A stretch of DNA of 64,000 nucleotides. Origin: Acidobacteriota bacterium (GTDB taxonomy: Bacteria > Acidobacteriota > Vicinamibacteria > Vicinamibacterales > CAVVIG01). Of this stretch, positions 1 through 64,000 are shown one piece after another; positions within the stretch are counted from its first letter, which is position 1; every line of letters starts with the position of its first letter. The stretch spans positions 191-64,190 of the forward strand of contig JAFDVO010000019.1 in NCBI GenBank assembly GCA_018268955.1, written 5' to 3'. The position numbers and the translations under genes were made by a program. Below the pieces are notes generated by a model. That model saw nothing but the letters and a program-made list of their open reading frames with translations. It was not told where the DNA came from and did no database searches.

Positions 1-2145
1 ATGGGCGAGACCGGCCCGTGCGGCCGCTGCTCAGAGATCTACTTCGTCCGCGGAACCGGTACCGACCCGGAAATCGAGATCTGGAACAACGTGTTCATGG
101 AGTTCGAGCGGAGCGCCGACGGCACGCTCACGCCGCTGCCGGCCCCCTGCATCGACACCGGCATGGGGCTCGAGCGCATCACCGCGGTGCTCCAGAACAA
201 GCAGTCCAACTACGACACCGACCTGTTCATGCCGCTGCTCACGCGCGTTGGTGAACTGGCCGGCGTGAAGTACGGCGACAACGACCAGACCGACATCTCC
301 ATGCGCGTCGTTGCCGATCACTCGCGTGCCACCACATTCCTGATCGCTGACGGCGTCATCCCCTCGAACGAGTGGCGCGGGTACGTGCTTCGCAAGATCA
401 TGCGGCGCGCCATGCGCCACGGGAAGCACCTCGGGCTCACCGAACCGTTCCTCCACGAGATGGTCGCCGTCCTGGCGCGCGAGATGGGCGACGCCTACCC
501 TGAACTGCGCACCAACCGCGACATGATCGAGAAGACGATCACCGCGGAAGAGAACCGCTTCGATGCGGTGCTCAAGGACGGCCTGCCCCGCCTCGAAACG
601 GAAATCACGAAGGCGCTCGAATCCAGCGCCCGCACGCTTCCGGGAGATGTTGCCTTCCGCCTGTACGACACCTTCGGCGTGCCGTACGACTTCATCGAGG
701 ACACGGCCGCCACACGAGGCGCCTCGGTGGATCGCGAGGCGTTCGAGCGCGCGATGGAAGGCCAGCGCGACAAGGCGCGTGCGCAGAGTGCGTTCGGCGG
801 CGGCAAGAAGGGACAGGAGTTCGCTGTCGCAGACGATGCGGCGCTGTCGGGCGTCGGCGATCAGTTCGAGGGCTACACCTCCACCACCGTGAGCGGTGTC
901 CCCGTTGTCGCGCTGTTCGACGAGGGCCGGCAGCCGGTGGACTCCCTCGCGGCCGGCGCAACTGGGTTTGTCGCCCTCGCGAAGACGCCGTTCTACCTCG
1001 AAGCGGGCGGTCAGGTCTCCGACTCGGGGCTGATCATCAACGAGGCGACCGGCATGTCGGCGAGGGTCGAAGGGCTCGCGCGCATCCGGCAGGGGCTGCC
1101 GAGGGCGCATCGCGTCCGGGTCGAGAGCGGCACGCTGGCGATCCGCGACATCGTGACCGCGCAGGTGGACAGCGAGCTGCGCAACGCCACACGACGGAAT
1201 CACACCGCCACGCATCTGCTGCATGCGGCGCTCCGCCAGGTGCTCGGGACGCACGTGAAGCAGGCCGGCTCGCTCGTTGCGCCGGACCGCCTGCGGTTCG
1301 ACTTCGTCCACTTCCAGCCGGTCACACGCGAGGAACTGGATCGGATCGAGCGGATCGTCAACGAGCAGATCGTGAAGAACACCGCGGTGAGCACGGAGGT
1401 CCGCTCCACCGAGGACGCCATCGCGTCGGGCGCCATGGCACTCTTCGGCGAGAAGTACGGCGATCGCGTGCGCGTCGTCAGCGTGCCTGGCTTCAGCGTG
1501 GAACTGTGCGGCGGCACGCACGTGTCAGCCACGGGCGACATCGGATCGTTCCAGATCGTCGCAGAGAGTGGTGTGGCCGCAGGCGTGCGACGTATCGAGG
1601 CGATTACCGGGATGGGCGCGGTGGCGCACATGCAGGAACAGCGCGCGGCGCTCCAGCGCATCGTCGACGCCCTGCACGCGAGCCCGGATGTCGCGGTTGA
1701 AACGATCGAGCGCCTGCAGACCGACGCGAAGAAAGCACAGCGCGAGATCTCGCAGCTCAAGACGAAGCTCGCGATGGGCGGCGGTGCCGCCGGCGCCGCT
1801 GGCGATCAGCCAACCGACGTGAACGGCGTGAGGCTCATTCGCAAGAGGGTGGCGGACCTCGACAAGGACGCGCTCCGGGGGCTGGCTGACTCGCTCAAGT
1901 CAGGGGTCGGCAGCGGCGTCGTCGTCATCGCGTCCGAGAACGACGGCAAGGTGCAGATGGTCGTCGCGGTCACGCCCGATCTCACCGCGAAGGTGAAGGC
2001 CGGCGCGATGGTGAAGGCGCTCGCGCCAATCGTCGGCGGTGGCGGAGGGGGCAGGCCCGACTTCGCCGAAGCCGGCGGCAAGCTGCCCGAGAAGATCGAC
2101 GAGATGCTCGCCGCGGCACCCGACGCACTCAAGTCGCTCCTCTAA
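1..2145 (+). CDS. alaS: Alanyl-tRNA synthetase, 5'-truncated by the window edge
   Basis: Class II aminoacyl-tRNA synthetase that charges tRNA-Ala in the cytoplasm. The frame is open from base 1 and the visible protein starts inside the family, so this is the C-terminal ~714 residues of an enzyme usually near 880. Visible parts are the end of the catalytic core with GMGLERI (about residues 54-60), the editing domain with its zinc-binding HTATH (401-405) and CGGTHV (503-508, Cys503 and His507), a coiled-coil linker, and the C-terminal DHHA1-type domain with a Gly-rich stretch followed by RPDFAEAGGK. The ATG at base 1 is an internal Met, not the start. It ends in TAA. No frameshift is seen. Confidence 0.97.
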   Translation: MGETGPCGRCSEIYFVRGTGTDPEIEIWNNVFMEFERSADGTLTPLPAPCIDTGMGLERITAVLQNKQSNYDTDLFMPLLTRVGELAGVKYGDNDQTDISMRVVADHSRATTFLIADGVIPSNEWRGYVLRKIMRRAMRHGKHLGLTEPFLHEMVAVLAREMGDAYPELRTNRDMIEKTITAEENRFDAVLKDGLPRLETEITKALESSARTLPGDVAFRLYDTFGVPYDFIEDTAATRGASVDREAFERAMEGQRDKARAQSAFGGGKKGQEFAVADDAALSGVGDQFEGYTSTTVSGVPVVALFDEGRQPVDSLAAGATGFVALAKTPFYLEAGGQVSDSGLIINEATGMSARVEGLARIRQGLPRAHRVRVESGTLAIRDIVTAQVDSELRNATRRNHTATHLLHAALRQVLGTHVKQAGSLVAPDRLRFDFVHFQPVTREELDRIERIVNEQIVKNTAVSTEVRSTEDAIASGAMALFGEKYGDRVRVVSVPGFSVELCGGTHVSATGDIGSFQIVAESGVAAGVRRIEAITGMGAVAHMQEQRAALQRIVDALHASPDVAVETIERLQTDAKKAQREISQLKTKLAMGGGAAGAAGDQPTDVNGVRLIRKRVADLDKDALRGLADSLKSGVGSGVVVIASENDGKVQMVVAVTPDLTAKVKAGAMVKALAPIVGGGGGGRPDFAEAGGKLPEKIDEMLAAAPDALKSLL

Positions 2146-2181
2146 CTGCGTCGGCACGCTCCACCACGGGGACGCACGTCG

Positions 2182-2223
2182 TTCTGACTTCTGACTTGCG
2201 AGTTCCGGATTGGGAACGCTGCA
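2182..2223. repeat. Degenerate heptad array after alaS
   Basis: About six 7-nt units in register (TTCTGAC, TTCTGAC, TTGCGAG, TTCCGGA, TTGGGAA, CGCTGCA). It fills the alaS/transglycosylase spacer and is one of a family of short-period spacer arrays in this window. Confidence 0.5.
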
Positions 2224-2327
2224 CGCTTGTGCACGCGAACTTCTGACCGGCGCTGCTCAGCCGTCACCCTCTGGCCGATACCTCCGTCAGAGTGGTGTTC
2301 CGGCTCCTACCCCTGTCGTCGGCCGCC

Positions 2328-3017
2328 ATGGTCCGTGTGAGCGCGGCCATGCTTGCGGTGATGGCGTTCAGCAGGCCCGCGTTCGCTCAGATCTACAGCT
2401 GGGTCGATGAACACGGCACCCTCGTCGTCTCCAACGTGGCGAGGGGCACGAACACCGGCGTCGCTTCCTACGAAGTCCCCGAAACCGAAGGCATCCGCAC
2501 CACCCGCTACGTGGCGCCCGAGAAGTCCCGCGCATTCGACGACCTCATCGACGAGCACGCGTCGCGCCACGGCATTCGCAAGGACCTGGTGCGCGCCGTC
2601 ATCCAGGTGGAGTCCGGCTTCAACCCGCGCGCGATTTCGAACAAGGGGGCCATGGGGCTGATGCAGCTCATGCCCGCCACCGCCCGACAGCTCGGTGTGG
2701 CCAACCCGTTCGATCCCGACCAGAACGTCCGCGGAGGCGTGGCGTACCTGCGCCAGTTGCTGGATCGCTACGATGGCGATGAACGGCTCGCGCTCGCGGC
2801 CTACAACGCCGGACCAGGAGCCGTCGACAGCCACGGCCAGACCGTCCCACCCTACAGCGAGACGCGCGACTACGTATCAAAGGTCAAGAAGCTCGCTGGC
2901 TCACGCGCCGCGACGTCCTCGTCCTCGACCGGCCGGACCCGGATCTACCGCATCGTCGAGGTGATCGATGGACGCGAGGTGACCCGGTACACAGACACCG
3001 CGCCGGCAGACCACTGA
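2328..3017 (+). CDS. Secreted lytic transglycosylase with N-terminal DUF4124-like region
   Basis: Periplasmic murein lytic transglycosylase of the Slt70 C-terminal (SLT/goose-lysozyme) fold, which cleaves the MurNAc-GlcNAc bond. From ATG 2328 the protein is 229 aa. It has a signal peptide of about 20 residues ending AFA, then a short DUF4124-like beta segment (IYSWVDEHGTLVVSN), then the SLT domain with the catalytic-Glu motif VESGFNP, the GLMQLMP motif and ALAAYNAGPGAV. An upstream in-frame GTG at 2292 would lengthen the leader; ATG 2328 gives the cleaner signal peptide. The gene is single, flanked by repeat-filled spacers. The family is secure; the exact substrate or division role is unknown. 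Confidence 0.9.
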   Translation: MVRVSAAMLAVMAFSRPAFAQIYSWVDEHGTLVVSNVARGTNTGVASYEVPETEGIRTTRYVAPEKSRAFDDLIDEHASRHGIRKDLVRAVIQVESGFNPRAISNKGAMGLMQLMPATARQLGVANPFDPDQNVRGGVAYLRQLLDRYDGDERLALAAYNAGPGAVDSHGQTVPPYSETRDYVSKVKKLAGSRAATSSSSTGRTRIYRIVEVIDGREVTRYTDTAPADH

Positions 3018-3018
3018 C

Positions 3019-3038
3019 GGCCAGGCTGAAGCCTGGCC
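3019..3038. terminator. Hairpin directly after the transglycosylase stop
   Basis: Perfect inverted repeat: arms GGCCAGGCT (3019-3027) and AGCCTGGCC (3030-3038), starting 2 nt after the TGA. There is no T-tract, so it is either a weak or factor-dependent terminator, or simply the first unit of the repeat block that follows. Confidence 0.35.
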
Positions 3039-3262
3039 GCTACGACTGCCTGGCCCTGGCCGCGACGACCGCGTTGCCCTGGCCGCTACGACTGCCTGGC
3101 CCTGGCCTTGACGATTGCGTGGCCGTAGGCCGTGACGAGCGCGTTGCCCTGGCCGCTACGACTGCCTGGCCCTGGCCGCGACGATTGCGTGGCTGCAGGC
3201 CGCGACGATTGCGTGGCCGCAGACCGCTACGATTGCGTGGCCTTGGCCGCGACGGACGCGGC
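3039..3262. repeat. Imperfect ~24-bp GC-rich tandem repeats
   Basis: Roughly nine degenerate copies built from TGGCC-GCGACGATTGCG-like units. The clearest consecutive 24-mers lie in the right half (about 3190-3262), for example TGGCTGCAGGCCGCGACGATTGCG with point variants. No plausible protein is encoded and no terminal inverted repeats or transposase are present. Confidence 0.75.
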
Positions 3263-3282
3263 GTCCGCCCGAAGCCGACCAC

Positions 3283-3430
3283 GCCTGGAGCCTGGAGCCG
3301 AGAGCCCGGAGCCGAGCGCCTACGGCCCAGCGTCCAGCGCCCGGTGCCGGCGCCAGCGCCTTGCGTCTTGCGTCTTGCGCTTTGCATTTTGCGTTCTGCG
3401 TTCTGCGTCCTGCGTTGTGTGCCTTGCGCG
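3283..3430. repeat. Long heptad array with drifting word
   Basis: About 21 consecutive 7-nt units stay in register while the word changes: GCCTGGA, GCCGAGA, GCCCGGA, GCCGAGC, then CTTGCGT, TTTGCGT, TCTGCGT and CCTGCGT types. With the preceding 24-bp repeats it fills the 425-nt gap between the transglycosylase and the ABC permease. No gene is seen in this gap. Confidence 0.7.
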
Positions 3431-3443
3431 TGGTGTGGCGCCG

Positions 3444-5150
3444 TCAGTCAGGCCTCTCGATACTCGTAATCTCGAGCCGGTCGTACACGCGGCCGAGCAC
3501 CTCGGTCGCCACCCACACCTCCCCCATCACGATCGTCATCGTCACGACCGCCCCAATCGGAAGCACGAGCGACCCGATGAATGGACGGGCCACCCAGGAC
3601 AGCCCGGCGACGACGATCGCGCCTGGGACGAGTGCGACCAGCAGACCGACCCAGGTACCGAGCAGCAGGATCAGCCGCTGCCCTGCCGCGTCGACCCCGC
3701 GCGGACGCGACGGCCCAAGAGGAATCCAGCCTGGGAACACAACGGCGATGCCGTTGTGCACCGTGTACTGAGCCGCCACTATGCCTGGGGCGAGCGCGAG
3801 GAAGGCCATCCACGCGGCGACGCGATCGGGCATCGGAATCCGTGAGCTGGACGCCACGGAGGTCAGCATGGCGATGGTGCCAAAGACCCAGGCGATCCCG
3901 ATGACGGTGAGTGAGGGCCAGAGCATCTCACCGCGGAGGACGGCACCCCCACGGACCGGCCAGGTCCGCAGCAGTTCCAGGTGCTCCAGGTCCTGGCGCA
4001 TGTCCATCCGCATCACCTGCGGCAGCATGAGCAGGCTGAAGATGCTGCCCCAGGTAGCGGCGACGCCGACCAGCAGCACGATCCCCTGGGACCGGGTCAC
4101 GAAGAACGTGGTCACGATGAGCCACGCAAGGAGGAGCGCTGCGCGGATCAGCACCTGGCGGTCGACGGTCCGGAACGTCTGGAGAAACCCTTTCCAGAGG
4201 AAGGCCTCTTCGGGCCATCCGGCGGCCCCGAGCCTCCAGCCGACCCGTCGCGCGACGTACGAGCGCCTGACCGTGGCAGACGGCGTGGTCGTTCGTTCGA
4301 TGACGGCCCCGTGATCGTCCGTGGAGTACGAGTCCGCGACGACGAGCCACAGCGCGAGGGCGACGTAGAGCGCGAGAGCTGACCCGAACTCGAGCAGGAA
4401 CTCACCGCTCGTCGACGCGAATAGCGGTTGGACGAGCACCTTGAAGGGCCAGAGCAGCCACGCCGACAGCGACGCCCCGGACGCCGCGTGAACGCCGGAC
4501 ACGAGTTCAGCGACGACGCCGAATAGGTCCGCATCCGGTCTTCCGGCGACCCGGCTGAGGGCAGGAACCAGCACGCTCAGCACGCCCGCGGCAGGCACAA
4601 ACAGGGCTGGCGCAACGACGCCGCGCAGCAGCATCGGATCCGATGCACTCGCGCGGCGGCCGACCGAGACCAGCCCGAAGAACACCCGCGCCGCCATCAG
4701 CAGCACCCACAACGCGACCAGTGCCCTCAGCCGCGCGACGATGGAGCCGATCGGGTACGCGAGCACCATAATCAGCGCCGCCGTCAGGACGGTCGTCTGT
4801 GAGCGGATGATCTTGTAGAGCACCAACTGCGCACGGGTCAGCGGAGCCGGGAACAGAAAGCCAATCTCGGCCGACGAGAACTCGAGGAGCGCGCTCCGGA
4901 AGGGCATCGCCCAGCTGCCAAGCGCGACAGCCGCGAGGGCCACGGCCGCCAGGCCCGCACCACCTGCCAGCCCACCGCTCCCACCGCCAGTCACGCCGTA
5001 GGCGCGCTGACGCAGCACCAGGGTGAAGATCAGATACGCGAAGCCCGCGATTGCACCGACCAGATACCGAGGCTCGCGCAGCCGACGGAGCCGGGCCCGC
5101 ATCCGATTGCGCGCCGTGCAGCGGACGACGTACAGAGAGGCGGAGAGCAT
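3444..5150 (-). CDS. ABC exporter membrane protein (ABC-2-like permease)
   Basis: About 568-residue polytopic inner-membrane protein and presumed partner of the ATPase encoded just upstream at 5332-6078. Starting from ATG 5150 (MLSASLYVV), it shows an Arg-rich cytoplasmic N-terminus, then many hydrophobic segments spread through the protein (for example AGFAYLIFTLVL and the C-terminal LVLPIGAVVTMTIVMGEVWVA). Length and layout fit the large ABC-2 exporter membrane proteins common in Acidobacteriota. The frame stays open upstream through the repeat block, but that extension is repeat-derived and was not included. GTG 5153 is an alternative start. Substrate unknown. Confidence 0.8.
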   Translation of the reverse strand: MLSASLYVVRCTARNRMRARLRRLREPRYLVGAIAGFAYLIFTLVLRQRAYGVTGGGSGGLAGGAGLAAVALAAVALGSWAMPFRSALLEFSSAEIGFLFPAPLTRAQLVLYKIIRSQTTVLTAALIMVLAYPIGSIVARLRALVALWVLLMAARVFFGLVSVGRRASASDPMLLRGVVAPALFVPAAGVLSVLVPALSRVAGRPDADLFGVVAELVSGVHAASGASLSAWLLWPFKVLVQPLFASTSGEFLLEFGSALALYVALALWLVVADSYSTDDHGAVIERTTTPSATVRRSYVARRVGWRLGAAGWPEEAFLWKGFLQTFRTVDRQVLIRAALLLAWLIVTTFFVTRSQGIVLLVGVAATWGSIFSLLMLPQVMRMDMRQDLEHLELLRTWPVRGGAVLRGEMLWPSLTVIGIAWVFGTIAMLTSVASSSRIPMPDRVAAWMAFLALAPGIVAAQYTVHNGIAVVFPGWIPLGPSRPRGVDAAGQRLILLLGTWVGLLVALVPGAIVVAGLSWVARPFIGSLVLPIGAVVTMTIVMGEVWVATEVLGRVYDRLEITSIERPD

Positions 5151-5161
5151 CACGACGCCGT

Positions 5162-5327
5162 GAGGGCCAGGACAGCGCGGAGGGCCAGGAGGGCCGGAAA
5201 CCGACGCCGGTCGGCCAGGTGAGGCAGGCTGGGCAGGCCGGGCTGACACGTCCCGGCTTCCCAGGCCTTGCCGGCTTTCCCGGCTTTCCCGGCCTTCCCG
5301 GCCTTCCGGGCCTTGCAGGCCTCCCCG
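5162..5327. repeat. Nonad (9-nt) array between ABC ATPase and permease genes
   Basis: About 18 units of 9 nt, for example GAGGGCCAG, GGCAGGCTG, GGCAGGCCG, then TTCCCGGCT, TTCCCGGCC, TTCCGGGCC and TTGCAGGCC in register. It separates two genes that would normally be adjacent or overlapping in such an operon. Confidence 0.75.
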
Positions 5328-5331
5328 CCCC

Positions 5332-6078
5332 TCATGCTTCCCCCGCCGGCGCATCGTGCCCGGTGATGCGGAGGAAAATCTCTTCGAGCGTCGAGTCGGC
5401 CTGGTGCAGTTCGACCCGTTCGGCGAGTTCCTGGACCGTTCCGTCCGCGAACTTCCGGCCGCGGTACATGATGACGACGCGTGTGCAGACCTCCTGCACC
5501 AGTGGCAGCATGTGCGACGACAGGAGGACGGCGGCCCCGTTCCGCGCGCGGCGAACGATGGTGTCGCGCATGCGTCGGATGCCGATCGGGTCCAGCCCGG
5601 TGAGAGGCTCGTCGAACAGCAGCACCGGGGGGTTCCGCACCAGCCCACACGCGATGACGACCTTCTGCTTCATCCCCCGGGACAACTCGCCGGGCAGCGC
5701 CTGCTGCTTCCCGACGAGTTCGAGCTCCTCGAGCAGCGGCTGGGCTCGGGCGTCGACGTCCGCAACCCCGTAGAGGCGCCCAATCAGCCGGAGATGCTCC
5801 TCGACAGTGAGGTACTCGAACAGGTGCGGCTCATCCGGCATGAAGGCGAGCTGCCTGCGCGCGTCGAGGGGCTGTTCGACAATGTCGAAGCCGCCGATGA
5901 GCACCCGCCCGGCCGTCGGGCGCAGGATGCCCGCGAGGGCGCGCAGCGTCGTGGTCTTCCCGGCGCCGTTTGGGCCGATGAGCCCGACAATTTCACCAGG
6001 ACTGACCTTGAAGGAGAGGTACTGGACCGCGGTCAGGTCCCCGTAGGTCCGACGAAGCCCCTCGACTGAAATGCTCAT
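5332..6078 (-). CDS. ABC transporter ATP-binding protein
   Basis: 248-residue cytoplasmic ATPase that would power export through the permease at 3444-5150. It contains Walker A GPNGAGKT, a Q-loop region near FMPDEP, the signature region LSRGMKQK, Walker B VLLFDEP followed by LTGLDP, and the switch His in LSSHM. The LSRGMKQK signature and GLDPIGIRRMR are typical of the ABC-2/NatA/CcmA-like drug and multi-subunit exporter ATPases. ATG start at 6078. Operon with the downstream permease despite the 181-nt repeat-filled gap. Divergent from rpsT, with only 40 nt between starts. Confidence 0.93.
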   Translation of the reverse strand: MSISVEGLRRTYGDLTAVQYLSFKVSPGEIVGLIGPNGAGKTTTLRALAGILRPTAGRVLIGGFDIVEQPLDARRQLAFMPDEPHLFEYLTVEEHLRLIGRLYGVADVDARAQPLLEELELVGKQQALPGELSRGMKQKVVIACGLVRNPPVLLFDEPLTGLDPIGIRRMRDTIVRRARNGAAVLLSSHMLPLVQEVCTRVVIMYRGRKFADGTVQELAERVELHQADSTLEEIFLRITGHDAPAGEA

Positions 6079-6118
6079 GTGATGTGTTACGATTAGGGGT
6101 TCCGGAGGACCGAATTAC

Positions 6119-6385
6119 GTGGCATCGCATGAATCCGCGCTGAAGGCGCATCGGCAGAGTGAGAAGAATCGCGCCCGCAACCGCCAGTTCCGTTCGCGCC
6201 TGCGTGGCGCCCTGAAGAGCATCCGCACGGCCATCGACGGCAAGGACGTGACGGCGGCCGAGGGCGCGCTGAAGCAGACGGTCTCGCTCATCGACAAGAT
6301 GGCGAGCAAGGGCGTCATTCACGCCAACGCTGCCAGCCGCTACAAGTCACGCCTCGCGACCCGCATCGCCGCGGCGCGCGCGTAA
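6119..6385 (+). CDS. rpsT: 30S ribosomal protein S20
   Basis: 88-residue basic protein that binds 16S rRNA. It starts with GTG (6119) behind a good GGAGG (6104-6108, 10-nt spacing). The sequence shows the family pattern: N-terminal SALKAHRQSEKNRARN, a central lysine/arginine-rich helix, and a C-terminal GVIHANAASRYKSRLA. It is a lone plus-strand gene with its end facing holA; its stop and the holA stop lie about 10 nt apart (convergent), and no hairpin is seen between them. Confidence 0.96.
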   Translation: MASHESALKAHRQSEKNRARNRQFRSRLRGALKSIRTAIDGKDVTAAEGALKQTVSLIDKMASKGVIHANAASRYKSRLATRIAAARA

Positions 6386-6394
6386 CAGCGGGTT

Positions 6395-7390
6395 TCAGTA
6401 TCGCCGGGCGCCGCCGGCCTGCGAGGGCCGACCGGCGCCACGTGCGCACAACTCCACCACCAACCGTTCGAGCAGAACGCGCGGTTCTCCCGCAGACCGC
6501 TTCAGGTCCAGGTCTGTGCGGAACAGCGCCTGTACGGCCGGCCGCAGCATGGCCGGCACCTGCATCGGGAACTTCGTCCGCACCAGCCATCCGAGCTGCC
6601 CCATGATCTGCTCCGGGGCCGCGCCCGCATCGAGCATCAGCGCGAGTTGCCGCAGCGCGGTCTTCCCGTCGCCCGCCTCGATCGCGTTCGCCATCGCCCA
6701 GTCGTCCTGCAACGCCGCCGGCCCCACCACCTCGCGGACATCATCCAGCGAGATGGACTTCTGGCCGAGCGCATAGAGGAGCAGCCGATCCACGTCGTTT
6801 CGCAGCCGCTTCACGTCGGTGCCACAACGCTCCGCGAGCAGCCGCGCACCGGCGGGTTCGATCTTCATCTCGGCTGCAGCGACCCGATTCACCACCCACC
6901 GCGCCGCATCGTCAACGCTTTCGAGCACGCCGCATTCGACGAGCGTGGCCTGCTTCGCGAGCAGCTTGTACATGCGGCTGCGCTTGTCGAGCGTGCCGGC
7001 GACGAGCACGAGCGTGGTCTGCGGCTCCGGCGCCTTGAGCAGGTCCTCGAGTTCCTCCAAGGCACGCGAGGCCGCCTCGCTCTCGCGCTTCGGCACGAGC
7101 AGCGACTGGGCCTGCAGGACGATGACGACGCGGCGGGGCGACATCATCGGAAGCGTGCGGACGGCCGTGACGAGGCCCGACACTGCCGCGGCGAGCTTCT
7201 CGCCCGTCGTGATCTCGCCGGTGTGGATGCGCTCGACATTGAAGGCGCGAAGCCCCTCGTCGACGAGTTCCTCGAACTCGTGCGCGAGGCCCGACTTCTC
7301 GACCTCGTCTTCGCCCTGCAGCAGGTAGATCGGATCGGCCGTGCCGGACTGGATCTGCTTCCGGACGGCAGCCGCGGTGATGGTTGCCAT
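6395..7390 (-). CDS. holA: DNA polymerase III delta subunit
   Basis: 331-residue clamp-loader subunit that opens the beta sliding clamp. N-terminal YLLQGEDEVEKS matches the delta P-loop-like region, the middle has the AAA+ lid portion (RRVVIVLQAQSLL; TLVLVAGTLDKRSRMYKLL), and the C-terminal collar has LLLYALGQKSISLDDVREVVG. Last gene of leuS-lptE-holA. Its ATG is 4 nt beyond the lptE stop. The C-terminus ends in a Gly/Arg-rich tail. This gene order is widespread among bacteria. Confidence 0.9.
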   Translation of the reverse strand: MATITAAAVRKQIQSGTADPIYLLQGEDEVEKSGLAHEFEELVDEGLRAFNVERIHTGEITTGEKLAAAVSGLVTAVRTLPMMSPRRVVIVLQAQSLLVPKRESEAASRALEELEDLLKAPEPQTTLVLVAGTLDKRSRMYKLLAKQATLVECGVLESVDDAARWVVNRVAAAEMKIEPAGARLLAERCGTDVKRLRNDVDRLLLYALGQKSISLDDVREVVGPAALQDDWAMANAIEAGDGKTALRQLALMLDAGAAPEQIMGQLGWLVRTKFPMQVPAMLRPAVQALFRTDLDLKRSAGEPRVLLERLVVELCARGAGRPSQAGGARRY

Positions 7391-7394
7391 GTCG

Positions 7395-7961
7395 CTAGAA
7401 GGCCTCGAGGATCGCGCTGACGATGGAGCGTGAGAACTCGGTCGTCATGCGTTCGAGCGCGTTCTGGTCCTGCCCGAAGAAGGCGGCCGGGTCCACCGCG
7501 CCGGACGTGCCGCCCTGCGCGTCGTACTCCTCACGGAACACGAGCGAGGGGTTCTCCCAGAGGACCTTGTTGGCGCGTGAGTCCCGCAGCTCGACGCGCG
7601 CGGTCATCGTGATGGTGTAGCGCGACGCGAGTTGCTGCGCGCTGACCGTCTGCGGGACGACGCTGACGCCGGTCACCTCGCCGGTCAGCACGGCATCGAC
7701 GTTCTGCGTCTCGGGCACGATCTTGTACTTGCCGCGCCCGATGAACTCCGCGCGGACCTTCTCGGTCAGCTGCGTCTCGAGGTTGAACAGCCGGGTGCGG
7801 TTGACGAAGGTCGGAATCCCAATCGTCTTGATGTAGTCGGGCAGGAACGACCCGCGGCCCGCGAGCGCGTAGCCGCAGGCGCCGACCAGCGGGACCGAGA
7901 CGAACGCAACCAACAGGCCGACTGCGTTCCGCAGCAGGCCGCGGCGACCGATGTCGGTCAC
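7395..7961 (-). CDS. lptE: LPS-assembly lipoprotein LptE
   Basis: 188-residue outer-membrane lipoprotein that plugs the LptD barrel during LPS insertion. From GTG 7961 the protein has a signal peptide with two Arg, a hydrophobic core and lipobox VGAC, and the mature start CGYALAGRG, which is the LptE hallmark. The middle carries [22 protein letters not shown] and the C-terminus ends in [10 protein letters not shown]. The start overlaps the leuS stop by 4 nt (GTGA), which fixes the start and implies translational coupling. An upstream extension of the same frame lies inside leuS and was rejected. lptD is not in the window. Confidence 0.88.
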
Positions 7962-10480
7962 GAAACCACCACGCTGACGAGGGGCCCCTTCGCCACGACC
8001 ACCTTGCGAATGGTCTTGCCGGCGATGTGTGGCTGGAGTGACGCATCCGCAAGCACGCGCTCGCGCAGCGCCTCCTCCGCGAGATCGGCAGGCACGGTGA
8101 TGCGTGCGCGAACCTTGCCGTTCACCTGCACGGGGACCACGACCTCGTCTGCCTTCGCGACATCGGCATCGAAGGTCGGCCACGGCGCGCGGGTCAGCCC
8201 CTCGGCGTGGCCGAGCATCTGCCACAGCTCCTCGGCCGTATGCGGCGCAAACGGCGAGATCATGATCACCAGCGCATCGAGCGCCTCGCGCATCACGGAG
8301 AGCGTCTGCACGCGCTCAACGGCGCCCACGGGTGTTTCCCGCGACGGCCCGCCGTGGGGCGTCGTGGCACTGAACGCATACAGTTCGTTCACCAGCTCCA
8401 TGAGTGAGGAGATGGCGGTGTTGAGGTTCATGCGTTCTTCGATGTCGACGGTGGCCCGCCGGATCGTCTCATGCGTCTTGCGGCGGACGGCGCGCTCCGC
8501 ATCGGTGCAGTCGGGCCCGCACGCGGGGATGCCATCACCCGCCACGGTCTCGGCCCAGTGGTCGACCAGGCGCCACACCCGCAGCAGGAACCGGAAGCTG
8601 CCTTCGAGCCCGGCGTCGCTCCACTCGACTTCCTTCTCGGGGGGCGCGACGAACATCACGTAGAGGCGCAGCGCATCGGCGCCGTACTTCTCGAGCATCG
8701 TGTCCGGGTCGACGACGTTGCCCTTGGACTTCGACATGACGGCGCCGTCCTTGAGCACCATTCCCTGCGTCAGCAGCCGCTTGAAGGGCTCGTCGAAGTC
8801 CAGCAGTCCGACGTCGCGGAGCACGCGCGTGAAGAAGCGCGAGTACAGCAGGTGGAGAATCGCGTGCTCGACGCCGCCGCTGTAGAAATCGACCGGCATC
8901 CAGTACTTGCCGGCCGCCGGATCGAACGGAAGCTCGGTGTTCGTCGGATCGCAGAACCGCAGGAAGTACCACGAGGAATCGACGAACGTGTCCATCGTGT
9001 CGGTCTCGCGGCGCGCGGGCCCTCCACACGTCGGGCAGGTGCAGTTGACGAACTCGGGGACCTGCGCCAGCGGCGAGTCGCCGCGACCGGTGAACTGTGC
9101 AACCTTCGGCAGTTCGACCGGCAGCTGGTCGTACGGGACCGGAACGATGCCGTCCTTCTCGCAGTAGATCATCGGGATCGGCGTGCCCCAGTACCGCTGA
9201 CGCGAGATCCCCCAGTCCTTCAGGCGGTAGTTCACCTCGCCGCGGCCGATGCCGCGCCGCTCGGCGTCCGCGATCATGCGCGTGATGACGGCCGGGGTGT
9301 CCGATCCGGTGTACTCACCGGAGTCGACGAGACGCCCTGCGCCAGCCGCAGCCTCGACCAGCTCTTCGGCGCTGCGCGTGTCGCCTTCGGCGCGTACGAC
9401 GATCCGGATCGGCAGGTTGTACTTGCGGGCGAACTCGAAGTCGCGCTGGTCGTGCGCCGGTACCGCCATGATCGCGCCGGTGCCGTAATCAGCGAGGACG
9501 AAGTTCGCCACCCAGATCGGCACCTCCTCGCCCGTGAACGGGTTGATGGCGCGACGCCCCGTATCGAAGCCTTCCTTCTCGATCGCGCCGGTGAGGCGCG
9601 CTTCGCGGTCCAGCGCCCGGAACTGCTGGACGCGCGCACGGAACGCATCCGGGTCGGCGCTTTCGGCGGCGAACCGTTCGACCATCGCGTGCTCGGGGGC
9701 GAGCAGCACGAAGGTCGCGCCGTAGATCGTGTCGATGCGGGTCGTGAAGATCTCGATGCCGAGGTCTGCACCGGCGACCGGGAACGTGAGGCGCGCCCCG
9801 TCGGAACGGCCGATCCAGTTCCGCTGCATCACCACGACCTTCTCCGGCCATTCCGTGAGCGTCTCGAGCCCCTTCAGGAGCTCCTCGGCATAGGCGGTGA
9901 TGCGGAAGGACCACTGCTCGAGATCACGCTGCACGACCGTCGTGCCGCACCGCCAGCAGGCGCCATCGACCACCTGTTCGTTCGCCAGCACGGTGTTGTC
10001 GACCGGGCACCAGTTGATGGTCGAGCGCTTGCGGTAGGCCAGGCCGCGCTCGTACATCTTCAGGAAGATCCACTGGTTGAACTTGTAGTACTCCGGCGTG
10101 CAGGTGGCAATCTCCCGCTCCCACGCGTAGCTGATGCCCAGCCGCTGGAGCTGCCCCTTCATGTGGTTGATGTTGCCGAAGGTGGAGACCTCGGGGTGCG
10201 TGCCGGTCTTGATCGCCGCGTTCTCCGCCGGCAGGCCGAAGGCGTCCCATCCGAACGGATGCAGCACGTTGTAGCCGCGCATCCGCTTCATCCGGGCGCA
10301 GATGTCACCGATGATGTAGTTGCGGACGTGCCCGACGTGCGCGTGGCCCGACGGGTAGGCGAACATCTCCAGGCAGTAGAACTTCGGGCGTGCGTCGTCG
10401 ACGACGACTTCGAAGGCCCGCTCGGCGGTCCAGCGCTGCTGCCACTTGCGGTCGAGTTCCTGCGGCTTGTACTCGGTCAT
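7958..10480 (-). CDS. leuS: Leucyl-tRNA synthetase
   Basis: 840-residue class I synthetase. HIGH-type motif in [12 protein letters not shown] near residues 40-50, a CP1 editing domain in the middle, zinc-like CTCPTCGG, the KMSKS variant [11 protein letters not shown], and the C-terminal anticodon-binding domain ending in [14 protein letters not shown]. Length is near the family norm. ATG start; first gene of the leuS-lptE-holA operon. A 90-nt gap upstream separates it from the deacetylase gene on the same strand. Confidence 0.97.
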
Positions 10481-10570
10481 GGGCGTGGCCGCTATTGTAC
10501 AAAACGGGTCGCTCGCGCGGGCAATCGGCTGCGACCTGCGAGCGTATCCGCACCAGCAGGATGTCCGCGG

Positions 10571-11602
10571 CTACAGGCGCCAGTAGGTCGTGAGGGCCGC
10601 TTTCGTCTGGGTGACCGCCGTGCGTCCACGTCCGGATGCGACGGGCGACGATGGCCACTGCACAGCCGGCGCAGCCTCAGGCGCGAGGACGTCGACGACG
10701 GTCCGGCAGCACTCGCCGAGGGCGCGCAGGTCGTAGCCCCCTTCGGTGATCGCCACCAGCCGACCCTCGCAGCAGCGGTCGGCGAACGCGCGCAACGCGG
10801 CGGTCATTGCCGCGAACCCTGCCGTCGTGACGCGCATCTGCCCCAGCGGGTCGCGTTCATGGGCGTCGAACCCGGCGGACACCAGCACGATGTCCGGTTC
10901 GAACTGCTGCAGCACGGGCATCACCACCTCGTCGAAGACCTGCTTGAAGTCCTCATCGGTTGCACCGAGTTCGAGCGGCAGGTTCACCGTTCGGCCGGCT
11001 CCGGCTCCGTAGCCCACCTCGGAGGCCGCACCGGTTCCCGGGTAATAGGGGAACTGGTGCGTGGAGATATAGAGCACGTCGGCATCGTGCTCGAAGATGT
11101 GCTGGGTGCCGTTGCCGTGGTGCACGTCGTAGTCGACGATGGCGACCCGGCGAGCGCCGAGTGCACGCGCGTGCGCGGCGGCCACCGCGACGTTGTTGAA
11201 GAAGCAGAAGCCCATGGCGCGGTCGTGTTCCGCGTGATGCCCCGGAGGCCTGGACAACACGAAGGCCCGCTTGTGGGAGCCGCCCATCACCCGCTCGACT
11301 GCATCGACCGCCGCACCGGCCGACAGCAGTGCGACCTCGTAGGTGTCCGGCGATGTGTAGGTGTCCGGGTCGAGCGCGACCGAACTGCCCGCGGTCTCCC
11401 CCATGCGGCGCAGGTGCTCGCACGAGTGCACGCGCGCCAGCTGCTCACGGCTCGCAGTTCTCGGCGCCACCACTTCCCCACCTCGCGCCCGCCACTCGGC
11501 AGCGACGACGTCCATCACCTCCGCCCGCTCCGGCGACTCCGGATGCCCCGGCGGGGTCATGTGCTCGGCGAAGCGCTCCGACGCGATGAGGATGAGGCTC
11601 AT
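10571..11602 (-). CDS. Histone deacetylase family (class II-like / acetoin utilization) hydrolase
   Basis: About 343-residue zinc hydrolase of the arginase-deacetylase fold; bacterial members remove acetyl groups from polyamines, lysines or other amides. From ATG 11602 the motifs are RPPGHHAE (His122, His123), the zinc ligands Asp159 and His161 in VDYDVHHGNGTQ, Asp246 in SAGFDAH, and the transition-state Tyr in EGGYDL. All key residues are present, so it should be active. A GTG six bases upstream (11608) is an alternative start. It is monocistronic between spacers. The true substrate cannot be told from sequence. Confidence 0.92.
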   Translation of the reverse strand: MSLILIASERFAEHMTPPGHPESPERAEVMDVVAAEWRARGGEVVAPRTASREQLARVHSCEHLRRMGETAGSSVALDPDTYTSPDTYEVALLSAGAAVDAVERVMGGSHKRAFVLSRPPGHHAEHDRAMGFCFFNNVAVAAAHARALGARRVAIVDYDVHHGNGTQHIFEHDADVLYISTHQFPYYPGTGAASEVGYGAGAGRTVNLPLELGATDEDFKQVFDEVVMPVLQQFEPDIVLVSAGFDAHERDPLGQMRVTTAGFAAMTAALRAFADRCCEGRLVAITEGGYDLRALGECCRTVVDVLAPEAAPAVQWPSSPVASGRGRTAVTQTKAALTTYWRL

Positions 11603-11615
11603 GGGCACAGTCTAG

Positions 11616-11692
11616 CAATCGCGAATTGCCAATCGCTAATCGCGAATCGCGAGTTGCCAACGGATGCACGGGCGAACATCGGCAATCGGGAA
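11616..11692. repeat. Heptad array upstream of the deacetylase gene
   Basis: Eleven 7-nt units in register: CAATCGC, GAATTGC, CAATCGC, TAATCGC, GAATCGC, GAGTTGC and more divergent ones. The TAATCGC word recurs in the arrays near 16.2, 44.8 and 47.6 kb. Confidence 0.65.
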
Positions 11693-11735
11693 AGGCCACA
11701 GCCCACTCGGCGAATTAGAGCGTGTCTCAAGAGCT

Positions 11736-11813
11736 CCACCACGGAGGACGATGAGGCCACGGAGACGGGCGTTTACAAGAGGATCTCCGCGAACTCCGCG
11801 CACTCCGCGGTGG
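11736..11813. repeat. Nonad array with outer inverted arms
   Basis: 9-nt units CCACCACGG, AGGACGATG, AGGCCACGG, AGACGGGCG, then CTCCGCGAA, CTCCGCGCA, CTCCGCGGT. The ends are near-complementary (11736-11746 against 11803-11813, 10 of 11 pairs), so the block could fold back. Related words occur at 26564-26590 and 63668-63717. Confidence 0.5.
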
Positions 11814-11862
11814 CGCTCGTGAAATGCGCTCTTGTGCGTTTCAGCATCTCAGCATTCGTGCC

Positions 11863-12558
11863 TTACCGGTTCTTCGCATCCCCGAGCATCTCCTTCGTCC
11901 GTTGCTCTGCCCGCGCGAGGGCGGTCTCGAGTTGCTGGCGGTAACGCTCGATTGCGGCCTCGTCGGCATCGCGCGGCACGTAGAACGGTGCACCGACGCT
12001 GATGGCGACGGTGGAGAACGGCCTGGGGACCTGCGTGCGATCCCAGCTTCCGAGCGTCCAGTGCCGGCTTGCTTCGAGGTGAAATGGCAGCACCGGATGA
12101 CCTGAGGCTTTCGCGAGCCAGATCGCGCCTGGCTGCGCCACCTGGCGGGGCCCGCGAGGGCCATCAACTGTGAATCCCGCCGGATGCCCCTCAGCAAGGT
12201 TCCGCGCCATTTGCAGCAGCGCGCGCGCCCCGCCACGTGAGGTGGAGCCGCGCGACGTGCCGAATCCGAATCGCTCGATGATGCCGGCGATCCACTCGCC
12301 GTCGAAGTTGGCGCTCGTCATCACGACGATCCCGCGGTTGCGGAAGTAGTAGGTGGCCGGAAGGATCCGCCCGTGCCAGAAGGACATGATCGGCTGATGG
12401 CCGGCGGCACGGATGGCGTCGAAGTGCTCGAACCCTTCCGTCTTCCAGCGCAGCGTCGCACCCAGCGCGGCTATGACGCGGTAGCCGACGATCGAGATCG
12501 CGGCGGCTTCGAAGCGCTTGCGACGTGACTGGCGCCAGTCGTGAGGAGAAGCGGACAC
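11863..12558 (-). CDS. DUF374 lysophospholipid acyltransferase-like protein
   Basis: 231-residue protein of the DUF374 family, related to glycerolipid and LPS acyltransferases. Visible features are a hydrophobic N-terminal segment, FWHGRIL (the family's altered HX4D-like region), SANFDGEWIAGIIERFGF, GTSRGSTSRGGARALLQM and FTVDGPRGPRQVAQPG. GTG start at 12558, one nt after the Fe-S oxidoreductase stop, so probably co-transcribed with the etf cluster. It would act at the inner membrane on a lipid or lipid A precursor; the acceptor is unknown. Confidence 0.87.
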   Translation of the reverse strand: MSASPHDWRQSRRKRFEAAAISIVGYRVIAALGATLRWKTEGFEHFDAIRAAGHQPIMSFWHGRILPATYYFRNRGIVVMTSANFDGEWIAGIIERFGFGTSRGSTSRGGARALLQMARNLAEGHPAGFTVDGPRGPRQVAQPGAIWLAKASGHPVLPFHLEASRHWTLGSWDRTQVPRPFSTVAISVGAPFYVPRDADEAAIERYRQQLETALARAEQRTKEMLGDAKNR

Positions 12559-12559
12559 G

Positions 12560-14392
12560 TCAGTGCGGACGTTTCTCGAGGCGACCGTTGACGAAGGTCA
12601 TGAGGTCGACGAACTGCACGTTCGCGTCCGGTGCGCTCGCCTGCGCGCCCTTCAGCATGATCGAGCAGAACGGGCACGCGGTGACGACCGTCGACGCCCC
12701 GGTCTCCCGCAGCTGCCGGAACCGCACGTCAGAAATACGCGTGCCGGGCTCCTCGTCCTTGTCCGCGAAGAGCAACCCGCCACCGGCGCCACAGCAGTAC
12801 GGGTTCTCGCGATTCCTGACCGGCTCCGCGATGTCGGCGCCGAACCGTGAGAGCAACGCCCGCGGCTCGTCGGCGCGTCCCGCGTAGCGTCCGAGGTAGC
12901 AGGGATCGTGGTAGGTGACCTGGGCGCGCGCCTCGGCCACGGCCCGGTCGCCCCGCGTCAGTTCCTCGATGAACACGGCAGAGTGCACGATGTTCACGGT
13001 GTAGCCGAACTTCCGGTAGTCCTCGCCGATCGTCTTCACGCAGTGTGGGCACGATGTGAGGATCGTCTTCGGCGAGGCAGCCTTCAGGTCCTCGATGTTC
13101 GCGGTCGCGAGTTCCTGGTACATGTACTCGTTGCCGGTCCGCTTCGCCGCGTCGCCGGTGCAGCGCTCCTTCGACAGCACGCCGAATCGGACCCCCTTGG
13201 CCCGCAGGATCTCGAACATCGAGCGGAGCGACTTCTGGAAGTCGGTCTCGAACGCGCCGGCGCACCCCAGCCAGACGAGGACGTCGTGCTTCGTCGGGTC
13301 GAAGGTGTCCAGTTGCGCGGCGTCGACGAACTTCTGGCGCTGGTCGTACGACAGGCCCCAGATGTTGGAGCGGCGCTCCAGGTTGTTGTACATCGCACCG
13401 AGGTACTCAGGCGCCTCACCGTTCGACACCAGGCCTCGCCGCGTGCCGATGAGAATCGGCAGGTGCTCGATCCCGACCGGACACTGGTTCTCGCACGCAC
13501 CACAGGTGGTGCATTGCCAGAGCACCTTCTCCGAATACAGGTCGACGAGCGTCGTCTCCTTCGGCTTCGTGAGCAGGCCATCCTGGGTCTGCAGGATGAT
13601 CGCCTTCGGATTCAGCTCCTTCCCCGCCCCCCACGCGGGGCAGTTCACCTGGCAGCGCCCACACTCCACGCACGTGAACGCGTCGAGCACGCTCTTGCTG
13701 CCCAGGTCCTTCAGCGTTTCGAGCCCGACCTGCTCCTTTTCGAAATCGAGATTCGGCAGGTTCCCCAATTCCGGAGACTTCAGGAACACGGTCACCGGCG
13801 AGAGCACGAGGTGGAAGTGCTTCGATGCCGGGATCAGCGCGAGGAAGGCGAGGATTACGAGCGAGTGGATCCACCAGTTGACCCGCCCGGCCACCGATGC
13901 CTCGTCGACCCGCCACGTGAGCAGGAAGGTCACCATCAGCGTGGTGATGAACAGGCCGATGACGATCGATTCGAGCGAGACCTGCGTGCCGAGCGCGATC
14001 GGCCGCACGAACGCGCGGCGGACGATCAACAGCAGGATGCCAGCCAGGACAGCGACGGCAAACGGCGTCAGGACAGCGCGATACGCGTGGAACGCGCTCG
14101 TATGGGTCAGGTCGACGATGCCGAGCCCGGCGAGGAATTCGAGCGTGGTGTACCCACCAAAGGCGACGAAGCCCCAGAAGACGAAGGCATGTGCGACGCC
14201 GGCCCATGGCCGCTCGATGATGGTTTTCCGCTGCGCGAGGACGTCAGTGACGAAGCGCGTTGCGCGGAATGGCAGGTTGTCGGTCGAGAACGTATTCGGC
14301 GCGGCAGCAATCAACCGGACGCGCGTCGCCACCTGAACCGCGAAGGCGCCGACGAACCCGATGACGAGCACCCAGAGGAGCAGCGTCTCCAT
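12560..14392 (-). CDS. Membrane Fe-S oxidoreductase linked to ETF (heterodisulfide-reductase-like)
   Basis: About 610-residue protein. The N-terminal ~200 residues hold several membrane segments with conserved His (NarI-like haem b type region). Two 4Fe-4S clusters follow: Cys241/244/247/251 (CVECGRCQVNCP) and Cys294/297/300/304 (CTTCGACENQCP). The C-terminal half has two CCG-type (HdrB-like) modules, seen as GCAGAFET...SCPHC and YHDPCYLGR...CCGAGGG...CPFC. It lies 87 nt after etfA in the same direction. In other bacteria this architecture is proposed to pass electrons from ETF to menaquinone in place of classical ETF:quinone oxidoreductase; that role here is inference from family and context. 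ATG 14392 was chosen; GTG 14395 is adjacent. Confidence 0.9.
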   Translation of the reverse strand: METLLLWVLVIGFVGAFAVQVATRVRLIAAAPNTFSTDNLPFRATRFVTDVLAQRKTIIERPWAGVAHAFVFWGFVAFGGYTTLEFLAGLGIVDLTHTSAFHAYRAVLTPFAVAVLAGILLLIVRRAFVRPIALGTQVSLESIVIGLFITTLMVTFLLTWRVDEASVAGRVNWWIHSLVILAFLALIPASKHFHLVLSPVTVFLKSPELGNLPNLDFEKEQVGLETLKDLGSKSVLDAFTCVECGRCQVNCPAWGAGKELNPKAIILQTQDGLLTKPKETTLVDLYSEKVLWQCTTCGACENQCPVGIEHLPILIGTRRGLVSNGEAPEYLGAMYNNLERRSNIWGLSYDQRQKFVDAAQLDTFDPTKHDVLVWLGCAGAFETDFQKSLRSMFEILRAKGVRFGVLSKERCTGDAAKRTGNEYMYQELATANIEDLKAASPKTILTSCPHCVKTIGEDYRKFGYTVNIVHSAVFIEELTRGDRAVAEARAQVTYHDPCYLGRYAGRADEPRALLSRFGADIAEPVRNRENPYCCGAGGGLLFADKDEEPGTRISDVRFRQLRETGASTVVTACPFCSIMLKGAQASAPDANVQFVDLMTFVNGRLEKRPH

Positions 14393-14430
14393 CACGCGCC
14401 ATTATGGCGCATGGTTGGAGGTCGCAGGAC

Positions 14431-14458
14431 GGAGGTTGGAGGTTGGAGGTTGGAGGTT
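14431..14458. repeat. GGAGGTT heptad array
   Basis: Four perfect tandem copies of GGAGGTT, with degenerate copies on each side (about 14411-14470), in the short spacer between etfA and the Fe-S oxidoreductase gene. The same word forms the array at 32323-32373. Confidence 0.8.
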
Positions 14459-14479
14459 GGGGGGCAGAGGTCCGGGAGA

Positions 14480-15457
<978 letters not shown>

Positions 15458-15463
15458 GCCCTC

Positions 15464-16225
15464 CTACAGCACACGCGCGTCATCGCGCAACCGGGTGATG
15501 AGCGCCTTCGCCGCATCGGCGGCGGACCCCGGAATGAGTTGGGTCTGCTTCGACTTCGCGGGGATCGCGAGCGCGAGGATCTGCTGGTGCGGCGTCGAGG
15601 GGGCGACGGGGGCAACCACCCGGATCTCCTTCTTCTTCGCGGCCATGATGCCCTTCAGCGTCGCGTACCGCAGCTGGTTGATGCCGCTCTGGATCGTGAG
15701 TACCGCAGGCGTCGGGAGGGTCACCCACTGGAACCAGCCGCCTTCCAGTTCGCGTTTCACGCGAAGCGCGCCCTGGTCAGCCTGCACCTCCATGATGATG
15801 GTGGCATGGCTGAAGCCGAGCTTCTCCGCAAGCACGACGCCGGTCTGCGCAAAGCCCTGGTCGTCGGACTGGAGGCCAGTGAGCACGAGGTCGAAGCGCT
15901 CGTCCTTCATGGCGCCGGCGAGCGCCGAGGCGACGACGAAGGCATCCGCTGCCCCGAGCGTGTCGTCCTGGACGTGAATCGCGCGGTCCGCGCCGCGTGC
16001 GAGGGCCTCGCGCAGCACCTGCGTCACCCGGGCCGGGCCGGCCGAGCAGACGACGACCTCGCCGCCGAGCTTCTCCTTGAGACGAAGGGCCTCTTCGAGC
16101 GCGTAGGCGTCGGGCTCGTTCATCTCATACGTGGCGTCCTGCTCGCGGATCCACGTGCGGTCGTCATTCAGCCTGGGCTGCCAGTCGCGGGTAGGAACCT
16201 GCTTGATGCAGACGGCAATCTTCAT
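15464..16225 (-). CDS. etfB: Electron transfer flavoprotein beta subunit
   Basis: 253-residue AMP-binding subunit of ETF. N-terminal MKIAVCIKQVP, then MNEPDAYALEEALRLKEKLGGEV, VLTGLQSDDQGFAQTGVVLAEKLGFSHAT and the C-terminal LPTPAVLTIQSGINQLRYATLKGIMAAKKKEI all match ETF-beta. ATG 16225. First gene of the etfB-etfA-Fe-S oxidoreductase-acyltransferase run. A heptad repeat array sits immediately 5' of the start codon, where a ribosome binding site would be expected, and I see no strong Shine-Dalgarno. Confidence 0.96.
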   Translation of the reverse strand: MKIAVCIKQVPTRDWQPRLNDDRTWIREQDATYEMNEPDAYALEEALRLKEKLGGEVVVCSAGPARVTQVLREALARGADRAIHVQDDTLGAADAFVVASALAGAMKDERFDLVLTGLQSDDQGFAQTGVVLAEKLGFSHATIIMEVQADQGALRVKRELEGGWFQWVTLPTPAVLTIQSGINQLRYATLKGIMAAKKKEIRVVAPVAPSTPHQQILALAIPAKSKQTQLIPGSAADAAKALITRLRDDARVL

Positions 16226-16226
16226 C

Positions 16227-16343
16227 GCTAATCTCTAATTGCCAAATGCTAATTGAAATCCCGAGCGACAACCAGCCTGCGTGCCTCACGCGGGCGGTCG
16301 TCGGGCATCTCAATCAGCAGTCAGCAATTGACAATCAGCAATC
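16227..16343. repeat. Two heptad arrays flanking the etfB/fabF spacer
   Basis: Left array 16227-16261 (GCTAATC, TCTAATT, GCCAAAT, GCTAATT, GAAATCC) abuts the etfB start. Right array 16309-16343 (CTCAATC, AGCAGTC, AGCAATT, GACAATC, AGCAATC) ends 3 nt before the fabF stop. The middle contains a GC-rich stretch without obvious signal. Confidence 0.65.
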
Positions 16344-16346
16344 CGT

Positions 16347-17591
16347 CTACTCGCTGTACTTCTTGAACAGCAGCGACGCGTTCGTGCCGCCGAAGCCGAA
16401 GGAGTTCGAGAGGGCGTAGCGGATGGGCATGGGCCGCGCGGTGTGCGGCACGTAGTCCAGATCGCACTCCTCGTCAGGATTGTCGAGGTTGATCGTGGGT
16501 GGCGCCACTTGGTGGTGGACCGCCAGCGCGGTAATGCCGGCCTCGAGGCCGCCCGCGCCGCCGAGCAGGTGGCCGGTCATGGACTTGGTCGACGAGACCG
16601 CCATCTTGTAGGCGTGGTCGCCAAACGCCCGCTTGATCGCGAGCGTCTCCAGCTTGTCGTTGTACGGCGTCGAGGTGCCGTGCGCGTTGATGTAGTCCAC
16701 CTGGTCGGGCCGGATGCCGGCCTTGCGGATGGCCATTTCCATCACGCGGCGCCCACCGTCTCCGTCCTCGGAGGGGGCGGTGATGTGATACGCGTCACCG
16801 GACAGGCCGTAGCCGACCAGCTCCGCGTAGATGGGCGCGCCCCGGCGCTGTGCGTGCTCGAGTTCCTCGAGCACCACGACGCCCGCACCCTCACCGATGA
16901 TGAAGCCGTCGCGATCCTTGTCGAACGGGCGGCACGCCTTGTCGGGCGCATCGTTCCGCGTCGACAGCGCGCGGAGCGCGGCGAAGCCGCCAACGCTCAT
17001 CGGGGTGATGGCCGCCTCCGATCCGCCCGCGATCATCGCAATCGCGTCGCCGCGACGGATGATCTCGAACGACTCGCCGACCGAGTGGGCCGACGCGGAG
17101 CAGGCGGTGCAGGTGGCAAGGTTCGGGCCCTTGGCGCCGAACCGGATGGACACCTGGCCCGCGGCGAGGTTGATGATCGCCGACGGGATGAAGAACGGAG
17201 AGATCTTGCGCGGGCCACCGTCGAGCAGCGCGATGTGCTCGCGCTCGATGGTGATGAAGCCGCCGATGCCCGACCCGATGAACGCGCCGATGTCGGCAGC
17301 GTTCTCGTCGGTGACCTGCAGCTTCGAGTCGTCCATCGCGAACTGCGCGGCCGCAATCGCGTACTGGATGAAGAGGTCCATCTTCTTGACCTCTTTCTTC
17401 TCGACCCACTGCAGCGGATCGAACCCCTGGACCTCGGCTGCGATCTGCGCCGCGTAGTTCGAGACGTCGAACTTGGTGATGCGCGTCACGCCGGACTTGC
17501 CCGCCACCAGGTTGCGCCAGTTGACGTCCGTCCCGATCCCGAGTGATGACACGAGGCCGATGCCCGTGACTACGACTCGCCGATTGCTCAC
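16347..17591 (-). CDS. fabF: 3-oxoacyl-ACP synthase II
   Basis: 414-residue condensing enzyme that elongates acyl-ACP with malonyl-ACP. The catalytic triad is visible: Cys164 in ATCTACSAS, His304 in [11 protein letters not shown] and His341 in GHLLGGAG, plus Lys336. Starts with GTG (17591) preceded by AGGAG at about 5 nt. It is the last gene of yceD-rpmF-plsX-fabD-fabG-acpP-fabF and lies 48 nt after acpP. Confidence 0.97.
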
Positions 17592-17639
17592 GATTCTCCT
17601 ATGGGGTGCAGGGGCCGCGCAGCCGTTCGCGAGGAACGA

Positions 17640-17879
17640 CTACTTCTTCTTGCTGTGCGACTCGATGTACTCGACCGCTTCCTTGACGCGGGTGATCTTC
17701 TCGGCGTCCTCGTCCGGGATCTCGATCCCGAACTCCTCCTCGAACGCCATCACGAGCTCGACCGTGTCGAGCGAGTCGGCGCCCAGGTCGTCGACGAACG
17801 ACGCATCCGGCGTCACTTCCTCCTCGTCCACGCCCAGCTGTTCCACGATGATGCTCTTGACCTTATCGGCGACTGCCAT
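17640..17879 (-). CDS. acpP: Acyl carrier protein
   Basis: 79-residue acidic helical protein that carries growing acyl chains on 4'-phosphopantetheine. The attachment Ser36 lies in [19 protein letters not shown], the family hallmark. The C-terminus is Lys-rich. ATG start with a strong AGGAGG 6 nt upstream, consistent with very high expression. Between fabG (124-nt spacer) and fabF, the usual order. Confidence 0.98.
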
Positions 17880-18003
17880 TCAATCCTCCTGACGCTTGCT
17901 GTCGACCATCACGCCCGCATCCTGCGCCACGCCCGACTGTGACGGGCGGCGGTGCACCGATGCGCGGATGGCTTCTGAAACCGGGACTTCTATGTTCCGG
18001 ATG

Positions 18004-18744
18004 TCACATGTACATCCCGCCGTTCACGGCAAGGACGTGCCCTGTAATATACGCTGCCTCGTCCGATGCAAGGAAGCAGGCGGCCGACGCGATGTCGTCC
18101 ACCGACCCGAGGCGCCCGAGCGGAATCTGCGCGGACCAGTCCACCTGCGCCTTCTCGCTGATCGCGCGCGTCATGTCGGTGTCGATCATGCCGGGCGCGA
18201 TCACGTTGACGGTGATGCTGCGCGACGCCACCTCGCGAGCCAGCGCCTTGGCAAACCCAATCAGGCCAGCCTTCGATGCGGCGTAGTTCGTCTGGCCCGC
18301 GTTGCCCATCTGGCCGACCACGGAGCTGACGGCAATGATGCGTCCGCCGCGCTGCTTCAGCATGGGGCGGAGTGCCGCCTGCGCGAGCGTGAAGGTCGCG
18401 GTCAGGTTCGTGGCGATGACGGCGTCCCAGTCCTCGCGCTTCATGCGCATCAGCAGCTGGTCACGGGTGATGCCGGCGTTGCTGACCAGGATGTCCAGCC
18501 GCCCGTGCTTCGCGACGATGGCGCCGGGCAGCGCCTCGAGCGCCGCGCTATCGGTGACGTCCACCGAGACGGCCTCCGCCTGGCCGCCGGCAGCCACGAT
18601 CGCCGCAACGGCCTCCGCGGCGTTGTCGCCGCGCGCGGCAGCAACCACGGTGGCGCCCTGGCGGGCCAGCGACAGGGCAATGGCGCGCCCGATGCCTCGG
18701 GACGCGCCGGTCACGAGCGCGACTTTTCCGGTGAGTGCGAACAT
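18004..18744 (-). CDS. fabG: 3-oxoacyl-ACP reductase
   Basis: 246-residue NADPH-dependent short-chain dehydrogenase that reduces 3-ketoacyl-ACP. Nucleotide motif GASRGIGRA, NNAG-equivalent SNAGITRDQLLMRM, and the catalytic Ser141, Tyr154 and Lys158 (SSVVGQMGNAGQTNYAASKAG). C-terminus ITGHVLAVNGGMYM as in FabG. ATG 18744, one nt after the fabD stop. Confidence 0.96.
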   Translation of the reverse strand: MFALTGKVALVTGASRGIGRAIALSLARQGATVVAAARGDNAAEAVAAIVAAGGQAEAVSVDVTDSAALEALPGAIVAKHGRLDILVSNAGITRDQLLMRMKREDWDAVIATNLTATFTLAQAALRPMLKQRGGRIIAVSSVVGQMGNAGQTNYAASKAGLIGFAKALAREVASRSITVNVIAPGMIDTDMTRAISEKAQVDWSAQIPLGRLGSVDDIASAACFLASDEAAYITGHVLAVNGGMYM

Positions 18745-18745
18745 G

Positions 18746-19672
18746 TCAGGAGCGCAGGGCTTCGATCGCCCCGATGTCGTCCGGGACGCCGCAATTGACG
18801 ACGGTCGCCTCGCGCTGAATCTTGCGGGCGAGCCCGGACAGCACCGTGCCGGGACCTACCTCAACATACGTGGTGACGCCTTCCGACGCAAGGCGGCGCA
18901 TCACGTCCTCCCACCGCACGGGTAACGAGACCTGCTGGACAAGTGCCTCGATGCAGTCGGCGGCGGTCCGCTTCGGCGCGGCATCGACGTTCGCGACGAT
19001 TGGCACCGCGGGCGCCTTCGTCGTCAGCGCGCGCAGTTCAGGCGCGAGCCGTTCTTCCGCGGGCTTCATGAGGGCGCAGTGGAAGGGGGCGCTGACCGAC
19101 AGCGGAATCACCCGCTTGGCACCGAGCGCCTTCGCCCGCTCGCCCGCCCGTGCGACGGCATCCTTCGCGCCGGCGATGACGACCTGCCCCGCCCCGTTCA
19201 TGTTCGCGGGGCTCACCACCTCGCCCTGCGCCGCGTCCTCGCAGGCCTGCGCGACAAGCGCGGACTCGAGCCCGAGGATCGCGGCCATGGCACCCGTGCC
19301 GACCGGCACGGCTTCCTGCATGTAGCGGCCGCGGCGACGCACGATCCGCAGTGCGTCCGCGAAATCCATCGTGCCGGCGGCCACGTTCGCCGAGTACTCA
19401 CCAAGGCTGTGCCCGGCCACGAAGGCGGGGCTGATGCCGAGCGATGCGACGAGCCGATAGGCGGCGACGCTCACGGCCAGGATGGCCGGCTGCGTGTTCT
19501 CGGTGAGCGTGAGCTGCTCCTCCGGCCCCTCGAAGCACAGACGGCTCAGGGGTTCGCCCAGCGCCGCGTCGGCTTCCTCGAATGTCTGGCGGCAGATCGG
19601 AAAGGCGTCGGCGAGCGCCTTGCCCATGCCGACCTTCTGCGAGCCCTGCCCTGGAAAGATGAATGCGATCAC
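18746..19672 (-). CDS. fabD: Malonyl-CoA:ACP transacylase
   Basis: 308-residue enzyme that loads malonyl groups onto ACP. N-terminal FPGQGSQKVGMG, nucleophile Ser89 in GHSLGEYSA and catalytic His198 in APFHCALM. GTG start at 19672 overlaps the plsX stop by 4 nt (GTGA). In most bacteria fabH lies between plsX and fabD; here it does not. Confidence 0.97.
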   Translation of the reverse strand: MIAFIFPGQGSQKVGMGKALADAFPICRQTFEEADAALGEPLSRLCFEGPEEQLTLTENTQPAILAVSVAAYRLVASLGISPAFVAGHSLGEYSANVAAGTMDFADALRIVRRRGRYMQEAVPVGTGAMAAILGLESALVAQACEDAAQGEVVSPANMNGAGQVVIAGAKDAVARAGERAKALGAKRVIPLSVSAPFHCALMKPAEERLAPELRALTTKAPAVPIVANVDAAPKRTAADCIEALVQQVSLPVRWEDVMRRLASEGVTTYVEVGPGTVLSGLARKIQREATVVNCGVPDDIGAIEALRS

Positions 19673-20679
19673 TGGTGAGGAATGGCGGCCGCCGCGATGT
19701 CCCGCTCGACCCGCTGAATCAACTGCCCCGACGCAAAGCGCCAGGCCATCGCGACGGCATTGCGCACGGCTTTCGCGCTCGACCGTCCATGTCCGACGAT
19801 GGTGACGCCCGCCACCCCGAGGAGCGGTGCGCCGCCGTATTCCGAGTAGTCCACGCGACGCTTGAAGTGCCGCATCGCGCGTTGCGTGAGGAGTGACCCC
19901 ACGCGCATGGTGATGGTGCTCGAGAGCTCCTCGCGCAGCAGCCCCTCGACGGTTTCGACGAGCCCCTCACTGATCTTGAGGGCAACGTTACCCGTGAACC
20001 CGTCGCACACGATCACGTCCGCGCCGCCGCTGTACACGTCACGCGCCTCGACGTTCCCGATGAAGTTGACCGCGCTCCCCTTCAGGAGCTGGTGCGCCTC
20101 TCGGGTCAGCTCGTTTCCCTTGGTCTCCTCCTCGCCGATGGAGAGAAGGCCGATCCGGGGCCGATCGAGGCCGAACGCCACGCGCGCATAGACGCTGCCC
20201 ATCACCGCGAACTGCAGCAGGTGAGCGGGACGGCACTCCACGCTTGCGCCGACGTCCAGCAACACGGCGGGTCGTTCTCGCGTGGGAATGGTCGCGGCCA
20301 GCGCCGGACGATCGACGCCGGCAATCATGCCGAAGGCCCCGTGCGCCGCCATGACGGACGCCCCCGTGTGCCCGGCGCTGAACAACGCGTCGGCCTCACC
20401 GCGAGCGACCAGTTCTGCTGCGATTTTGATGGAAGCGTTCGGCTTGCGCCGGAGAGCCGCGGCAGGCGATTCGGCCATGTCGATGACCGCGCCTGCCTCC
20501 ACGAACCGGATCCGATCCGGATCCACACCCGACGAGCGCTCGACCTGGGCCTGCAGCCGCGACACCGGGCCGACCAGCACCACCCCGAGATCGAGATGGC
20601 GGGCCGCCGCCAGCGCCCCGTCAACGACGAGGCCCGGCGCCGTGTCGCCCCCCATGGCGTCGACGGCGATCCAGATCAT
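19669..20679 (-). CDS. plsX: Phosphate acyltransferase PlsX
   Basis: 336-residue enzyme making acyl-phosphate from acyl-ACP for phosphatidic acid synthesis. Matches the family from MIWIAVDAMGGDTAPG through SAGHTGASVMAAHGAFG, RPAVLLDVGASVECRP, YARVAFGLDRPRIGLLSIGEEETKGNELT and VVCDGFTGNVALK-type core (here VIVCDGFTGNVALK). ATG 20679, 12 nt after rpmF. The conserved yceD-rpmF-plsX order links ribosome and lipid synthesis in many bacteria. Confidence 0.97.
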   Translation of the reverse strand: MIWIAVDAMGGDTAPGLVVDGALAAARHLDLGVVLVGPVSRLQAQVERSSGVDPDRIRFVEAGAVIDMAESPAAALRRKPNASIKIAAELVARGEADALFSAGHTGASVMAAHGAFGMIAGVDRPALAATIPTRERPAVLLDVGASVECRPAHLLQFAVMGSVYARVAFGLDRPRIGLLSIGEEETKGNELTREAHQLLKGSAVNFIGNVEARDVYSGGADVIVCDGFTGNVALKISEGLVETVEGLLREELSSTITMRVGSLLTQRAMRHFKRRVDYSEYGGAPLLGVAGVTIVGHGRSSAKAVRNAVAMAWRFASGQLIQRVERDIAAAAIPHQ

Positions 20680-20691
20680 CGGACCGCGGCT

Positions 20692-20874
20692 CTAGTCCTC
20701 TTGGACCGGCCGCGCCTGGCGCCCGCGGTAGTAGCCGCAGTTGGTGCAGACCCGATGCGGCGGCTTCGGCTCGTGGCACTGCGGACACTCCGCGAGACCA
20801 GTGGCCGTGAGGGCGTCGTGCGTCCGGCGCTTGGCCGTGCGCGTCTTCGAATGGCGTCGTTTTGGATTCGGCAT
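20692..20874 (-). CDS. rpmF: 50S ribosomal protein L32
   Basis: 60-residue basic protein. N-terminal MPNPKRRHSKTRTAKRR is typical of L32, and the zinc ribbon Cys30, Cys33, Cys43 and Cys46 is intact (the C+ form). ATG 20874 lies 4 nt after the yceD stop. Confidence 0.97.
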   Translation of the reverse strand: MPNPKRRHSKTRTAKRRTHDALTATGLAECPQCHEPKPPHRVCTNCGYYRGRQARPVQED

Positions 20875-20878
20875 CGTT

Positions 20879-21403
20879 CTATGACTCTTTCTTCAGGGCC
20901 CTGAGGGCCGCGAGACGCGGATCCTCCCAGTGCGTGTGGCAGTCGCACGCCGCCTTGTTCAGGTTCGTCCCGCAGTGCGGACAGAGCCCCTTGCAGTCGT
21001 CCGTGCAGAGCGGCTTCATGGGCAACGCGAGGTAGAACTGCTCCTGCATCAGCTGCCCAAGGTCGATCTCGTCGTTCTCGTAGTACGCCGTATCGATGTC
21101 GTCGTCCGCAATCTCACGCTCGCCGGCCACTGGTTGGTCCGTGTTCGGCTGGTAACGGAGGTCGAACGGCGCATCGACCGGAATGGTGAAGGTCTCGAGG
21201 CACCGACTGCACGGCACCTCCAGCGTCGTCGTCACCCGACCCACGAGGTGGAACTTGTCCTTGTCCTTGTGGATGTCGAAGGTCAGGGAGACCGGCGCCA
21301 CGATCCGATAGGCGTCGTTCTCACCGCCAAGCGCCTCGGGCTGGTAGACCCGCTCGACGTGCTCGTCGGCCGTCCTGATCTTCGCGAGATTCAGCGAGAG
21401 CAT
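20879..21403 (-). CDS. yceD: YceD/DUF177 protein
   Basis: 174-residue DUF177 protein encoded directly upstream of rpmF, its usual place. Related plant and bacterial proteins are implicated in 23S rRNA accumulation. It shows VPCSRCLETF and a C-terminal Cys cluster CTDDCKGLCPHCGTNLN, likely a metal site. ATG 21403. First gene of the fab cluster. Confidence 0.9.
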   Translation of the reverse strand: MLSLNLAKIRTADEHVERVYQPEALGGENDAYRIVAPVSLTFDIHKDKDKFHLVGRVTTTLEVPCSRCLETFTIPVDAPFDLRYQPNTDQPVAGEREIADDDIDTAYYENDEIDLGQLMQEQFYLALPMKPLCTDDCKGLCPHCGTNLNKAACDCHTHWEDPRLAALRALKKES

Positions 21404-21424
21404 GAATCTCCTAAGATACCAAGA

Positions 21425-21486
21425 AATTGGTGGTTTAGTGAATTGGAGAGTTCGCGAATGCCCCCGAATTCACCAACTCACCAATT
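21425..21486. repeat. Imperfect 20-bp inverted repeat in the yceD/dgt spacer
   Basis: Left arm 21425-21444 and right arm 21467-21486 pair at 17 of 20 positions around a 22-nt loop. Both arms are built from the AATTGGTGA word that also forms the octad array at 55697-55743. It lies downstream of dgt and upstream of yceD (both minus strand), so it could act as a transcript end or processing structure; there is no T-tract. Confidence 0.55.
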
Positions 21487-21495
21487 CCGCATGCG

Positions 21496-22533
21496 TCAGT
21501 CCGTCGCCCATGGTTTCGGGATGAAGAGCTGCTCGAACAGCCGGACTGCGTACCGATCGGTCATCCCGGCGATGAAGTCGCGCGTGGCCGCATCGAGCCC
21601 CTCTTCCTCGACCGTATGGAGGTCGAGGAACTCGGTCGGCTGCTCCCGCACCTTCTCCCAGAGCCCCGACAGGATGTCGGACGCCTTCCTGAACTCGGCG
21701 GTCGCCACCGCATTCTCGTAGACGGCCTCGAACAGGAAACTCCGGAGCGCGAGCAACGCCTGCAGCACCGGGCCGCTCATCCGGATGTCGCTGAGCCCTC
21801 CCGCGAGCGTTTCCGTGACGACATCCTTCACAAGCGCGCCGATGCGGGCCGACGACGTCGTTCCGAGCATCGCGATCGGGTCGGCGGGCAGGTCTTCGAG
21901 CTTCAGAATGCCCGCGCGAACCGCGTCGTCGATGTCATGGTTCACGTAGGCGATCAGGTCGGCAACCCGCATGATCTGCCCTTCCACCGTGCTGGAGCGC
22001 AGCTCAGGCGCCATCCCGACGGGAGCGCCTGACTTCCCTTTCGAATGCTTGGCGATGCCGTCGCGCACCTCCCAGCTCAGGTTGAGTCCGAGCCGGTTGT
22101 TCTCGAGGATGTCGACGATGCGGAGGCTCTGCTCGTAGTGGTTGAAGCCCCCCGGCATGAGCGTGTCGATGACCCGTTCGCCTGCATGGCCGAACGGGGT
22201 GTGGCCGAGGTCGTGTCCGAGCGCGATCGCCTCGGTCAACTCCTCGTGCAGGCGCAGAACCTTGGCAATGGTTCGCGCGATCTGGGAGACCTCGAGCGTG
22301 TGCGTGAGGCGCGTGCGGTAGTGATCTCCCGTCGGCGCGAAGAAGACCTGCGTCTTGTGCTTGAGCCGGCGGAACGCCTTGCAGTGGATGATGCGGTCGC
22401 GATCCCGCTGGAACGCCGGTCGCACGTCGTCTTCCCGCTCCGGCCTGAGCCGGCCCTTCGACGCTGCCGACTTCGCGGCCTGGGGCGCGAGAATCTCGTG
22501 TTCGCGCGCCTCGAGCTGTTCACGAATGGTCAT
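21496..22533 (-). CDS. dgt: dGTP triphosphohydrolase-like HD protein
   Basis: 345-residue HD-domain phosphohydrolase that splits dNTPs to nucleosides and triphosphate. The metal site is visible: RLTHTLEVSQIAR (His78) and ALGHDLGHTPFGHAGE (His107, Asp108). N-terminal RDRDRIIHCKAFRRLKHKTQVF is the usual dGTPase block. ATG start overlaps the deoB stop by 4 nt (ATGA). Nucleotide-specificity cannot be read from sequence. Confidence 0.93.
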   Translation of the reverse strand: MTIREQLEAREHEILAPQAAKSAASKGRLRPEREDDVRPAFQRDRDRIIHCKAFRRLKHKTQVFFAPTGDHYRTRLTHTLEVSQIARTIAKVLRLHEELTEAIALGHDLGHTPFGHAGERVIDTLMPGGFNHYEQSLRIVDILENNRLGLNLSWEVRDGIAKHSKGKSGAPVGMAPELRSSTVEGQIMRVADLIAYVNHDIDDAVRAGILKLEDLPADPIAMLGTTSSARIGALVKDVVTETLAGGLSDIRMSGPVLQALLALRSFLFEAVYENAVATAEFRKASDILSGLWEKVREQPTEFLDLHTVEEEGLDAATRDFIAGMTDRYAVRLFEQLFIPKPWATD

Positions 22534-23711
22534 GGCTGGGCGATCTCCGCAAGGAAGCTCGTCCCATGCGCGAGTGGACCGAGCGAGAAGTTCGTCGCCA
22601 GCGTCTGGCCGATGTCGGCAAACGTGCGGCGTGTGCCGAGGTCCACCTGCCGCCGCACCCGGGATCCGGTGACGAGCACCGGCACATGCTCCCGCGCGTG
22701 ATCGGTGCTCGGCGTGGTCGGGTCGTTGCCGTGGTCGGCGGTCACAATCAGCAGATCGTCCGGCCGTAGACGCGGCAGCAGATCGGCAAGCCGAGCGTCG
22801 AAGCGTTCGAGGTTCGCCGCGTAACCCCCGACGTCGTTGCGATGGCCGTACTGCGTGTCGAAGTCGACGAGGTTGACGAAGATGAAGCCCGCCGGCGTCC
22901 CCGCGAGTTCCTCGATGACGAAGTCCATGCCTTCGTTGTCGCTCTTCGTGTGACGGGCGCGCCCGATGCCGCGGCCCGCAAACAGGTCGGCAATCTTGCC
23001 GATGGCGACGACCGGAACACCGGCGGCTGTCGCGCGATCGAGGAAGGTCTCGCCGGAGGGCGGCAGCGCGTAGTCGTGCCGGTTGGCGGTGCGCGTGAAG
23101 TGGCCGGGGCTGCCGACGAACGGCCGCGCGATGACCCGCCCCACGCCCATGCCCTCGCCGACGAGCGCGTACGCGATCTCACATGCGCGATAGAGCTCCG
23201 GAACGCTGACGACCTCTTCGTGGGCGGCGATCTGGAACACACTGTCGGCGGATGTGTAGACGATGAAGCTTCCCGTGCGCATGTGCTCCGGGCCGAGGTC
23301 GTCGATGATGGCCGTGCCCGACGCGGCGTAGTTCCCGAGGACCCCGCGCCCGGTGCGCCGCGAAAACTCGGCGATGATGTCTGCGGGAAACCCGTGCGGG
23401 AACACCGGGAACGGGCGATCGAGCACAATCCCCATCATCTCCCAGTGACCGGTCACGGAGTCCTTCCCGGCCGACGCCTCTGCCATGCGGCCGAACGCGC
23501 CCGCCTTCGGGACGTCTGCGTCGTGACCGCCGATCGCCGCCACACGGCCCAGACCCAGCGAACGCAGCGTGGGGATCCGCAGCGGCACCTGCCGATGGAT
23601 GTTGCCGAGCGTGTCGCTGCCCTGATCGCCGTAGTCGACAGCATCAGGCAGTTCGCCGCACCCGACGCTGTCGAGCACGATGACGATGACGCGGGGGAAG
23701 GTATGGGGCAC
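22530..23711 (-). CDS. deoB: Phosphopentomutase
   Basis: 393-residue alkaline-phosphatase-superfamily mutase interconverting ribose/deoxyribose 1- and 5-phosphates. N-terminal VIVIVLDSVGCGELPDA with its metal Asp, then GKDSVTGHWEMMG (the phosphorylated Thr region), NLVDFDTQYGHRNDVGGYA and ADHGNDPTTPSTDHARE metal motifs. ATG 23711 lies 15 nt after the miaA stop. Coupled with dgt, it points to a nucleotide-salvage operon. Confidence 0.96.
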   Translation of the reverse strand: MPHTFPRVIVIVLDSVGCGELPDAVDYGDQGSDTLGNIHRQVPLRIPTLRSLGLGRVAAIGGHDADVPKAGAFGRMAEASAGKDSVTGHWEMMGIVLDRPFPVFPHGFPADIIAEFSRRTGRGVLGNYAASGTAIIDDLGPEHMRTGSFIVYTSADSVFQIAAHEEVVSVPELYRACEIAYALVGEGMGVGRVIARPFVGSPGHFTRTANRHDYALPPSGETFLDRATAAGVPVVAIGKIADLFAGRGIGRARHTKSDNEGMDFVIEELAGTPAGFIFVNLVDFDTQYGHRNDVGGYAANLERFDARLADLLPRLRPDDLLIVTADHGNDPTTPSTDHAREHVPVLVTGSRVRRQVDLGTRRTFADIGQTLATNFSLGPLAHGTSFLAEIAQP

Positions 23712-23726
23712 GGGACGCGTCCGTGT

Positions 23727-24671
23727 TCAGCCGGTCGCCCCGCCGAGGCGTGCCTCGAGGAAACGTGCGACGGCGGTGATGGTCTCCGGCAACTCGCCGG
23801 GTCCAGCAAACCATTCTAGATCAGGCTCTTTTCGGAACCAGATCATCTGGCGTCGGGCGTAATGGCGGTTCTCCGTCGCGATGAGGGCGCGCGTCTCCGC
23901 CTCACCTCGCACGCCGTGCAGGTGCTCCAGCGCCTGGCGGTACACGAGCCCGCCAAACGGGCGTGCGGTCTCCGGCACGCCTCGCGCGATCAGGCCGCGC
24001 ATCTCGTCGAGCAGGCCGCGCTCGAACTGCTGGTCGACCCGGCGGGCGGTCCGCTCGGCAATCAGTTCGGCGGGGATCCGCAGGCCGATCGCGATCACGC
24101 GCATGCCTGCAATGGGCGATACCGTGTCGGCGAAGTGCGCGGTCAACGGCTTGCCGGTGAGGAAGTACACCTCCAGCGCGCGAATCATCCGCTTCCGGTC
24201 ACCGACAAGGATCCGCGCGGCCGAGGCGGGATCGATGCGCTGCAGCATCCGGTGCAGATGTGGTGTGCCCCGCTCGTCCGCGCGCTGCTCGAGACGGGCA
24301 CGAAGGGCGTCGTCTGCCGGCGGGCCGGGGAACAGGCCTCGAACCAGCGCGCGGTAGTAGAGACCGGTGCCGCCCACGACGAAGGGCAGGTGGCCGCGCG
24401 CGTGGATCTCGCGAATCAGCCGCGCGGCGTCGTTCGCGAACTGCGCCGCTGTGTACACGTCGGTCGGCTCCACGATGTCGATGAGGTGATGAGGGATACC
24501 GCGACGCTCCTCGACAGCGACCTTATCGGTCCCGATGTCGAACCCGCGGTACACGGCCGTGGAATCGCAGTTGATGATCTCACCGCGGAACCGCTCGGCC
24601 AGTGCGAGAGCCAGCGCACTCTTGCCGCTCGTGGTGGGCCCGAGAATGGCGACGACGGTGGGGTCAGGCAC
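23727..24671 (-). CDS. miaA: tRNA dimethylallyltransferase
   Basis: 314-residue enzyme that prenylates A37 of tRNAs reading UNN codons. P-loop GPTTSGKS (residues 11-18), NCDSTAVYRGFDIGTDK, VGGTGLYYRALVRGL, and DRKRMIRALEVYFLTGKP match MiaA. The C-terminal ENRHYARRQMIWFRKE is the tRNA-contact motif. GTG start 24671; its first 8 nt overlap the end of the 26-codon microprotein gene upstream. Confidence 0.95.
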   Translation of the reverse strand: MPDPTVVAILGPTTSGKSALALALAERFRGEIINCDSTAVYRGFDIGTDKVAVEERRGIPHHLIDIVEPTDVYTAAQFANDAARLIREIHARGHLPFVVGGTGLYYRALVRGLFPGPPADDALRARLEQRADERGTPHLHRMLQRIDPASAARILVGDRKRMIRALEVYFLTGKPLTAHFADTVSPIAGMRVIAIGLRIPAELIAERTARRVDQQFERGLLDEMRGLIARGVPETARPFGGLVYRQALEHLHGVRGEAETRALIATENRHYARRQMIWFRKEPDLEWFAGPGELPETITAVARFLEARLGGATG

Positions 24672-24744
24672 CGAGCCGGAACAGCACGAAGAGCGTGAAC
24701 AGGATGACGAGCAGGGCGAGTCCGATCTGCTGGGACCGGTTCAC
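24664..24744 (-). CDS. 26-residue single-pass membrane microprotein
   Basis: Short gene too small for routine calling. GTG 24744 overlaps the stop of the TonB-like gene by 4 nt (GTGA) and its TGA (24666-24664) overlaps the start of miaA by 8 nt. The product has a polar N-terminus (MNRSQQ), one hydrophobic helix of about 17 residues (IGLALLVILFTLFVLFR region) and LGA at the end. The two-sided overlap strongly suggests real coupled translation, not chance. No family recognised. It could be a small membrane partner of the TonB-like protein, or a coupling leader for miaA. Confidence 0.6.
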   Translation of the reverse strand: MNRSQQIGLALLVILFTLFVLFRLGA

Positions 24745-25721
24745 TGCGGTTCTTCGTTGTAGAAGAAGGTGACGGTGAAGAACGCCTTGTCCGACGGGTA
24801 CTCCGGCGGCAAGGGCGCCGTGGGATTCGACGCGGCGAGCGCCCCGTAGGCCGCGTTGTTGAACGCCTCGACCGGCGAAGGCCCGACGACCTGCAGGTCC
24901 GTAATCGAGCCGTCCTTGTGGACGTTGAACGTCACGACCACACGGCCGCGCATGGACATGGCCGCGTACGGGATCATCCAGTTGCGCTTCACCTGCGCGA
25001 CGAAGCGGCGGACCCACGGCCCGAACTCCACGCCCTTCGTGTCGAACTGAATGGCCGGCCCGAACGCACCGCCACCCTGCGCGTTGTCGAAGTTGTCGCG
25101 CTGCACGTAGCGCTGCAGGTTCCTGAGCGCGTCGCCGAGCGAACCGCCCTGCTGCTGGGCGCGCCCCTGCGCGCCGCTCCGCGGTGAGGGCGGCTGCGAC
25201 GACGGGATCTGCAGGGGCGACTGCGCCTCTGGGAGACGCAACTCGTTTTCCGCCATCTGCGGTGCTTGCTGGGTTTGCGACGGCGACTGCTGCCCTGTCA
25301 TCGGCTCTGGCGTCGGCCCCTGGCCGCGGGCGACCTGCGACTCCGAACGCTCGACGCGCTCGCGCGTATTCCCCTGCGAGAAGGGCAACGGGTTCTGCTG
25401 CTGCGGGTTCTGCCGCGGCGAGGCCGCCTGGCGATCCTGGTCCGACGCCTCCGCGCGCTCGCGCGGCCTCTGCGCGCGCATGTCGAGGCGCGGCTGCACG
25501 AAGACGAACTGCGTCCGCTCGTTCTCCGGCTTCTGCTGCATCGGGACCTGCTGCGGCTTGGCCGACAGCACATCCAGCTTTGCAAGCCAGTCTGGCGCGG
25601 TCACCGCGAGCAGGGCGAAGACCAGGTGGATGATGATCGAGAGCAGCACACCCTCGCGCCAGGACATGACGCTGCCGACGGGCGTGATGTCCGGGTGGCT
25701 CTCGTCGATCTCGAAGTACAT
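24741..25721 (-). CDS. TonB-like energy-transducing protein
   Basis: 326-residue protein with a cytoplasmic N-terminus of about 25 residues, one membrane helix (LLSIIIHLVFALLAVTA), a long Gln/Pro/Arg-rich periplasmic spacer (about residues 55-215) and a C-terminal TonB-type domain (WVRRFVAQVKRNWMIPYAAMSMRGRVVVTFNVHKDGSI...VEAFNNAAYGAL). ExbB and ExbD are not in the window. The N-terminal segment is longer than in classical TonB, as in many Acidobacteriota TonB/TolA-like proteins. ATG 25721 is 66 nt after the ubiE stop. It may serve TonB-dependent uptake or a TolA-like role; sequence does not decide. Confidence 0.82.
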   Translation of the reverse strand: MYFEIDESHPDITPVGSVMSWREGVLLSIIIHLVFALLAVTAPDWLAKLDVLSAKPQQVPMQQKPENERTQFVFVQPRLDMRAQRPRERAEASDQDRQAASPRQNPQQQNPLPFSQGNTRERVERSESQVARGQGPTPEPMTGQQSPSQTQQAPQMAENELRLPEAQSPLQIPSSQPPSPRSGAQGRAQQQGGSLGDALRNLQRYVQRDNFDNAQGGGAFGPAIQFDTKGVEFGPWVRRFVAQVKRNWMIPYAAMSMRGRVVVTFNVHKDGSITDLQVVGPSPVEAFNNAAYGALAASNPTAPLPPEYPSDKAFFTVTFFYNEEPQ

Positions 25722-25787
25722 CAGTGACTTACCCGGCAGTATACCAGTCGGCCGTCAGGGAAGCGTGCGGAAGGCGGACGCTGCCGG

Positions 25788-26501
25788 CTACGGATGTCGG
25801 GCCGTGTACAGATAGACGATGCCGAAGGTCAGCGGGTCGGCCTTGATGTCCACAAACCCGCTCTGCCGCAGAATTGTCACGAACTCGTCAGGTGTGGCGA
25901 AGGCCCCGACGGAGGCGGGCAGGTAGCCGTAGGCGGCGTTGTGGCGAGAGACGATCTTGCCGATCCGTGGCAGCACCTGGTTGAAGTACCACAGGTACGC
26001 CGCGCGGACGCCCGGAGTGGTTGGAATCGCAAACTCCAGGACGGCCAGCCGGCCCCCGGGCTTCAGCACGCGGAAGAGCTCATCGCATCCCCGCTGCGTG
26101 TTCTGGACGTTGCGGATGCCGAAGGCAACGGTCGCCGCATCCGCGGAGCTGGTCGCCGCCGGGATGTTGGCCGCATCCCCGCGCACCAGCGTCAGCCGGT
26201 TCGTGAGTGCGCGTGCGCGGCTCTTCTCCAGGCCCACCCGCAGCATCGCCCCGGCGAAGTCCACACCGAGCACGCGGCCGGCGCCCGGCGTCGCGTCGAT
26301 GGCCGCCAGCGCGAGGTCCGCCGTGCCGGTGCACAGGTCCAGCACCGTTTCACGGCCAGTCAACCGCAGCGACCGGATGGCTTTCCGCCGCCACCGCTTG
26401 TCGATGCCGGCGCTGAGCAGGTGGTTGAGGAAGTCGTAGTTCCCGGCGATCGCGTCGAACATGCCGGCGATCTTCTCGGGAGACTTGTTCAGGTCTGTCA
26501 C
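25788..26501 (-). CDS. ubiE: Demethylmenaquinone methyltransferase
   Basis: 237-residue SAM-dependent C-methyltransferase, last step of menaquinone synthesis. From GTG 26501 it shows VTDLNKSPEKIAGMFDAIAGNYDFLNHLLSAG-type N-terminus (only partly quoted), VLDLCTGTADLA SAM motif I, RGDAANIP, TVAFGIRNVQN and FRVLKPGGRLAVLEF. The frame is open upstream to 26627, but that region is spacer sequence with no family match. It closes the menaquinone operon (mqnA, mqnC, ubiA, ubiX upstream). The name menG is also used. Confidence 0.93.
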   Translation of the reverse strand: MTDLNKSPEKIAGMFDAIAGNYDFLNHLLSAGIDKRWRRKAIRSLRLTGRETVLDLCTGTADLALAAIDATPGAGRVLGVDFAGAMLRVGLEKSRARALTNRLTLVRGDAANIPAATSSADAATVAFGIRNVQNTQRGCDELFRVLKPGGRLAVLEFAIPTTPGVRAAYLWYFNQVLPRIGKIVSRHNAAYGYLPASVGAFATPDEFVTILRQSGFVDIKADPLTFGIVYLYTARHP

Positions 26502-26563
26502 TGTCGGTCCTTGCTGGCCATCGGCGATGGGCGCCTGGCGATGAGCCTGATCAGCAGGAGCAG

Positions 26564-26590
26564 TGCCGTCCGCGTGCCTCCGCGCCCTCC
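26564..26590. repeat. Short nonad array
   Basis: Three 9-nt units, GCCGTCCGC, GTGCCTCCG and CGCCCTCCG, in the ubiX/ubiE spacer. Related to the CTCCGCG words at 11736-11813. Confidence 0.35.
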
Positions 26591-26602
26591 GTGGTCGCGC
26601 AT

Positions 26603-27229
26603 CTACTTCTGCACCTGGCCTGTCCACATCGGGTACAGGTCGTGGTCGAAGCCGAGGGCCGAGAGGATCTTGCCGGCCATGAAGTCGGCCAGGTCGTCCA
26701 GCGACGTCGGCATCTGGTAGAAGGCCGGCATCGCCGGCATCATGATCGCGCCGGCCTCCGCGCAGAGGACCATGTTGCGCAGCTGCATGAGGCTCATCGG
26801 CGTCTCGCGGGGGACGATAATGAGGGGGCGACGCTCCTTGAGCATGACGTCAGCGGCCCGCTCCACGAGGTTGCGCGACAGGCCGTGGGCGACCGCCGCC
26901 AGCGTCTTCATCGAGCACGGCACGATGACCATGCCGCGGCAGCCGTGGCTACCGCTCGCGATCGTGGCGCCAAGGTCCTTGTGGCTGTGCAGCGTGATGG
27001 TGCCGCGCTCGACCTGCGGGCCGTACTTCTCGACGAGGTACGGCACCAGCCGGTCGATGGACGCGCGCTCACCCAGCTCGTCGAACAGCAGGCGCTTCCC
27101 GTAGTCCGAGATGACCAGCTCCACGTGCACACCACGCTCGAGCAGCGCGGCGAGCGTGCGCGTGGCGTAGAGCGCGCCGCTGGCGCCGGTGATCGCGACG
27201 GCGATGGTCGTGACCCGTTCAGCGGACAT
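26603..27229 (-). CDS. ubiX: UbiX-type flavin prenyltransferase
   Basis: 208-residue enzyme that makes prenylated FMN for a UbiD-type decarboxylase. N-terminal AVAITGASGALYATR, SHKDLGATIASGSHGCRGMVIVPCSMKTLAAVAHGLSRNL-type core, ERRPLIIVPRETPMS and the C-terminal MPAMPAFYQMPTS all fit. ATG 27229 overlaps the ubiA end by 11 nt. In futalosine-pathway organisms the late decarboxylation needs such a UbiX/UbiD-like pair. The UbiD partner is not in the window. Confidence 0.94.
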   Translation of the reverse strand: MSAERVTTIAVAITGASGALYATRTLAALLERGVHVELVISDYGKRLLFDELGERASIDRLVPYLVEKYGPQVERGTITLHSHKDLGATIASGSHGCRGMVIVPCSMKTLAAVAHGLSRNLVERAADVMLKERRPLIIVPRETPMSLMQLRNMVLCAEAGAIMMPAMPAFYQMPTSLDDLADFMAGKILSALGFDHDLYPMWTGQVQK

Positions 27230-28073
27230 AGATGGACACCGCGAGCACCAGCAGGTACAGAATGCCGACGTAGCCGTTCATGTCGAACGCCTTCTTCACC
27301 TGCGAGAGGTCGTCTTCGCTGACGAGCGACTGCTCGTACACCAGCAGGCCGCCGACCGCCGCCACGCCAGCAAAGTAGAAGGCCGGAAGCGGGGTGACCC
27401 AGGGCAACGCCACGAAGCACGCCATGGTGACCACGTGCATGGCGCGCGAGATCAGCAGGGAGCGGGGCACGCCGAAGCGCACCGGAATCGATCGGAGCCC
27501 GAGCGTCCGATCCACATCGAGATCCTGGCACGCGTAGAGCACGTCGAATCCGCCGACCCACGTGCCGATCGCCAGGGCCAGCAGCCACGGTTCCCATCCC
27601 GCACCGCCACCGACGGCCAGCCACCCGCCCACCGGAGCGACGGCCATCGCGAGCCCCAGGAAGAGCTGGGTGTACGAGGTGAAGCGCTTCGCGAGCGAGT
27701 ACCAGAAGACGATCGCGAGCGCGACCGGCGACAGCGCGAAGCAGACCGGGTTCAGCCGCCAGGCGGCGTAGATGAAGACGGTCGTCGCGACCACCACGAA
27801 GAGCGTCGCTTCGCCGCGCCCCATCGCCCCTCGCGGAATCTCACGATTGGCGGTGCGCGGGTTCAGCGCGTCGAACCGCGCATCGACCAGGCGGTTGAAC
27901 CCCATCGCGGCCGACCGCGCGGCGACCATCGCCAGCAGGATCCAGCCGACGACCGACCAGGTGATCGGCGTGTGCCGCGCAGCCAGGAGCGCGCCGGCAA
28001 ACGCGAACGGCAGGGCGAACACCGAGTGGCTGAAGCGCACGAACGACAGGTAGGTTCCGATGCGGGCGATCAT
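27219..28073 (-). CDS. ubiA: UbiA-family prenyltransferase (menaquinone pathway)
   Basis: 284-residue polytopic membrane enzyme attaching a polyprenyl chain to an aromatic acid. The two Asp-rich motifs are present: NRLVDARFD in the first half and DVLYACQDLDVDRTLG in the second, with about eight hydrophobic helices. Start ATG overlaps the amidohydrolase stop (ATGA). Position beside mqnA/mqnC and ubiX makes 1,4-dihydroxy-6-naphthoate prenylation (the role called MqnP) more likely than ubiquinone synthesis; this is inference from context. Confidence 0.92.
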   Translation of the reverse strand: MIARIGTYLSFVRFSHSVFALPFAFAGALLAARHTPITWSVVGWILLAMVAARSAAMGFNRLVDARFDALNPRTANREIPRGAMGRGEATLFVVVATTVFIYAAWRLNPVCFALSPVALAIVFWYSLAKRFTSYTQLFLGLAMAVAPVGGWLAVGGGAGWEPWLLALAIGTWVGGFDVLYACQDLDVDRTLGLRSIPVRFGVPRSLLISRAMHVVTMACFVALPWVTPLPAFYFAGVAAVGGLLVYEQSLVSEDDLSQVKKAFDMNGYVGILYLLVLAVSIYVR

Positions 28074-29302
28074 GCGCGTGATGGGGATGACTGCGCGTCG
28101 CCCACCCAGAAGACCTGCTCGGGTGCGACGCCGGACACCAGATATTCTTCCACATCGGTCGTGCCGGGCGGAATCGAGACCGCCAGCACCCGCGCCCGCT
28201 TCCCCGCCTCCAGCGTGCCAAAGGAGGCGTCGAGGCCGAGCGCCATCGCACCGTTGATGGTCCCGCTCTCGATGATGCGCCGGGCCGGAACGCCTGGCGC
28301 GATCGCACGCAGTGCCGCAAGTTCGGAGAAGAGATTGAGGTCAGGCGTACTCGCCAGGCTGTCGGTGCCGACGGCCACACGGACGCCGGACTCGAAGAAC
28401 GCCGACACTGGCGGGGTGCCGGCCCCCGTGTAGACATTGCTCCGCGGGCAGGTCACCAGCGTCGTCTCTCGTGCCGCAAGTCGCGCGAGGTCGTCGCGCG
28501 TCATCTGCACGCCGTGAACGGCGAGCAGCCGTGAGTCGAGAAAACCAGCAGCGCCCAGGTAGGCCACCGGGGACACCGCGGGGGGCGTGAATGCCGGGTC
28601 CCAGGCGCCCACGTCCTCGAGAAAGCGCCGCCACTCACCGTGTCCAGTCGCGATGAACTCGACCTCGTCGCGCGACTCGGAGAGATGCACGCTATACGGC
28701 ACACCGGGGCGCTCGTCCATGGCGTGTCGGATGCTCGCGAAGAGCGCCGGCGCCACTGAGTACGGCGCGTGCGCCGCAAGGCTTGCCGTCACGTCCCCGC
28801 GCGTGCCGAGCGCGCGCAGACGCTCGCACGCCTCGGCGACGATCCCCTGAGGATCCGGCGCGTTGAACCGCAGGAGCTCATAGAACACGACGCCGCCGAG
28901 GGGGCTGTCGGCCAGCGCATCGAACGTCACGAGCGTGTTGCTGATATCACCGACGAGCGCGGTCCCCGAACGCACCGCCTCGCCGATGCCGGCCCGAAGG
29001 CCGTCCATGATTTCGGGAGATCCCGGATCGGGGCGCTGCCGCCGCGCGCCAACCACGTGGCGGATCCAGTCGACGAACGCGGTGGCCTGCGGAACCTGCC
29101 CGCGCAGGTATGAGAGCTCGAGGTGCGTGTGGGCGTTGACCAGGCCCGGCATCAACGCGACCTGGCCGAGATCCTCGCCGGAGACCGGTGAGGGCTCGCC
29201 ACCGCCGACAGCGGTGATGCGGCCGTCCTGCACCTCCACCCAGCCATCGCGGATGGGCGGCTGCGCGACCGGCAGCACCCAGGCTGCGCGATAGCGCATC
29301 AC
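28070..29302 (-). CDS. Amidohydrolase, probable aminodeoxyfutalosine deaminase
   Basis: 410-residue metal-dependent hydrolase of the TRZ/ATZ/cytosine-deaminase group. N-terminal beta sandwich, metal motif NAHTHLE (His58, His60 counting from GTG 29302), HLSESRDEVEF, LAVHGVQMT, and catalytic Asp in VGTDSLAS. Deaminases of this group act on the 6-aminodeoxyfutalosine adenine in one branch of the futalosine pathway (MqnX). Placement between mqnC and ubiA, with 4-nt overlaps on both sides, supports that role, but a general nucleoside or guanine deaminase cannot be excluded. An ATG at 29299 is an alternative start. Confidence 0.78.
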   Translation of the reverse strand: MMRYRAAWVLPVAQPPIRDGWVEVQDGRITAVGGGEPSPVSGEDLGQVALMPGLVNAHTHLELSYLRGQVPQATAFVDWIRHVVGARRQRPDPGSPEIMDGLRAGIGEAVRSGTALVGDISNTLVTFDALADSPLGGVVFYELLRFNAPDPQGIVAEACERLRALGTRGDVTASLAAHAPYSVAPALFASIRHAMDERPGVPYSVHLSESRDEVEFIATGHGEWRRFLEDVGAWDPAFTPPAVSPVAYLGAAGFLDSRLLAVHGVQMTRDDLARLAARETTLVTCPRSNVYTGAGTPPVSAFFESGVRVAVGTDSLASTPDLNLFSELAALRAIAPGVPARRIIESGTINGAMALGLDASFGTLEAGKRARVLAVSIPPGTTDVEEYLVSGVAPEQVFWVGDAQSSPSRA

Positions 29303-30537
29303 GACTGGACGACGCGAAGCGCCTTGCCCGCGCGGCTGCGTGCGGGGTAGTTCAGGAGTTCGGCCGGGACGCTGTCATCGCCCTCGTCGCGCGCCTTCGC
29401 GAGTTCCAGCATGCGCGGCACCTCGCGCTCCCGGAAGATCGGGTCGCCGAGCACCTCGTAGTGCATGTTGCGCCGCTTGGCGATGAACCCGGCGTCCTCG
29501 ATGTTCCGGACGATCTCGACTTCATCCATGCAGTAGCTGGCACCGGCTGCGCGGACGACGTTCTCCTCGATCATCACGCTGCCCATGTCGTTGGCGCCGT
29601 ACGCGAGGCTGAGCTGCCCCACCTTCCCGCCCTGCGTCACCCACGATGCCTGGAGGCTCGGGAAGTTATCGAGCACGATGCGCGACAGGGCGAGCGTCCG
29701 CAGGTAATCGACACCGGTCGCCTCCTGCCCTGCCAGCTCGGTGTGTTCGGGCTGATAGCTCCACGCGATGAAGGCGGTGAAGCCGCCGGTCTCGTCCTGC
29801 AGCGATCGCAGGCGCATCAGGTGCTCGATGCGCTCTTCCTCCGTTTCCACCGTCCCGTACATCATCGTCGCCGTGGTGCGGAGCCCCTTGCGGTGGGCCT
29901 GGCGCATCACGTCGAGCCACTCGTCTGCGGAGGCCTTCCCGTAGCAGTGCAGAAGCTTCCTGACGCGGTCCACGAGAATCTCCGCGCCGCCACCGGGAAC
30001 ACTGTCCATCCCGGCCGCAATGAGCCGGTCGAGTACGGCCGAGACCGGCTGCTGCGAGAGCCTCGAGAGGTGAATCACTTCCGGCGGCGAGAGCGCGTGG
30101 AGGCGGAACTCCGGATAGCGCGCCTTGATGGCCTTGAAGAGATCCTCGTACCACTCGATTGGGAGGTCCGGGTTGTGGCCCCCCTGCAGGAGGAGCTGCA
30201 CGCCGCCGACGGCGATCGTCTCGTCGATCTTGCGGAACAGCTCGTCGAACCCGAGGACATAGCCTTCCGAAGATCCGACGGGCCGGTAGAACGCACAGAA
30301 CGCGCAGCGTGCCACGCACACGTTCGTGTAGTTCACGTTGCGGTCGATGATGTAGGTGACGATGCCCTCGGGGTGCTTGCGGGCGCGAATCTGGTCGGCG
30401 AGCTGCCCGAGCAGCGGTGTGGGTGCTTCACGGTACAGGCGCAGCGCCTGCTCCGCATCGACGCGGCCACCGGACCTCACCTTGTCGGCAATCTGCTGAA
30501 TCGTCATCACATCACTGGCCTGGAAGTGCGGGCTCAC
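29299..30537 (-). CDS. mqnC: Dehypoxanthine futalosine cyclase (radical SAM)
   Basis: 412-residue radical SAM enzyme forming cyclic dehypoxanthine futalosine. The 4Fe-4S motif is Cys74, Cys78 and Cys81 (CVARCAFCAF), followed by YRPVGSSEGYVL, LLLQGGHNPDLPIEWYEDLF, PGGGAEIL and, near the C-terminus, SLAYGANDMGSVMIEENVV, all characteristic of MqnC. GTG 30537 overlaps the mqnA stop by 4 nt (GTGA); ATG 30507 is a shorter alternative. Its cysteine-free paralogue lies two genes upstream. Confidence 0.94.
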   Translation of the reverse strand: MSPHFQASDVMTIQQIADKVRSGGRVDAEQALRLYREAPTPLLGQLADQIRARKHPEGIVTYIIDRNVNYTNVCVARCAFCAFYRPVGSSEGYVLGFDELFRKIDETIAVGGVQLLLQGGHNPDLPIEWYEDLFKAIKARYPEFRLHALSPPEVIHLSRLSQQPVSAVLDRLIAAGMDSVPGGGAEILVDRVRKLLHCYGKASADEWLDVMRQAHRKGLRTTATMMYGTVETEEERIEHLMRLRSLQDETGGFTAFIAWSYQPEHTELAGQEATGVDYLRTLALSRIVLDNFPSLQASWVTQGGKVGQLSLAYGANDMGSVMIEENVVRAAGASYCMDEVEIVRNIEDAGFIAKRRNMHYEVLGDPIFREREVPRMLELAKARDEGDDSVPAELLNYPARSRAGKALRVVQS

Positions 30538-31379
30538 AGGGCGTCGGGGTAATAGGTCGGGGCGACGGCGCGCGGGACGACGCCCGTCTCGGCGGCGTAG
30601 CGGTAGAACAGCTCGACCCCGGCCCGCTCGTCCGGACCGAGCACGTACTTGATATTATCCCGCAGGTAGCGGTCGGCCACGTCCTGCCGCACCGGGTCGC
30701 CTGGATAGTAGAACTCCGCGATGTCACGCGTCCGCTCGAGCGACCGATCGCGCGTCCGAATCAGCGCGCGCACGTCCTCTCCGGAAAGCGCCTCCGGCCG
30801 CCCCACCCAGAATGCGTAGACGAACGGCAGGCCGGTGGTCGTCAGCCACAGCTCGCCGAGGTCGATCTTCTGGACCATGACGGTTCGAGACGCTCCCCCA
30901 TCGCGGATCTCGACCGGACCCGCCTCCAGGAACAGCGCGTTGTCGCCAATGATGAGGGCCGCATCGGCCGTGGACAACATGCCCGCGAGGTCGGGCCCAT
31001 GCGGCTCGAACCGTGGCGTGATGCCGAAGGCGCGCGCGCACATCACGCGCGTCAAGGCCACCGACGTGCGCGAGCTCGTGTCCAGGGCCACCGATCGCAC
31101 GTCGCGCATCTCGCGCGTGGTGAAGATGGCAACCGACGCCACGGTGCCACGCGAGGTGATGGCGACCTCCGGGACCACCCGGTAGCTCTCGGGTCCATTC
31201 GGGCCGCGCAGGTACTCGATGGACGGAATGAGCCCGAGGTCGGTCTCGCCGGCGTGCAGCAGGTCCGCACAGCGCGCGGGCAGGTCGAAGCGGACGTCGA
31301 ACCGAGGGTCCTGCTCCAGGCCGTAGACAAGCGGGCGGGCGTTCAGGTACGTGACCGCCCCGATCCGGACGCGCCCCAT
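30534..31379 (-). CDS. mqnA: Chorismate dehydratase
   Basis: 281-residue periplasmic-binding-protein-fold enzyme converting chorismate to 3-[(1-carboxyvinyl)oxy]benzoate, the first step of the futalosine route to menaquinone. N-terminal VRIGAVTYLNARPLVYGL, DLGLIPSIEYLR, SVALDTSSRTSVALTRVM, AALIIGDNALFLE and DLGELWLTTTGLPFVYAFWVGR fit MqnA well. ATG 31379 shares one base with the upstream stop (TGATG). Confidence 0.94.
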   Translation of the reverse strand: MGRVRIGAVTYLNARPLVYGLEQDPRFDVRFDLPARCADLLHAGETDLGLIPSIEYLRGPNGPESYRVVPEVAITSRGTVASVAIFTTREMRDVRSVALDTSSRTSVALTRVMCARAFGITPRFEPHGPDLAGMLSTADAALIIGDNALFLEAGPVEIRDGGASRTVMVQKIDLGELWLTTTGLPFVYAFWVGRPEALSGEDVRALIRTRDRSLERTRDIAEFYYPGDPVRQDVADRYLRDNIKYVLGPDERAGVELFYRYAAETGVVPRAVAPTYYPDAL

Positions 31380-32224
31380 CAGCGTGCGTCGAACCGCCCG
31401 TCGCGCTCAACCGGCTCGAGCGCGGCTGCCGCGATGTTGCGCCGAATCTCCTCGAGCGGGGCGCGACGCCGACCTTCGGGCACTTCGTCGATCGGCGACA
31501 CGCTGTCGAGGTCGTCGGCCCCGACGGTCAGCGCGACCTGCGCGAGCTTGGGTCCGTACAGCGACCAGTCCACCTGGATCGACGGGATGTTCGTGATGAA
31601 CAACCGCGCCAGCGCGATCCGCCGCACGTCGTCGTACCCGGTGGTCGGAACAGCGGGGTTCACGCTGCGCGGCAGCGGCGCGAAGGTCTTGATGACGCCG
31701 GTGTCGTGCTGCAGCGCGGCAATCTGGCGGTACAACGCGGGCACATCCGCCGTCGGCAGCTTGTCGATGGTCAACCTGGCGAGACCCAGGCCAGCGATGT
31801 TGACCTCCTCGATGGCGAGGCGCGCATCGCGGAGCTGATCGAAGGGCGCCTGCGCGACCAGCTCGAGCCCCGCCAGCTTGAGTTCCTCGAGGAACGTGCG
31901 AAGCGGAACCTGCTCCGCCGCAGCGATCCGCTCGAGGTCGGCCAGCGAGAACGCCGACACCGGCGTGTTGCCCGCAGCCGCGACCACCTCCCGGACACGC
32001 GCGATGGCCGCCTCGCGGGTCAGCGGCGTACCGACGATCCGGATCTCGCCGGCTGAGGCTGGGGTCGCAGTAGGAGCCCCCGGCGCGGCATCGACATCTG
32101 CCACCCGGACGAACGTCGTGCGCGCGCCATGCCGGCGCCGCCGCTCGTCATCGGCAGCCGCCCCGATGGCGATGATGTCATGGCTCGTCGAGAGGGTATC
32201 GAGTTCAGCGTCTGTGACCGTCAT
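31379..32224 (-). CDS. Cysteine-free MqnE/MqnC-like protein (probable radical SAM pseudoenzyme)
   Basis: 281-residue protein homologous to the aminofutalosine synthase/CofH/MqnC group but with no cysteine at all. Residues 15-43 match the helix and strand before the cluster loop of the family (DIIAIGAAADDERRRRHG). The CxxxCxxC loop is replaced by an Ala/Pro/Gly stretch (45-58). Residues 89-122 match the AFTA...HLARL...ELKxAGL block, but PGGGAE is gone (VAQAPFDQL instead). Residues 163-245 match the C-terminal domain, with LQHDTG, ARLFITNIPSIQVDW and the MqnE-like ALTVGADDLDS. First gene of the operon, sharing one base with mqnA. Radical SAM chemistry is impossible; a regulatory, scaffold or cofactor-free role is conceivable. 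No true mqnE is in the window. Confidence 0.8.
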   Translation of the reverse strand: MTVTDAELDTLSTSHDIIAIGAAADDERRRRHGARTTFVRVADVDAAPGAPTATPASAGEIRIVGTPLTREAAIARVREVVAAAGNTPVSAFSLADLERIAAAEQVPLRTFLEELKLAGLELVAQAPFDQLRDARLAIEEVNIAGLGLARLTIDKLPTADVPALYRQIAALQHDTGVIKTFAPLPRSVNPAVPTTGYDDVRRIALARLFITNIPSIQVDWSLYGPKLAQVALTVGADDLDSVSPIDEVPEGRRRAPLEEIRRNIAAAALEPVERDGRFDAR

Positions 32225-32322
32225 TCCAACTGCCGATCATAGCAGTGGAGGCAGGCGTGGCGCTGCTGCTGGCTGAGGCGCCGAAGGCGTTTGGGGATTG
32301 AAAGTCAGAATGCGGAGGGCAG

Positions 32323-32373
32323 AGGTTGGAGGTTGGGGTCGGGCAGAGGTTGGAGGTTGGAGGTTGGAGGTGA
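32323..32373. repeat. GAGGTTG heptad arrays
   Basis: Two runs, 32323-32336 and 32346-32373, of GAGGTTG separated by GGGTCGGGCA, same word as at 14431-14458. They lie in the 263-nt divergent spacer between the MqnE-like gene and the Yip1-like gene. No convincing promoter motif was recognised in the rest of this spacer. Confidence 0.75.
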
Positions 32374-32487
32374 CGCCGCCTGACAGGCGCAGCCGCCGGA
32401 ATTTCGGCGAGCCCGCACCATTCGCTCCGCGGCCCCGTGATTTCCGGCCGAAACGGATGGGCACCTGCTGGCAGAAGCTATGCGTTG

Positions 32488-33045
32488 ATGTCTGACATGG
32501 CTACCACCATCCGTGCGAACACGTTCCTGCAACGGCTCATCGGCGCGGCTGCGCTCGACTCGGCCATCTACGAGGAGGTGGAGGCCGACCCAACCGCAAC
32601 CAACCAGGCGATGTCCGTCGTCCTGCTTTCCAGCGTGGCGATGGGAATCGGCGCACGCGGGCTCGGTGGCGGCGTCGGGGTGATTGCGCTCTTCGGCGTG
32701 ATAGCGCTGGTCACCTGGGCCGCATGGGCCCTGTTGATGTTCGAACTCGGCACCCGGCTGCTACCAGGTCGCCGCACGCACTCGAACCCGTACGAACTGC
32801 TGCGGACGCTCGGCTTCGCCGCGGCACCCGGATTACTGGCGGTCCTCGGCGCGGTGCCAGCAGTGACGGTGCAGGTCCTGGTGCTGTCGTGGGTGTGGAT
32901 GGTTGCGGCGATGGTCGTCGCGGTCCGTCAGGCGCTCGACTACGAGAGCACCGGGCGAGCGATTGCCACATGCCTGCTCGGCTTCGTGCTCGCGATGTCG
33001 ATCGCGATCGTCCTCGGCGCGATCTTCGGACCCACGGTCTCCTGA
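32488..33045 (+). CDS. Yip1-family-like integral membrane protein
   Basis: About 185-residue protein. N-terminal soluble part MSDMATTIRANTFLQRLIGAAALDS-type (partly quoted) with YEEVEADPTATNQA, then about five hydrophobic helices (for example VGVIALFGVIALVTWAAWALLMF and AIATCLLGFVLAMSIAIVLG). The YEEVE...A segment and ELLRTLGFAAAPG in the middle resemble Yip1-domain proteins. ATG 32488 was chosen; ATG 32497 is also possible. Lone plus-strand gene, convergent with the oxidoreductase gene. Function unknown. Confidence 0.75.
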   Translation: MSDMATTIRANTFLQRLIGAAALDSAIYEEVEADPTATNQAMSVVLLSSVAMGIGARGLGGGVGVIALFGVIALVTWAAWALLMFELGTRLLPGRRTHSNPYELLRTLGFAAAPGLLAVLGAVPAVTVQVLVLSWVWMVAAMVVAVRQALDYESTGRAIATCLLGFVLAMSIAIVLGAIFGPTVS

Positions 33046-33109
33046 GCGCGAGCGGCAGGCGCACGCCCGACCAAGGCTGGGCCTGCCGCTACGCCAACCT
33101 CGGTCGCAG

Positions 33110-33131
33110 GCGTCACGCGTCAGCGTGACGC
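33110..33131. terminator. Hairpin between convergent genes
   Basis: Perfect 8-bp stem GCGTCACG (33110-33117) / CGTGACGC (33124-33131) with a 6-nt loop, between the Yip1-like gene (plus) and the oxidoreductase gene (minus). No T-tract on either side; a bidirectional terminator is plausible but unproven. Confidence 0.4.
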
Positions 33132-33144
33132 TCCCGCTCGCCCG

Positions 33145-34065
33145 CTACATCGCCGCGACGATGCGGGTGGCGAGTTCGAGGGCGCGGCGTCCCTGGGCGC
33201 CGTCGACCTTCGGAGCGCGCTTGTGCTGCACCGCGTCGACGAAGTCGGCGAGTTCGCGCTTCAGCGGCTCCTCGTTGACGACCGGTACGTCCCCACCGTC
33301 GATCGACGGCATCGGTCCCTCCCCCTTCAGCAGTCGGTACATCTCGACCTTCTGCGCCGCGTAGTCGATCGACACGTACGCCGCAGGCTGGAAGAAGCGG
33401 ATCTTCCGCACCCGGTCGCGGCTGATGCGGCTGGCGGTGAGGTTGGCGATGCAGCCGTTGGCGAAGCGGAGGCGGGCATTCGCGATGTCCACGCGCCCTG
33501 TGAGCACGGGCACGCCGACCGCCTCGATGGAGTCGACCTCCGACGGCACGATGGAGAGCACGACGTCGAGGTCGTGAATCATCAAATCGAACACGACGTC
33601 GATGTCGAGGCTCCGCTCCGGGAACGTGCCCAGCCGATGGACTTCGATGAAGCGGGGGTCGCGCAGCATGGGCCGGGCCACGTCGACTGCCGGGTTGAAA
33701 CGCTCGGTGTGTCCGACCGCGAGCACCGCGCCGCTCTTCGCCGCAGCCTCCATCATCTGGTCCGCTTCCGCCAGCGAGCGGACCATCGGCTTCTCGACCA
33801 GCACGCCCGCGCCTGCTTCGAGGAATGGCAGCGCCACCGCAAGGTGCTGTTCGGTGGGCACGGCAATCGAGACCGCATCCACCCGCCCGATGAGCGAGGT
33901 CGGCCGCATGAGCGCACGCGTCTGGTTCGCCGCAGCGATCTCCTCCGCACGGGCCTGGTTCGTGTCCACGACCGCGACGAGTTCGACCCCTTCCATGGAG
34001 CCGAGAATGCGGGCGTGATGCTTGCCAAGGTGTCCCACGCCGATGACCGCCACGCGCATGCTCAT
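33145..34065 (-). CDS. Gfo/Idh/MocA-family oxidoreductase in the lpx cluster
   Basis: 306-residue NAD(P)-dependent sugar oxidoreductase. Rossmann motif VAVIGVGHLGKHHAR at the N-terminus, the family VEKPM motif (LVEKPMVRSLAEAD), and a C-terminal beta-sheet domain with GHTERFNPA and MIHDLDVVLSI. It lies 19 nt after lpxI. GnnA, which makes UDP-2-acetamido-3-amino sugars for lipid A in Leptospira and Acidithiobacillus, belongs to this family and is found near lpxA; the aminotransferase GnnB is not seen here, so that function is only a possibility. Start ATG 34065 or 34059. Confidence 0.87.
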   Translation of the reverse strand: MSMRVAVIGVGHLGKHHARILGSMEGVELVAVVDTNQARAEEIAAANQTRALMRPTSLIGRVDAVSIAVPTEQHLAVALPFLEAGAGVLVEKPMVRSLAEADQMMEAAAKSGAVLAVGHTERFNPAVDVARPMLRDPRFIEVHRLGTFPERSLDIDVVFDLMIHDLDVVLSIVPSEVDSIEAVGVPVLTGRVDIANARLRFANGCIANLTASRISRDRVRKIRFFQPAAYVSIDYAAQKVEMYRLLKGEGPMPSIDGGDVPVVNEEPLKRELADFVDAVQHKRAPKVDGAQGRRALELATRIVAAM

Positions 34066-34084
34066 GTCGTCCCCTGTTGCTTGT

Positions 34085-34906
34085 CTATCCTAGGCGCCGG
34101 CCGACAATCGCAATGCCCGCGGCGTCGGCGGCCGCGATGATCGCGTCGCCATCGATCATCAAGGTCTTCCCGGCGTCGACCGACAGCACGCGTGCCCCGG
34201 CGGCGTGCATCGCACGGATGGTGGCGACGCCTACCACCGGCACGTCGAACCGCATGTCCTGGTTCGGCTTGGCCACCTTCACGATGCTGACCCCGGGGCC
34301 AGCGAGCTGGCCCGCGCGGGCGATGACCTGATCGGTCCCCTCCATCGCTTCGACGGCGACGACCGCGACCGACTTCACGGCGATGGTCTGGCCGATGTCG
34401 AGGCCGGCGATGACGTCGGCGATCCGGTAGCCGAACTCGAGGTCGGCACGTTCCTCGTCCGATGGCGCACGCCTGGTGAGCAGGCCCTCGCCCGCCATGA
34501 GCGGCGTCAGGAACGCCGTGGAATCGATCAGCTCGATGCCGCGCTCGCGCAGGAAGTCACCCACCGCCCCGATGATCGCGTCGGTGTTGTTCGATCGGAT
34601 CCGCGTGAGCAGGCTCAGCGCGGTCATGTCTGGGACGATGTCCGAGAACAGCTTGGTGTGCTTGACCTGCCCTGCCATCAGCGCGTGCGTGACACCGGCC
34701 TTCTCAAGCAGGCCGACCCACGTGCCGAGCTTGCCGAGCGAAACGCGGTGGACCGCGGAAGAGGGGGCCTTCGCTGCCTCGAGTTCGAGTTCAGGGAAGG
34801 CTTCCTCCTTCAGCGCGATGATCGTGACCTGGTGCCCGGCCGCACGGGCCGCGTCCAGGACGAGGAAGGGAAACCGGCCATTGCCGGCAATCAGCCCGAG
34901 GTGCAC
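34085..34906 (-). CDS. lpxI: UDP-2,3-diacylglucosamine pyrophosphatase LpxI
   Basis: 273-residue enzyme (formerly DUF1009) that hydrolyses UDP-2,3-diacylglucosamine to lipid X in lipid A synthesis, used instead of LpxH. N-terminal [23 protein letters not shown]-type start, [26 protein letters not shown], and C-terminal [34 protein letters not shown] and AGKTLMID match the family. GTG 34906, one nt after the fabZ-lpxA stop. lpxB, which often follows, is not in the window. Confidence 0.94.
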
Positions 34907-34907
34907 G

Positions 34908-36158
34908 CTAGTCGTCCGAGGGCAGGTCCTCGCTGCGGCGCGACGCCCGCTTCAGGATGACCCCGCGTTCCGACCGGCGGATGAAATCCACCAGGTACTG
35001 CACGTCGGGGCAGGCCAGCGTGTCGTCAGCTTCGATCTGGTGGAGCGCGGCAGACGTGTTCAGCTTCGACTGCAGCAGGTAGCGGAAGCTCCGCTTGAGG
35101 CGCGTGATGGTGTCGGTGGTGAAGCCGCGGCGGATGAGCCCGATGGTGTTCAGGCCGTAGATGCGGGCGCGGTTACCGACAGTGCGCGCGTACGGCAGCG
35201 CGTCCTTGGTGACGACCGAGTAGCCGCCGATGAAGGCGTAGCGCCCCACGCGGCAGAACTGGTGCACGCCCGACCCGGCGCTGATGTTGGCGTAGTCTTC
35301 CACGTGCACGTGGCCACCGAGCGTCGCCATGTTGCCGAAGATCGTGTGGTTGCCCACGTGGCAGTCGTGCGCGACGTGCACGTAGGCCATGAACACGTTG
35401 TGGTGCCCGATCTCGGTGATGCCGCCACCGCCAGCCGTGCCCCGGTGGATGGTGACGAACTCGCGGAACACGTTGTGTGCGCCGATGACGAGGCGCGTCG
35501 GCTCGCCCTTGTACTTCAGGTCCTGCGGTGCAAGCCCGATCGAGGCGAACGGATAGACCTCGGTCCCTTCGCCGATCTCGGTCCAGCCGTCGATCACCGC
35601 CGAGGCGCCGATGCGGCAGTTCGGGCCGATCACGACATTCGGGCCGATCGACGCGTGCGGCCCCACGTAGGTGCCGGCGCCAATGCTTGCACCCGGGTGC
35701 ACGATCGCGGATGGATGGATCTGCGTCGGGTCCGCGACGATGCCGAGGACGAGTTCGCATTCCGTGGCGAGCTGCTCGCCTGCGTAGGCGGCGGCCTGCG
35801 CAAAGGCGATGGCGCCGCGGCGGCGACTGAGCGTGATCTCCAGGCGCAAGCGATCGCCAGGCACGACCTGCCGCCGGAATTTCGCGCCGTTCACGCCGCG
35901 CAGGTACACGCGCGTCTGCGCCGTCGCGTCCTGATCGCGCACGAGGATCGCGGCCGCCTGCGAGAGCGACTCGACCATCAGCACCGCGGGGAGCAGCGGC
36001 GCACCGGGGAAATGTCCGGGAAAGAACTCCTCGTTGACGGTGACGTTCCTGACAGCCACCAGGCGCCGCCCCGGTTCGTGCTCGAGGACGGCGTCGACGA
36101 GCATCGACGGATAGCGGTAGCACAGGCGCTCGAGCGCCTGGGGTATGTTGATGGACAC
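34908..36158 (-). CDS. lpxA: Bifunctional FabZ-LpxA fusion
   Basis: 416-residue protein. Residues 1-140 are a FabZ-type hotdog domain with [12 protein letters not shown] and [13 protein letters not shown]...VESLSQAAA, keeping catalytic His49 and Glu63. Residues 143-416 are LpxA (UDP-GlcNAc acyltransferase): left-handed beta-helix hexads, then [33 protein letters not shown] with His261/His264 aligning to E. coli His122/His125, and VHQFCRVG. Gly312 aligns without gaps to the acyl-chain ruler Gly173 of E. coli; Ile339 replaces E. coli Glu200. GTG start at 36158. The fusion would hand 3-hydroxyacyl-ACP chemistry directly to lipid A. Confidence 0.92.
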
Positions 36159-36295
36159 TCGTGCCAGTCTACCAGAACCCCATCTGCAGCCAGGACGCGC
36201 CGCACCCCGGCCAGACGCCGATCTCGTCGTCTAACAGGAAGGGCTGTCGCACCGCGCGCGAAACGCCCATAATAGGAAGGTATTCAAGGAGCCCA

Positions 36296-36715
36296 ATGAG
36301 TCGACTCTCGATCGCGGCGCTGCTCGCGCTGGCGCTGTCCACGGCGGCGTGCAACAACAACACGACCACGTCGCCGACGAGCACGCCGTCGAGCACGACG
36401 GTGACCGACACCTTCAACGGCACACTGACCCGCAACGGCGCGGCGAACTTCGCGTTCAACGTCTCGGCGGCGGGAGCCGTCTACGCGACGCTCACCTCGG
36501 TGTCCGACCCGTCGGTCCCGGTCACGATGAGCCTGGGCATCTGGACTGCGGCCAGTTCGGTCTGCAGCGTGGTCATCACCAACGACTCGGCGCTGCAGGG
36601 GGCGATCCTCGCCGGCTCCGCCAGCGGCATCGGCCAGCTCTGTGTCCGCGTCTCCGACCCGGTCGGGGCGATCGCCAACCCTGTCGATTACCAGATCACC
36701 GTCGTCCACTACTAG
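36296..36715 (+). CDS. Small secreted lipoprotein
   Basis: 139-residue protein from ATG 36296, with AGGAG (about 36287-36291) upstream. It has a signal peptide with lipobox STAAC, a Thr/Ser-rich tether of about 20 residues (NNNTTTSPTSTPSS), then a beta-rich domain: DTFNGTLTRNGAANFAFNVSAAG, GIWTAASSVCSVVI and a C-terminal VDYQITVVHY. It resembles extracellular beta-sandwich lipoproteins common in Acidobacteriota. It stands alone on the plus strand inside a minus-strand envelope cluster and has its own strong terminator. Confidence 0.8.
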   Translation: MSRLSIAALLALALSTAACNNNTTTSPTSTPSSTTVTDTFNGTLTRNGAANFAFNVSAAGAVYATLTSVSDPSVPVTMSLGIWTAASSVCSVVITNDSALQGAILAGSASGIGQLCVRVSDPVGAIANPVDYQITVVHY

Positions 36716-36747
36716 GCGATAGGCGCCAGGCCACAGGCGCTCGATCG

Positions 36748-36778
36748 AAGGCTCGGCTGCGCCGAGCCTTTTCTTTTT
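36748..36778 (+). terminator. Rho-independent terminator of the lipoprotein gene
   Basis: Perfect 10-bp stem AAGGCTCGGC / GCCGAGCCTT around a TGC loop, followed by TTCTTTTT. Begins 32 nt after the stop codon at 36715. Confidence 0.93.
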
Positions 36779-36790
36779 GGGGTCGCGTAC

Positions 36791-36830
36791 AAAAGAAAAC
36801 GCGGACCCGGGCAATGCCTCGAGTCCGCGT
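36791..36830 (-). terminator. Rho-independent terminator of ompH/bamA transcripts
   Basis: On the minus strand, arms at 36823-36830 and 36799-36806 form an 8-bp stem (GTCCGCGT / ACGCGGAC) with an inner short stem, followed by TTTTCTTTT. Lies 63 nt downstream of the ompH stop, facing the terminator at 36748-36778. Confidence 0.82.
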
Positions 36831-36832
36831 GC

Positions 36833-36888
36833 GTTCAGTTCCGACTTCTCAGTTCTAACGTCTAACGTCTAACGTCTAAAGTCGGAAC
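36833..36888. repeat. TCTAACG heptad array
   Basis: Eight 7-nt units in register: GTTCAGT, TCCGACT, TCTCAGT, TCTAACG (three copies), TCTAAAG, TCGGAAC. It lies between the ompH stop and its terminator, so it would be transcribed in the ompH 3' untranslated region. Confidence 0.8.
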
Positions 36889-36892
36889 GCCG

Positions 36893-37558
36893 CTACTTGT
36901 TCGGCGCTGCGCTCTTGTCGAGGCGGGCGACCGCTTCGAGCGTCAGGTCGATGCCGGGCTCGGCCCAGATCACACCGGAGTCGCCCGCGCTGAAGAGCAC
37001 CTGCAGCCCCTTCTCCTTGGAGAGCGCCTCGAGCACCGGCATCAGCTTGGCCTGGAAGTCCTGCTGGAGCTGCTGCTGAAGCTCGGTGAGTTCCTGCTGC
37101 GCGTCCTGCTCGAATCGCTGCCCCTCGACCGTCTGGCGATCGATGTCCTTCTGGAGCTGCGCACGGGCCGCTTCGCTCATCACGCTGCCGCTCGTCTCGA
37201 GCTTCTGCTGGTTTGCCTGGAGCGCCTTCGCCTTGTCAGCCGCTTCGGTCTGCTTCTTCTGCGCGAGCGCGTTCACCTTGGCAGCGGCCGCCTTGCCGTC
37301 GGACGACAGCTGCGCGATCGCCTGCAGGTTCACGAAGCCGACCTTCGCGCCGACCGGGAATGGAGCGGGCGGCGGCGGGGCCTGCGGAGCGGGAGCGGCC
37401 TGTGCTGGCGGAGCAGCCGGCGCGGGCGCCGCAGGTGCGGGACGGCTGCCAGCCGCCGGCGCGGGACGGCTACCCGCGGCGGGCGCCTGAGCCTGGGCGA
37501 ACACCGGCGACGCGCTTACTGCGAGCGCGGCCGCCATCGCAATGGCGAAACCTTTCAT
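36893..37558 (-). CDS. ompH: OmpH/Skp-like periplasmic chaperone
   Basis: 221-residue periplasmic chaperone for outer-membrane proteins. Signal peptide (MKGFAIAMAAALAVSASPVFA), then an unusual Ala/Pro-rich linker of about 45 residues, then the Skp domain: KVGFVNLQAIAQLSSDGKAA, a long Gln/Lys/Ala-rich coiled coil, and the closing VLEALSKEKGLQVLFSAGDSGVIWA. ATG 37558 with AGGA a few nt upstream. 39 nt after bamA, the usual partner. Confidence 0.9.
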   Translation of the reverse strand: MKGFAIAMAAALAVSASPVFAQAQAPAAGSRPAPAAGSRPAPAAPAPAAPPAQAAPAPQAPPPPAPFPVGAKVGFVNLQAIAQLSSDGKAAAAKVNALAQKKQTEAADKAKALQANQQKLETSGSVMSEAARAQLQKDIDRQTVEGQRFEQDAQQELTELQQQLQQDFQAKLMPVLEALSKEKGLQVLFSAGDSGVIWAEPGIDLTLEAVARLDKSAAPNK

Positions 37559-37597
37559 TCCTGCAAATCCTTTCCTGTGTAAAACCCTTCGAGTGTA

Positions 37598-40333
37598 TCA
37601 GAACGTCGTACCCACGGCGAACCTGAACTGGAAGGCCTTCTGCAGCCGCAGGTAGTTGTTCCGCACGCCGCCGCGCTGCGGGTTGTACGCAAAGATCAGC
37701 CGGAACGGCACGTTCAGCACCGGCATGAAGAAGCGGATCTCGGCGCCGGTCGAGGTCTTGAACGCGCTGCGCTGCCCGTTGACCACGGTCTGAATCGCGG
37801 GAATCGTGCAGGTCCCATCGGGCTGCGGGGTGCACGTGCTGAGCGACACCGACTGGAGCGGCGGAGAGAGCAGCGGCGTCGGTGGCGTCACGATCTCTCG
37901 GATATCTTCCTTCCACCCGAACCCCTCGCCGGTGTTGCGCACCTGGCCTGCGTCGTAGAAGAGGATCAGGCGAACCGGTCCGGCGATCGAGAAAATCTGC
38001 TCCACGTTGAAGAGCAGGCTCTTGTTGCCGCCGAGCACCAGCCCGGTCTGCAGGTCAGCCGGCCCGATGGTGCGGAGGTCGAACCCGCGGACGCTGTACT
38101 CGCCGCCGAGGAACAGCTTCTCGAAGATGGGCAGGTCCGTGGTGCCGCCGTAGGTCCGAACGTACTCCACCTCGCCGCGCATGCCGAACGACATGCGGTT
38201 GTTCTGCTTGAAGAACGCCACCGCCTCGATCGACGGCTTGACGTACCGCGTGTTGCCGCCCAGCCCAGCGAGGTCGGTCGTGATGCTCAGGCGCTTGCCC
38301 GTCGTCGGGAAGATCGGCTGGTCCACCGAGTTGTAAATGAGGCTCGGCGAGACCTTGCTGATGATGCGCTCTCCGCCCGCGCCGATCAGCAGGGAGTCGC
38401 GCAAGTACGGGTTGCGCGCGAGGATCAACGGGTCGGTGAAGGCCGTGTTGATCTCCGTGACCCGCACGCGCTGGTAGCTGTAGTTCGTGAACGCGCGCGT
38501 GAACCCGCGGCCGACCGGGAAGCCGAAGGTCAGCGTGCCGCCGGTCGTGCGCTGCGTGAACTGGCTGACGTACCGGATGTCGCTGCGGAAGATGTTCGCG
38601 CCGCCCGTGATGTTCCGATCGAAGAGGAAGGGCTCGGTAAAGGACAGCGTGTAGTTCTGCGCGCGCTGGCCGCCCTGGAGCGACAGCGTGAGGCTCTCGC
38701 CCCGGCCGAGGAAGTTCGCCGTCTGGAACGAGAGCTGACCGAAGAACCCCTCGAACTGCGAGACACCGGCGCCGAACGTGAGCTGGTTTCGGTTCTGCTC
38801 TTCCAGCTTCATGCGGACGTCGACCTTGTTGTCCGCCGTCGGCACCTTGTCGACGTTGACGTCCTTGCCGGGTCCCTCGAGCGGCTTGAAGTACCCGAGC
38901 TGGTTCAGCCGCTTGATGCTGAACTTCAACGCCTCGGTGTTGAAGACGCCGTTCTCGTACAACCGCATCTCGCGGCGAATGACGTTGTCGCGCGTGGTCG
39001 TGTTGCCCGTGAAGGTGATCCGGTTGATGAAGTACTGCTTGCCTTCCTGGATCTGGAGGGTCACATCGACGCTCGGGTCGCCAGCCGGCTTGTCGTCCAC
39101 CGCCGCGAGCATCTTCGGCGCCTGCGCCTGTGACGGGTTCGGCTCGTCGCTGAACTTGTAGTCCGGGAACCCGGTGAACTCCATGTAGCCGCCCGCGCCG
39201 TAGATCTCCTGCGCCTTCTGGAAACCCTTCCGCACGAGCTTCTGGCTGTAGTACTCGCCCTTCTGCAGCTTGAACAGCGGCTTCAGCGCCTCGCTCTTCA
39301 CCACCGTGTTGCCCGCGACGTCGAAGCTGCTCACCTTGTACCGGTGCCCTTCGGTGACCGGCACGCGCAGTTCGATCCAGCGCGTCTTCTTGTCAGCCGA
39401 GTCGCCCAGCACCTTGACCTCCGGGTCGCCCACCTGCGCGCGGATGTACCCGTGGTCGCGGTAGTAGTCGAGCACCCGCTCGGCGTCTTCCTCGAACTTC
39501 GTCTCCTGGTACACGCCACGGCCGGAGATGAACGACAGCCACCAGTGCGCCCGGTTGTCCTTCATCTTGCGGCGGAGCCGCCGGTCGGAGATGTCCTTGT
39601 TCCCGACGAACTCGAGCTTGCGGATCTTCACCTTCGGCCCTTCACTCATCGTGAAGGTGACGTGCACGAGCTTCGGGCCGCCTTCGACCGGCTTGATCTC
39701 GTGGGTGACCTCCGCGCTCTGGAAGCCTTTCTCCTTCATCATGTCGCGCACGATCCCCTCGATCTTGCGGATGAGGGCCGGGTCGATGAAGGTGTCCAGG
39801 CGGATCTGCGCGTTCGCTTCCTTCAGCTTCTCGTCGATCTTCGTCGTCTCGAGCTTCTTCGAGCCCGTGAAGTCGACGACCTTCACGCGCTGCCGCTCCT
39901 CCATGTCGTACGTGATCAGCTTGCCCACCACGCCGTTGGAGAAGACGTAGTCCTCCACGTCGATCGACAGGTTGTCGAGGAAGTTGGTCGCCCACAGGCG
40001 CTTGAAGTCCTCGCGCAGCAGGTTCTCGGTGTCTTCCGTATACGGAACCCAGACACCCTGCGACGGCTGGCTCGCCTTCGCCTGGATGTAATAGAGGTAG
40101 GTCTGGATGTCGACGAGCGACGTGTTGCCCTGCGCCTGGAAGCATGGCGCAATCAGGTAGACCACCGGTCCCGACCCTGCTGGCGGCAGCGCACGCGGCG
40201 CCGGCACTGGCTGGCCGCAGATCGTCGCGGGGTTGCTCGCCGGGGGGGCGCCCGCCGGCTGCTGCGCGTACGCGGCTCCGGCCGCGAGCAGCAGCACCGT
40301 CGCCAGCGCACTCACTCGTAACGATTTGAACAT
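37598..40333 (-). CDS. bamA: Outer-membrane protein assembly factor BamA
   Basis: 911-residue protein from ATG 40333, with signal peptide ending in AAYA. POTRA repeats follow (for example VDFTGSKKLETTKIDEKL, LEFVGNKDISDRRLRRK, FDVAGNTVVKSEALKPLF, ITFTGNTTTRDNVIRREM), then a 16-strand barrel with the VRGF loop-6 motif in GGEYSVRGFD and a C-terminal aromatic (GTTF). It folds outer-membrane proteins. Odd features are an extended N-terminus before the first POTRA and a Cys pair (STCTPQPDGTC) in a late extracellular loop. A start seven codons earlier (40354) is possible. Confidence 0.95.
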   Translation of the reverse strand: MFKSLRVSALATVLLLAAGAAYAQQPAGAPPASNPATICGQPVPAPRALPPAGSGPVVYLIAPCFQAQGNTSLVDIQTYLYYIQAKASQPSQGVWVPYTEDTENLLREDFKRLWATNFLDNLSIDVEDYVFSNGVVGKLITYDMEERQRVKVVDFTGSKKLETTKIDEKLKEANAQIRLDTFIDPALIRKIEGIVRDMMKEKGFQSAEVTHEIKPVEGGPKLVHVTFTMSEGPKVKIRKLEFVGNKDISDRRLRRKMKDNRAHWWLSFISGRGVYQETKFEEDAERVLDYYRDHGYIRAQVGDPEVKVLGDSADKKTRWIELRVPVTEGHRYKVSSFDVAGNTVVKSEALKPLFKLQKGEYYSQKLVRKGFQKAQEIYGAGGYMEFTGFPDYKFSDEPNPSQAQAPKMLAAVDDKPAGDPSVDVTLQIQEGKQYFINRITFTGNTTTRDNVIRREMRLYENGVFNTEALKFSIKRLNQLGYFKPLEGPGKDVNVDKVPTADNKVDVRMKLEEQNRNQLTFGAGVSQFEGFFGQLSFQTANFLGRGESLTLSLQGGQRAQNYTLSFTEPFLFDRNITGGANIFRSDIRYVSQFTQRTTGGTLTFGFPVGRGFTRAFTNYSYQRVRVTEINTAFTDPLILARNPYLRDSLLIGAGGERIISKVSPSLIYNSVDQPIFPTTGKRLSITTDLAGLGGNTRYVKPSIEAVAFFKQNNRMSFGMRGEVEYVRTYGGTTDLPIFEKLFLGGEYSVRGFDLRTIGPADLQTGLVLGGNKSLLFNVEQIFSIAGPVRLILFYDAGQVRNTGEGFGWKEDIREIVTPPTPLLSPPLQSVSLSTCTPQPDGTCTIPAIQTVVNGQRSAFKTSTGAEIRFFMPVLNVPFRLIFAYNPQRGGVRNNYLRLQKAFQFRFAVGTTF

Positions 40334-40484
40334 GCAGCGCTTTCTATGGTTCACGCCCGCACGGGGCGCTGAAGTTCTTTACTTTACAGGATCTTAGACG
40401 GCCGTTGGGCGGCTGCGGCCGGGAGCAGGGGCAGATCGGCGCTGGGAAAGAGTCGGGCAGGGACCGCCTGCGCCAGAAACAGGA

Positions 40485-40510
40485 AGGGCAGAGCCTGTCG
40501 GCTCTGCCCT
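40485..40510 (-). terminator. Hairpin downstream of clpC
   Basis: Perfect 11-bp stem AGGGCAGAGCC / GGCTCTGCCCT with a 4-nt loop, about 30 nt after the clpC stop. On the minus strand it is followed by a mildly T-rich stretch (TTCCTGTTTC). Likely separates clpC from bamA transcription. Confidence 0.6.
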
Positions 40511-40539
40511 GTGAGACTTCCGGGTGGAACGTCCGGCAG

Positions 40540-42975
<2,436 letters not shown>

Positions 42976-43188
42976 CCGGCCTACCTAAGTGAAAGCAGAT
43001 GGTGATGGAGACACGGCGGCGATAACCTCATTATAAGGCATCGAGATCGCACCATCCGGCGTTTGCGGCTCACCCGCACGGCGTGCGGACGTTCCTCTTC
43101 TCTTGGACGCCCGTCTCGCAACGGACGTGCCTGTGTTCCGAAGTCAGAAGCTGGAAGTGGACGCCGGAACTCGACGCGCACCTGGCGG

Positions 43189-43848
43189 CTACTTGAGCGA
43201 CGCGAGCTTCTTCAGGTCGGTCTGGTCGAGCACGGTCCTCAGCGTCTTCACATCGTCGATGCCGCGGCCTTCGAGCTGGACCAGGAAGCGCTTGGCGACG
43301 ACGACGCTGAGCTCGCCGTTCCTGGTGCCCTTGTCCCACTTCTCCCAGCCAGGGTTGTCGTTGACCTTCACGGAGCGCTCGAAGCCGTCCTCGGTTTCCT
43401 TCTCGTACCCCGCGGCCATCATCATCGAGAAGGGCGCGAAGAGCAGCTGGTTGAACCCCGAGTCCATGATCTTCTGCTCGATCTCCGCGTCGCCCTTCTT
43501 GTAGGTGACCGAGGCCTGGGAGTACGCGAACGGAGCCGTCATCTTCTCGCCGGTGGGCTTGCCACGCTCCCAGCCGCCCACGCTCTCCGGCATGATGCCC
43601 TGGAGGTCGCGGAAGCTGACCGGGTCGACCGGCTTGGCGTCCGGGTCGCCGCCCGCCAGCCCCTTCGCCATCGCCTCGAAGCCCTTGGCGAGGTTCTCGG
43701 CACTCTTCTCCATGTCGCCCGAGTTCTTCTGGAGTTCCTCCGCGCTCTTCTGGATCTGCTCGGCAGCCTTCTCCTCATTCGACTTGCCGCACGCGGCGGT
43801 CGTGAAGACCAGCGCCATCAGGGCTGCGGCATACCATTGCACTCTCAT
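43189..43848 (-). CDS. Predicted lipoprotein with Ala/Lys/Glu-rich helical N-terminus
   Basis: 219-residue protein from ATG 43848 with AAGGAG about 7 nt upstream. Signal peptide with lipobox TTAAC, a helical heptad-like stretch (EEKAAEQIQKSAEELQKNSGDMEKSAENLAKG region, residues about 24-60), then a mixed domain with FRDLQGIMPESVGGWERGKP and a C-terminal VVVAKRFLVQLEGRGIDDVKTLRTVLD. Similar helix-plus-domain lipoproteins are found in other Gram-negatives but I cannot name the family. Lies between lolD and clpC; a 144-nt spacer separates it from lolD. Confidence 0.78.
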   Translation of the reverse strand: MRVQWYAAALMALVFTTAACGKSNEEKAAEQIQKSAEELQKNSGDMEKSAENLAKGFEAMAKGLAGGDPDAKPVDPVSFRDLQGIMPESVGGWERGKPTGEKMTAPFAYSQASVTYKKGDAEIEQKIMDSGFNQLLFAPFSMMMAAGYEKETEDGFERSVKVNDNPGWEKWDKGTRNGELSVVVAKRFLVQLEGRGIDDVKTLRTVLDQTDLKKLASLK

Positions 43849-43992
43849 CGAAGGTCTCCTTGGAAATGAAACAGCGCCATCTGGCCTCGGGACAGACGGC
43901 CGCCGTGTGAATCGACGTGGATTCTACCGTAGGGTATCGGATCGTCCCGCCCTCCATTGCAGGGCGATGCCTGAACCGGTGAGGCAGCGGGG

Positions 43993-44667
43993 CTACGCCG
44001 GCCGGAGTCGGCCACCCTCGAGCCGCAGGACGCGATCGCACGCAGCCGCGAGACGCGGGTTGTGCGTCGCGATCACGGACGTGAGCCCGTACGTGCGGTG
44101 CATGTCGCGCAACAGCCCGTGCAGCGACTCGGCGGTCTGCTCGTCGAGGTCCCCTGTCGGCTCGTCGGCAAGGAGCACCGACGGGCGCATCACGAGCGCA
44201 CGCGCCACCGCCACACGCTGCTGCTCGCCGCCGGACAACATGCCGGGGCGGTGCGTCAGCCGTTCGCCCAGGCCAACCCGCTGCAAGAGCTCCGTCGCCC
44301 GCACCGCCGCGTCTGCAGCCGGAATGCGCGCGATGCGCATGGGCATCGCCACGTTCTCCAGGGCGCTGAACTCCGGCAGCAGGTGGTGGAACTGAAACAC
44401 GAAGCCGACGTGGGCGTTGCGGAACGCGACGACCTCGGCCGGGACCATGGTGGTCAGGTTCGAGCCCCCGACCACCACCTCTCCCTGCTCGGCGCGATCG
44501 AGCCCGCCGAGCACGTGCAACAGCGTGCTCTTCCCCGCCCCGGACGCCCCGACGATGGCGACCATCTCGCCCTGCGCGACCTCGATGTCCAGATCGCGCA
44601 GCACCGTCAGCACCTTGCCGGCGTCGACGTAGCTCTTCACGATGGCGCGTGCGGAGATGAACGGCAT
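43993..44667 (-). CDS. lolD: Lipoprotein-releasing ABC ATPase LolD
   Basis: 224-residue MacB/LolD-type ATPase. Walker A GASGAGKST, Q-loop VFQFHHLLPEFSALENVAMP (typical LolD/MacB wording), signature LSGGEQQR, Walker B VLLADEPTGDLDE and switch His in IATHNP. With the permease encoded upstream (44810-46042) it extracts lipoproteins from the inner membrane for delivery to LolA. ATG 44667. The 142-nt spacer to the permease gene is filled by heptad arrays. Confidence 0.94.
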   Translation of the reverse strand: MPFISARAIVKSYVDAGKVLTVLRDLDIEVAQGEMVAIVGASGAGKSTLLHVLGGLDRAEQGEVVVGGSNLTTMVPAEVVAFRNAHVGFVFQFHHLLPEFSALENVAMPMRIARIPAADAAVRATELLQRVGLGERLTHRPGMLSGGEQQRVAVARALVMRPSVLLADEPTGDLDEQTAESLHGLLRDMHRTYGLTSVIATHNPRLAAACDRVLRLEGGRLRPA

Positions 44668-44681
44668 GGGGAGCGGTCAGG

Positions 44682-44811
44682 GTTCAGGGACTCGGGACTC
44701 GGGATTCGGGACGTCAGAGTAGCGATGAGCGTTCAGCGATGAGCGTCTAGCGTTTGGCGTTTAGCGTTTAGCGTTTAGCGATCAGCGATTAGCGATTAGC
44801 GATTAGCCGTT
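44682..44811. repeat. Double heptad array that runs into the lolC stop codon
   Basis: First run 44682-44716 (GTTCAGG, GACTCGG, GACTCGG, GATTCGG, GACGTCA). Second run 44721-44811 has 13 units in perfect register: AGCGATG, AGCGTTC, AGCGTTT, GGCGTTT, AGCGATC, AGCGATT types and AGCCGTT. The last unit overlaps the TAA of the permease gene (44810-44812). One of the cleanest arrays in the window. Confidence 0.85.
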
Positions 44812-46042
44812 ACTCGTACCTGAGCGCCTGGGCGGGGTCGAGCTTCGCCGCCTGGCGTGAGGGGTAGATCGTCGCGACGAAGGCGATGAGGATGGCCGAC
44901 ACCACGACGAGCGCGAAGTCGAGCGGCAGCACTTTGAACGGCACGTGCGAAATCTGGTACACGTCGACCGGCACCCGAATCAGCTTGTACGTGTCGAGCA
45001 CCTTCGAGATGCCGTAGCCGAGCGAGGCACCGACCGCGGTGCCCACGATGCCAATCACGAGCCCCTGCAGCATGAAGATGGTCGTCACGCTGCGTGCGCT
45101 CGCCCCCATGGTCTTCAGGATGGCGATGTCGCGATGCTTCTCCATCACGAGCAGGATCAGGGAGGCGACGATATTGAGGGCGGCGACCATGACGATGAGG
45201 CCGATCGTCAGCGAGATGGCGACCTTCTCGAGCCACAGCGCGGAAAAGAGCGACTGGTTCATGTCCGCCCAGTCCTGCGCGAACCAGCCCTCGCCGAGCT
45301 TCGCGCTGATCGCGTCGGCCGTCTCCGGTGCCCGGAACACATCATCCAGCCGCAGCTGGATCGCGTCGATGTCTTCCTTGTCGAGCAGGCGCTTCGCCAC
45401 GTCGAGCGACACGAAGCCGGTCTGCGAGTCGATTTCGTAGAGGCCGAGCGAGAAGACGCCCGCCACCCTGAGCCGGCGGGCACGTGGAATCATGCCCATC
45501 GGTGAGAGCGTGCCCTGGGGCGTGAGCACCGAGATGGAGTCGCCGACCTGGACGCCGAGTTGGGCGGCGAGGTCGCTGCCGAGCAGGATGGCGCCGGGTG
45601 TGTCGGGGTCTTCCTTCGTGAGATCCGCGAGGACGCCGCTGCGCATGGCGCGGCCAATGTCGGTGACCTGCGGCTCCACCGCCGGGTCGATGCCCTTGAT
45701 GTTGATGAACGCCTGATCGCCAGCGGCCGAGACCAGCGCCTTCCCGAGGATTGCCGGGGCTGCTCCGGTGACGTGCGGTTCACGCCGGAGCAGGTCGAGC
45801 TGCTGCTGGTAACCGCCCGTGATGCCGCCGCGCTTCCAGACGAAGATGTGCGGGTTCGAACCCAGGATCCGATCGCGCAGCTCACCCTGCAGTCCGGTCA
45901 TGAGCGCCAGCGCGATGACCAACGCCATGACGCCGACGACCACACCAAGCGTGGAGATCAGCGAAATCACGGAGATGAACGCCTGCTTCCGCTTGGCGAG
46001 CAGGTACCGCAGCGCAATCTGCAGTTCGAAGGGCACGTCCAC
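44810..46042 (-). CDS. lolC: Lipoprotein-releasing ABC permease (LolC/LolE type)
   Basis: 410-residue permease with four membrane helices: one near the N-terminus (ISVISLISTLGVVVGVMALVIALALMTG region, with the RYLLAKRKQAFISVIS motif of LolC/E), a large periplasmic domain (about 50-270), then three C-terminal helices with LMEKHRDIAILKTMGASA-type coupling helix and YPSRQAAKLDPAQALRYE. It pairs with LolD. Only one permease gene is seen, so a LolF-like homodimer is possible. GTG start at 46042. Confidence 0.93.
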   Translation of the reverse strand: MDVPFELQIALRYLLAKRKQAFISVISLISTLGVVVGVMALVIALALMTGLQGELRDRILGSNPHIFVWKRGGITGGYQQQLDLLRREPHVTGAAPAILGKALVSAAGDQAFINIKGIDPAVEPQVTDIGRAMRSGVLADLTKEDPDTPGAILLGSDLAAQLGVQVGDSISVLTPQGTLSPMGMIPRARRLRVAGVFSLGLYEIDSQTGFVSLDVAKRLLDKEDIDAIQLRLDDVFRAPETADAISAKLGEGWFAQDWADMNQSLFSALWLEKVAISLTIGLIVMVAALNIVASLILLVMEKHRDIAILKTMGASARSVTTIFMLQGLVIGIVGTAVGASLGYGISKVLDTYKLIRVPVDVYQISHVPFKVLPLDFALVVVSAILIAFVATIYPSRQAAKLDPAQALRYE

Positions 46043-46115
46043 GTGTAGAGCGTATCAGCGCCGGGGGCAAAGCTCTAACACGGAACCAACCGGGTCACGA
46101 CGGATCACGCCGTCC

Positions 46116-47627
46116 TCAGTCGCCCTCAGCCCTGCGACGCATCAACGGGAACAGGATGACGTCACGGATCGACGGGCTGTTGGTCAGCAGCATCACCAGC
46201 CGGTCGATTCCCAGGCCTTCGCCCGCCGTCGGCGGCAGGCCGTACTCGAGCGCCCGGACGTAGTCTTCGTCCATCGCGTGCGCTTCGAGGTCGCCGCTGG
46301 CGCGGTCCTTCAGCTGGTCCTCGAACCGGCGCCGCTGTTCCACCGGATCGTTCAGCTCGCTGAAGGCGTTCGCGACCTCGAAGCCGCCGATGTAGAGTTC
46401 GAAGCGCTCGACCGTGTCGGGGTCATCCGGGCGCTGCTTCGAGAGCGGGGACACCTCGGTCGGGAAGTCGTACACGAAGGTCGGCTGCACGAGGCGGTCT
46501 TCGCAGAGCCGCTCGAAGATCTCCGTTGCGATCTTCCCCGCTCCGTATCCCGGCTTCACCTCGATGCCCAGCGCGGTGGCAATCGCGGCGGCACTCTCCC
46601 GGTTGCGCAGTTCCTGAGGGTCGATCGCGCGGCCGAGTTTCGCGGACGCCGCGTCGCGCGCCCCTTCGCGCAGGGACAGCCGTGCGAACGGCGCCGCCAG
46701 CGAGATCTGGTGGTCACCGAAGGTGATCTGGTCGGAGCCGGTCGCCTGCCGGGCCACGGTGGCGATCAGCTCCTCGGTCATCACCATCAGGTCCTGATAG
46801 TCGGAGTAGGCCTGGTAGAACTCCATCATCGTGAACTCGGGGTTGTGCTGCGTCGAGATCCCCTCGTTCCGGAAGTTCCGGTTGATTTCGAACACACGCT
46901 CGAGCCCGCCGACCGTCAACCGCTTCAGGTACAGCTCCGGTGCAATCCGGAGGTACAGCTGCATGTCGAGCGCGTTGTGATGCGTGACGAACGGGCGCGC
47001 GAGCGCTCCGCCGGCAATCGCCTGCATCATCGGCGTCTCGACTTCCAGGTAGCCGCGCTCGGTCATGAACGATCGGATCGCCGACACGACCTTGCTGCGC
47101 GTCTCGAACACGCGCCGTGAGTCCGGATTCACGATCAGGTCGAGGTACCGCTGGCGATACCGGGTCTCCACGTCCGTGAGCCCGTGCCACTTCTCGGGCA
47201 GCGGCAGGAGGCACTTCGAGAGGAAGTGCAGGCGCGACGCCCAGATCGTCAGCTCGTTCGTCTTGGTCCTGAAGAGCCGCCCCTCGACGCCGACCCAGTC
47301 GCCGAAGTCTAGGTGCTTGAAAATCCGGAAGTCCAGGTCCGGCATCGAGTCCTGCCGGATGTAGACCTGCAGCCGCGATCGGCCATCGGAGAGGACCAGG
47401 AAGTTTGCCTTGCCGAAGGAGCGCATCGCGAGGATGCGCCCGCTCGTCACGGTCTCGGGCCGCTCCGCCTCGAGCGCCTCGCCGCTCTTGGGCGAGTGCG
47501 CATCGACGAGTGTCGTGATCGTGTCCCGCCGTTCGAACTTGCTCGGGTACGCCGGCACGCCAAGCGCCGTCAGCGCCTCGAGGTTGGCCTTCCGCTGCTG
47601 GATCTGTTCGTCCTGTGAAGTCGACAT
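46116..47627 (-). CDS. lysS: Lysyl-tRNA synthetase (class II)
   Basis: 503-residue class II synthetase from ATG 47627. N-terminal OB-fold (MRSFGKANFLVLSDGRSRLQVYIRQ), motif 1 region ETPMMQAIAGGALARPFVTHHNALD, motif 2 NRNFRNEGISTQHNPEFTMMEFYQAY and motif 3 GLGIDRLVMLLTNSPSIRDVILFPLMR. The frame is open for 37 codons further upstream, but that is repeat-derived spacer and was rejected. 73 nt lie between lysS and lolC. Confidence 0.97.
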   Translation of the reverse strand: MSTSQDEQIQQRKANLEALTALGVPAYPSKFERRDTITTLVDAHSPKSGEALEAERPETVTSGRILAMRSFGKANFLVLSDGRSRLQVYIRQDSMPDLDFRIFKHLDFGDWVGVEGRLFRTKTNELTIWASRLHFLSKCLLPLPEKWHGLTDVETRYRQRYLDLIVNPDSRRVFETRSKVVSAIRSFMTERGYLEVETPMMQAIAGGALARPFVTHHNALDMQLYLRIAPELYLKRLTVGGLERVFEINRNFRNEGISTQHNPEFTMMEFYQAYSDYQDLMVMTEELIATVARQATGSDQITFGDHQISLAAPFARLSLREGARDAASAKLGRAIDPQELRNRESAAAIATALGIEVKPGYGAGKIATEIFERLCEDRLVQPTFVYDFPTEVSPLSKQRPDDPDTVERFELYIGGFEVANAFSELNDPVEQRRRFEDQLKDRASGDLEAHAMDEDYVRALEYGLPPTAGEGLGIDRLVMLLTNSPSIRDVILFPLMRRRAEGD

Positions 47628-47637
47628 AAGACGGAAC

Positions 47638-47760
47638 GCTAATCGCGAATCGATAAATGACACACGCCAACTGCTGATTGCCGTGTGTCGTCCGTTGGCC
47701 GCGTGGGCGCCAGCAATCGGGACTTCGGCAATCGGCACTCTGAAATCTGCACTGCTGATC
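47638..47760. repeat. Heptad arrays in the nusB/lysS spacer
   Basis: 47638-47686: GCTAATC, GCGAATC, GATAAAT, GACACAC, GCCAACT, GCTGATT, GCCGTGT. A second run around 47714-47760 has GGACTTC, GGCAATC, GGCACTC, TGAAATC and TGCACTG. Words resemble those at 11616 and 16227. Confidence 0.55.
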
Positions 47761-47764
47761 TATG

Positions 47765-48247
47765 TCATGCCGCGGCTTCGAGTTTCTTGCGGATGCTGTC
47801 GAGCATGCCGTTGATGAAGCGCACGGCATCCTCCGTACTGAACGTCCGCGCGAGTTCGAGCGCTTCGTTGATGACGACGGCCGGCGGCGCGAGGTCGTCG
47901 CGGCCAAGCGGCCGACGCGACGCCTGTGGCCGGAGGCTGCGCAGGAGCTCGGTGACCGCGAGCCGGAGAATCAGGCGGTCCAGCACAGCCATGCGCTCGG
48001 GACGCCACCGTTCCGCGGTGTCGGCAATCAGAGCGTCGGCTTCCGCGAGGCGGCGCACCGTGTCGTGCGCCAGCTCCGTCGCGAAGCCCCGCAGGTCGTC
48101 CGCGGGCGGCGTTGCGTCAGCCCATTGCAGTTCGAAGAACGTATCCGCGGCGCTCGCGACGTCGGTCTTGCCGATCTCCCATTGATAGAGGATCTGCAGA
48201 GCCGCTTCGCGCGCACGATGCCGCGGGTCGCGCCGGGCGGCCTTCAT
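47765..48247 (-). CDS. nusB: Transcription antitermination factor NusB
   Basis: 160-residue all-helical RNA-binding protein acting in rRNA antitermination. RHRAREAALQILYQWEIG at the N-terminus and AVLDRLILRLAVTELL, PPAVVINEALELARTFSTEDAVRFINGMLD at the C-terminus are classic NusB blocks. ATG 48247 overlaps the ribH stop (ATGA). The ribH-nusB pairing is common. Confidence 0.95.
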   Translation of the reverse strand: MKAARRDPRHRAREAALQILYQWEIGKTDVASAADTFFELQWADATPPADDLRGFATELAHDTVRRLAEADALIADTAERWRPERMAVLDRLILRLAVTELLRSLRPQASRRPLGRDDLAPPAVVINEALELARTFSTEDAVRFINGMLDSIRKKLEAAA

Positions 48248-48726
48248 GCGTCCGCCACGTCGGCCGCGAGATCCGCCGCGATGAGCGCCATCTCGATGGT
48301 GGCCTGCGCCGCTTCCCAGCCCTTGTTGGATGGTCCGTCGACCGCGCGCTCGAGCGCCTCTTCGGCGGAGTTGGTGGTCAGGACGCCGAACGCCATCGGG
48401 ACGCCGCTCTCACCGGAGGCGGTGGTGAGGCCATGCGCCACGGCGGACGAGATGTATTCGAAATGGGGCGTCGCGCCGCGAATGAGGCACCCGAGGCAGA
48501 CGACGCCGTCGAAGCGGTGCGTGTCCGCGGCCAGTCGCGCGGCCGTCGGGATCTCGAACGCGCCCGGCACGCGGATGACGGTGATGTCCGCCTCGTTCAC
48601 CCCGGCAGCGGCGAGTGCGGCCAACGCGCCCTTCTGCAGGCGGTCGGTGACGAAGTCGTTGTATTTGGACACGACCACGGCGAACGAGAGCCCGCTCGCG
48701 GACCTGGAACCTTCGATGATGCGCAC
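48244..48726 (-). CDS. ribH: 6,7-dimethyl-8-ribityllumazine synthase
   Basis: 160-residue riboflavin-pathway enzyme. VVVSKYNDFVTDRLQKGAL, RVPGAFEIPTAARLA, FDGVVCLGCLIRGATPHFEYI and VPMAFGVLTTNSAEEALERA with the GxxxNKGWEAA end all match. GTG start 48726 shares one base with the upstream TAG. Other rib genes are not in the window and no FMN riboswitch was recognised. Confidence 0.95.
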   Translation of the reverse strand: MRIIEGSRSASGLSFAVVVSKYNDFVTDRLQKGALAALAAAGVNEADITVIRVPGAFEIPTAARLAADTHRFDGVVCLGCLIRGATPHFEYISSAVAHGLTTASGESGVPMAFGVLTTNSAEEALERAVDGPSNKGWEAAQATIEMALIAADLAADVADA

Positions 48727-49508
48727 TACTGTCCCTTGAAAGTCGGCTTCCGCTTGTCGAGGAAGGCGCGGGTGCCTTCCCGCATGTCCTCGGTTGCTGC
48801 GGCCAGGCCGAAGAGCGCCGCCTCGTGGCGGCAGCCCTCCGCGAGCGTCATCTGGCCGCTCGCGTCAACAGCGTCGAGGATGTACGCCGTCGCGATTGGC
48901 GCCTGCGCGGCGAGGTGCGCCGCGAGAGCACGAGCCTCGGCCATCAGCGCGTCCGCAGGCACCACGCGATTGACGAGACCGATGCGGTGAGCCTCGTTCG
49001 CTGGAATCGCGGCCCCGGTCAACATCAGTTCCAGCGCACGCCCACGACCCACCAGCCGTGGCAGCCGCTGCGTGCCGCCGTACCCCGGCAGGAGCCCAAG
49101 CGTGATCTCGGGCAGCCCCAGCTTCGCCGTGTCAGCCGCCAGCCGCAGCGTGCAGGCCATCGCCAGCTCACAGCCGCCACCGAGCGCATAGCCGTTGATT
49201 GCCGCGATCACCGGCTTACCGAGGGTTTCGATCAGGCGGAACAGCCGCTGCCCTCGTGCCGCCATGGCGCGAGCCGACTCGGGGCGTTGCTCTCCAAGCT
49301 CTGAGATGTCCGCGCCGGCCACGAACGCCTTCTCGCCGGCACCGGTCAGGATGACGACCCGAATCGCGACGTCCTGCTGGACGTCACGAACGGCCTGCTC
49401 GAGTTCGTCGAGGGTCTGTGCGTTGAGGGCATTGAGGACCTTCGGTCGGCTTATGGTGATGGTCACCACCGGACCATCACGCTCGACGAGAAGGTTGTCA
49501 AAGCCCAT
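48726..49508 (-). CDS. Enoyl-CoA hydratase/isomerase family protein
   Basis: 260-residue crotonase-fold protein. Oxyanion-hole regions KAFVAGADISEL and NGYALGGGCELAMACTLRLA, and the catalytic-Glu region LPEITLGLLPGYGGTQRLPRLVG are all present, giving the two Glu of active hydratases. Likely short-chain enoyl-CoA hydratase in beta-oxidation. ATG 49508 overlaps the VanZ-like gene end by 11 nt; the gene continues into ribH-nusB. Confidence 0.93.
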   Translation of the reverse strand: MGFDNLLVERDGPVVTITISRPKVLNALNAQTLDELEQAVRDVQQDVAIRVVILTGAGEKAFVAGADISELGEQRPESARAMAARGQRLFRLIETLGKPVIAAINGYALGGGCELAMACTLRLAADTAKLGLPEITLGLLPGYGGTQRLPRLVGRGRALELMLTGAAIPANEAHRIGLVNRVVPADALMAEARALAAHLAAQAPIATAYILDAVDASGQMTLAEGCRHEAALFGLAAATEDMREGTRAFLDKRKPTFKGQ

Positions 49509-49896
49509 CGCGGCCTCGAATTATACCCCACGCGTAGAGGGCGGCTGCCCCCAGCGCGGAGCCGATCGTGTCGGCCATCACGTCCGCGACTTCGACCGAA
49601 CGCGGCGGGTTGAAGTACTGGTGCAGTTCATCACTCGCCCCGTAGAGCGCGCCGAAGATCGCCGCGATCAGAATCACGCGGGCCGATGCTGGCGCGCGTC
49701 CTCCGCTCAGCGCTCGCGCGAACAGCAGGCCGAGGCCCGAATACAGCAACGTGTGCAGCACCTTGTCACTGCCGCCCGGCATCGCTGGCGTGTGCGAGAT
49801 TGACGACAACCCGAAGATGACGGCCATGTACGCCAGCACGGGCAGCCACAACCGGATGGGAGTGGCTTCGGGCGTTGGGCTTCGGGCTTCGGGCAT
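49498..49896 (-). CDS. VanZ-like membrane protein
   Basis: 132-residue protein with about four hydrophobic helices. WLPVLAYMAVIFGLSS, the conserved SDKVLHTLLYSGLGLL, and GASDELHQYFNPPRSVEVADVMADTIGSALGA are the VanZ-like signature, including the ELHQ and D...D motifs. The first ~12 residues (PEARSPTPEATP) are encoded by the heptad repeat at 49865-49899, so the N-terminus appears to have been partly built from a spacer array, or the repeat has invaded it. ATG 49896. Confidence 0.85.
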   Translation of the reverse strand: MPEARSPTPEATPIRLWLPVLAYMAVIFGLSSISHTPAMPGGSDKVLHTLLYSGLGLLFARALSGGRAPASARVILIAAIFGALYGASDELHQYFNPPRSVEVADVMADTIGSALGAAALYAWGIIRGRDGL

Positions 49897-49899
49897 GGT
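49865..49899. repeat. GCTTCGG heptad array overlapping the vanZ-like start
   Basis: Five units GCTTCGG, GCGTTGG, GCTTCGG, GCTTCGG, GCATGGT. The last unit contains the start codon (49894-49896, minus strand). The spacer beyond (49900-49971) is GC-rich with further GGAGCC-like words. Confidence 0.75.
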
Positions 49900-49971
49900 C
49901 GACTTCAGGCCTGAGGCCGACCCGCCCCGAAGCCTGGAGCCCGGAGGCCGGAGCCGCCGAAGGCGTCTGAC

Positions 49972-50145
49972 TCAGAACGGAATGGGGTACATCAGCCAGC
50001 CGAGCACGACGGCCGACACGATGAAGCCGGCGAAGAGCATCCCGCCAAACCGCAGCTGCTCCGCCGCCTCGTCCCGCGCAATCAGGGCAAAGACGAACGA
50101 CACGAAGAACGCGAACAGGATGAGCAGCAGGAAATGGCTGTGCAC
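49972..50145 (-). CDS. 57-residue two-helix membrane protein
   Basis: Small gene starting GTG 50145, one nt after the stop of the next upstream gene (50147-50149), and ending TGA 49974-49972. Product: short polar start, helix 1 (FLLLILFAFFVSFVFALIA), a charged loop RDEAAEQLRFGG, helix 2 (MLFAGFIVSAVVLGWLM) and YPIPF. The 1-nt linkage to a clear membrane-protein gene and the regular two-helix design with a charged loop argue for a true gene. No family recognised. Confidence 0.7.
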   Translation of the reverse strand: MHSHFLLLILFAFFVSFVFALIARDEAAEQLRFGGMLFAGFIVSAVVLGWLMYPIPF

Positions 50146-50146
50146 G

Positions 50147-50539
50147 TTACTTGCGGCCGACCGCGATGTCGTAGGCGTCGATCACGACCAGCATGTTCAA
50201 AAGGCCGGAGACGATGAGGAAGGCGTTGCCGTATTCGTAGCCCACCGCCCGCACGTCGCCCGCGCCGAGGCCGAAGGCGCTCGCCACAAAGTACGGGAGG
50301 CCGATGCCGAGGTGCGCCAGGGCAGCGAGCCCGACCAGCGGGTCAGCCAGCGTGAAGGAGAACAGCTGCCCCCTGACCGCCAGGCCGATCGCAAACATCA
50401 GCGGGATCGCGATCAGGAAGGAGATCCCCTTGAACCGGCGCCCCTGCCACAGGTGCCCGGCGCCAGGAATGGCCCAGGCGGCCAGGCACATCAGCCAGAC
50501 GCTCGAACTCGGCTGTTCTATCCTCGTTGCCACGGCCAA
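50147..50539 (-). CDS. Small polytopic membrane protein (DUF6677/TM2-like)
   Basis: 130-residue protein with about four hydrophobic helices. N-terminal segment WLMCLAAWAIPGAGHLWQGRRFKGISFLIAIPLMF has the PGAGH..QGR..G motif of TM2-like/DUF6677 membrane proteins; the exact family name is from memory of pattern only. The C-terminus has GLLNMLVVIDAYDIAVG. ATG 50539, divergent from the TetR gene with a 131-nt spacer. Function unknown. Confidence 0.75.
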   Translation of the reverse strand: MAVATRIEQPSSSVWLMCLAAWAIPGAGHLWQGRRFKGISFLIAIPLMFAIGLAVRGQLFSFTLADPLVGLAALAHLGIGLPYFVASAFGLGAGDVRAVGYEYGNAFLIVSGLLNMLVVIDAYDIAVGRK

Positions 50540-50597
50540 GTAGTTTACCCCGACCGCCTATCCTCCCCCGCCGGAACCGAATCCTGCGTGGTCCCGT

Positions 50598-50627
50598 CTA
50601 ACATCGTTAGCAGACCGAACACTGTTC
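50598..50627. promoter_or_regulatory. Two candidate operator palindromes upstream of the tetR-RND operon
   Basis: CTAAC-ATC-GTTAG (50598-50610) and GAACA-C-TGTTC (50617-50627), both perfect, lie 44-73 nt upstream of the TetR start in the divergent spacer. Such palindromes are typical TetR-family autoregulatory operators. No clear -35/-10 boxes were recognised. Confidence 0.5.
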
Positions 50628-50670
50628 AGAAGTGCAGTGGTTCCGGTCGGTTGTTGCGATCGACATACAC

Positions 50671-51354
50671 ATGGGTATCAAGGAACGGCAGGAGCGGGAC
50701 CGGGAAGCCGTGCGTCGCGGCATCCTCGACGCGGCGCGCGACCTCTTCATGAAGGACGGCTTCGACCAGGTCTCCATCCGGAAGATTGCCGAGCGGGTCG
50801 AGTACAGCCCGGCCGCCATCTACGGCTATTTCCCGAGCAAGGACGACATCTTCTTCGCGCTTGCGGAAGAGGGCTTCCGCCTGATGCACGCTGGCCAGCC
50901 CTCGTTCGAGGCGCTCGCCAGCCTGCCGCCGCTCGAGCGCGTGCATCAGCTGTTCTGGCGGTTCTACACCTTCAGCTGTGAATACCCCGAGTACTTCTCC
51001 CTGATGTTCGTGGACCGGTCGGTTCCGCGGATCGGCCGGGAGTACGAACGGTTTGCCTTCGCACGAGCGGGCAAGCAGACGTTGATTGCCAACATCGAAG
51101 ACGCCGTCACGGCCGGGGCGCTGCCATCGGCGGTCGCACCCGAGACGATGCTGCACGTCGTCAGCTGCGCCCTCATCGGGGTGGCGGCCATGCGGCTGTC
51201 CGCGCGTCTGCCCGCTGAAGCGGCCGATGCGCTGGCGCACGACATGCTGTCCATCACGCTCGCCGGCCTCCAGGCTGCGCCCCCTCTTCATTTCGCGGCG
51301 TCCGCGTGTCCGATGGACGCCCCGCACGCTTCGCCCGACCTTCAGGTTTCATAG
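50671..51354 (+). CDS. TetR-family transcriptional regulator
   Basis: About 227-residue DNA-binding repressor from ATG 50671. N-terminal helix-turn-helix: RRGILDAARDLFMKDGFDQVSIRKIAERVEYSPAAIYGYFPSKDDIFFAL pattern (quoted in part: VSIRKIAERVEYSPAAIYGY). The C-terminal ligand domain contains VHQLFWRFYTFSCEYPEYFSLMF. It precedes the RND operon by 17 nt and likely represses it and itself. An upstream GTG at 50632 would remove the leader; ATG 50671 was preferred because it begins at the usual distance from the HTH. Confidence 0.92.
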   Translation: MGIKERQERDREAVRRGILDAARDLFMKDGFDQVSIRKIAERVEYSPAAIYGYFPSKDDIFFALAEEGFRLMHAGQPSFEALASLPPLERVHQLFWRFYTFSCEYPEYFSLMFVDRSVPRIGREYERFAFARAGKQTLIANIEDAVTAGALPSAVAPETMLHVVSCALIGVAAMRLSARLPAEAADALAHDMLSITLAGLQAAPPLHFAASACPMDAPHASPDLQVS

Positions 51355-51371
51355 ACAGGAGCCCGCTTCTC

Positions 51372-52577
51372 ATGATCCGTTTCGACCATCGTCTGGCTCT
51401 CGCGGCCCTGCTGTGCGCAGGCGCGAGCGTCCTGTCCGCCTGTGGGTCTTCGGAACCCAAGGCCGCAGACGCGAAGGCTGCCAACGTCCCGGCGGCCGCG
51501 GTCGCGGTGTCCCCCACCGCCGCCCTCGAACAGCCCATCACCCGCTTCATCCGCGCCACCGGTTCACTCATGGCCGAGGAGCAGGCGGACGTGGCCTCCG
51601 AAGTTGGCGGTCGTGTGGTCGCCACGCCGGTCGAGCGCGGCACCGCGGTGACCGAAGGCGCCGTGCTGATCCGGATCTCGCCGGTCGAGGCCGACGCGCA
51701 GGCGAAGGAGGCCGAGGCGAACGCGGCGCAGATCGAAGCGCGCCTCGGCATGTCGGCGGGCGGCACCTTCGACGTCGACAAGGTGCCCGAAGTGCAGACC
51801 GCCAAGGCGTCCTTCGATCTCGCGCAGAACGAGTTCAACCGGATCAGGTCGCTGCTCGAGCAGCGGGTCGTCTCGCAGTCCGAGTTCGATCAGCGTCGCA
51901 CCCAGATGGAAGCCACACGCCAGCAGTACGAGGCGGCACGCAACGGCGCCGCACAGCAGTACCAGGCGCTCCAGGCGGCCCGGGCCCGCGTGGCGCTGGC
52001 GCACAAGTCGCTCGCCGATACTGTCGTGCGTGCGCCGTTCGCGGGGCTTGTCGGTGAACGGCTCGTGTCCACGGGCGACTACGTGAACAAGGGCATGAAG
52101 GTGGCGGTCGTGGTGCGCGTGAACCCGTTGCGCGTGCAGCTCACGGTGCCGGAGCAGTTCATCTCGGCCGTGAAGGTCGGCGCGCCGGTCACGTTCCAGG
52201 TCGATGCGTATCCGGGCCGTGAGTTCACCGGCACCGTTCGCTTCGTCTCCCCGGCGCTCGAGGCCAACCGCCGTGCGCTCACCATCGAGGCGGTCGTGCC
52301 GAACCAGTCCGGGGACCTCAAGCCCGGCCTCTTCGCCACGGCTCGCATCGATCAGCCCGAGAAATCGCCTGCCGTCATGGTCCCGACCGCCGCGGTTCTC
52401 ACCCAGGCGGGCACGAGCCGTGTGTACGTCGTCAATGGGGATCATGTCGAGGAGCGGATCGTCACGCTCGGCCAGCAGGCCGACACGCTCGTGGAGATCG
52501 CAACTGGACTCAAGGCCGGCGAGAAGGTCGCGACGAAGAACATCGCGCAGCTCTTCGACGGCGCGAAGGTGTCGTAA
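51372..52577 (+). CDS. RND efflux periplasmic adaptor (membrane fusion protein)
   Basis: 401-residue lipoprotein adaptor bridging the RND pump and TolC. ATG 51372 with AGGAG (51357-51361). Signal peptide with lipobox LSAC, lipoyl half-motifs (EVGGRVVATPVERGTAV; RAPFAGLVGERLVSTGDYVNKG), an alpha-hairpin coiled coil (about 100-190) and the beta-barrel/MP domain ending in EIATGLKAGEKVATKNI. Its TAA is immediately followed by the ATG of the pump gene. Confidence 0.95.
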   Translation: MIRFDHRLALAALLCAGASVLSACGSSEPKAADAKAANVPAAAVAVSPTAALEQPITRFIRATGSLMAEEQADVASEVGGRVVATPVERGTAVTEGAVLIRISPVEADAQAKEAEANAAQIEARLGMSAGGTFDVDKVPEVQTAKASFDLAQNEFNRIRSLLEQRVVSQSEFDQRRTQMEATRQQYEAARNGAAQQYQALQAARARVALAHKSLADTVVRAPFAGLVGERLVSTGDYVNKGMKVAVVVRVNPLRVQLTVPEQFISAVKVGAPVTFQVDAYPGREFTGTVRFVSPALEANRRALTIEAVVPNQSGDLKPGLFATARIDQPEKSPAVMVPTAAVLTQAGTSRVYVVNGDHVEERIVTLGQQADTLVEIATGLKAGEKVATKNIAQLFDGAKVS

Positions 52578-55500
52578 ATGCAGTGGTTAGCCGCGCTCTG
52601 TATCAAGCGCCCCGTCTTTGCCAGCGTCCTCATCCTCTCGCTGACCGTCGTCGGCGCGTTCTCGTTCACGCAGCTCGGGGTCGACCAGTTCCCCAAGGTC
52701 GACTTCCCGATGATCGTCGTGACGACCGTGCAGCCGGGCGCCGCCCCAGAGCAGATCGAGACCGAGGTCACCGACAAGATCGAGGAAGCGGTCAACACGA
52801 TCAGCGGCATCGACGAGCTGCGGTCGACTTCGTCTGAAGGCGTGTCGCTCGTGATGGTGTCGTTCGTCCTCGAGAAGGACGGCGACGTCGCCGCCCAGGA
52901 GGTGCGCGACAAGGTCAGCGCGGTCATGTCGCGCCTCCCGAAGACGGTTCAGCAGCCGCGCATCGACCGGTTCGATCCGGATGCCGCCCCCGTCATCAGC
53001 ATCGCGCTGACCGCAAACAAGCCGGTTCGCGACGTGACGGAGTTCGCCGACAAGGTGCTCCGCCGCCAGCTCGAAAGCGTGAGCGGCGTCGGCCAGGTCG
53101 TCGTGCTCGGCGGCCGCAAGCGGCAGGTGAACGTGTGGCTCGACGCGGACCGCATGCGGGCCTACAACGTCACCGTCAACGAGATCTCGCGCGCGCTGCA
53201 GGCGCAGAACATCGAAGTGCCCGGCGGGCGCGTCGATCAGGGCTCGCAATCCATGACCCTGCGCACGCGCGGCCGCGTGCAGTCGGTGGCCGAGTTCAAC
53301 GACATCGTCATCCGCCAGACCGAAGGGCACCCGATCACGCTGGACGACGTCGCGCGGGTGGAGGACGGTGAAGCCGAGCCCTCCACCATCGCCAGCATCG
53401 ACGGCGTCCCAACGGTGCTGCTCGACGTGCGCCGCCAGTCAGGCACGAACACCGTCGAAGTGGTGAAGAACATCCGCGAACGGCTCGACGAGATCACGCC
53501 CACGCTGCCGCCTGGCTACCAGGCCCGCGTCGTCCGGGACCTCTCGATCTTCATCGAAGCCGCGATTCACGACGTCGAGGAGCACCTGGTCATCGGCGCC
53601 ATCCTCGCGGCGCTCGTGGTCTTCATCTTCCTGTCGAACTTCCGCTCGACGATCATCGCGGCCATCGCCATCCCCACGTCGATCATCGCCACCTTCGGCC
53701 TCGTCTGGTACATGGGCTTCACGCTCAACATGATGACGATGCTGGCGCTGACGCTCTCGGTCGGCATCGTGATCGACGACGCCATCGTGGTGCTCGAGAA
53801 CATCTACCGCTACATCGAGGAAAAGCACGAGGACAAGTTCCGTGCGGCGGCGGACGCGACCCAGGAGATCGGCCTGGCCGTGCTCGCGACGACCCTGTCG
53901 CTGGTCGCCATCTTCGTCCCGGTCGGCTTCATGGGCGGCATCGTCGGCCGGTTCATGAAGAGCTTCGGCCTCACGATGGCGTTCGCGATCATGGTGTCGC
54001 TGGTCGTGAGCTTCACGCTCACGCCGATGCTCGCCGCGCGCTGGCTGAAGGTGAACCCGCACGGCAAGGACAAGCACTCGTCGAAGAACTCGAAGGTGTT
54101 CCACGCCATCGACGCCTTCTATACGCGGCTCCTCGAATGGTCGATGGGCCACCGCGCGATCGTGGCGGTCGGCGCCGTGCTGGTGCTGCTGTCGAGCATC
54201 CCGGTGTTCATGGTGGTGCCGAAGGCGTTCATGGCGCCGGACGACCAGTCGGAGTTCGAGATCAACCTCCGGGCGCCCGAGGGGACGAGCCTCGAAGCCA
54301 CCGAGATCCTGACCAACCGGGTCGCGACCGCGCTGAAGCAGCAGGTACCCGAAGTGGACTACACGCTGACCACGATCGGGAGCGATCAGGCCGGCACACG
54401 GAACCTGTCGTCCATCTACGTGCGGCTGGTGCCAATCGAGGCGCGGCAGCGGGATCAGTTCGTCATCATGAACGCGATCCGCTCCGACATCCTGCCGGTC
54501 GTCGCGAAGAATGCGCGCACGTCGGTGCAGCAGGTCGCCACGATTGGTGGCGGCGGCGCACAGAATGCGGAGATCCAGTTCCTCATCAGCGGCCCGGACC
54601 TGCGGAAGCTCGATGTGCTCAGCCAGCAGCTGCTGGACCGGATGAAGCAGATTCCAGGCGTCGTCGACCCGGACCGCTCGCTGAATGCCGGCAAGCCCGA
54701 ACTGTCCGTGCAGGTGGACCGGCCGAAAGCCGCGGACCTGGGCGTACAGGTCGGCGACGCCGCCGAAGCCCTGCGCTGGCTCGTGGGCGGTGATCAGGTC
54801 ACGACCTACAACGAGGGCAGCGAGCAGTACGAAGTGCACCTGCGCGCCGAAGCGGCGAACCGCTCGACCGAGCAGGCGATCGGCGGCCTGGCAGTCCCGT
54901 CGTCCCGCCTCGGCTCGATTCCGCTCGAGAACATTGCGACGTTCGGGAGCGGATCGGCGCCATCGGACATCAGCCGCCTCGCACGGCAGCGGCAGGTGAC
55001 GCTCTTCGCGAACATGGTGCCGAACGCGTCGCAGTCGGCGATTCAGGACGCCATCCAGGCGGAGTGGGACAAGATCGCACCCGGCCCTGACTACAAGGGT
55101 GGGTTCAGCGGCCGGTCGAAGGAGCTTGGACGAGCGGCGCAGAACTTCGTGCTCGCGTTCGTGCTGTCGCTGGTCTTCATGTACCTGATCCTGGCGGCGC
55201 AGTTCGAGTCGTGGCTCCACCCGATCACGATCCTGCTGTCGCTGCCGCTGACACTGCCGTTCGCGCTGCTGGCCATCCTGATCTTCAACCAGTCGCTGAA
55301 CATCATGTCGGCGCTCGGACTGCTGGTGCTCTTCGGCGTCGTGAAGAAGAACTCGATCCTGCAGATCGATCATGCCAACCAGCTCCAGGGTCAGGGCATG
55401 AACGCGCACGACGCGGTCATCCAGGCGAGCCGCGATCGACTGCGCCCGATCCTGATGACGACCTTCGCGTTCGTCGCGGGGATGATTCCGCTGATCGTCT

Positions 55501-55682
55501 CGAGCGGCATCGGCTCGGGGACGAACCGCGCGATCGGCTTCGTCATCTTCGGCGGCCAGTCGCTCGCGCTGCTGCTCACGCTGCTGGTGACACCTGTCGC
55601 CTACTCGCTCTTCGACGACCTGTCGAAAGCGAAGGTGTTCGGGCGTCGCCGCGCCGCCGAGCCGGTGCCGGCGGCTTCATAG
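52578..55682 (+). CDS. RND multidrug-type efflux transporter (HAE1-like)
   Basis: 1034-residue proton-driven inner-membrane pump. Twelve helices in the two-lobed RND plan with large periplasmic loops after TM1 and TM7. TM4 carries the proton-relay Asp pair in LSVGIVIDDAIVVLENIYRY. N-terminal PVFASVLILSLTVVGAFSFTQLGVDQFPKVDFP is typical of the AcrB/HAE1 clade. Start ATG abuts the adaptor stop. Substrate range cannot be inferred. Confidence 0.96.
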   Translation: MQWLAALCIKRPVFASVLILSLTVVGAFSFTQLGVDQFPKVDFPMIVVTTVQPGAAPEQIETEVTDKIEEAVNTISGIDELRSTSSEGVSLVMVSFVLEKDGDVAAQEVRDKVSAVMSRLPKTVQQPRIDRFDPDAAPVISIALTANKPVRDVTEFADKVLRRQLESVSGVGQVVVLGGRKRQVNVWLDADRMRAYNVTVNEISRALQAQNIEVPGGRVDQGSQSMTLRTRGRVQSVAEFNDIVIRQTEGHPITLDDVARVEDGEAEPSTIASIDGVPTVLLDVRRQSGTNTVEVVKNIRERLDEITPTLPPGYQARVVRDLSIFIEAAIHDVEEHLVIGAILAALVVFIFLSNFRSTIIAAIAIPTSIIATFGLVWYMGFTLNMMTMLALTLSVGIVIDDAIVVLENIYRYIEEKHEDKFRAAADATQEIGLAVLATTLSLVAIFVPVGFMGGIVGRFMKSFGLTMAFAIMVSLVVSFTLTPMLAARWLKVNPHGKDKHSSKNSKVFHAIDAFYTRLLEWSMGHRAIVAVGAVLVLLSSIPVFMVVPKAFMAPDDQSEFEINLRAPEGTSLEATEILTNRVATALKQQVPEVDYTLTTIGSDQAGTRNLSSIYVRLVPIEARQRDQFVIMNAIRSDILPVVAKNARTSVQQVATIGGGGAQNAEIQFLISGPDLRKLDVLSQQLLDRMKQIPGVVDPDRSLNAGKPELSVQVDRPKAADLGVQVGDAAEALRWLVGGDQVTTYNEGSEQYEVHLRAEAANRSTEQAIGGLAVPSSRLGSIPLENIATFGSGSAPSDISRLARQRQVTLFANMVPNASQSAIQDAIQAEWDKIAPGPDYKGGFSGRSKELGRAAQNFVLAFVLSLVFMYLILAAQFESWLHPITILLSLPLTLPFALLAILIFNQSLNIMSALGLLVLFGVVKKNSILQIDHANQLQGQGMNAHDAVIQASRDRLRPILMTTFAFVAGMIPLIVSSGIGSGTNRAIGFVIFGGQSLALLLTLLVTPVAYSLFDDLSKAKVFGRRRAAEPVPAAS

Positions 55683-55696
55683 GCACAGCACATCCC

Positions 55697-55743
55697 GATT
55701 GGTGAATTGGTGAATTGGTGACTTGGCGAGTTGGTGACTTGGC
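55697..55743. repeat. Octad (8-nt) array upstream of tolC-like gene
   Basis: GATTGGT, GAATTGGT, GAATTGGT, GACTTGGC, GAGTTGGT, GACTTGGC in register, ending at the start codon (ATG 55745). It occupies the ribosome-binding-site region; no independent Shine-Dalgarno is apparent. Confidence 0.8.
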
Positions 55744-55744
55744 G

Positions 55745-57379
55745 ATGGTGAAGTACGTCACGGTTTTCGCGCTGCTCGGCCTCGCGGCGCCCTTGTCGGC
55801 GCAGACGGCCGCCGCGCCCCTGAAGCTGTCGGTCGACGAGGCGGTCAGGATGGCGCTGCAGGACAATGTGGACCTCGCGACCGATCGGCTGGACCCGCAG
55901 ATCGGTGACACGCGCGTCGCCGCTGCGTCCGGGCTGTTCAAGCCGACGATCGCCTCGAGCGTGAATCGCAACAACCAGCTCTCCCCGCCGTCGAGCCTGC
56001 TCTTTCCGACAGCAACCCGCAACGACGTGGTGACGTCGAACGTCGGCCTGAACCAGCGGCTGCCGTGGTTCGGGACGAGCTACAGCGTCGGCTGGGACAC
56101 GTCGCACACGAGCAGCAACAGCTTCCTCAACAGCTTCAATCCGCTGCTGCGGTCCGGCCTGTCCTTCCAGGTCTCGCAGCCGCTGTTGCGCGATTTCTTC
56201 ACCGACGCGGCGCGGTCGAACGTCGCGATCTCGAAGACCAATCGCGCAATCTCCGGCACGCGCCTCAGCGAGAGCGTCGTCCGCACGACCGCCGGCGTCA
56301 AGGCGGCCTACTGGAACCTGGTGTCAGCGCGCGCCAACGTCGAGGCGCGGCAGGCGGCCCTGCGCCTGGCCGAGGAACTCGTGCGCGTGAACAAGGCCAA
56401 GGTGGACGTCGGTCAGTCGCCTCCGATCGATCTGGTGTCCGCGCAGGCCGAAGTGGCGTCGAACCAGGAGCAGCTGATCGTGGCGGAAACGAGCGTGAAG
56501 CAGGCGGAGGATCGCCTGCGCCTCCTGATCTTCGACGCCGCGAAGCCTGAGGTGTGGAACATTGCCATCGAGCCGACCGATGCGCCGCCGGTCGGCGCGG
56601 CGAACATCGACGTGAACAGCGCCGTGGCGACGGCGCTGCGCGATCGTGCGGACCTGCTGCGCGCGCGCAAGGACATCGAGAACGCCGAGTTGTCCCTGAA
56701 GCTCGCAGGAAACCAGAAGCTGCCGGATGTGCGGCTCAATGCCAGCTATCAGGCGAGCGGGCTCGGCGGTACCGAGATCCTGCGAACAGGAGGATTCCCC
56801 GGGACGATCGTCGGCAACGGACAGATCGTCGGCTTCGGCAATATCCTGAACCAGCTGTTCCGGAGCGACTACCCGACGTGGGCGGTGGGCGTGAGCGTGT
56901 CGTACCCAATCGGACAGAGCGCCGAGGAAGCGAACCAGGCGCGCAGCCGGCTCGAGACCCAGCAGGCGAGCCAGCGCCTGAAGAGCGCGGAAGCCCGTGC
57001 CATCCAGCAGGTGCGGGATGCGGCCTGGAAGGTTGAGATGAATGCCCGGCGGCTCGAAACAGCGCGGGCGGTGCGCGAGCTCGCGGAGCAGCGGCGGGAC
57101 GTCGAGCAGAAGCGCTTCGACGTCGGCATGTCGACGAGCTTCCTCGTCATCCAGGCACAGCGGGACCTGTCGCAGGCACGAACCAACGAGCTCGCCGCGA
57201 TCCTCGCCTACGACCTCTCGCTCGTGGACTTCGAGGCGCTGCAGCTCGCCGGCCCCGCGTCAGCGGCAGCAACGACCACGAGCGCGTCGCAGGCGGCGAC
57301 GGCCGCAACCACCTCGTCGTCGAGTGCCGCGCGAACGACGGCAACATCGTCCGCGAGCGGCGTGGCTGGCGTCTTCTAG
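55745..57379 (+). CDS. TolC-family outer-membrane efflux protein
   Basis: 544-residue outer-membrane channel of the RND system. From ATG 55745: signal peptide ending PLSA, then TolC-type helical repeats (VDEAVRMALQDNVDL; ARANVEARQAALRLAEELVRVNKAKVDVGQSPPIDLVSAQAEVASNQEQL-type; the second half has ELAEQRRDVEQKRFDVGMSTSFLVIQAQRDLSQARTNEL). The C-terminus is a low-complexity Ala/Thr/Ser tail of about 45 residues. An in-frame ATG at 55715 lies inside the repeat. Completes the adaptor-pump-channel operon. Confidence 0.94.
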   Translation: MVKYVTVFALLGLAAPLSAQTAAAPLKLSVDEAVRMALQDNVDLATDRLDPQIGDTRVAAASGLFKPTIASSVNRNNQLSPPSSLLFPTATRNDVVTSNVGLNQRLPWFGTSYSVGWDTSHTSSNSFLNSFNPLLRSGLSFQVSQPLLRDFFTDAARSNVAISKTNRAISGTRLSESVVRTTAGVKAAYWNLVSARANVEARQAALRLAEELVRVNKAKVDVGQSPPIDLVSAQAEVASNQEQLIVAETSVKQAEDRLRLLIFDAAKPEVWNIAIEPTDAPPVGAANIDVNSAVATALRDRADLLRARKDIENAELSLKLAGNQKLPDVRLNASYQASGLGGTEILRTGGFPGTIVGNGQIVGFGNILNQLFRSDYPTWAVGVSVSYPIGQSAEEANQARSRLETQQASQRLKSAEARAIQQVRDAAWKVEMNARRLETARAVRELAEQRRDVEQKRFDVGMSTSFLVIQAQRDLSQARTNELAAILAYDLSLVDFEALQLAGPASAAATTTSASQAATAATTSSSSAARTTATSSASGVAGVF

Positions 57380-57441
57380 AGAACAGGCGGCCAGGCACGA
57401 AGGCACCAGCGCCTTCGTGCCTGCACGTGAGGTGACGGCCC

Positions 57442-58386
57442 TTACCCGACTCGCAGCTTGAGCGGCGGGAAGTGTTCCTCGTACCGGTCCATGAACTCCT
57501 GGAACGAATAGGAGTGGCTCTGCCCGCCAAGGTGCTCGAGCGCGTAGGTGGCAGCGACGCTGCCGATCTGCGCCGCCTGTGCGTAGTCGAGGCCGATGGC
57601 GAGCCCCTTCATCAGCCCGCCGCGGAAGGCATCCCCGACACCCGTCGGATCGACGATGCGCCGTGGCGTGACGGCCCGGACGTCAATCCGATCGTCGTTC
57701 GCGATGATCGTGGAGCCGTGTTCACCGCGGGTGACGATCAGCGCCTCCGTGTGCCGCAGGATGTCCGCTTCGTCGAGGCCGGTCTTCTGCTTGAGGATCT
57801 CGTACTCGTAGTCGTTGCAGATGACGACCGACGCGCCGATGGTGCCATCCTTCAGCTCGTCACCTGACATCCGTGCGACCTGCTGGCCCGGATCCCAGAT
57901 GTACGGAATCTCCAGCGTGCGGCACTCCTGCGCGTACTGCGTCATGGCGCCAGGATCGTTCGGCGACACGATGGCGAGCCCGGGATCGGTGACGTTGCGG
58001 AACGACAACTGCCCCGCATCCGCCATCGCACCCGTGTAGAAGGACGCAATCTGGTTGTTGTGCTGGTCGGTGCTGCAGAAGAACGACGCAGTGAACTTGC
58101 CCGACACCTGCAGTGATAGCGACGTGTCCACGCCCGCCGCCTCGAGCCACTGGCGGTACTCACCAAAATCCTCGCCAGCCGTGCCCATCAGGAGCGGTCG
58201 CTCACCGAGCAGCGCCAGCGTGTACGCAATGTTCGGCGCGCACCCGCCACGCCGCTTGTCCATCGAGTCGACGAGAAAACTCACGCTGACCCGATGCATG
58301 TGCTCCGGCAGGAAGTGCTCGGTGAACTTCCCAGGGAACGACATCAGGTAGTCGTAGGCAATCGATCCGGTGACGACGATGTTCAT
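57442..58386 (-). CDS. PfkB-family carbohydrate/nucleoside kinase
   Basis: 314-residue sugar kinase of the ribokinase fold. N-terminal VTGSIAYDYLMSFPG, RGGCAPNIAYTLALLG (substrate motif), and the C-terminal ATP/anion-hole motif DPTGVGDAFRGGLM with catalytic Asp. Many such kinases phosphorylate adenosine, and it is adjacent to mtnP, which makes an adenosine/purine-salvage role plausible but unproven. ATG 58386, 97 nt after mtnP. Upstream spacer holds a nonad repeat. Confidence 0.9.
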   Translation of the reverse strand: MNIVVTGSIAYDYLMSFPGKFTEHFLPEHMHRVSVSFLVDSMDKRRGGCAPNIAYTLALLGERPLLMGTAGEDFGEYRQWLEAAGVDTSLSLQVSGKFTASFFCSTDQHNNQIASFYTGAMADAGQLSFRNVTDPGLAIVSPNDPGAMTQYAQECRTLEIPYIWDPGQQVARMSGDELKDGTIGASVVICNDYEYEILKQKTGLDEADILRHTEALIVTRGEHGSTIIANDDRIDVRAVTPRRIVDPTGVGDAFRGGLMKGLAIGLDYAQAAQIGSVAATYALEHLGGQSHSYSFQEFMDRYEEHFPPLKLRVG

Positions 58387-58402
58387 CTCTCGGTCCTTCT
58401 GG

Positions 58403-58438
58403 GGCGGGCAGGGCAGGTTGGGCAGGTTGGGCTGATAG
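58403..58438. repeat. Nonad array
   Basis: GGCGGGCAG, GGCAGGTTG, GGCAGGTTG, GGCTGATAG in the mtnP/kinase spacer; word resembles the ABC-operon array at 5223-5249 (GGCAGGCTG, GGCAGGCCG). Confidence 0.7.
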
Positions 58439-58483
58439 CCGCAGTCCCACAGGCCCTTCCAGCCTGACCTGTCCTGCGTGGCC

Positions 58484-59347
58484 CTACTTCACGTACTTCC
58501 CAATAATCGGCGCGAGGTCCTGCTTGGCCTTGGCCGGGATGTGGTCGGGGCGCGTGATGATGGCCGTGGCGAGCGCATCCTTGCAGCCGCACGTGCGCTC
58601 GGCGCCAAGCCGCTCGACCATCGACGCGATCGTGCGCTGCGCCGTGACGGCATTCTGGGTCAGGTTGGCGATGATGAGGTCCACCGTGACCGAGTCGTGG
58701 TCGGGGTGCCAGCAGTCGTAGTCGGTGACGAGCGCCAGCGTCACGTAACAGAGCTCGGCCTCGCGCGCGAGCTTCGCTTCCTGCAGGTTCGTCATGCCGA
58801 TCACGTCCATCCCCCACTGCCGGTACAGGCGCGATTCGGCCAGCGTGGAGAACTGCGGCCCTTCCATGTTCACGTAGGTGCCGCCCCGGTGCACGCGTGC
58901 GCCCGCCGCCTCCGCGCAGTCACCCGCCAGCGTCGCAAGGTGGCCGCAGATCGGGTGCGCGAAACCGACGTGCGCGACGATGCCGCCGCCGAAGAAGGTG
59001 CTGATGCGCCCCTTGGTCCGGTCGAAGAACTGGTCGGGCACGACGATGTCGAGCGGGCGGTACTCCTCCTTGAGGCTGCCTACCGCGCTGGCCGACAGGA
59101 TGCGCTCGACGCCCAGCAGCTTGAAACCGTAGATGTTCGCGCGGAAGTTCAGCTCCGACGGCGAGATGCGGTGCCCCGCGCCATGACGGGCGAGGAACGC
59201 CACGCGCTTGCCGCGCAGCGTCGCCACGACGTACGGGCCGGAGGGATCGCCGAATGGGGTCGAGATGACGTGCTCTTCGCGGTCGGTCAGTTCGGCCATG
59301 TCGTAGAGGCCGCTGCCGCCGATGATGCCAATGGTCGGTCTGCTCAT
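58484..59347 (-). CDS. mtnP: S-methyl-5'-thioadenosine phosphorylase
   Basis: 287-residue trimeric phosphorylase of methionine salvage that cleaves methylthioadenosine to adenine and methylthioribose 1-phosphate. [88 protein letters not shown] match MtnP. ATG 59347 overlaps the stop of the epimerase/MBL gene (ATGA). Confidence 0.94.
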
Positions 59348-60612
59348 GTGGTGGATCGGAGGGCAAGCTTGCCCTGCTGCTCAGTGATGAAGGCTGCGGG
59401 AGTAACAGGATCGTGCTCGAAGAACGCGAGCGTCTCGCGCCGAGCGACGGCACGCGCGAACGCCTGCTTGGCGAAGAGCGTGTCCATCGGGTAGAGGTCG
59501 TAGCCCATGATCCACGGGTCGGGCAGGTGCGCGCTCGTGGGCATGAGGTCGGCGAGAAACACGGCGCAGTCGCGCCCGGACTCGATCCAGATGATCTGGT
59601 GATGAAGGGTATGCCCGCCCGTTCGCTGCACGCGCACGCACGGCATCACGCGCTCGTCCTCGTCGATGAAGTCGATGACGCCCGCATCGGCCAGCGGCAG
59701 GAAGTTGTCCGGCAGGTAGCTGGCGCGGCTGCGCTCGTGTGGGTGGCGTGCGTCGTTCCACTCGCCACGCCGGATGACGTAGCGTGCGTTCGGGAAGCGC
59801 GGCACCACCTTGCCCATGCCGTTCCGCATCGTGAATCCGCCCGCGTGATCGAAGTGCAGGTGGCTGGCCAGGACGATGTCGATGTCCTCGGGCGCGACGC
59901 CGGCCTCAGCCAGCGCGTGATCGAGCGTGCGGGTCCGGTCGGCCGCATACATCCGGTAGAACTTCTCCGTCTCCTTGTCGCCGAGCCCGGCATCGATCAG
60001 CATCGTCCGCGTGCCGTCGCGCACGAGGAGCGGCCGCATGGTCATCGGGATGCGGTTCGACTCGTCGGGAGCGGTCTTCTTCTCCCACAACGCCTTTGGC
60101 ACCACACCGAACATCGCCCCGCCGTCGAGGCGGAACGTGCCGTCGTAGAGCGAGATGAGCTCCAGGTTGCCGACGGTGTAGCGGCTGATCGCGAGCGGAG
60201 GGACGCTGGCTGCCGGCTGCTTCAGCTCGACGAGCACGCCGTGGGCGCTCGACGGATGGATGAACGCGACCAAGGCGCCCTCCGCGCCGGGACGAGCCAC
60301 GTCGTCCACGAGGCGGACGCCGCGCGCCTTCAAATGCGCGAGCGCGGCATCGATGTCGTCGACACGCAACGTGATGTGATGAAGACCGGGGCCACGCTTC
60401 TCGATGAACCGGCCGATCGGCGAATCAGCGGCGGTCGCCTCCAGCACTTCGAGGCTGGTGCCCGCACCCGACGGCAGGAAGTGCGCACGAACGCGCTGCG
60501 AGCCGACCTCCTCCGAGGCGTGGACCTCGAGGCCGAGCGCGTCACGGAAGAAGGCCAGCGAGGCAGAGAGATCTGCGACAGCGATGCCGACGTGATCGAG
60601 ATACGCTTTCAT
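59344..60612 (-). CDS. Fusion of methylmalonyl-CoA epimerase (VOC) and metallo-beta-lactamase-fold hydrolase
   Basis: 422-residue protein from ATG 60612. Residues 1-133 are a VOC-type methylmalonyl-CoA epimerase: [11 protein letters not shown] (His7), [15 protein letters not shown] (His79), [21 protein letters not shown] with metal Glu129. After a short linker, residues 142-422 are an MBL-fold domain with full metal set: HLHFDHAGG (His251, His253, Asp255, His256), GGHT (His334), ADLMPTSAH with Asp355, and His400. Both halves keep key residues. The epimerase links to propionyl-CoA catabolism with meaB and the acyl-CoA dehydrogenase nearby; the hydrolase substrate is unknown. An in-frame upstream start (60654) adds no family sequence. 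Confidence 0.88.
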
Positions 60613-60682
60613 CCGAAGCTCCTGATTATGGCCTGCCGGGCTGGCCGGCGTCATCCGGGCGGGTCACAAGCGGGTGGTGACA

Positions 60683-61636
60683 TCAGCGGCTGGCAAGGGC
60701 ACGAGCGATGAGTTCCGTGGCAGCCGTGTAGGGATCCAGCTCGCGCGCAGCCACCCGGTCGATCAACGCATCGAACTCGCCGGCGCGGAGCACCTGTCGC
60801 TCCAGATGCGCAAGGAAGCGCTGGGAGACCAGTTCCCTCAACCGGTACGCGCTGCGCGTCCGGCGCCGGGCCGCCTGCTGCGTGGCGCCGTGCGCGCGAT
60901 ACGCGGCGATCGCCGCCTCGAGTTCCGGCACGCCCTGCCCTGTCGTCGCGATCGTCTTCAGGATCGGCGGGCGCCATTCATCGGGCGCATAGTGATGCAG
61001 CGCGAGGTTCGCCTCGACGGCGGCCGACAGCCGCTCGGCTCCGTCGCGATCGGCCTTGTTGATCACGAAGATGTCCGCGATCTCCATGATGCCGGCCTTG
61101 ATCGCCTGGACGTCGTCTCCCGTTCCCGGCACCAGCGTCACGACCGACACATCCGCGGTCCGGATGATGTCGACTTCGTCCTGCCCGACTCCGACCGTTT
61201 CGATGATGACGATGTCCTTGCCAGACGCATCGAGGACGAGCGCCGCGTCGCCGGTGGCTCGCGACAACCCACCGAGATGTCCGCGCGTCGCCATGCTGCG
61301 GATGAACACGCCTGGGTCGGCCGCGTGCGCGTTCATGCGGAGCCGATCGCCCAGCACGGCGCCCCCCGTGAACGGACTGGTGGGATCGATGGCAATGACG
61401 CCGACCGTGCGTCCCGACGAGCGGATCTGGGCCGTGAGCCTGTCGACAAGCGTGCTCTTGCCCGCGCCCGGCGGGCCGGTCACGCCAACGAGGTAGGCAC
61501 GTCCCGTGTGGCTGAAGATGCCGCGGACGAGATCGGCCCCCTCCGGCGTCTCGTCTTCGACGAGGGAGATCGCTCGGGCGATGGCGCGCGGCTCTCCGGC
61601 GAGCACGCGGGGAATCAGGGCGGCGAGGTCGGTCAT
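60683..61636 (-). CDS. meaB: Methylmalonyl-CoA mutase-associated GTPase MeaB
   Basis: 317-residue G3E-type GTPase that protects and reloads B12-dependent methylmalonyl-CoA mutase. P-loop [61 protein letters not shown] and [11 protein letters not shown] (NKxD) all fit MeaB. ATG 61636 overlaps the acyl-CoA dehydrogenase stop (ATGA). The mutase itself is outside the window. Confidence 0.94.
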
Positions 61637-62775
61637 CGGGCGAAGAGTTGTCGGGCGATCACGAGCCGCTGGATCTCGCTGGTGCCTTCTCCAATGGTCG
61701 TGAGCTTCACGTCGCGGAAGTACTTCTCCGCCGGGTAGTCCTTCACGAACCCGTATCCGCCGTGGATCTGCACGCAGTCATCCGCGGCCTTCACGGCGAT
61801 CTCACTGGCGTACAGCTTGGCCATCGCCGACTCCAGCGTCGTTCGGGCGCCGCTGTCCTTGAGGCTTGCCGCACGATAGGTCAGGAGGCGTGCGGCCTCG
61901 ATGCGCGTCGCATTGTCCGCGAGCTTCCACTGAATGGCCTGGAACGCGCTGATGGTCTTGCCGAACGCCTTCCGCTCCTGTGCGTACCGGAGCGCCGCCT
62001 CATATGCCCCCTGCGCCAGACCCACCGACAACGCGGCGATGCCGATGCGCCCGGCATCGAGGACCTGCATCGTGTTGACGAAGCCCTGCCCCTCGTCGCC
62101 CAGCAGCTGATCCGCCGGAACCTCACATCCCTCGAAGAGGACCTCGCTCGTGTCGCTCGCGCGCATGCCGAGCTTGTCCTCCTTCCTGCCGGGGCGCATG
62201 CCTGCCGTCCCGTGCTCGACGATGAAGGCGGAGATGCCCTTGGGTCCGGCCGCCTTGTCGGTAACCGCCATCACGACCATGACGTGCCCGACCCGGCCGT
62301 GCGTGATGAACGTCTTGGACCCGTTCAACACCCACCCGGTGGCGGTGCGCTGCGCCGAGGTCCGCATGCCGGCCGCGTCGCTGCCCGAGGTCGACTCGGT
62401 CAGTCCCCAGGCGCCGACCATCTGCCCCTGGGCCAGCGGCAGGAGCCATCGCTGCTTCTGCGCCTCGGTGCCGAACATGAAGATGTGCGCCGCGCACAGC
62501 CCGTTGTGTGCGGCGACCGAGAGCGCCAGCGCCGGATCGACCCTGGCGAGCTCCTCGATGCAGATGCAGTACTCCAGCGCCGACATGCCCGCCCCGCCGT
62601 ACTGCTCAGGAAACTGGATGCCCATCAGCCCGAGCGCACCGAGCGCAGGAATCACCTCGGACGGAAAGTGCTGGGCCTCGTCCCACTCACGGACATGCGG
62701 ACGGATTTCCGTTTCCGCGAACTCGCGGACCGTGCGCCGCAGCATGAGCTGTTCCTCGGTCAGCCGGAAATCCAT
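61633..62775 (-). CDS. Acyl-CoA dehydrogenase
   Basis: 380-residue FAD enzyme from ATG 62775 ([19 protein letters not shown]). Contains [23 protein letters not shown] (FAD/CoA loop), [42 protein letters not shown] and the catalytic Glu in [11 protein letters not shown]. Short-chain (butyryl-CoA type) clade by look. Electron partner would be EtfAB. First gene of acd-meaB-(epimerase/MBL)-mtnP run. Confidence 0.95.
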
Positions 62776-62880
62776 CTCGCGTGAAGCGTAGCACCAGCGA
62801 GGGGAACTCACGAACGGGCAACTGCACATTGCTGATCGCGAACTGCCAGGCGATCCTGCGCATTGCCTTGCTGCCCTTGC

Positions 62881-62944
62881 TGCATTTCTGCATTTCTGCA
62901 TTTCTGCGTTCTTCCATTCCTGCGTTGTCGCGTTGTTGCGTTCC
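62881..62944. repeat. Octad array upstream of the barrel gene
   Basis: Eight 8-nt units in register: TGCATTTC (three perfect), TGCGTTCT, TCCATTCC, TGCGTTGT, CGCGTTGT, TGCGTTCC. Sits in the 206-nt spacer between the divergent acyl-CoA dehydrogenase and barrel genes. Confidence 0.85.
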
Positions 62945-62981
62945 CCCGTCGTCCTCCCCCTATGATCGGCAAGGAGGATTC

Positions 62982-63464
62982 ATGCGCAGGTTTGGGATTG
63001 CCGCGGTCGTGCTGGGGCTCACGCTTGCCAGCGCGGCACCGGCACTGGCTGATGCGACGGCATTCCTCGGCGCGACCACGACACCGACGAACCGCCAGGC
63101 ACGCGGCGTGGCGCTCGGCACGGGGCTGCTGCTGTTCGGCTTCGAGTTCGAGTACTCGTCCACCACGAACGACGCCGCCACGGGAGCCCCGTCATTGAAG
63201 GTGGGCAGTGCGAACGGACTGCTGCAGACGCCAGTGCCGATCTTCGGCATCCAGCCCTACGCGACGGCAGGCGGCAGCATCTACCGCGAGCGGATCGGCA
63301 GCGGGACGCAGACCGGCTTCGCACCGAACATTGGTGGTGGGCTGAAGATTGGGCTCGCGGGTCCGCTGCGGCTGCGGGTCGACTACCGCGTGTTCAAGCT
63401 CGGGAGCGGCGCGCGCTACTCACCCTCACACCGCATCTACGCGGGGCTCAATCTCAGGTTCTGA
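62982..63464 (+). CDS. Small outer-membrane beta-barrel protein
   Basis: 160-residue protein from ATG 62982 with GGAGG (62973-62977) 4 nt upstream. Signal peptide MRRFGIAAVVLGLTLASAAPALA, then a porin-like barrel with alternating hydrophobic strands (GVALGTGLLLFGFEFEYSS, LLQTPVPIFGIQPYATAGGSIY, GPLRLRVDYRVFKLG) and a C-terminal aromatic LNLRF expected for Bam-dependent insertion. OmpA-like/OprG-like small barrel; ligand unknown. Confidence 0.85.
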   Translation: MRRFGIAAVVLGLTLASAAPALADATAFLGATTTPTNRQARGVALGTGLLLFGFEFEYSSTTNDAATGAPSLKVGSANGLLQTPVPIFGIQPYATAGGSIYRERIGSGTQTGFAPNIGGGLKIGLAGPLRLRVDYRVFKLGSGARYSPSHRIYAGLNLRF

Positions 63465-63473
63465 ACAGGGACG

Positions 63474-63570
63474 GGGAACTCGGGACTCGGGACTGGGGAC
63501 TGGGGACTGGGGACTCGGGGAGGCGGTAACGCACGAACGCACGAACGCGGGAACGCACGAACGCATGCAC
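63474..63570. repeat. Adjacent heptad and octad arrays
   Basis: 63474-63522 is heptad (GGGAACT, CGGGACT, CGGGACT, GGGGACT x3, CGGGGAG). It is followed at once by octads 63523-63570 (GCGGTAAC, GCACGAAC, GCACGAAC, GCGGGAAC, GCACGAAC, GCATGCAC). Two periods stand back to back in one spacer. Confidence 0.85.
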
Positions 63571-63667
63571 GGCGTCGGTCTCGAGCTTGGTCTCACCCCT
63601 GGCGGGTGGCGGTGGGGATCGGCGCGGGGGGCCTGAAGCGATGGGTTCGCGGGCAGCGGGCCGTCGC

Positions 63668-63717
63668 GGAGGTCACGGAGAACTCGGAACCCTGGCTCCG
63701 TGTTCTCTGTGACCTCC
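63668..63717. terminator. Long hairpin between convergent genes
   Basis: Arms GGAGGTCACGGAGAAC (63668-63683) and GTTCTCTGTGACCTCC (63702-63717) pair at 16 of 16 positions counting one G-U. Lies downstream of the barrel gene (plus) and 26 nt from the end of the minus-strand gene. Built from nonad words related to those at 11736-11813. No T-tract. Confidence 0.45.
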
Positions 63718-63742
63718 GTGCTGGCGCTTTCGAACGCGGGAC

Positions 63743-64000
63743 TTACTTGGACAGGTCGTTCAGGAGCGACAGGTTGAACAGCTGTCCGGGCGGCGTGGTG
63801 AACGCGGCCACGTACTTGTCGTACAGCGCACGCGCGTCAGTCGGGAAGGCCTCGCCGAGCAGCGTCACGATCGAGTAATCCTGTCCCTTTACCACGGGCG
63901 TGATGATCGAGACGTAGATCACCGAGCCGTTCGGACCCGGCTCTGCGGCCTTGTAGATCTTCCAGCTCTCGGCCATCTGCTTCCGCTCGGGCTTGTCGCT
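63743..64000 (-). CDS. C-terminal part of an unknown protein, truncated by the window edge
   Basis: Minus-strand frame open to the window end; the visible 85 residues end in TAA (63745-63743). The internal Met at 63976 is probably not the start because the frame continues to 64000. Visible sequence has VIYVSIITPVVKGQDYSIVTLLGEAFP and ALYDKYVAAFTTPPGQLFNLSLLNDLSK, with no recognisable motif or membrane helix. Function unknown. Confidence 0.65.
   Translation of the reverse strand, partial: SDKPERKQMAESWKIYKAAEPGPNGSVIYVSIITPVVKGQDYSIVTLLGEAFPTDARALYDKYVAAFTTPPGQLFNLSLLNDLSK

Follow-up and report, generated by a model that had tools for sequence, protein, structure and literature searches.

What is the 26-residue open frame wedged between a TonB-like gene and miaA in an acidobacterial genome: a gene or an accident of overlapping sequence, and, if a gene, what might its product do? 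In the window, that is, the whole stretch of 64,000 nt that was analyzed, the frame runs from a GTG start at 24744 to a TGA stop, down to 24664. Its GTGA shares the TGA stop of the TonB-like gene in a 4-nt overlap, and its final 8 nt, GTGCCTGA, hold the GTG start called for miaA. The first-pass annotation had placed the frame here with both overlaps and had left the strand unstated; position and overlaps are confirmed, the strand is minus, and both flanking genes are as it had named them (Table 1).

Table 1. Coordinates of the microprotein gene, its parts and the flanking genes in the window
Feature	Position	Strand	Basis
Microprotein gene, 26 aa, MNRSQQIGLALLVILFTLFVLFRLGA	24664..24744	minus	Read directly; codon-level conservation; profile match in own genome
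TonB-like gene, upstream, 326 aa	24741..25721	minus	Pfam TonB_2 PF13103 (E=1e-10), TonB_C PF03544
miaA, downstream, 314 aa	23727..24671	minus	MiaA TIGR00174 (E=4e-76)
Conserved N-terminal motif R3-x-Q5-Q6-x-G8	24721..24738	minus	Column counts in order and phylum
Predicted transmembrane helix, residues ~7–22	24679..24726	minus	Hydrophobicity by inspection, window and relatives
R23, conserved basic residue at helix end	24676..24678	minus	Present in 42 of 50 sequences from the order

All residues of the window peptide are hydrophobic or small except N2, R3, S4, Q5, Q6, and R23, a composition consistent with one predicted transmembrane helix, and hydropathy gives one hydrophobic segment of membrane-spanning length in this peptide and in its relatives. 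In the window's own genome the profile matches this locus only, with E=1e-5 to 2e-5. The window protein has zero family matches in Pfam and NCBIfam, its relatives having only weak, scattered ones; FixQ/CcoQ (PF05545) is the best Pfam match in five of 48 members, at a non-significant E≥0.02. No sequence relative was found in PDB, where the best match, at E 8.1, is a helix of cytochrome oxidase subunit 2. The microprotein is thus a family absent from Pfam, NCBIfam, and PDB, and literature searches covering acidobacterial small proteins and miaA operons turned up nothing on this gene. Individual members may be listed in catalogs of small open reading frames such as GMSC (PMC11364881) and sORFdb (PMC11796252).

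The annotation had proposed to look for the same frame in related genomes and to study its conservation at the codon level. In Vicinamibacterales, the order in which the nearest named miaA relatives place the window, the TonB-like protein used as a query has a match in 58 of 60 genomes searched, and in most of those genomes the gap between the TonB-like gene and miaA contains a related small frame. Out of 80 named loci in the order, six have no usable TonB–miaA junction; among the remaining 74 assessable loci, an intact relative is present between the two genes in 55 and absent in 19 (our own tally, with profile matches accepted down to E of about 2e-3). The order consensus is T/N-R-x-Q-Q-x-G-L, after which come a run of hydrophobic residues and the closing R. 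Among 50 order sequences, the motif positions are occupied by R in 45, by the two Q in 48 and 44, by G in all 50, and by L in 46 (for the closing R, see Table 1). The overlaps, said to lock the frame between its neighbors, hold in this genome and in a few relatives but are not conserved: in the order, the microprotein starts from –4 to +199 nt relative to the TonB stop and ends up to more than 1 kb from miaA.

Twelve of the 19 absences are clean losses, with the TonB stop less than 75 nt before the MiaA P-loop, and in two more a glycosyltransferase-like gene lies between the TonB-like gene and miaA (glycosyltransferase-2-like, recognized by eye, L122:2242-2983 and L128:2047-2929). Derived or decayed remnants survive at L164 and L175. 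A frame broken in relatives that keep the flanking genes would have spoken against a gene; loci that have the frame have it unbroken, and most loci without it have cleanly closed the gap. The one decayed copy seen, at L175 (~2830–2965), has an internal stop inside the motif. As the losses are repeated, the microprotein is not essential everywhere, and it is dispensable in several lineages.

Two further features of the order loci were observed. In eight of 70 TonB-like genes (loci L101–L180), the first residue is aligned to ATT, ATC, or ATA, not to ATG or GTG; possible reasons are the use of rare start codons and a true start located elsewhere. Loci of Vicinamibacterales also occur in the public bins L101, L112, L113, L138, L145, and L179, whose titles name Bifidobacterium, Acidimicrobiia, Cyanobacteria, or Woeseiaceae; these records look mislabeled.

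Codon-level comparison demonstrates that this short frame (less than 50 aa) is a real gene under protein-level selection. In-frame dN/dS is 0.23 for pairs less than 25% divergent and 0.35 for pairs less than 35% divergent, compared to 0.94–1.18 and 2.4–3.5 in the other two frames. Third codon positions account for 50% of mismatches, the maximum in 200 column shuffles being 44%, a count that gives no exact probability, since sequence pairs are phylogenetically non-independent. Shine–Dalgarno sequences are seen at ten of 48 microprotein starts vs. one of 70 TonB-like starts in the same loci; as the latter also go without one, a missing Shine–Dalgarno sequence was dropped as a clue.

Short frames are also found 5' of miaA outside the order, e.g., MNRKQIFSILILLTLLLIILIIQIEM, LKRKQLLGLLIILSLVFIYLVIRASLGR, MDRQRSQLLGIIILAAILLLIACIRYYFKLG, and MRFSRNQIIGALILLVAIWLVIVIRLIIARG. 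In the family as a whole, peptides are 25–32 aa long, and the consensus R/K-x-Q-x-x-G precedes about 16 hydrophobic residues, with R/K after them; the Q of R/K-x-Q is the sole invariant column among 48 sequences from the entire phylum. At 85 loci outside the order (including one of the same class), the density of frames combining the motif and the helix is 2.1 per kb within 150 nt of the MiaA P-loop, vs. 0.066 per kb further upstream and 0.020 per kb on the other strand, so that such frames are approximately 30 times denser beside miaA. When a profile was built from other lineages only and run against 5380 frames, the order's copies were the top matches (best E 3e-10); hhalign comparison of the order set with the other-lineage set yielded 96% probability. 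In the whole-genome profile search outside the order, 31 of 37 matches at E≤0.005 lie on the miaA strand, no more than 500 nt 5' of that gene, some of the matched sequences having been part of the profile. About half of the sampled genomes have zero matches at E≤0.5, which mixes true absence with the limited sensitivity of so short a profile. The microprotein is single-copy in the genomes checked; profile matches in G141 and many weak ones inside long frames were excluded as copies. A longer version ending in GWWR and further residues, recognized by eye and less certain, is present in one family (L089, L192, L214, L215).

By these sequence comparisons, the microprotein is conserved across many Acidobacteriota lineages, usually directly 5' of miaA. 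Homology throughout the phylum is judged from a hydrophobic peptide in which about 25 residues can be aligned, and composition may contribute to it. The initial suggestion of a genuine unannotated microprotein of the membrane type is therefore backed both by codon-level conservation and by recurrence in the phylum.

The gene neighborhood is more variable than the peptide. The upstream gene is TonB-like in Vicinamibacterales, and in other lineages it encodes a DUF4388 protein (PF14332) or a SpoIID-like protein; the latter is confirmed by Pfam at L224 only, while L047-like loci are assigned by the GKGWGHGVGLCQVGAFGMA motif, the L047 fragment having zero Pfam matches. In one family the upstream gene encodes a HinP1I-like nuclease. 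Downstream genes in other lineages resemble hfq and hflX (recognized by eye), and sometimes the microprotein and miaA are separated by the gene of a small membrane protein whose tail is zinc-ribbon-like and whose Pfam matches are sub-threshold; in several lineages, genes of this kind lie directly 5' of miaA (L052:2361-2690, L060:2345-2776, and L045:805-1149).

The link to miaA can be broken. At L102 and L112 foreign genes separate the microprotein from miaA, and it still lies 1–23 nt behind the TonB-like gene; no gene inserted between these two was seen in the order loci. In G071 a copy follows a SpoIID gene on a contig other than that of miaA, and in G233, G166, and G204 copies overlap or trail the HinP1I-like gene, with miaA 2.9 and 3.6 kb away or on a different contig. 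In G158 the link is also broken, and the copy has no same-strand gene just upstream. Given the varied upstream genes and the breakable link to miaA, the microprotein gene acts as a self-contained unit within a conserved neighborhood, and, as far as gene context can tell, it does not require the TonB-like protein or MiaA.

The HinP1I-like genes are of separate interest. The chromosomal proteins encoded at L221:755-1606, L222:716-1558, and L227:666-1490 match R.HinP1I (PF11463) with E from 4e-56 to 2e-59 and have a hydrophobic, signal-like N-terminus, and their genes overlap the microprotein start by 4 nt. Export of a restriction-type nuclease, which these N-termini suggest, would be unusual.

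Several explanations of the frame compete. GC-rich DNA yields many open frames, 113 of at least 20 aa in 9 kb, and a chance frame in such overlapping sequence could be suspected; the probability of this is negligible, as it is contradicted by selection at the codon level, by enrichment beside miaA, and by the reciprocal recovery of copies with profiles. An upstream frame acting in cis, its translation coupling or attenuating that of miaA and the peptide itself being irrelevant, would explain the position directly 5' of miaA in most lineages, and such coupling is compatible with the overlaps of 4 and 8 nt in the window. However, it is the amino acids that are conserved, not the spacing or the overlaps, and copies occur away from miaA. 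Moreover, MiaA-modified tRNAs read UNN codons, and these constitute only 12% of the microprotein core, with UUA and UUG accounting for only 22 of 304 leucine codons; hence, there is no sign of a MiaA-sensing leader. With neither conserved coupling geometry nor UNN enrichment observed, we consider a miaA leader or attenuator unlikely. Just as unlikely is a role specific to MiaA, or to the miaA–hfq–hflX gene group, as a membrane tether or a regulator: genomes without the microprotein retain miaA, and copies persist with miaA kilobases off or on another contig, even though miaA is the commonest neighbor in the phylum and other lineages have genes resembling hfq and hflX downstream.

The annotation had suggested a modulator of a neighboring membrane protein, with the TonB-like protein as the one to test. 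The close spacing behind the TonB-like gene at L102 and L112, despite foreign genes before miaA, and the lack of insertions between the two genes agree with this proposal, but outside the order the upstream gene is of the DUF4388, SpoIID-like, or HinP1I-like type, and several order genomes retain the TonB-like gene and miaA without the microprotein. As a specific claim the proposal thus lacks support, and we assign it a rather low probability. Taken together, the changing neighbors, the unconserved overlaps, and the copies away from miaA are a poor fit to both a TonB-specific modulator and a miaA leader peptide. Finally, type I toxins are of comparable size and also consist of a single hydrophobic helix, but a stable neighborhood among housekeeping genes over a phylum and the single copy in the genomes checked make a small hydrophobic toxin of the type I toxin–antitoxin kind very improbable.

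We regard as probable an independent single-pass membrane microprotein, serving as a small accessory helix of a larger membrane partner. This reading is based on the hydrophobic helix, the basic, Gln-containing N-terminal edge, and the size, which is that of known accessory one-helix proteins. The peptide would insert in the inner membrane as one helix. There, as an accessory subunit or a modulator, it would act on a larger membrane protein or membrane complex via helix packing and the R-x-Q motif at the N-terminal edge of the helix. Membrane insertion, orientation, and the accessory role are all features that we infer from sequence. Helical periodicity of conservation is borderline (p ~0.06), and hence a packing face is at most suggested; the net charge is slightly C-terminal-heavy in the order and N-terminal-heavy outside it, so that charge does not settle the orientation.

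A bolder and tentative possibility, in which we have less than even confidence, is that this ancient phylum-spanning family of ~25–32 residues supplies a core membrane complex with a small subunit or regulator that has so far been missed, the peptides being too short to be annotated. If the accessory reading is true, a conserved membrane microprotein unlisted in the libraries searched is present in a phylum that is widespread and poorly cultured, and cultured Acidobacteriota would permit direct tests of its translation, location, and partner. The R-x-Q-Q-x-G motif, together with the position upstream of miaA, provides a simple rule for finding it.

Precedents for one-helix accessory proteins of this size are CydX, AcrZ, and KdpF (PMC4325964, PMC7267776, PMC11539335). 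CydX is the small subunit of cytochrome bd oxidase (PMC4325964). The microprotein is similar to it in being very short, in having one hydrophobic helix and broad taxonomic conservation, and in being easily missed by annotation. On the other hand, the CydX gene sits with its partner oxidase genes, whereas the neighbors of the microprotein vary and are not respiratory, and no sequence match between them was found. Proteins of the KdpF and FixQ–CcoQ type are short single-helix accessory subunits and resemble the microprotein in length, in the single helix, and in the proposed accessory role, but no kdp or cco genes are present in the neighborhoods examined. AcrZ is a one-helix modulator of the membrane protein AcrB and is encoded away from it; therefore, the position of a gene need not name its partner. 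Compared to the microprotein, AcrZ is 49 aa long, has a different sequence, and its partner is known (PMC7267776).
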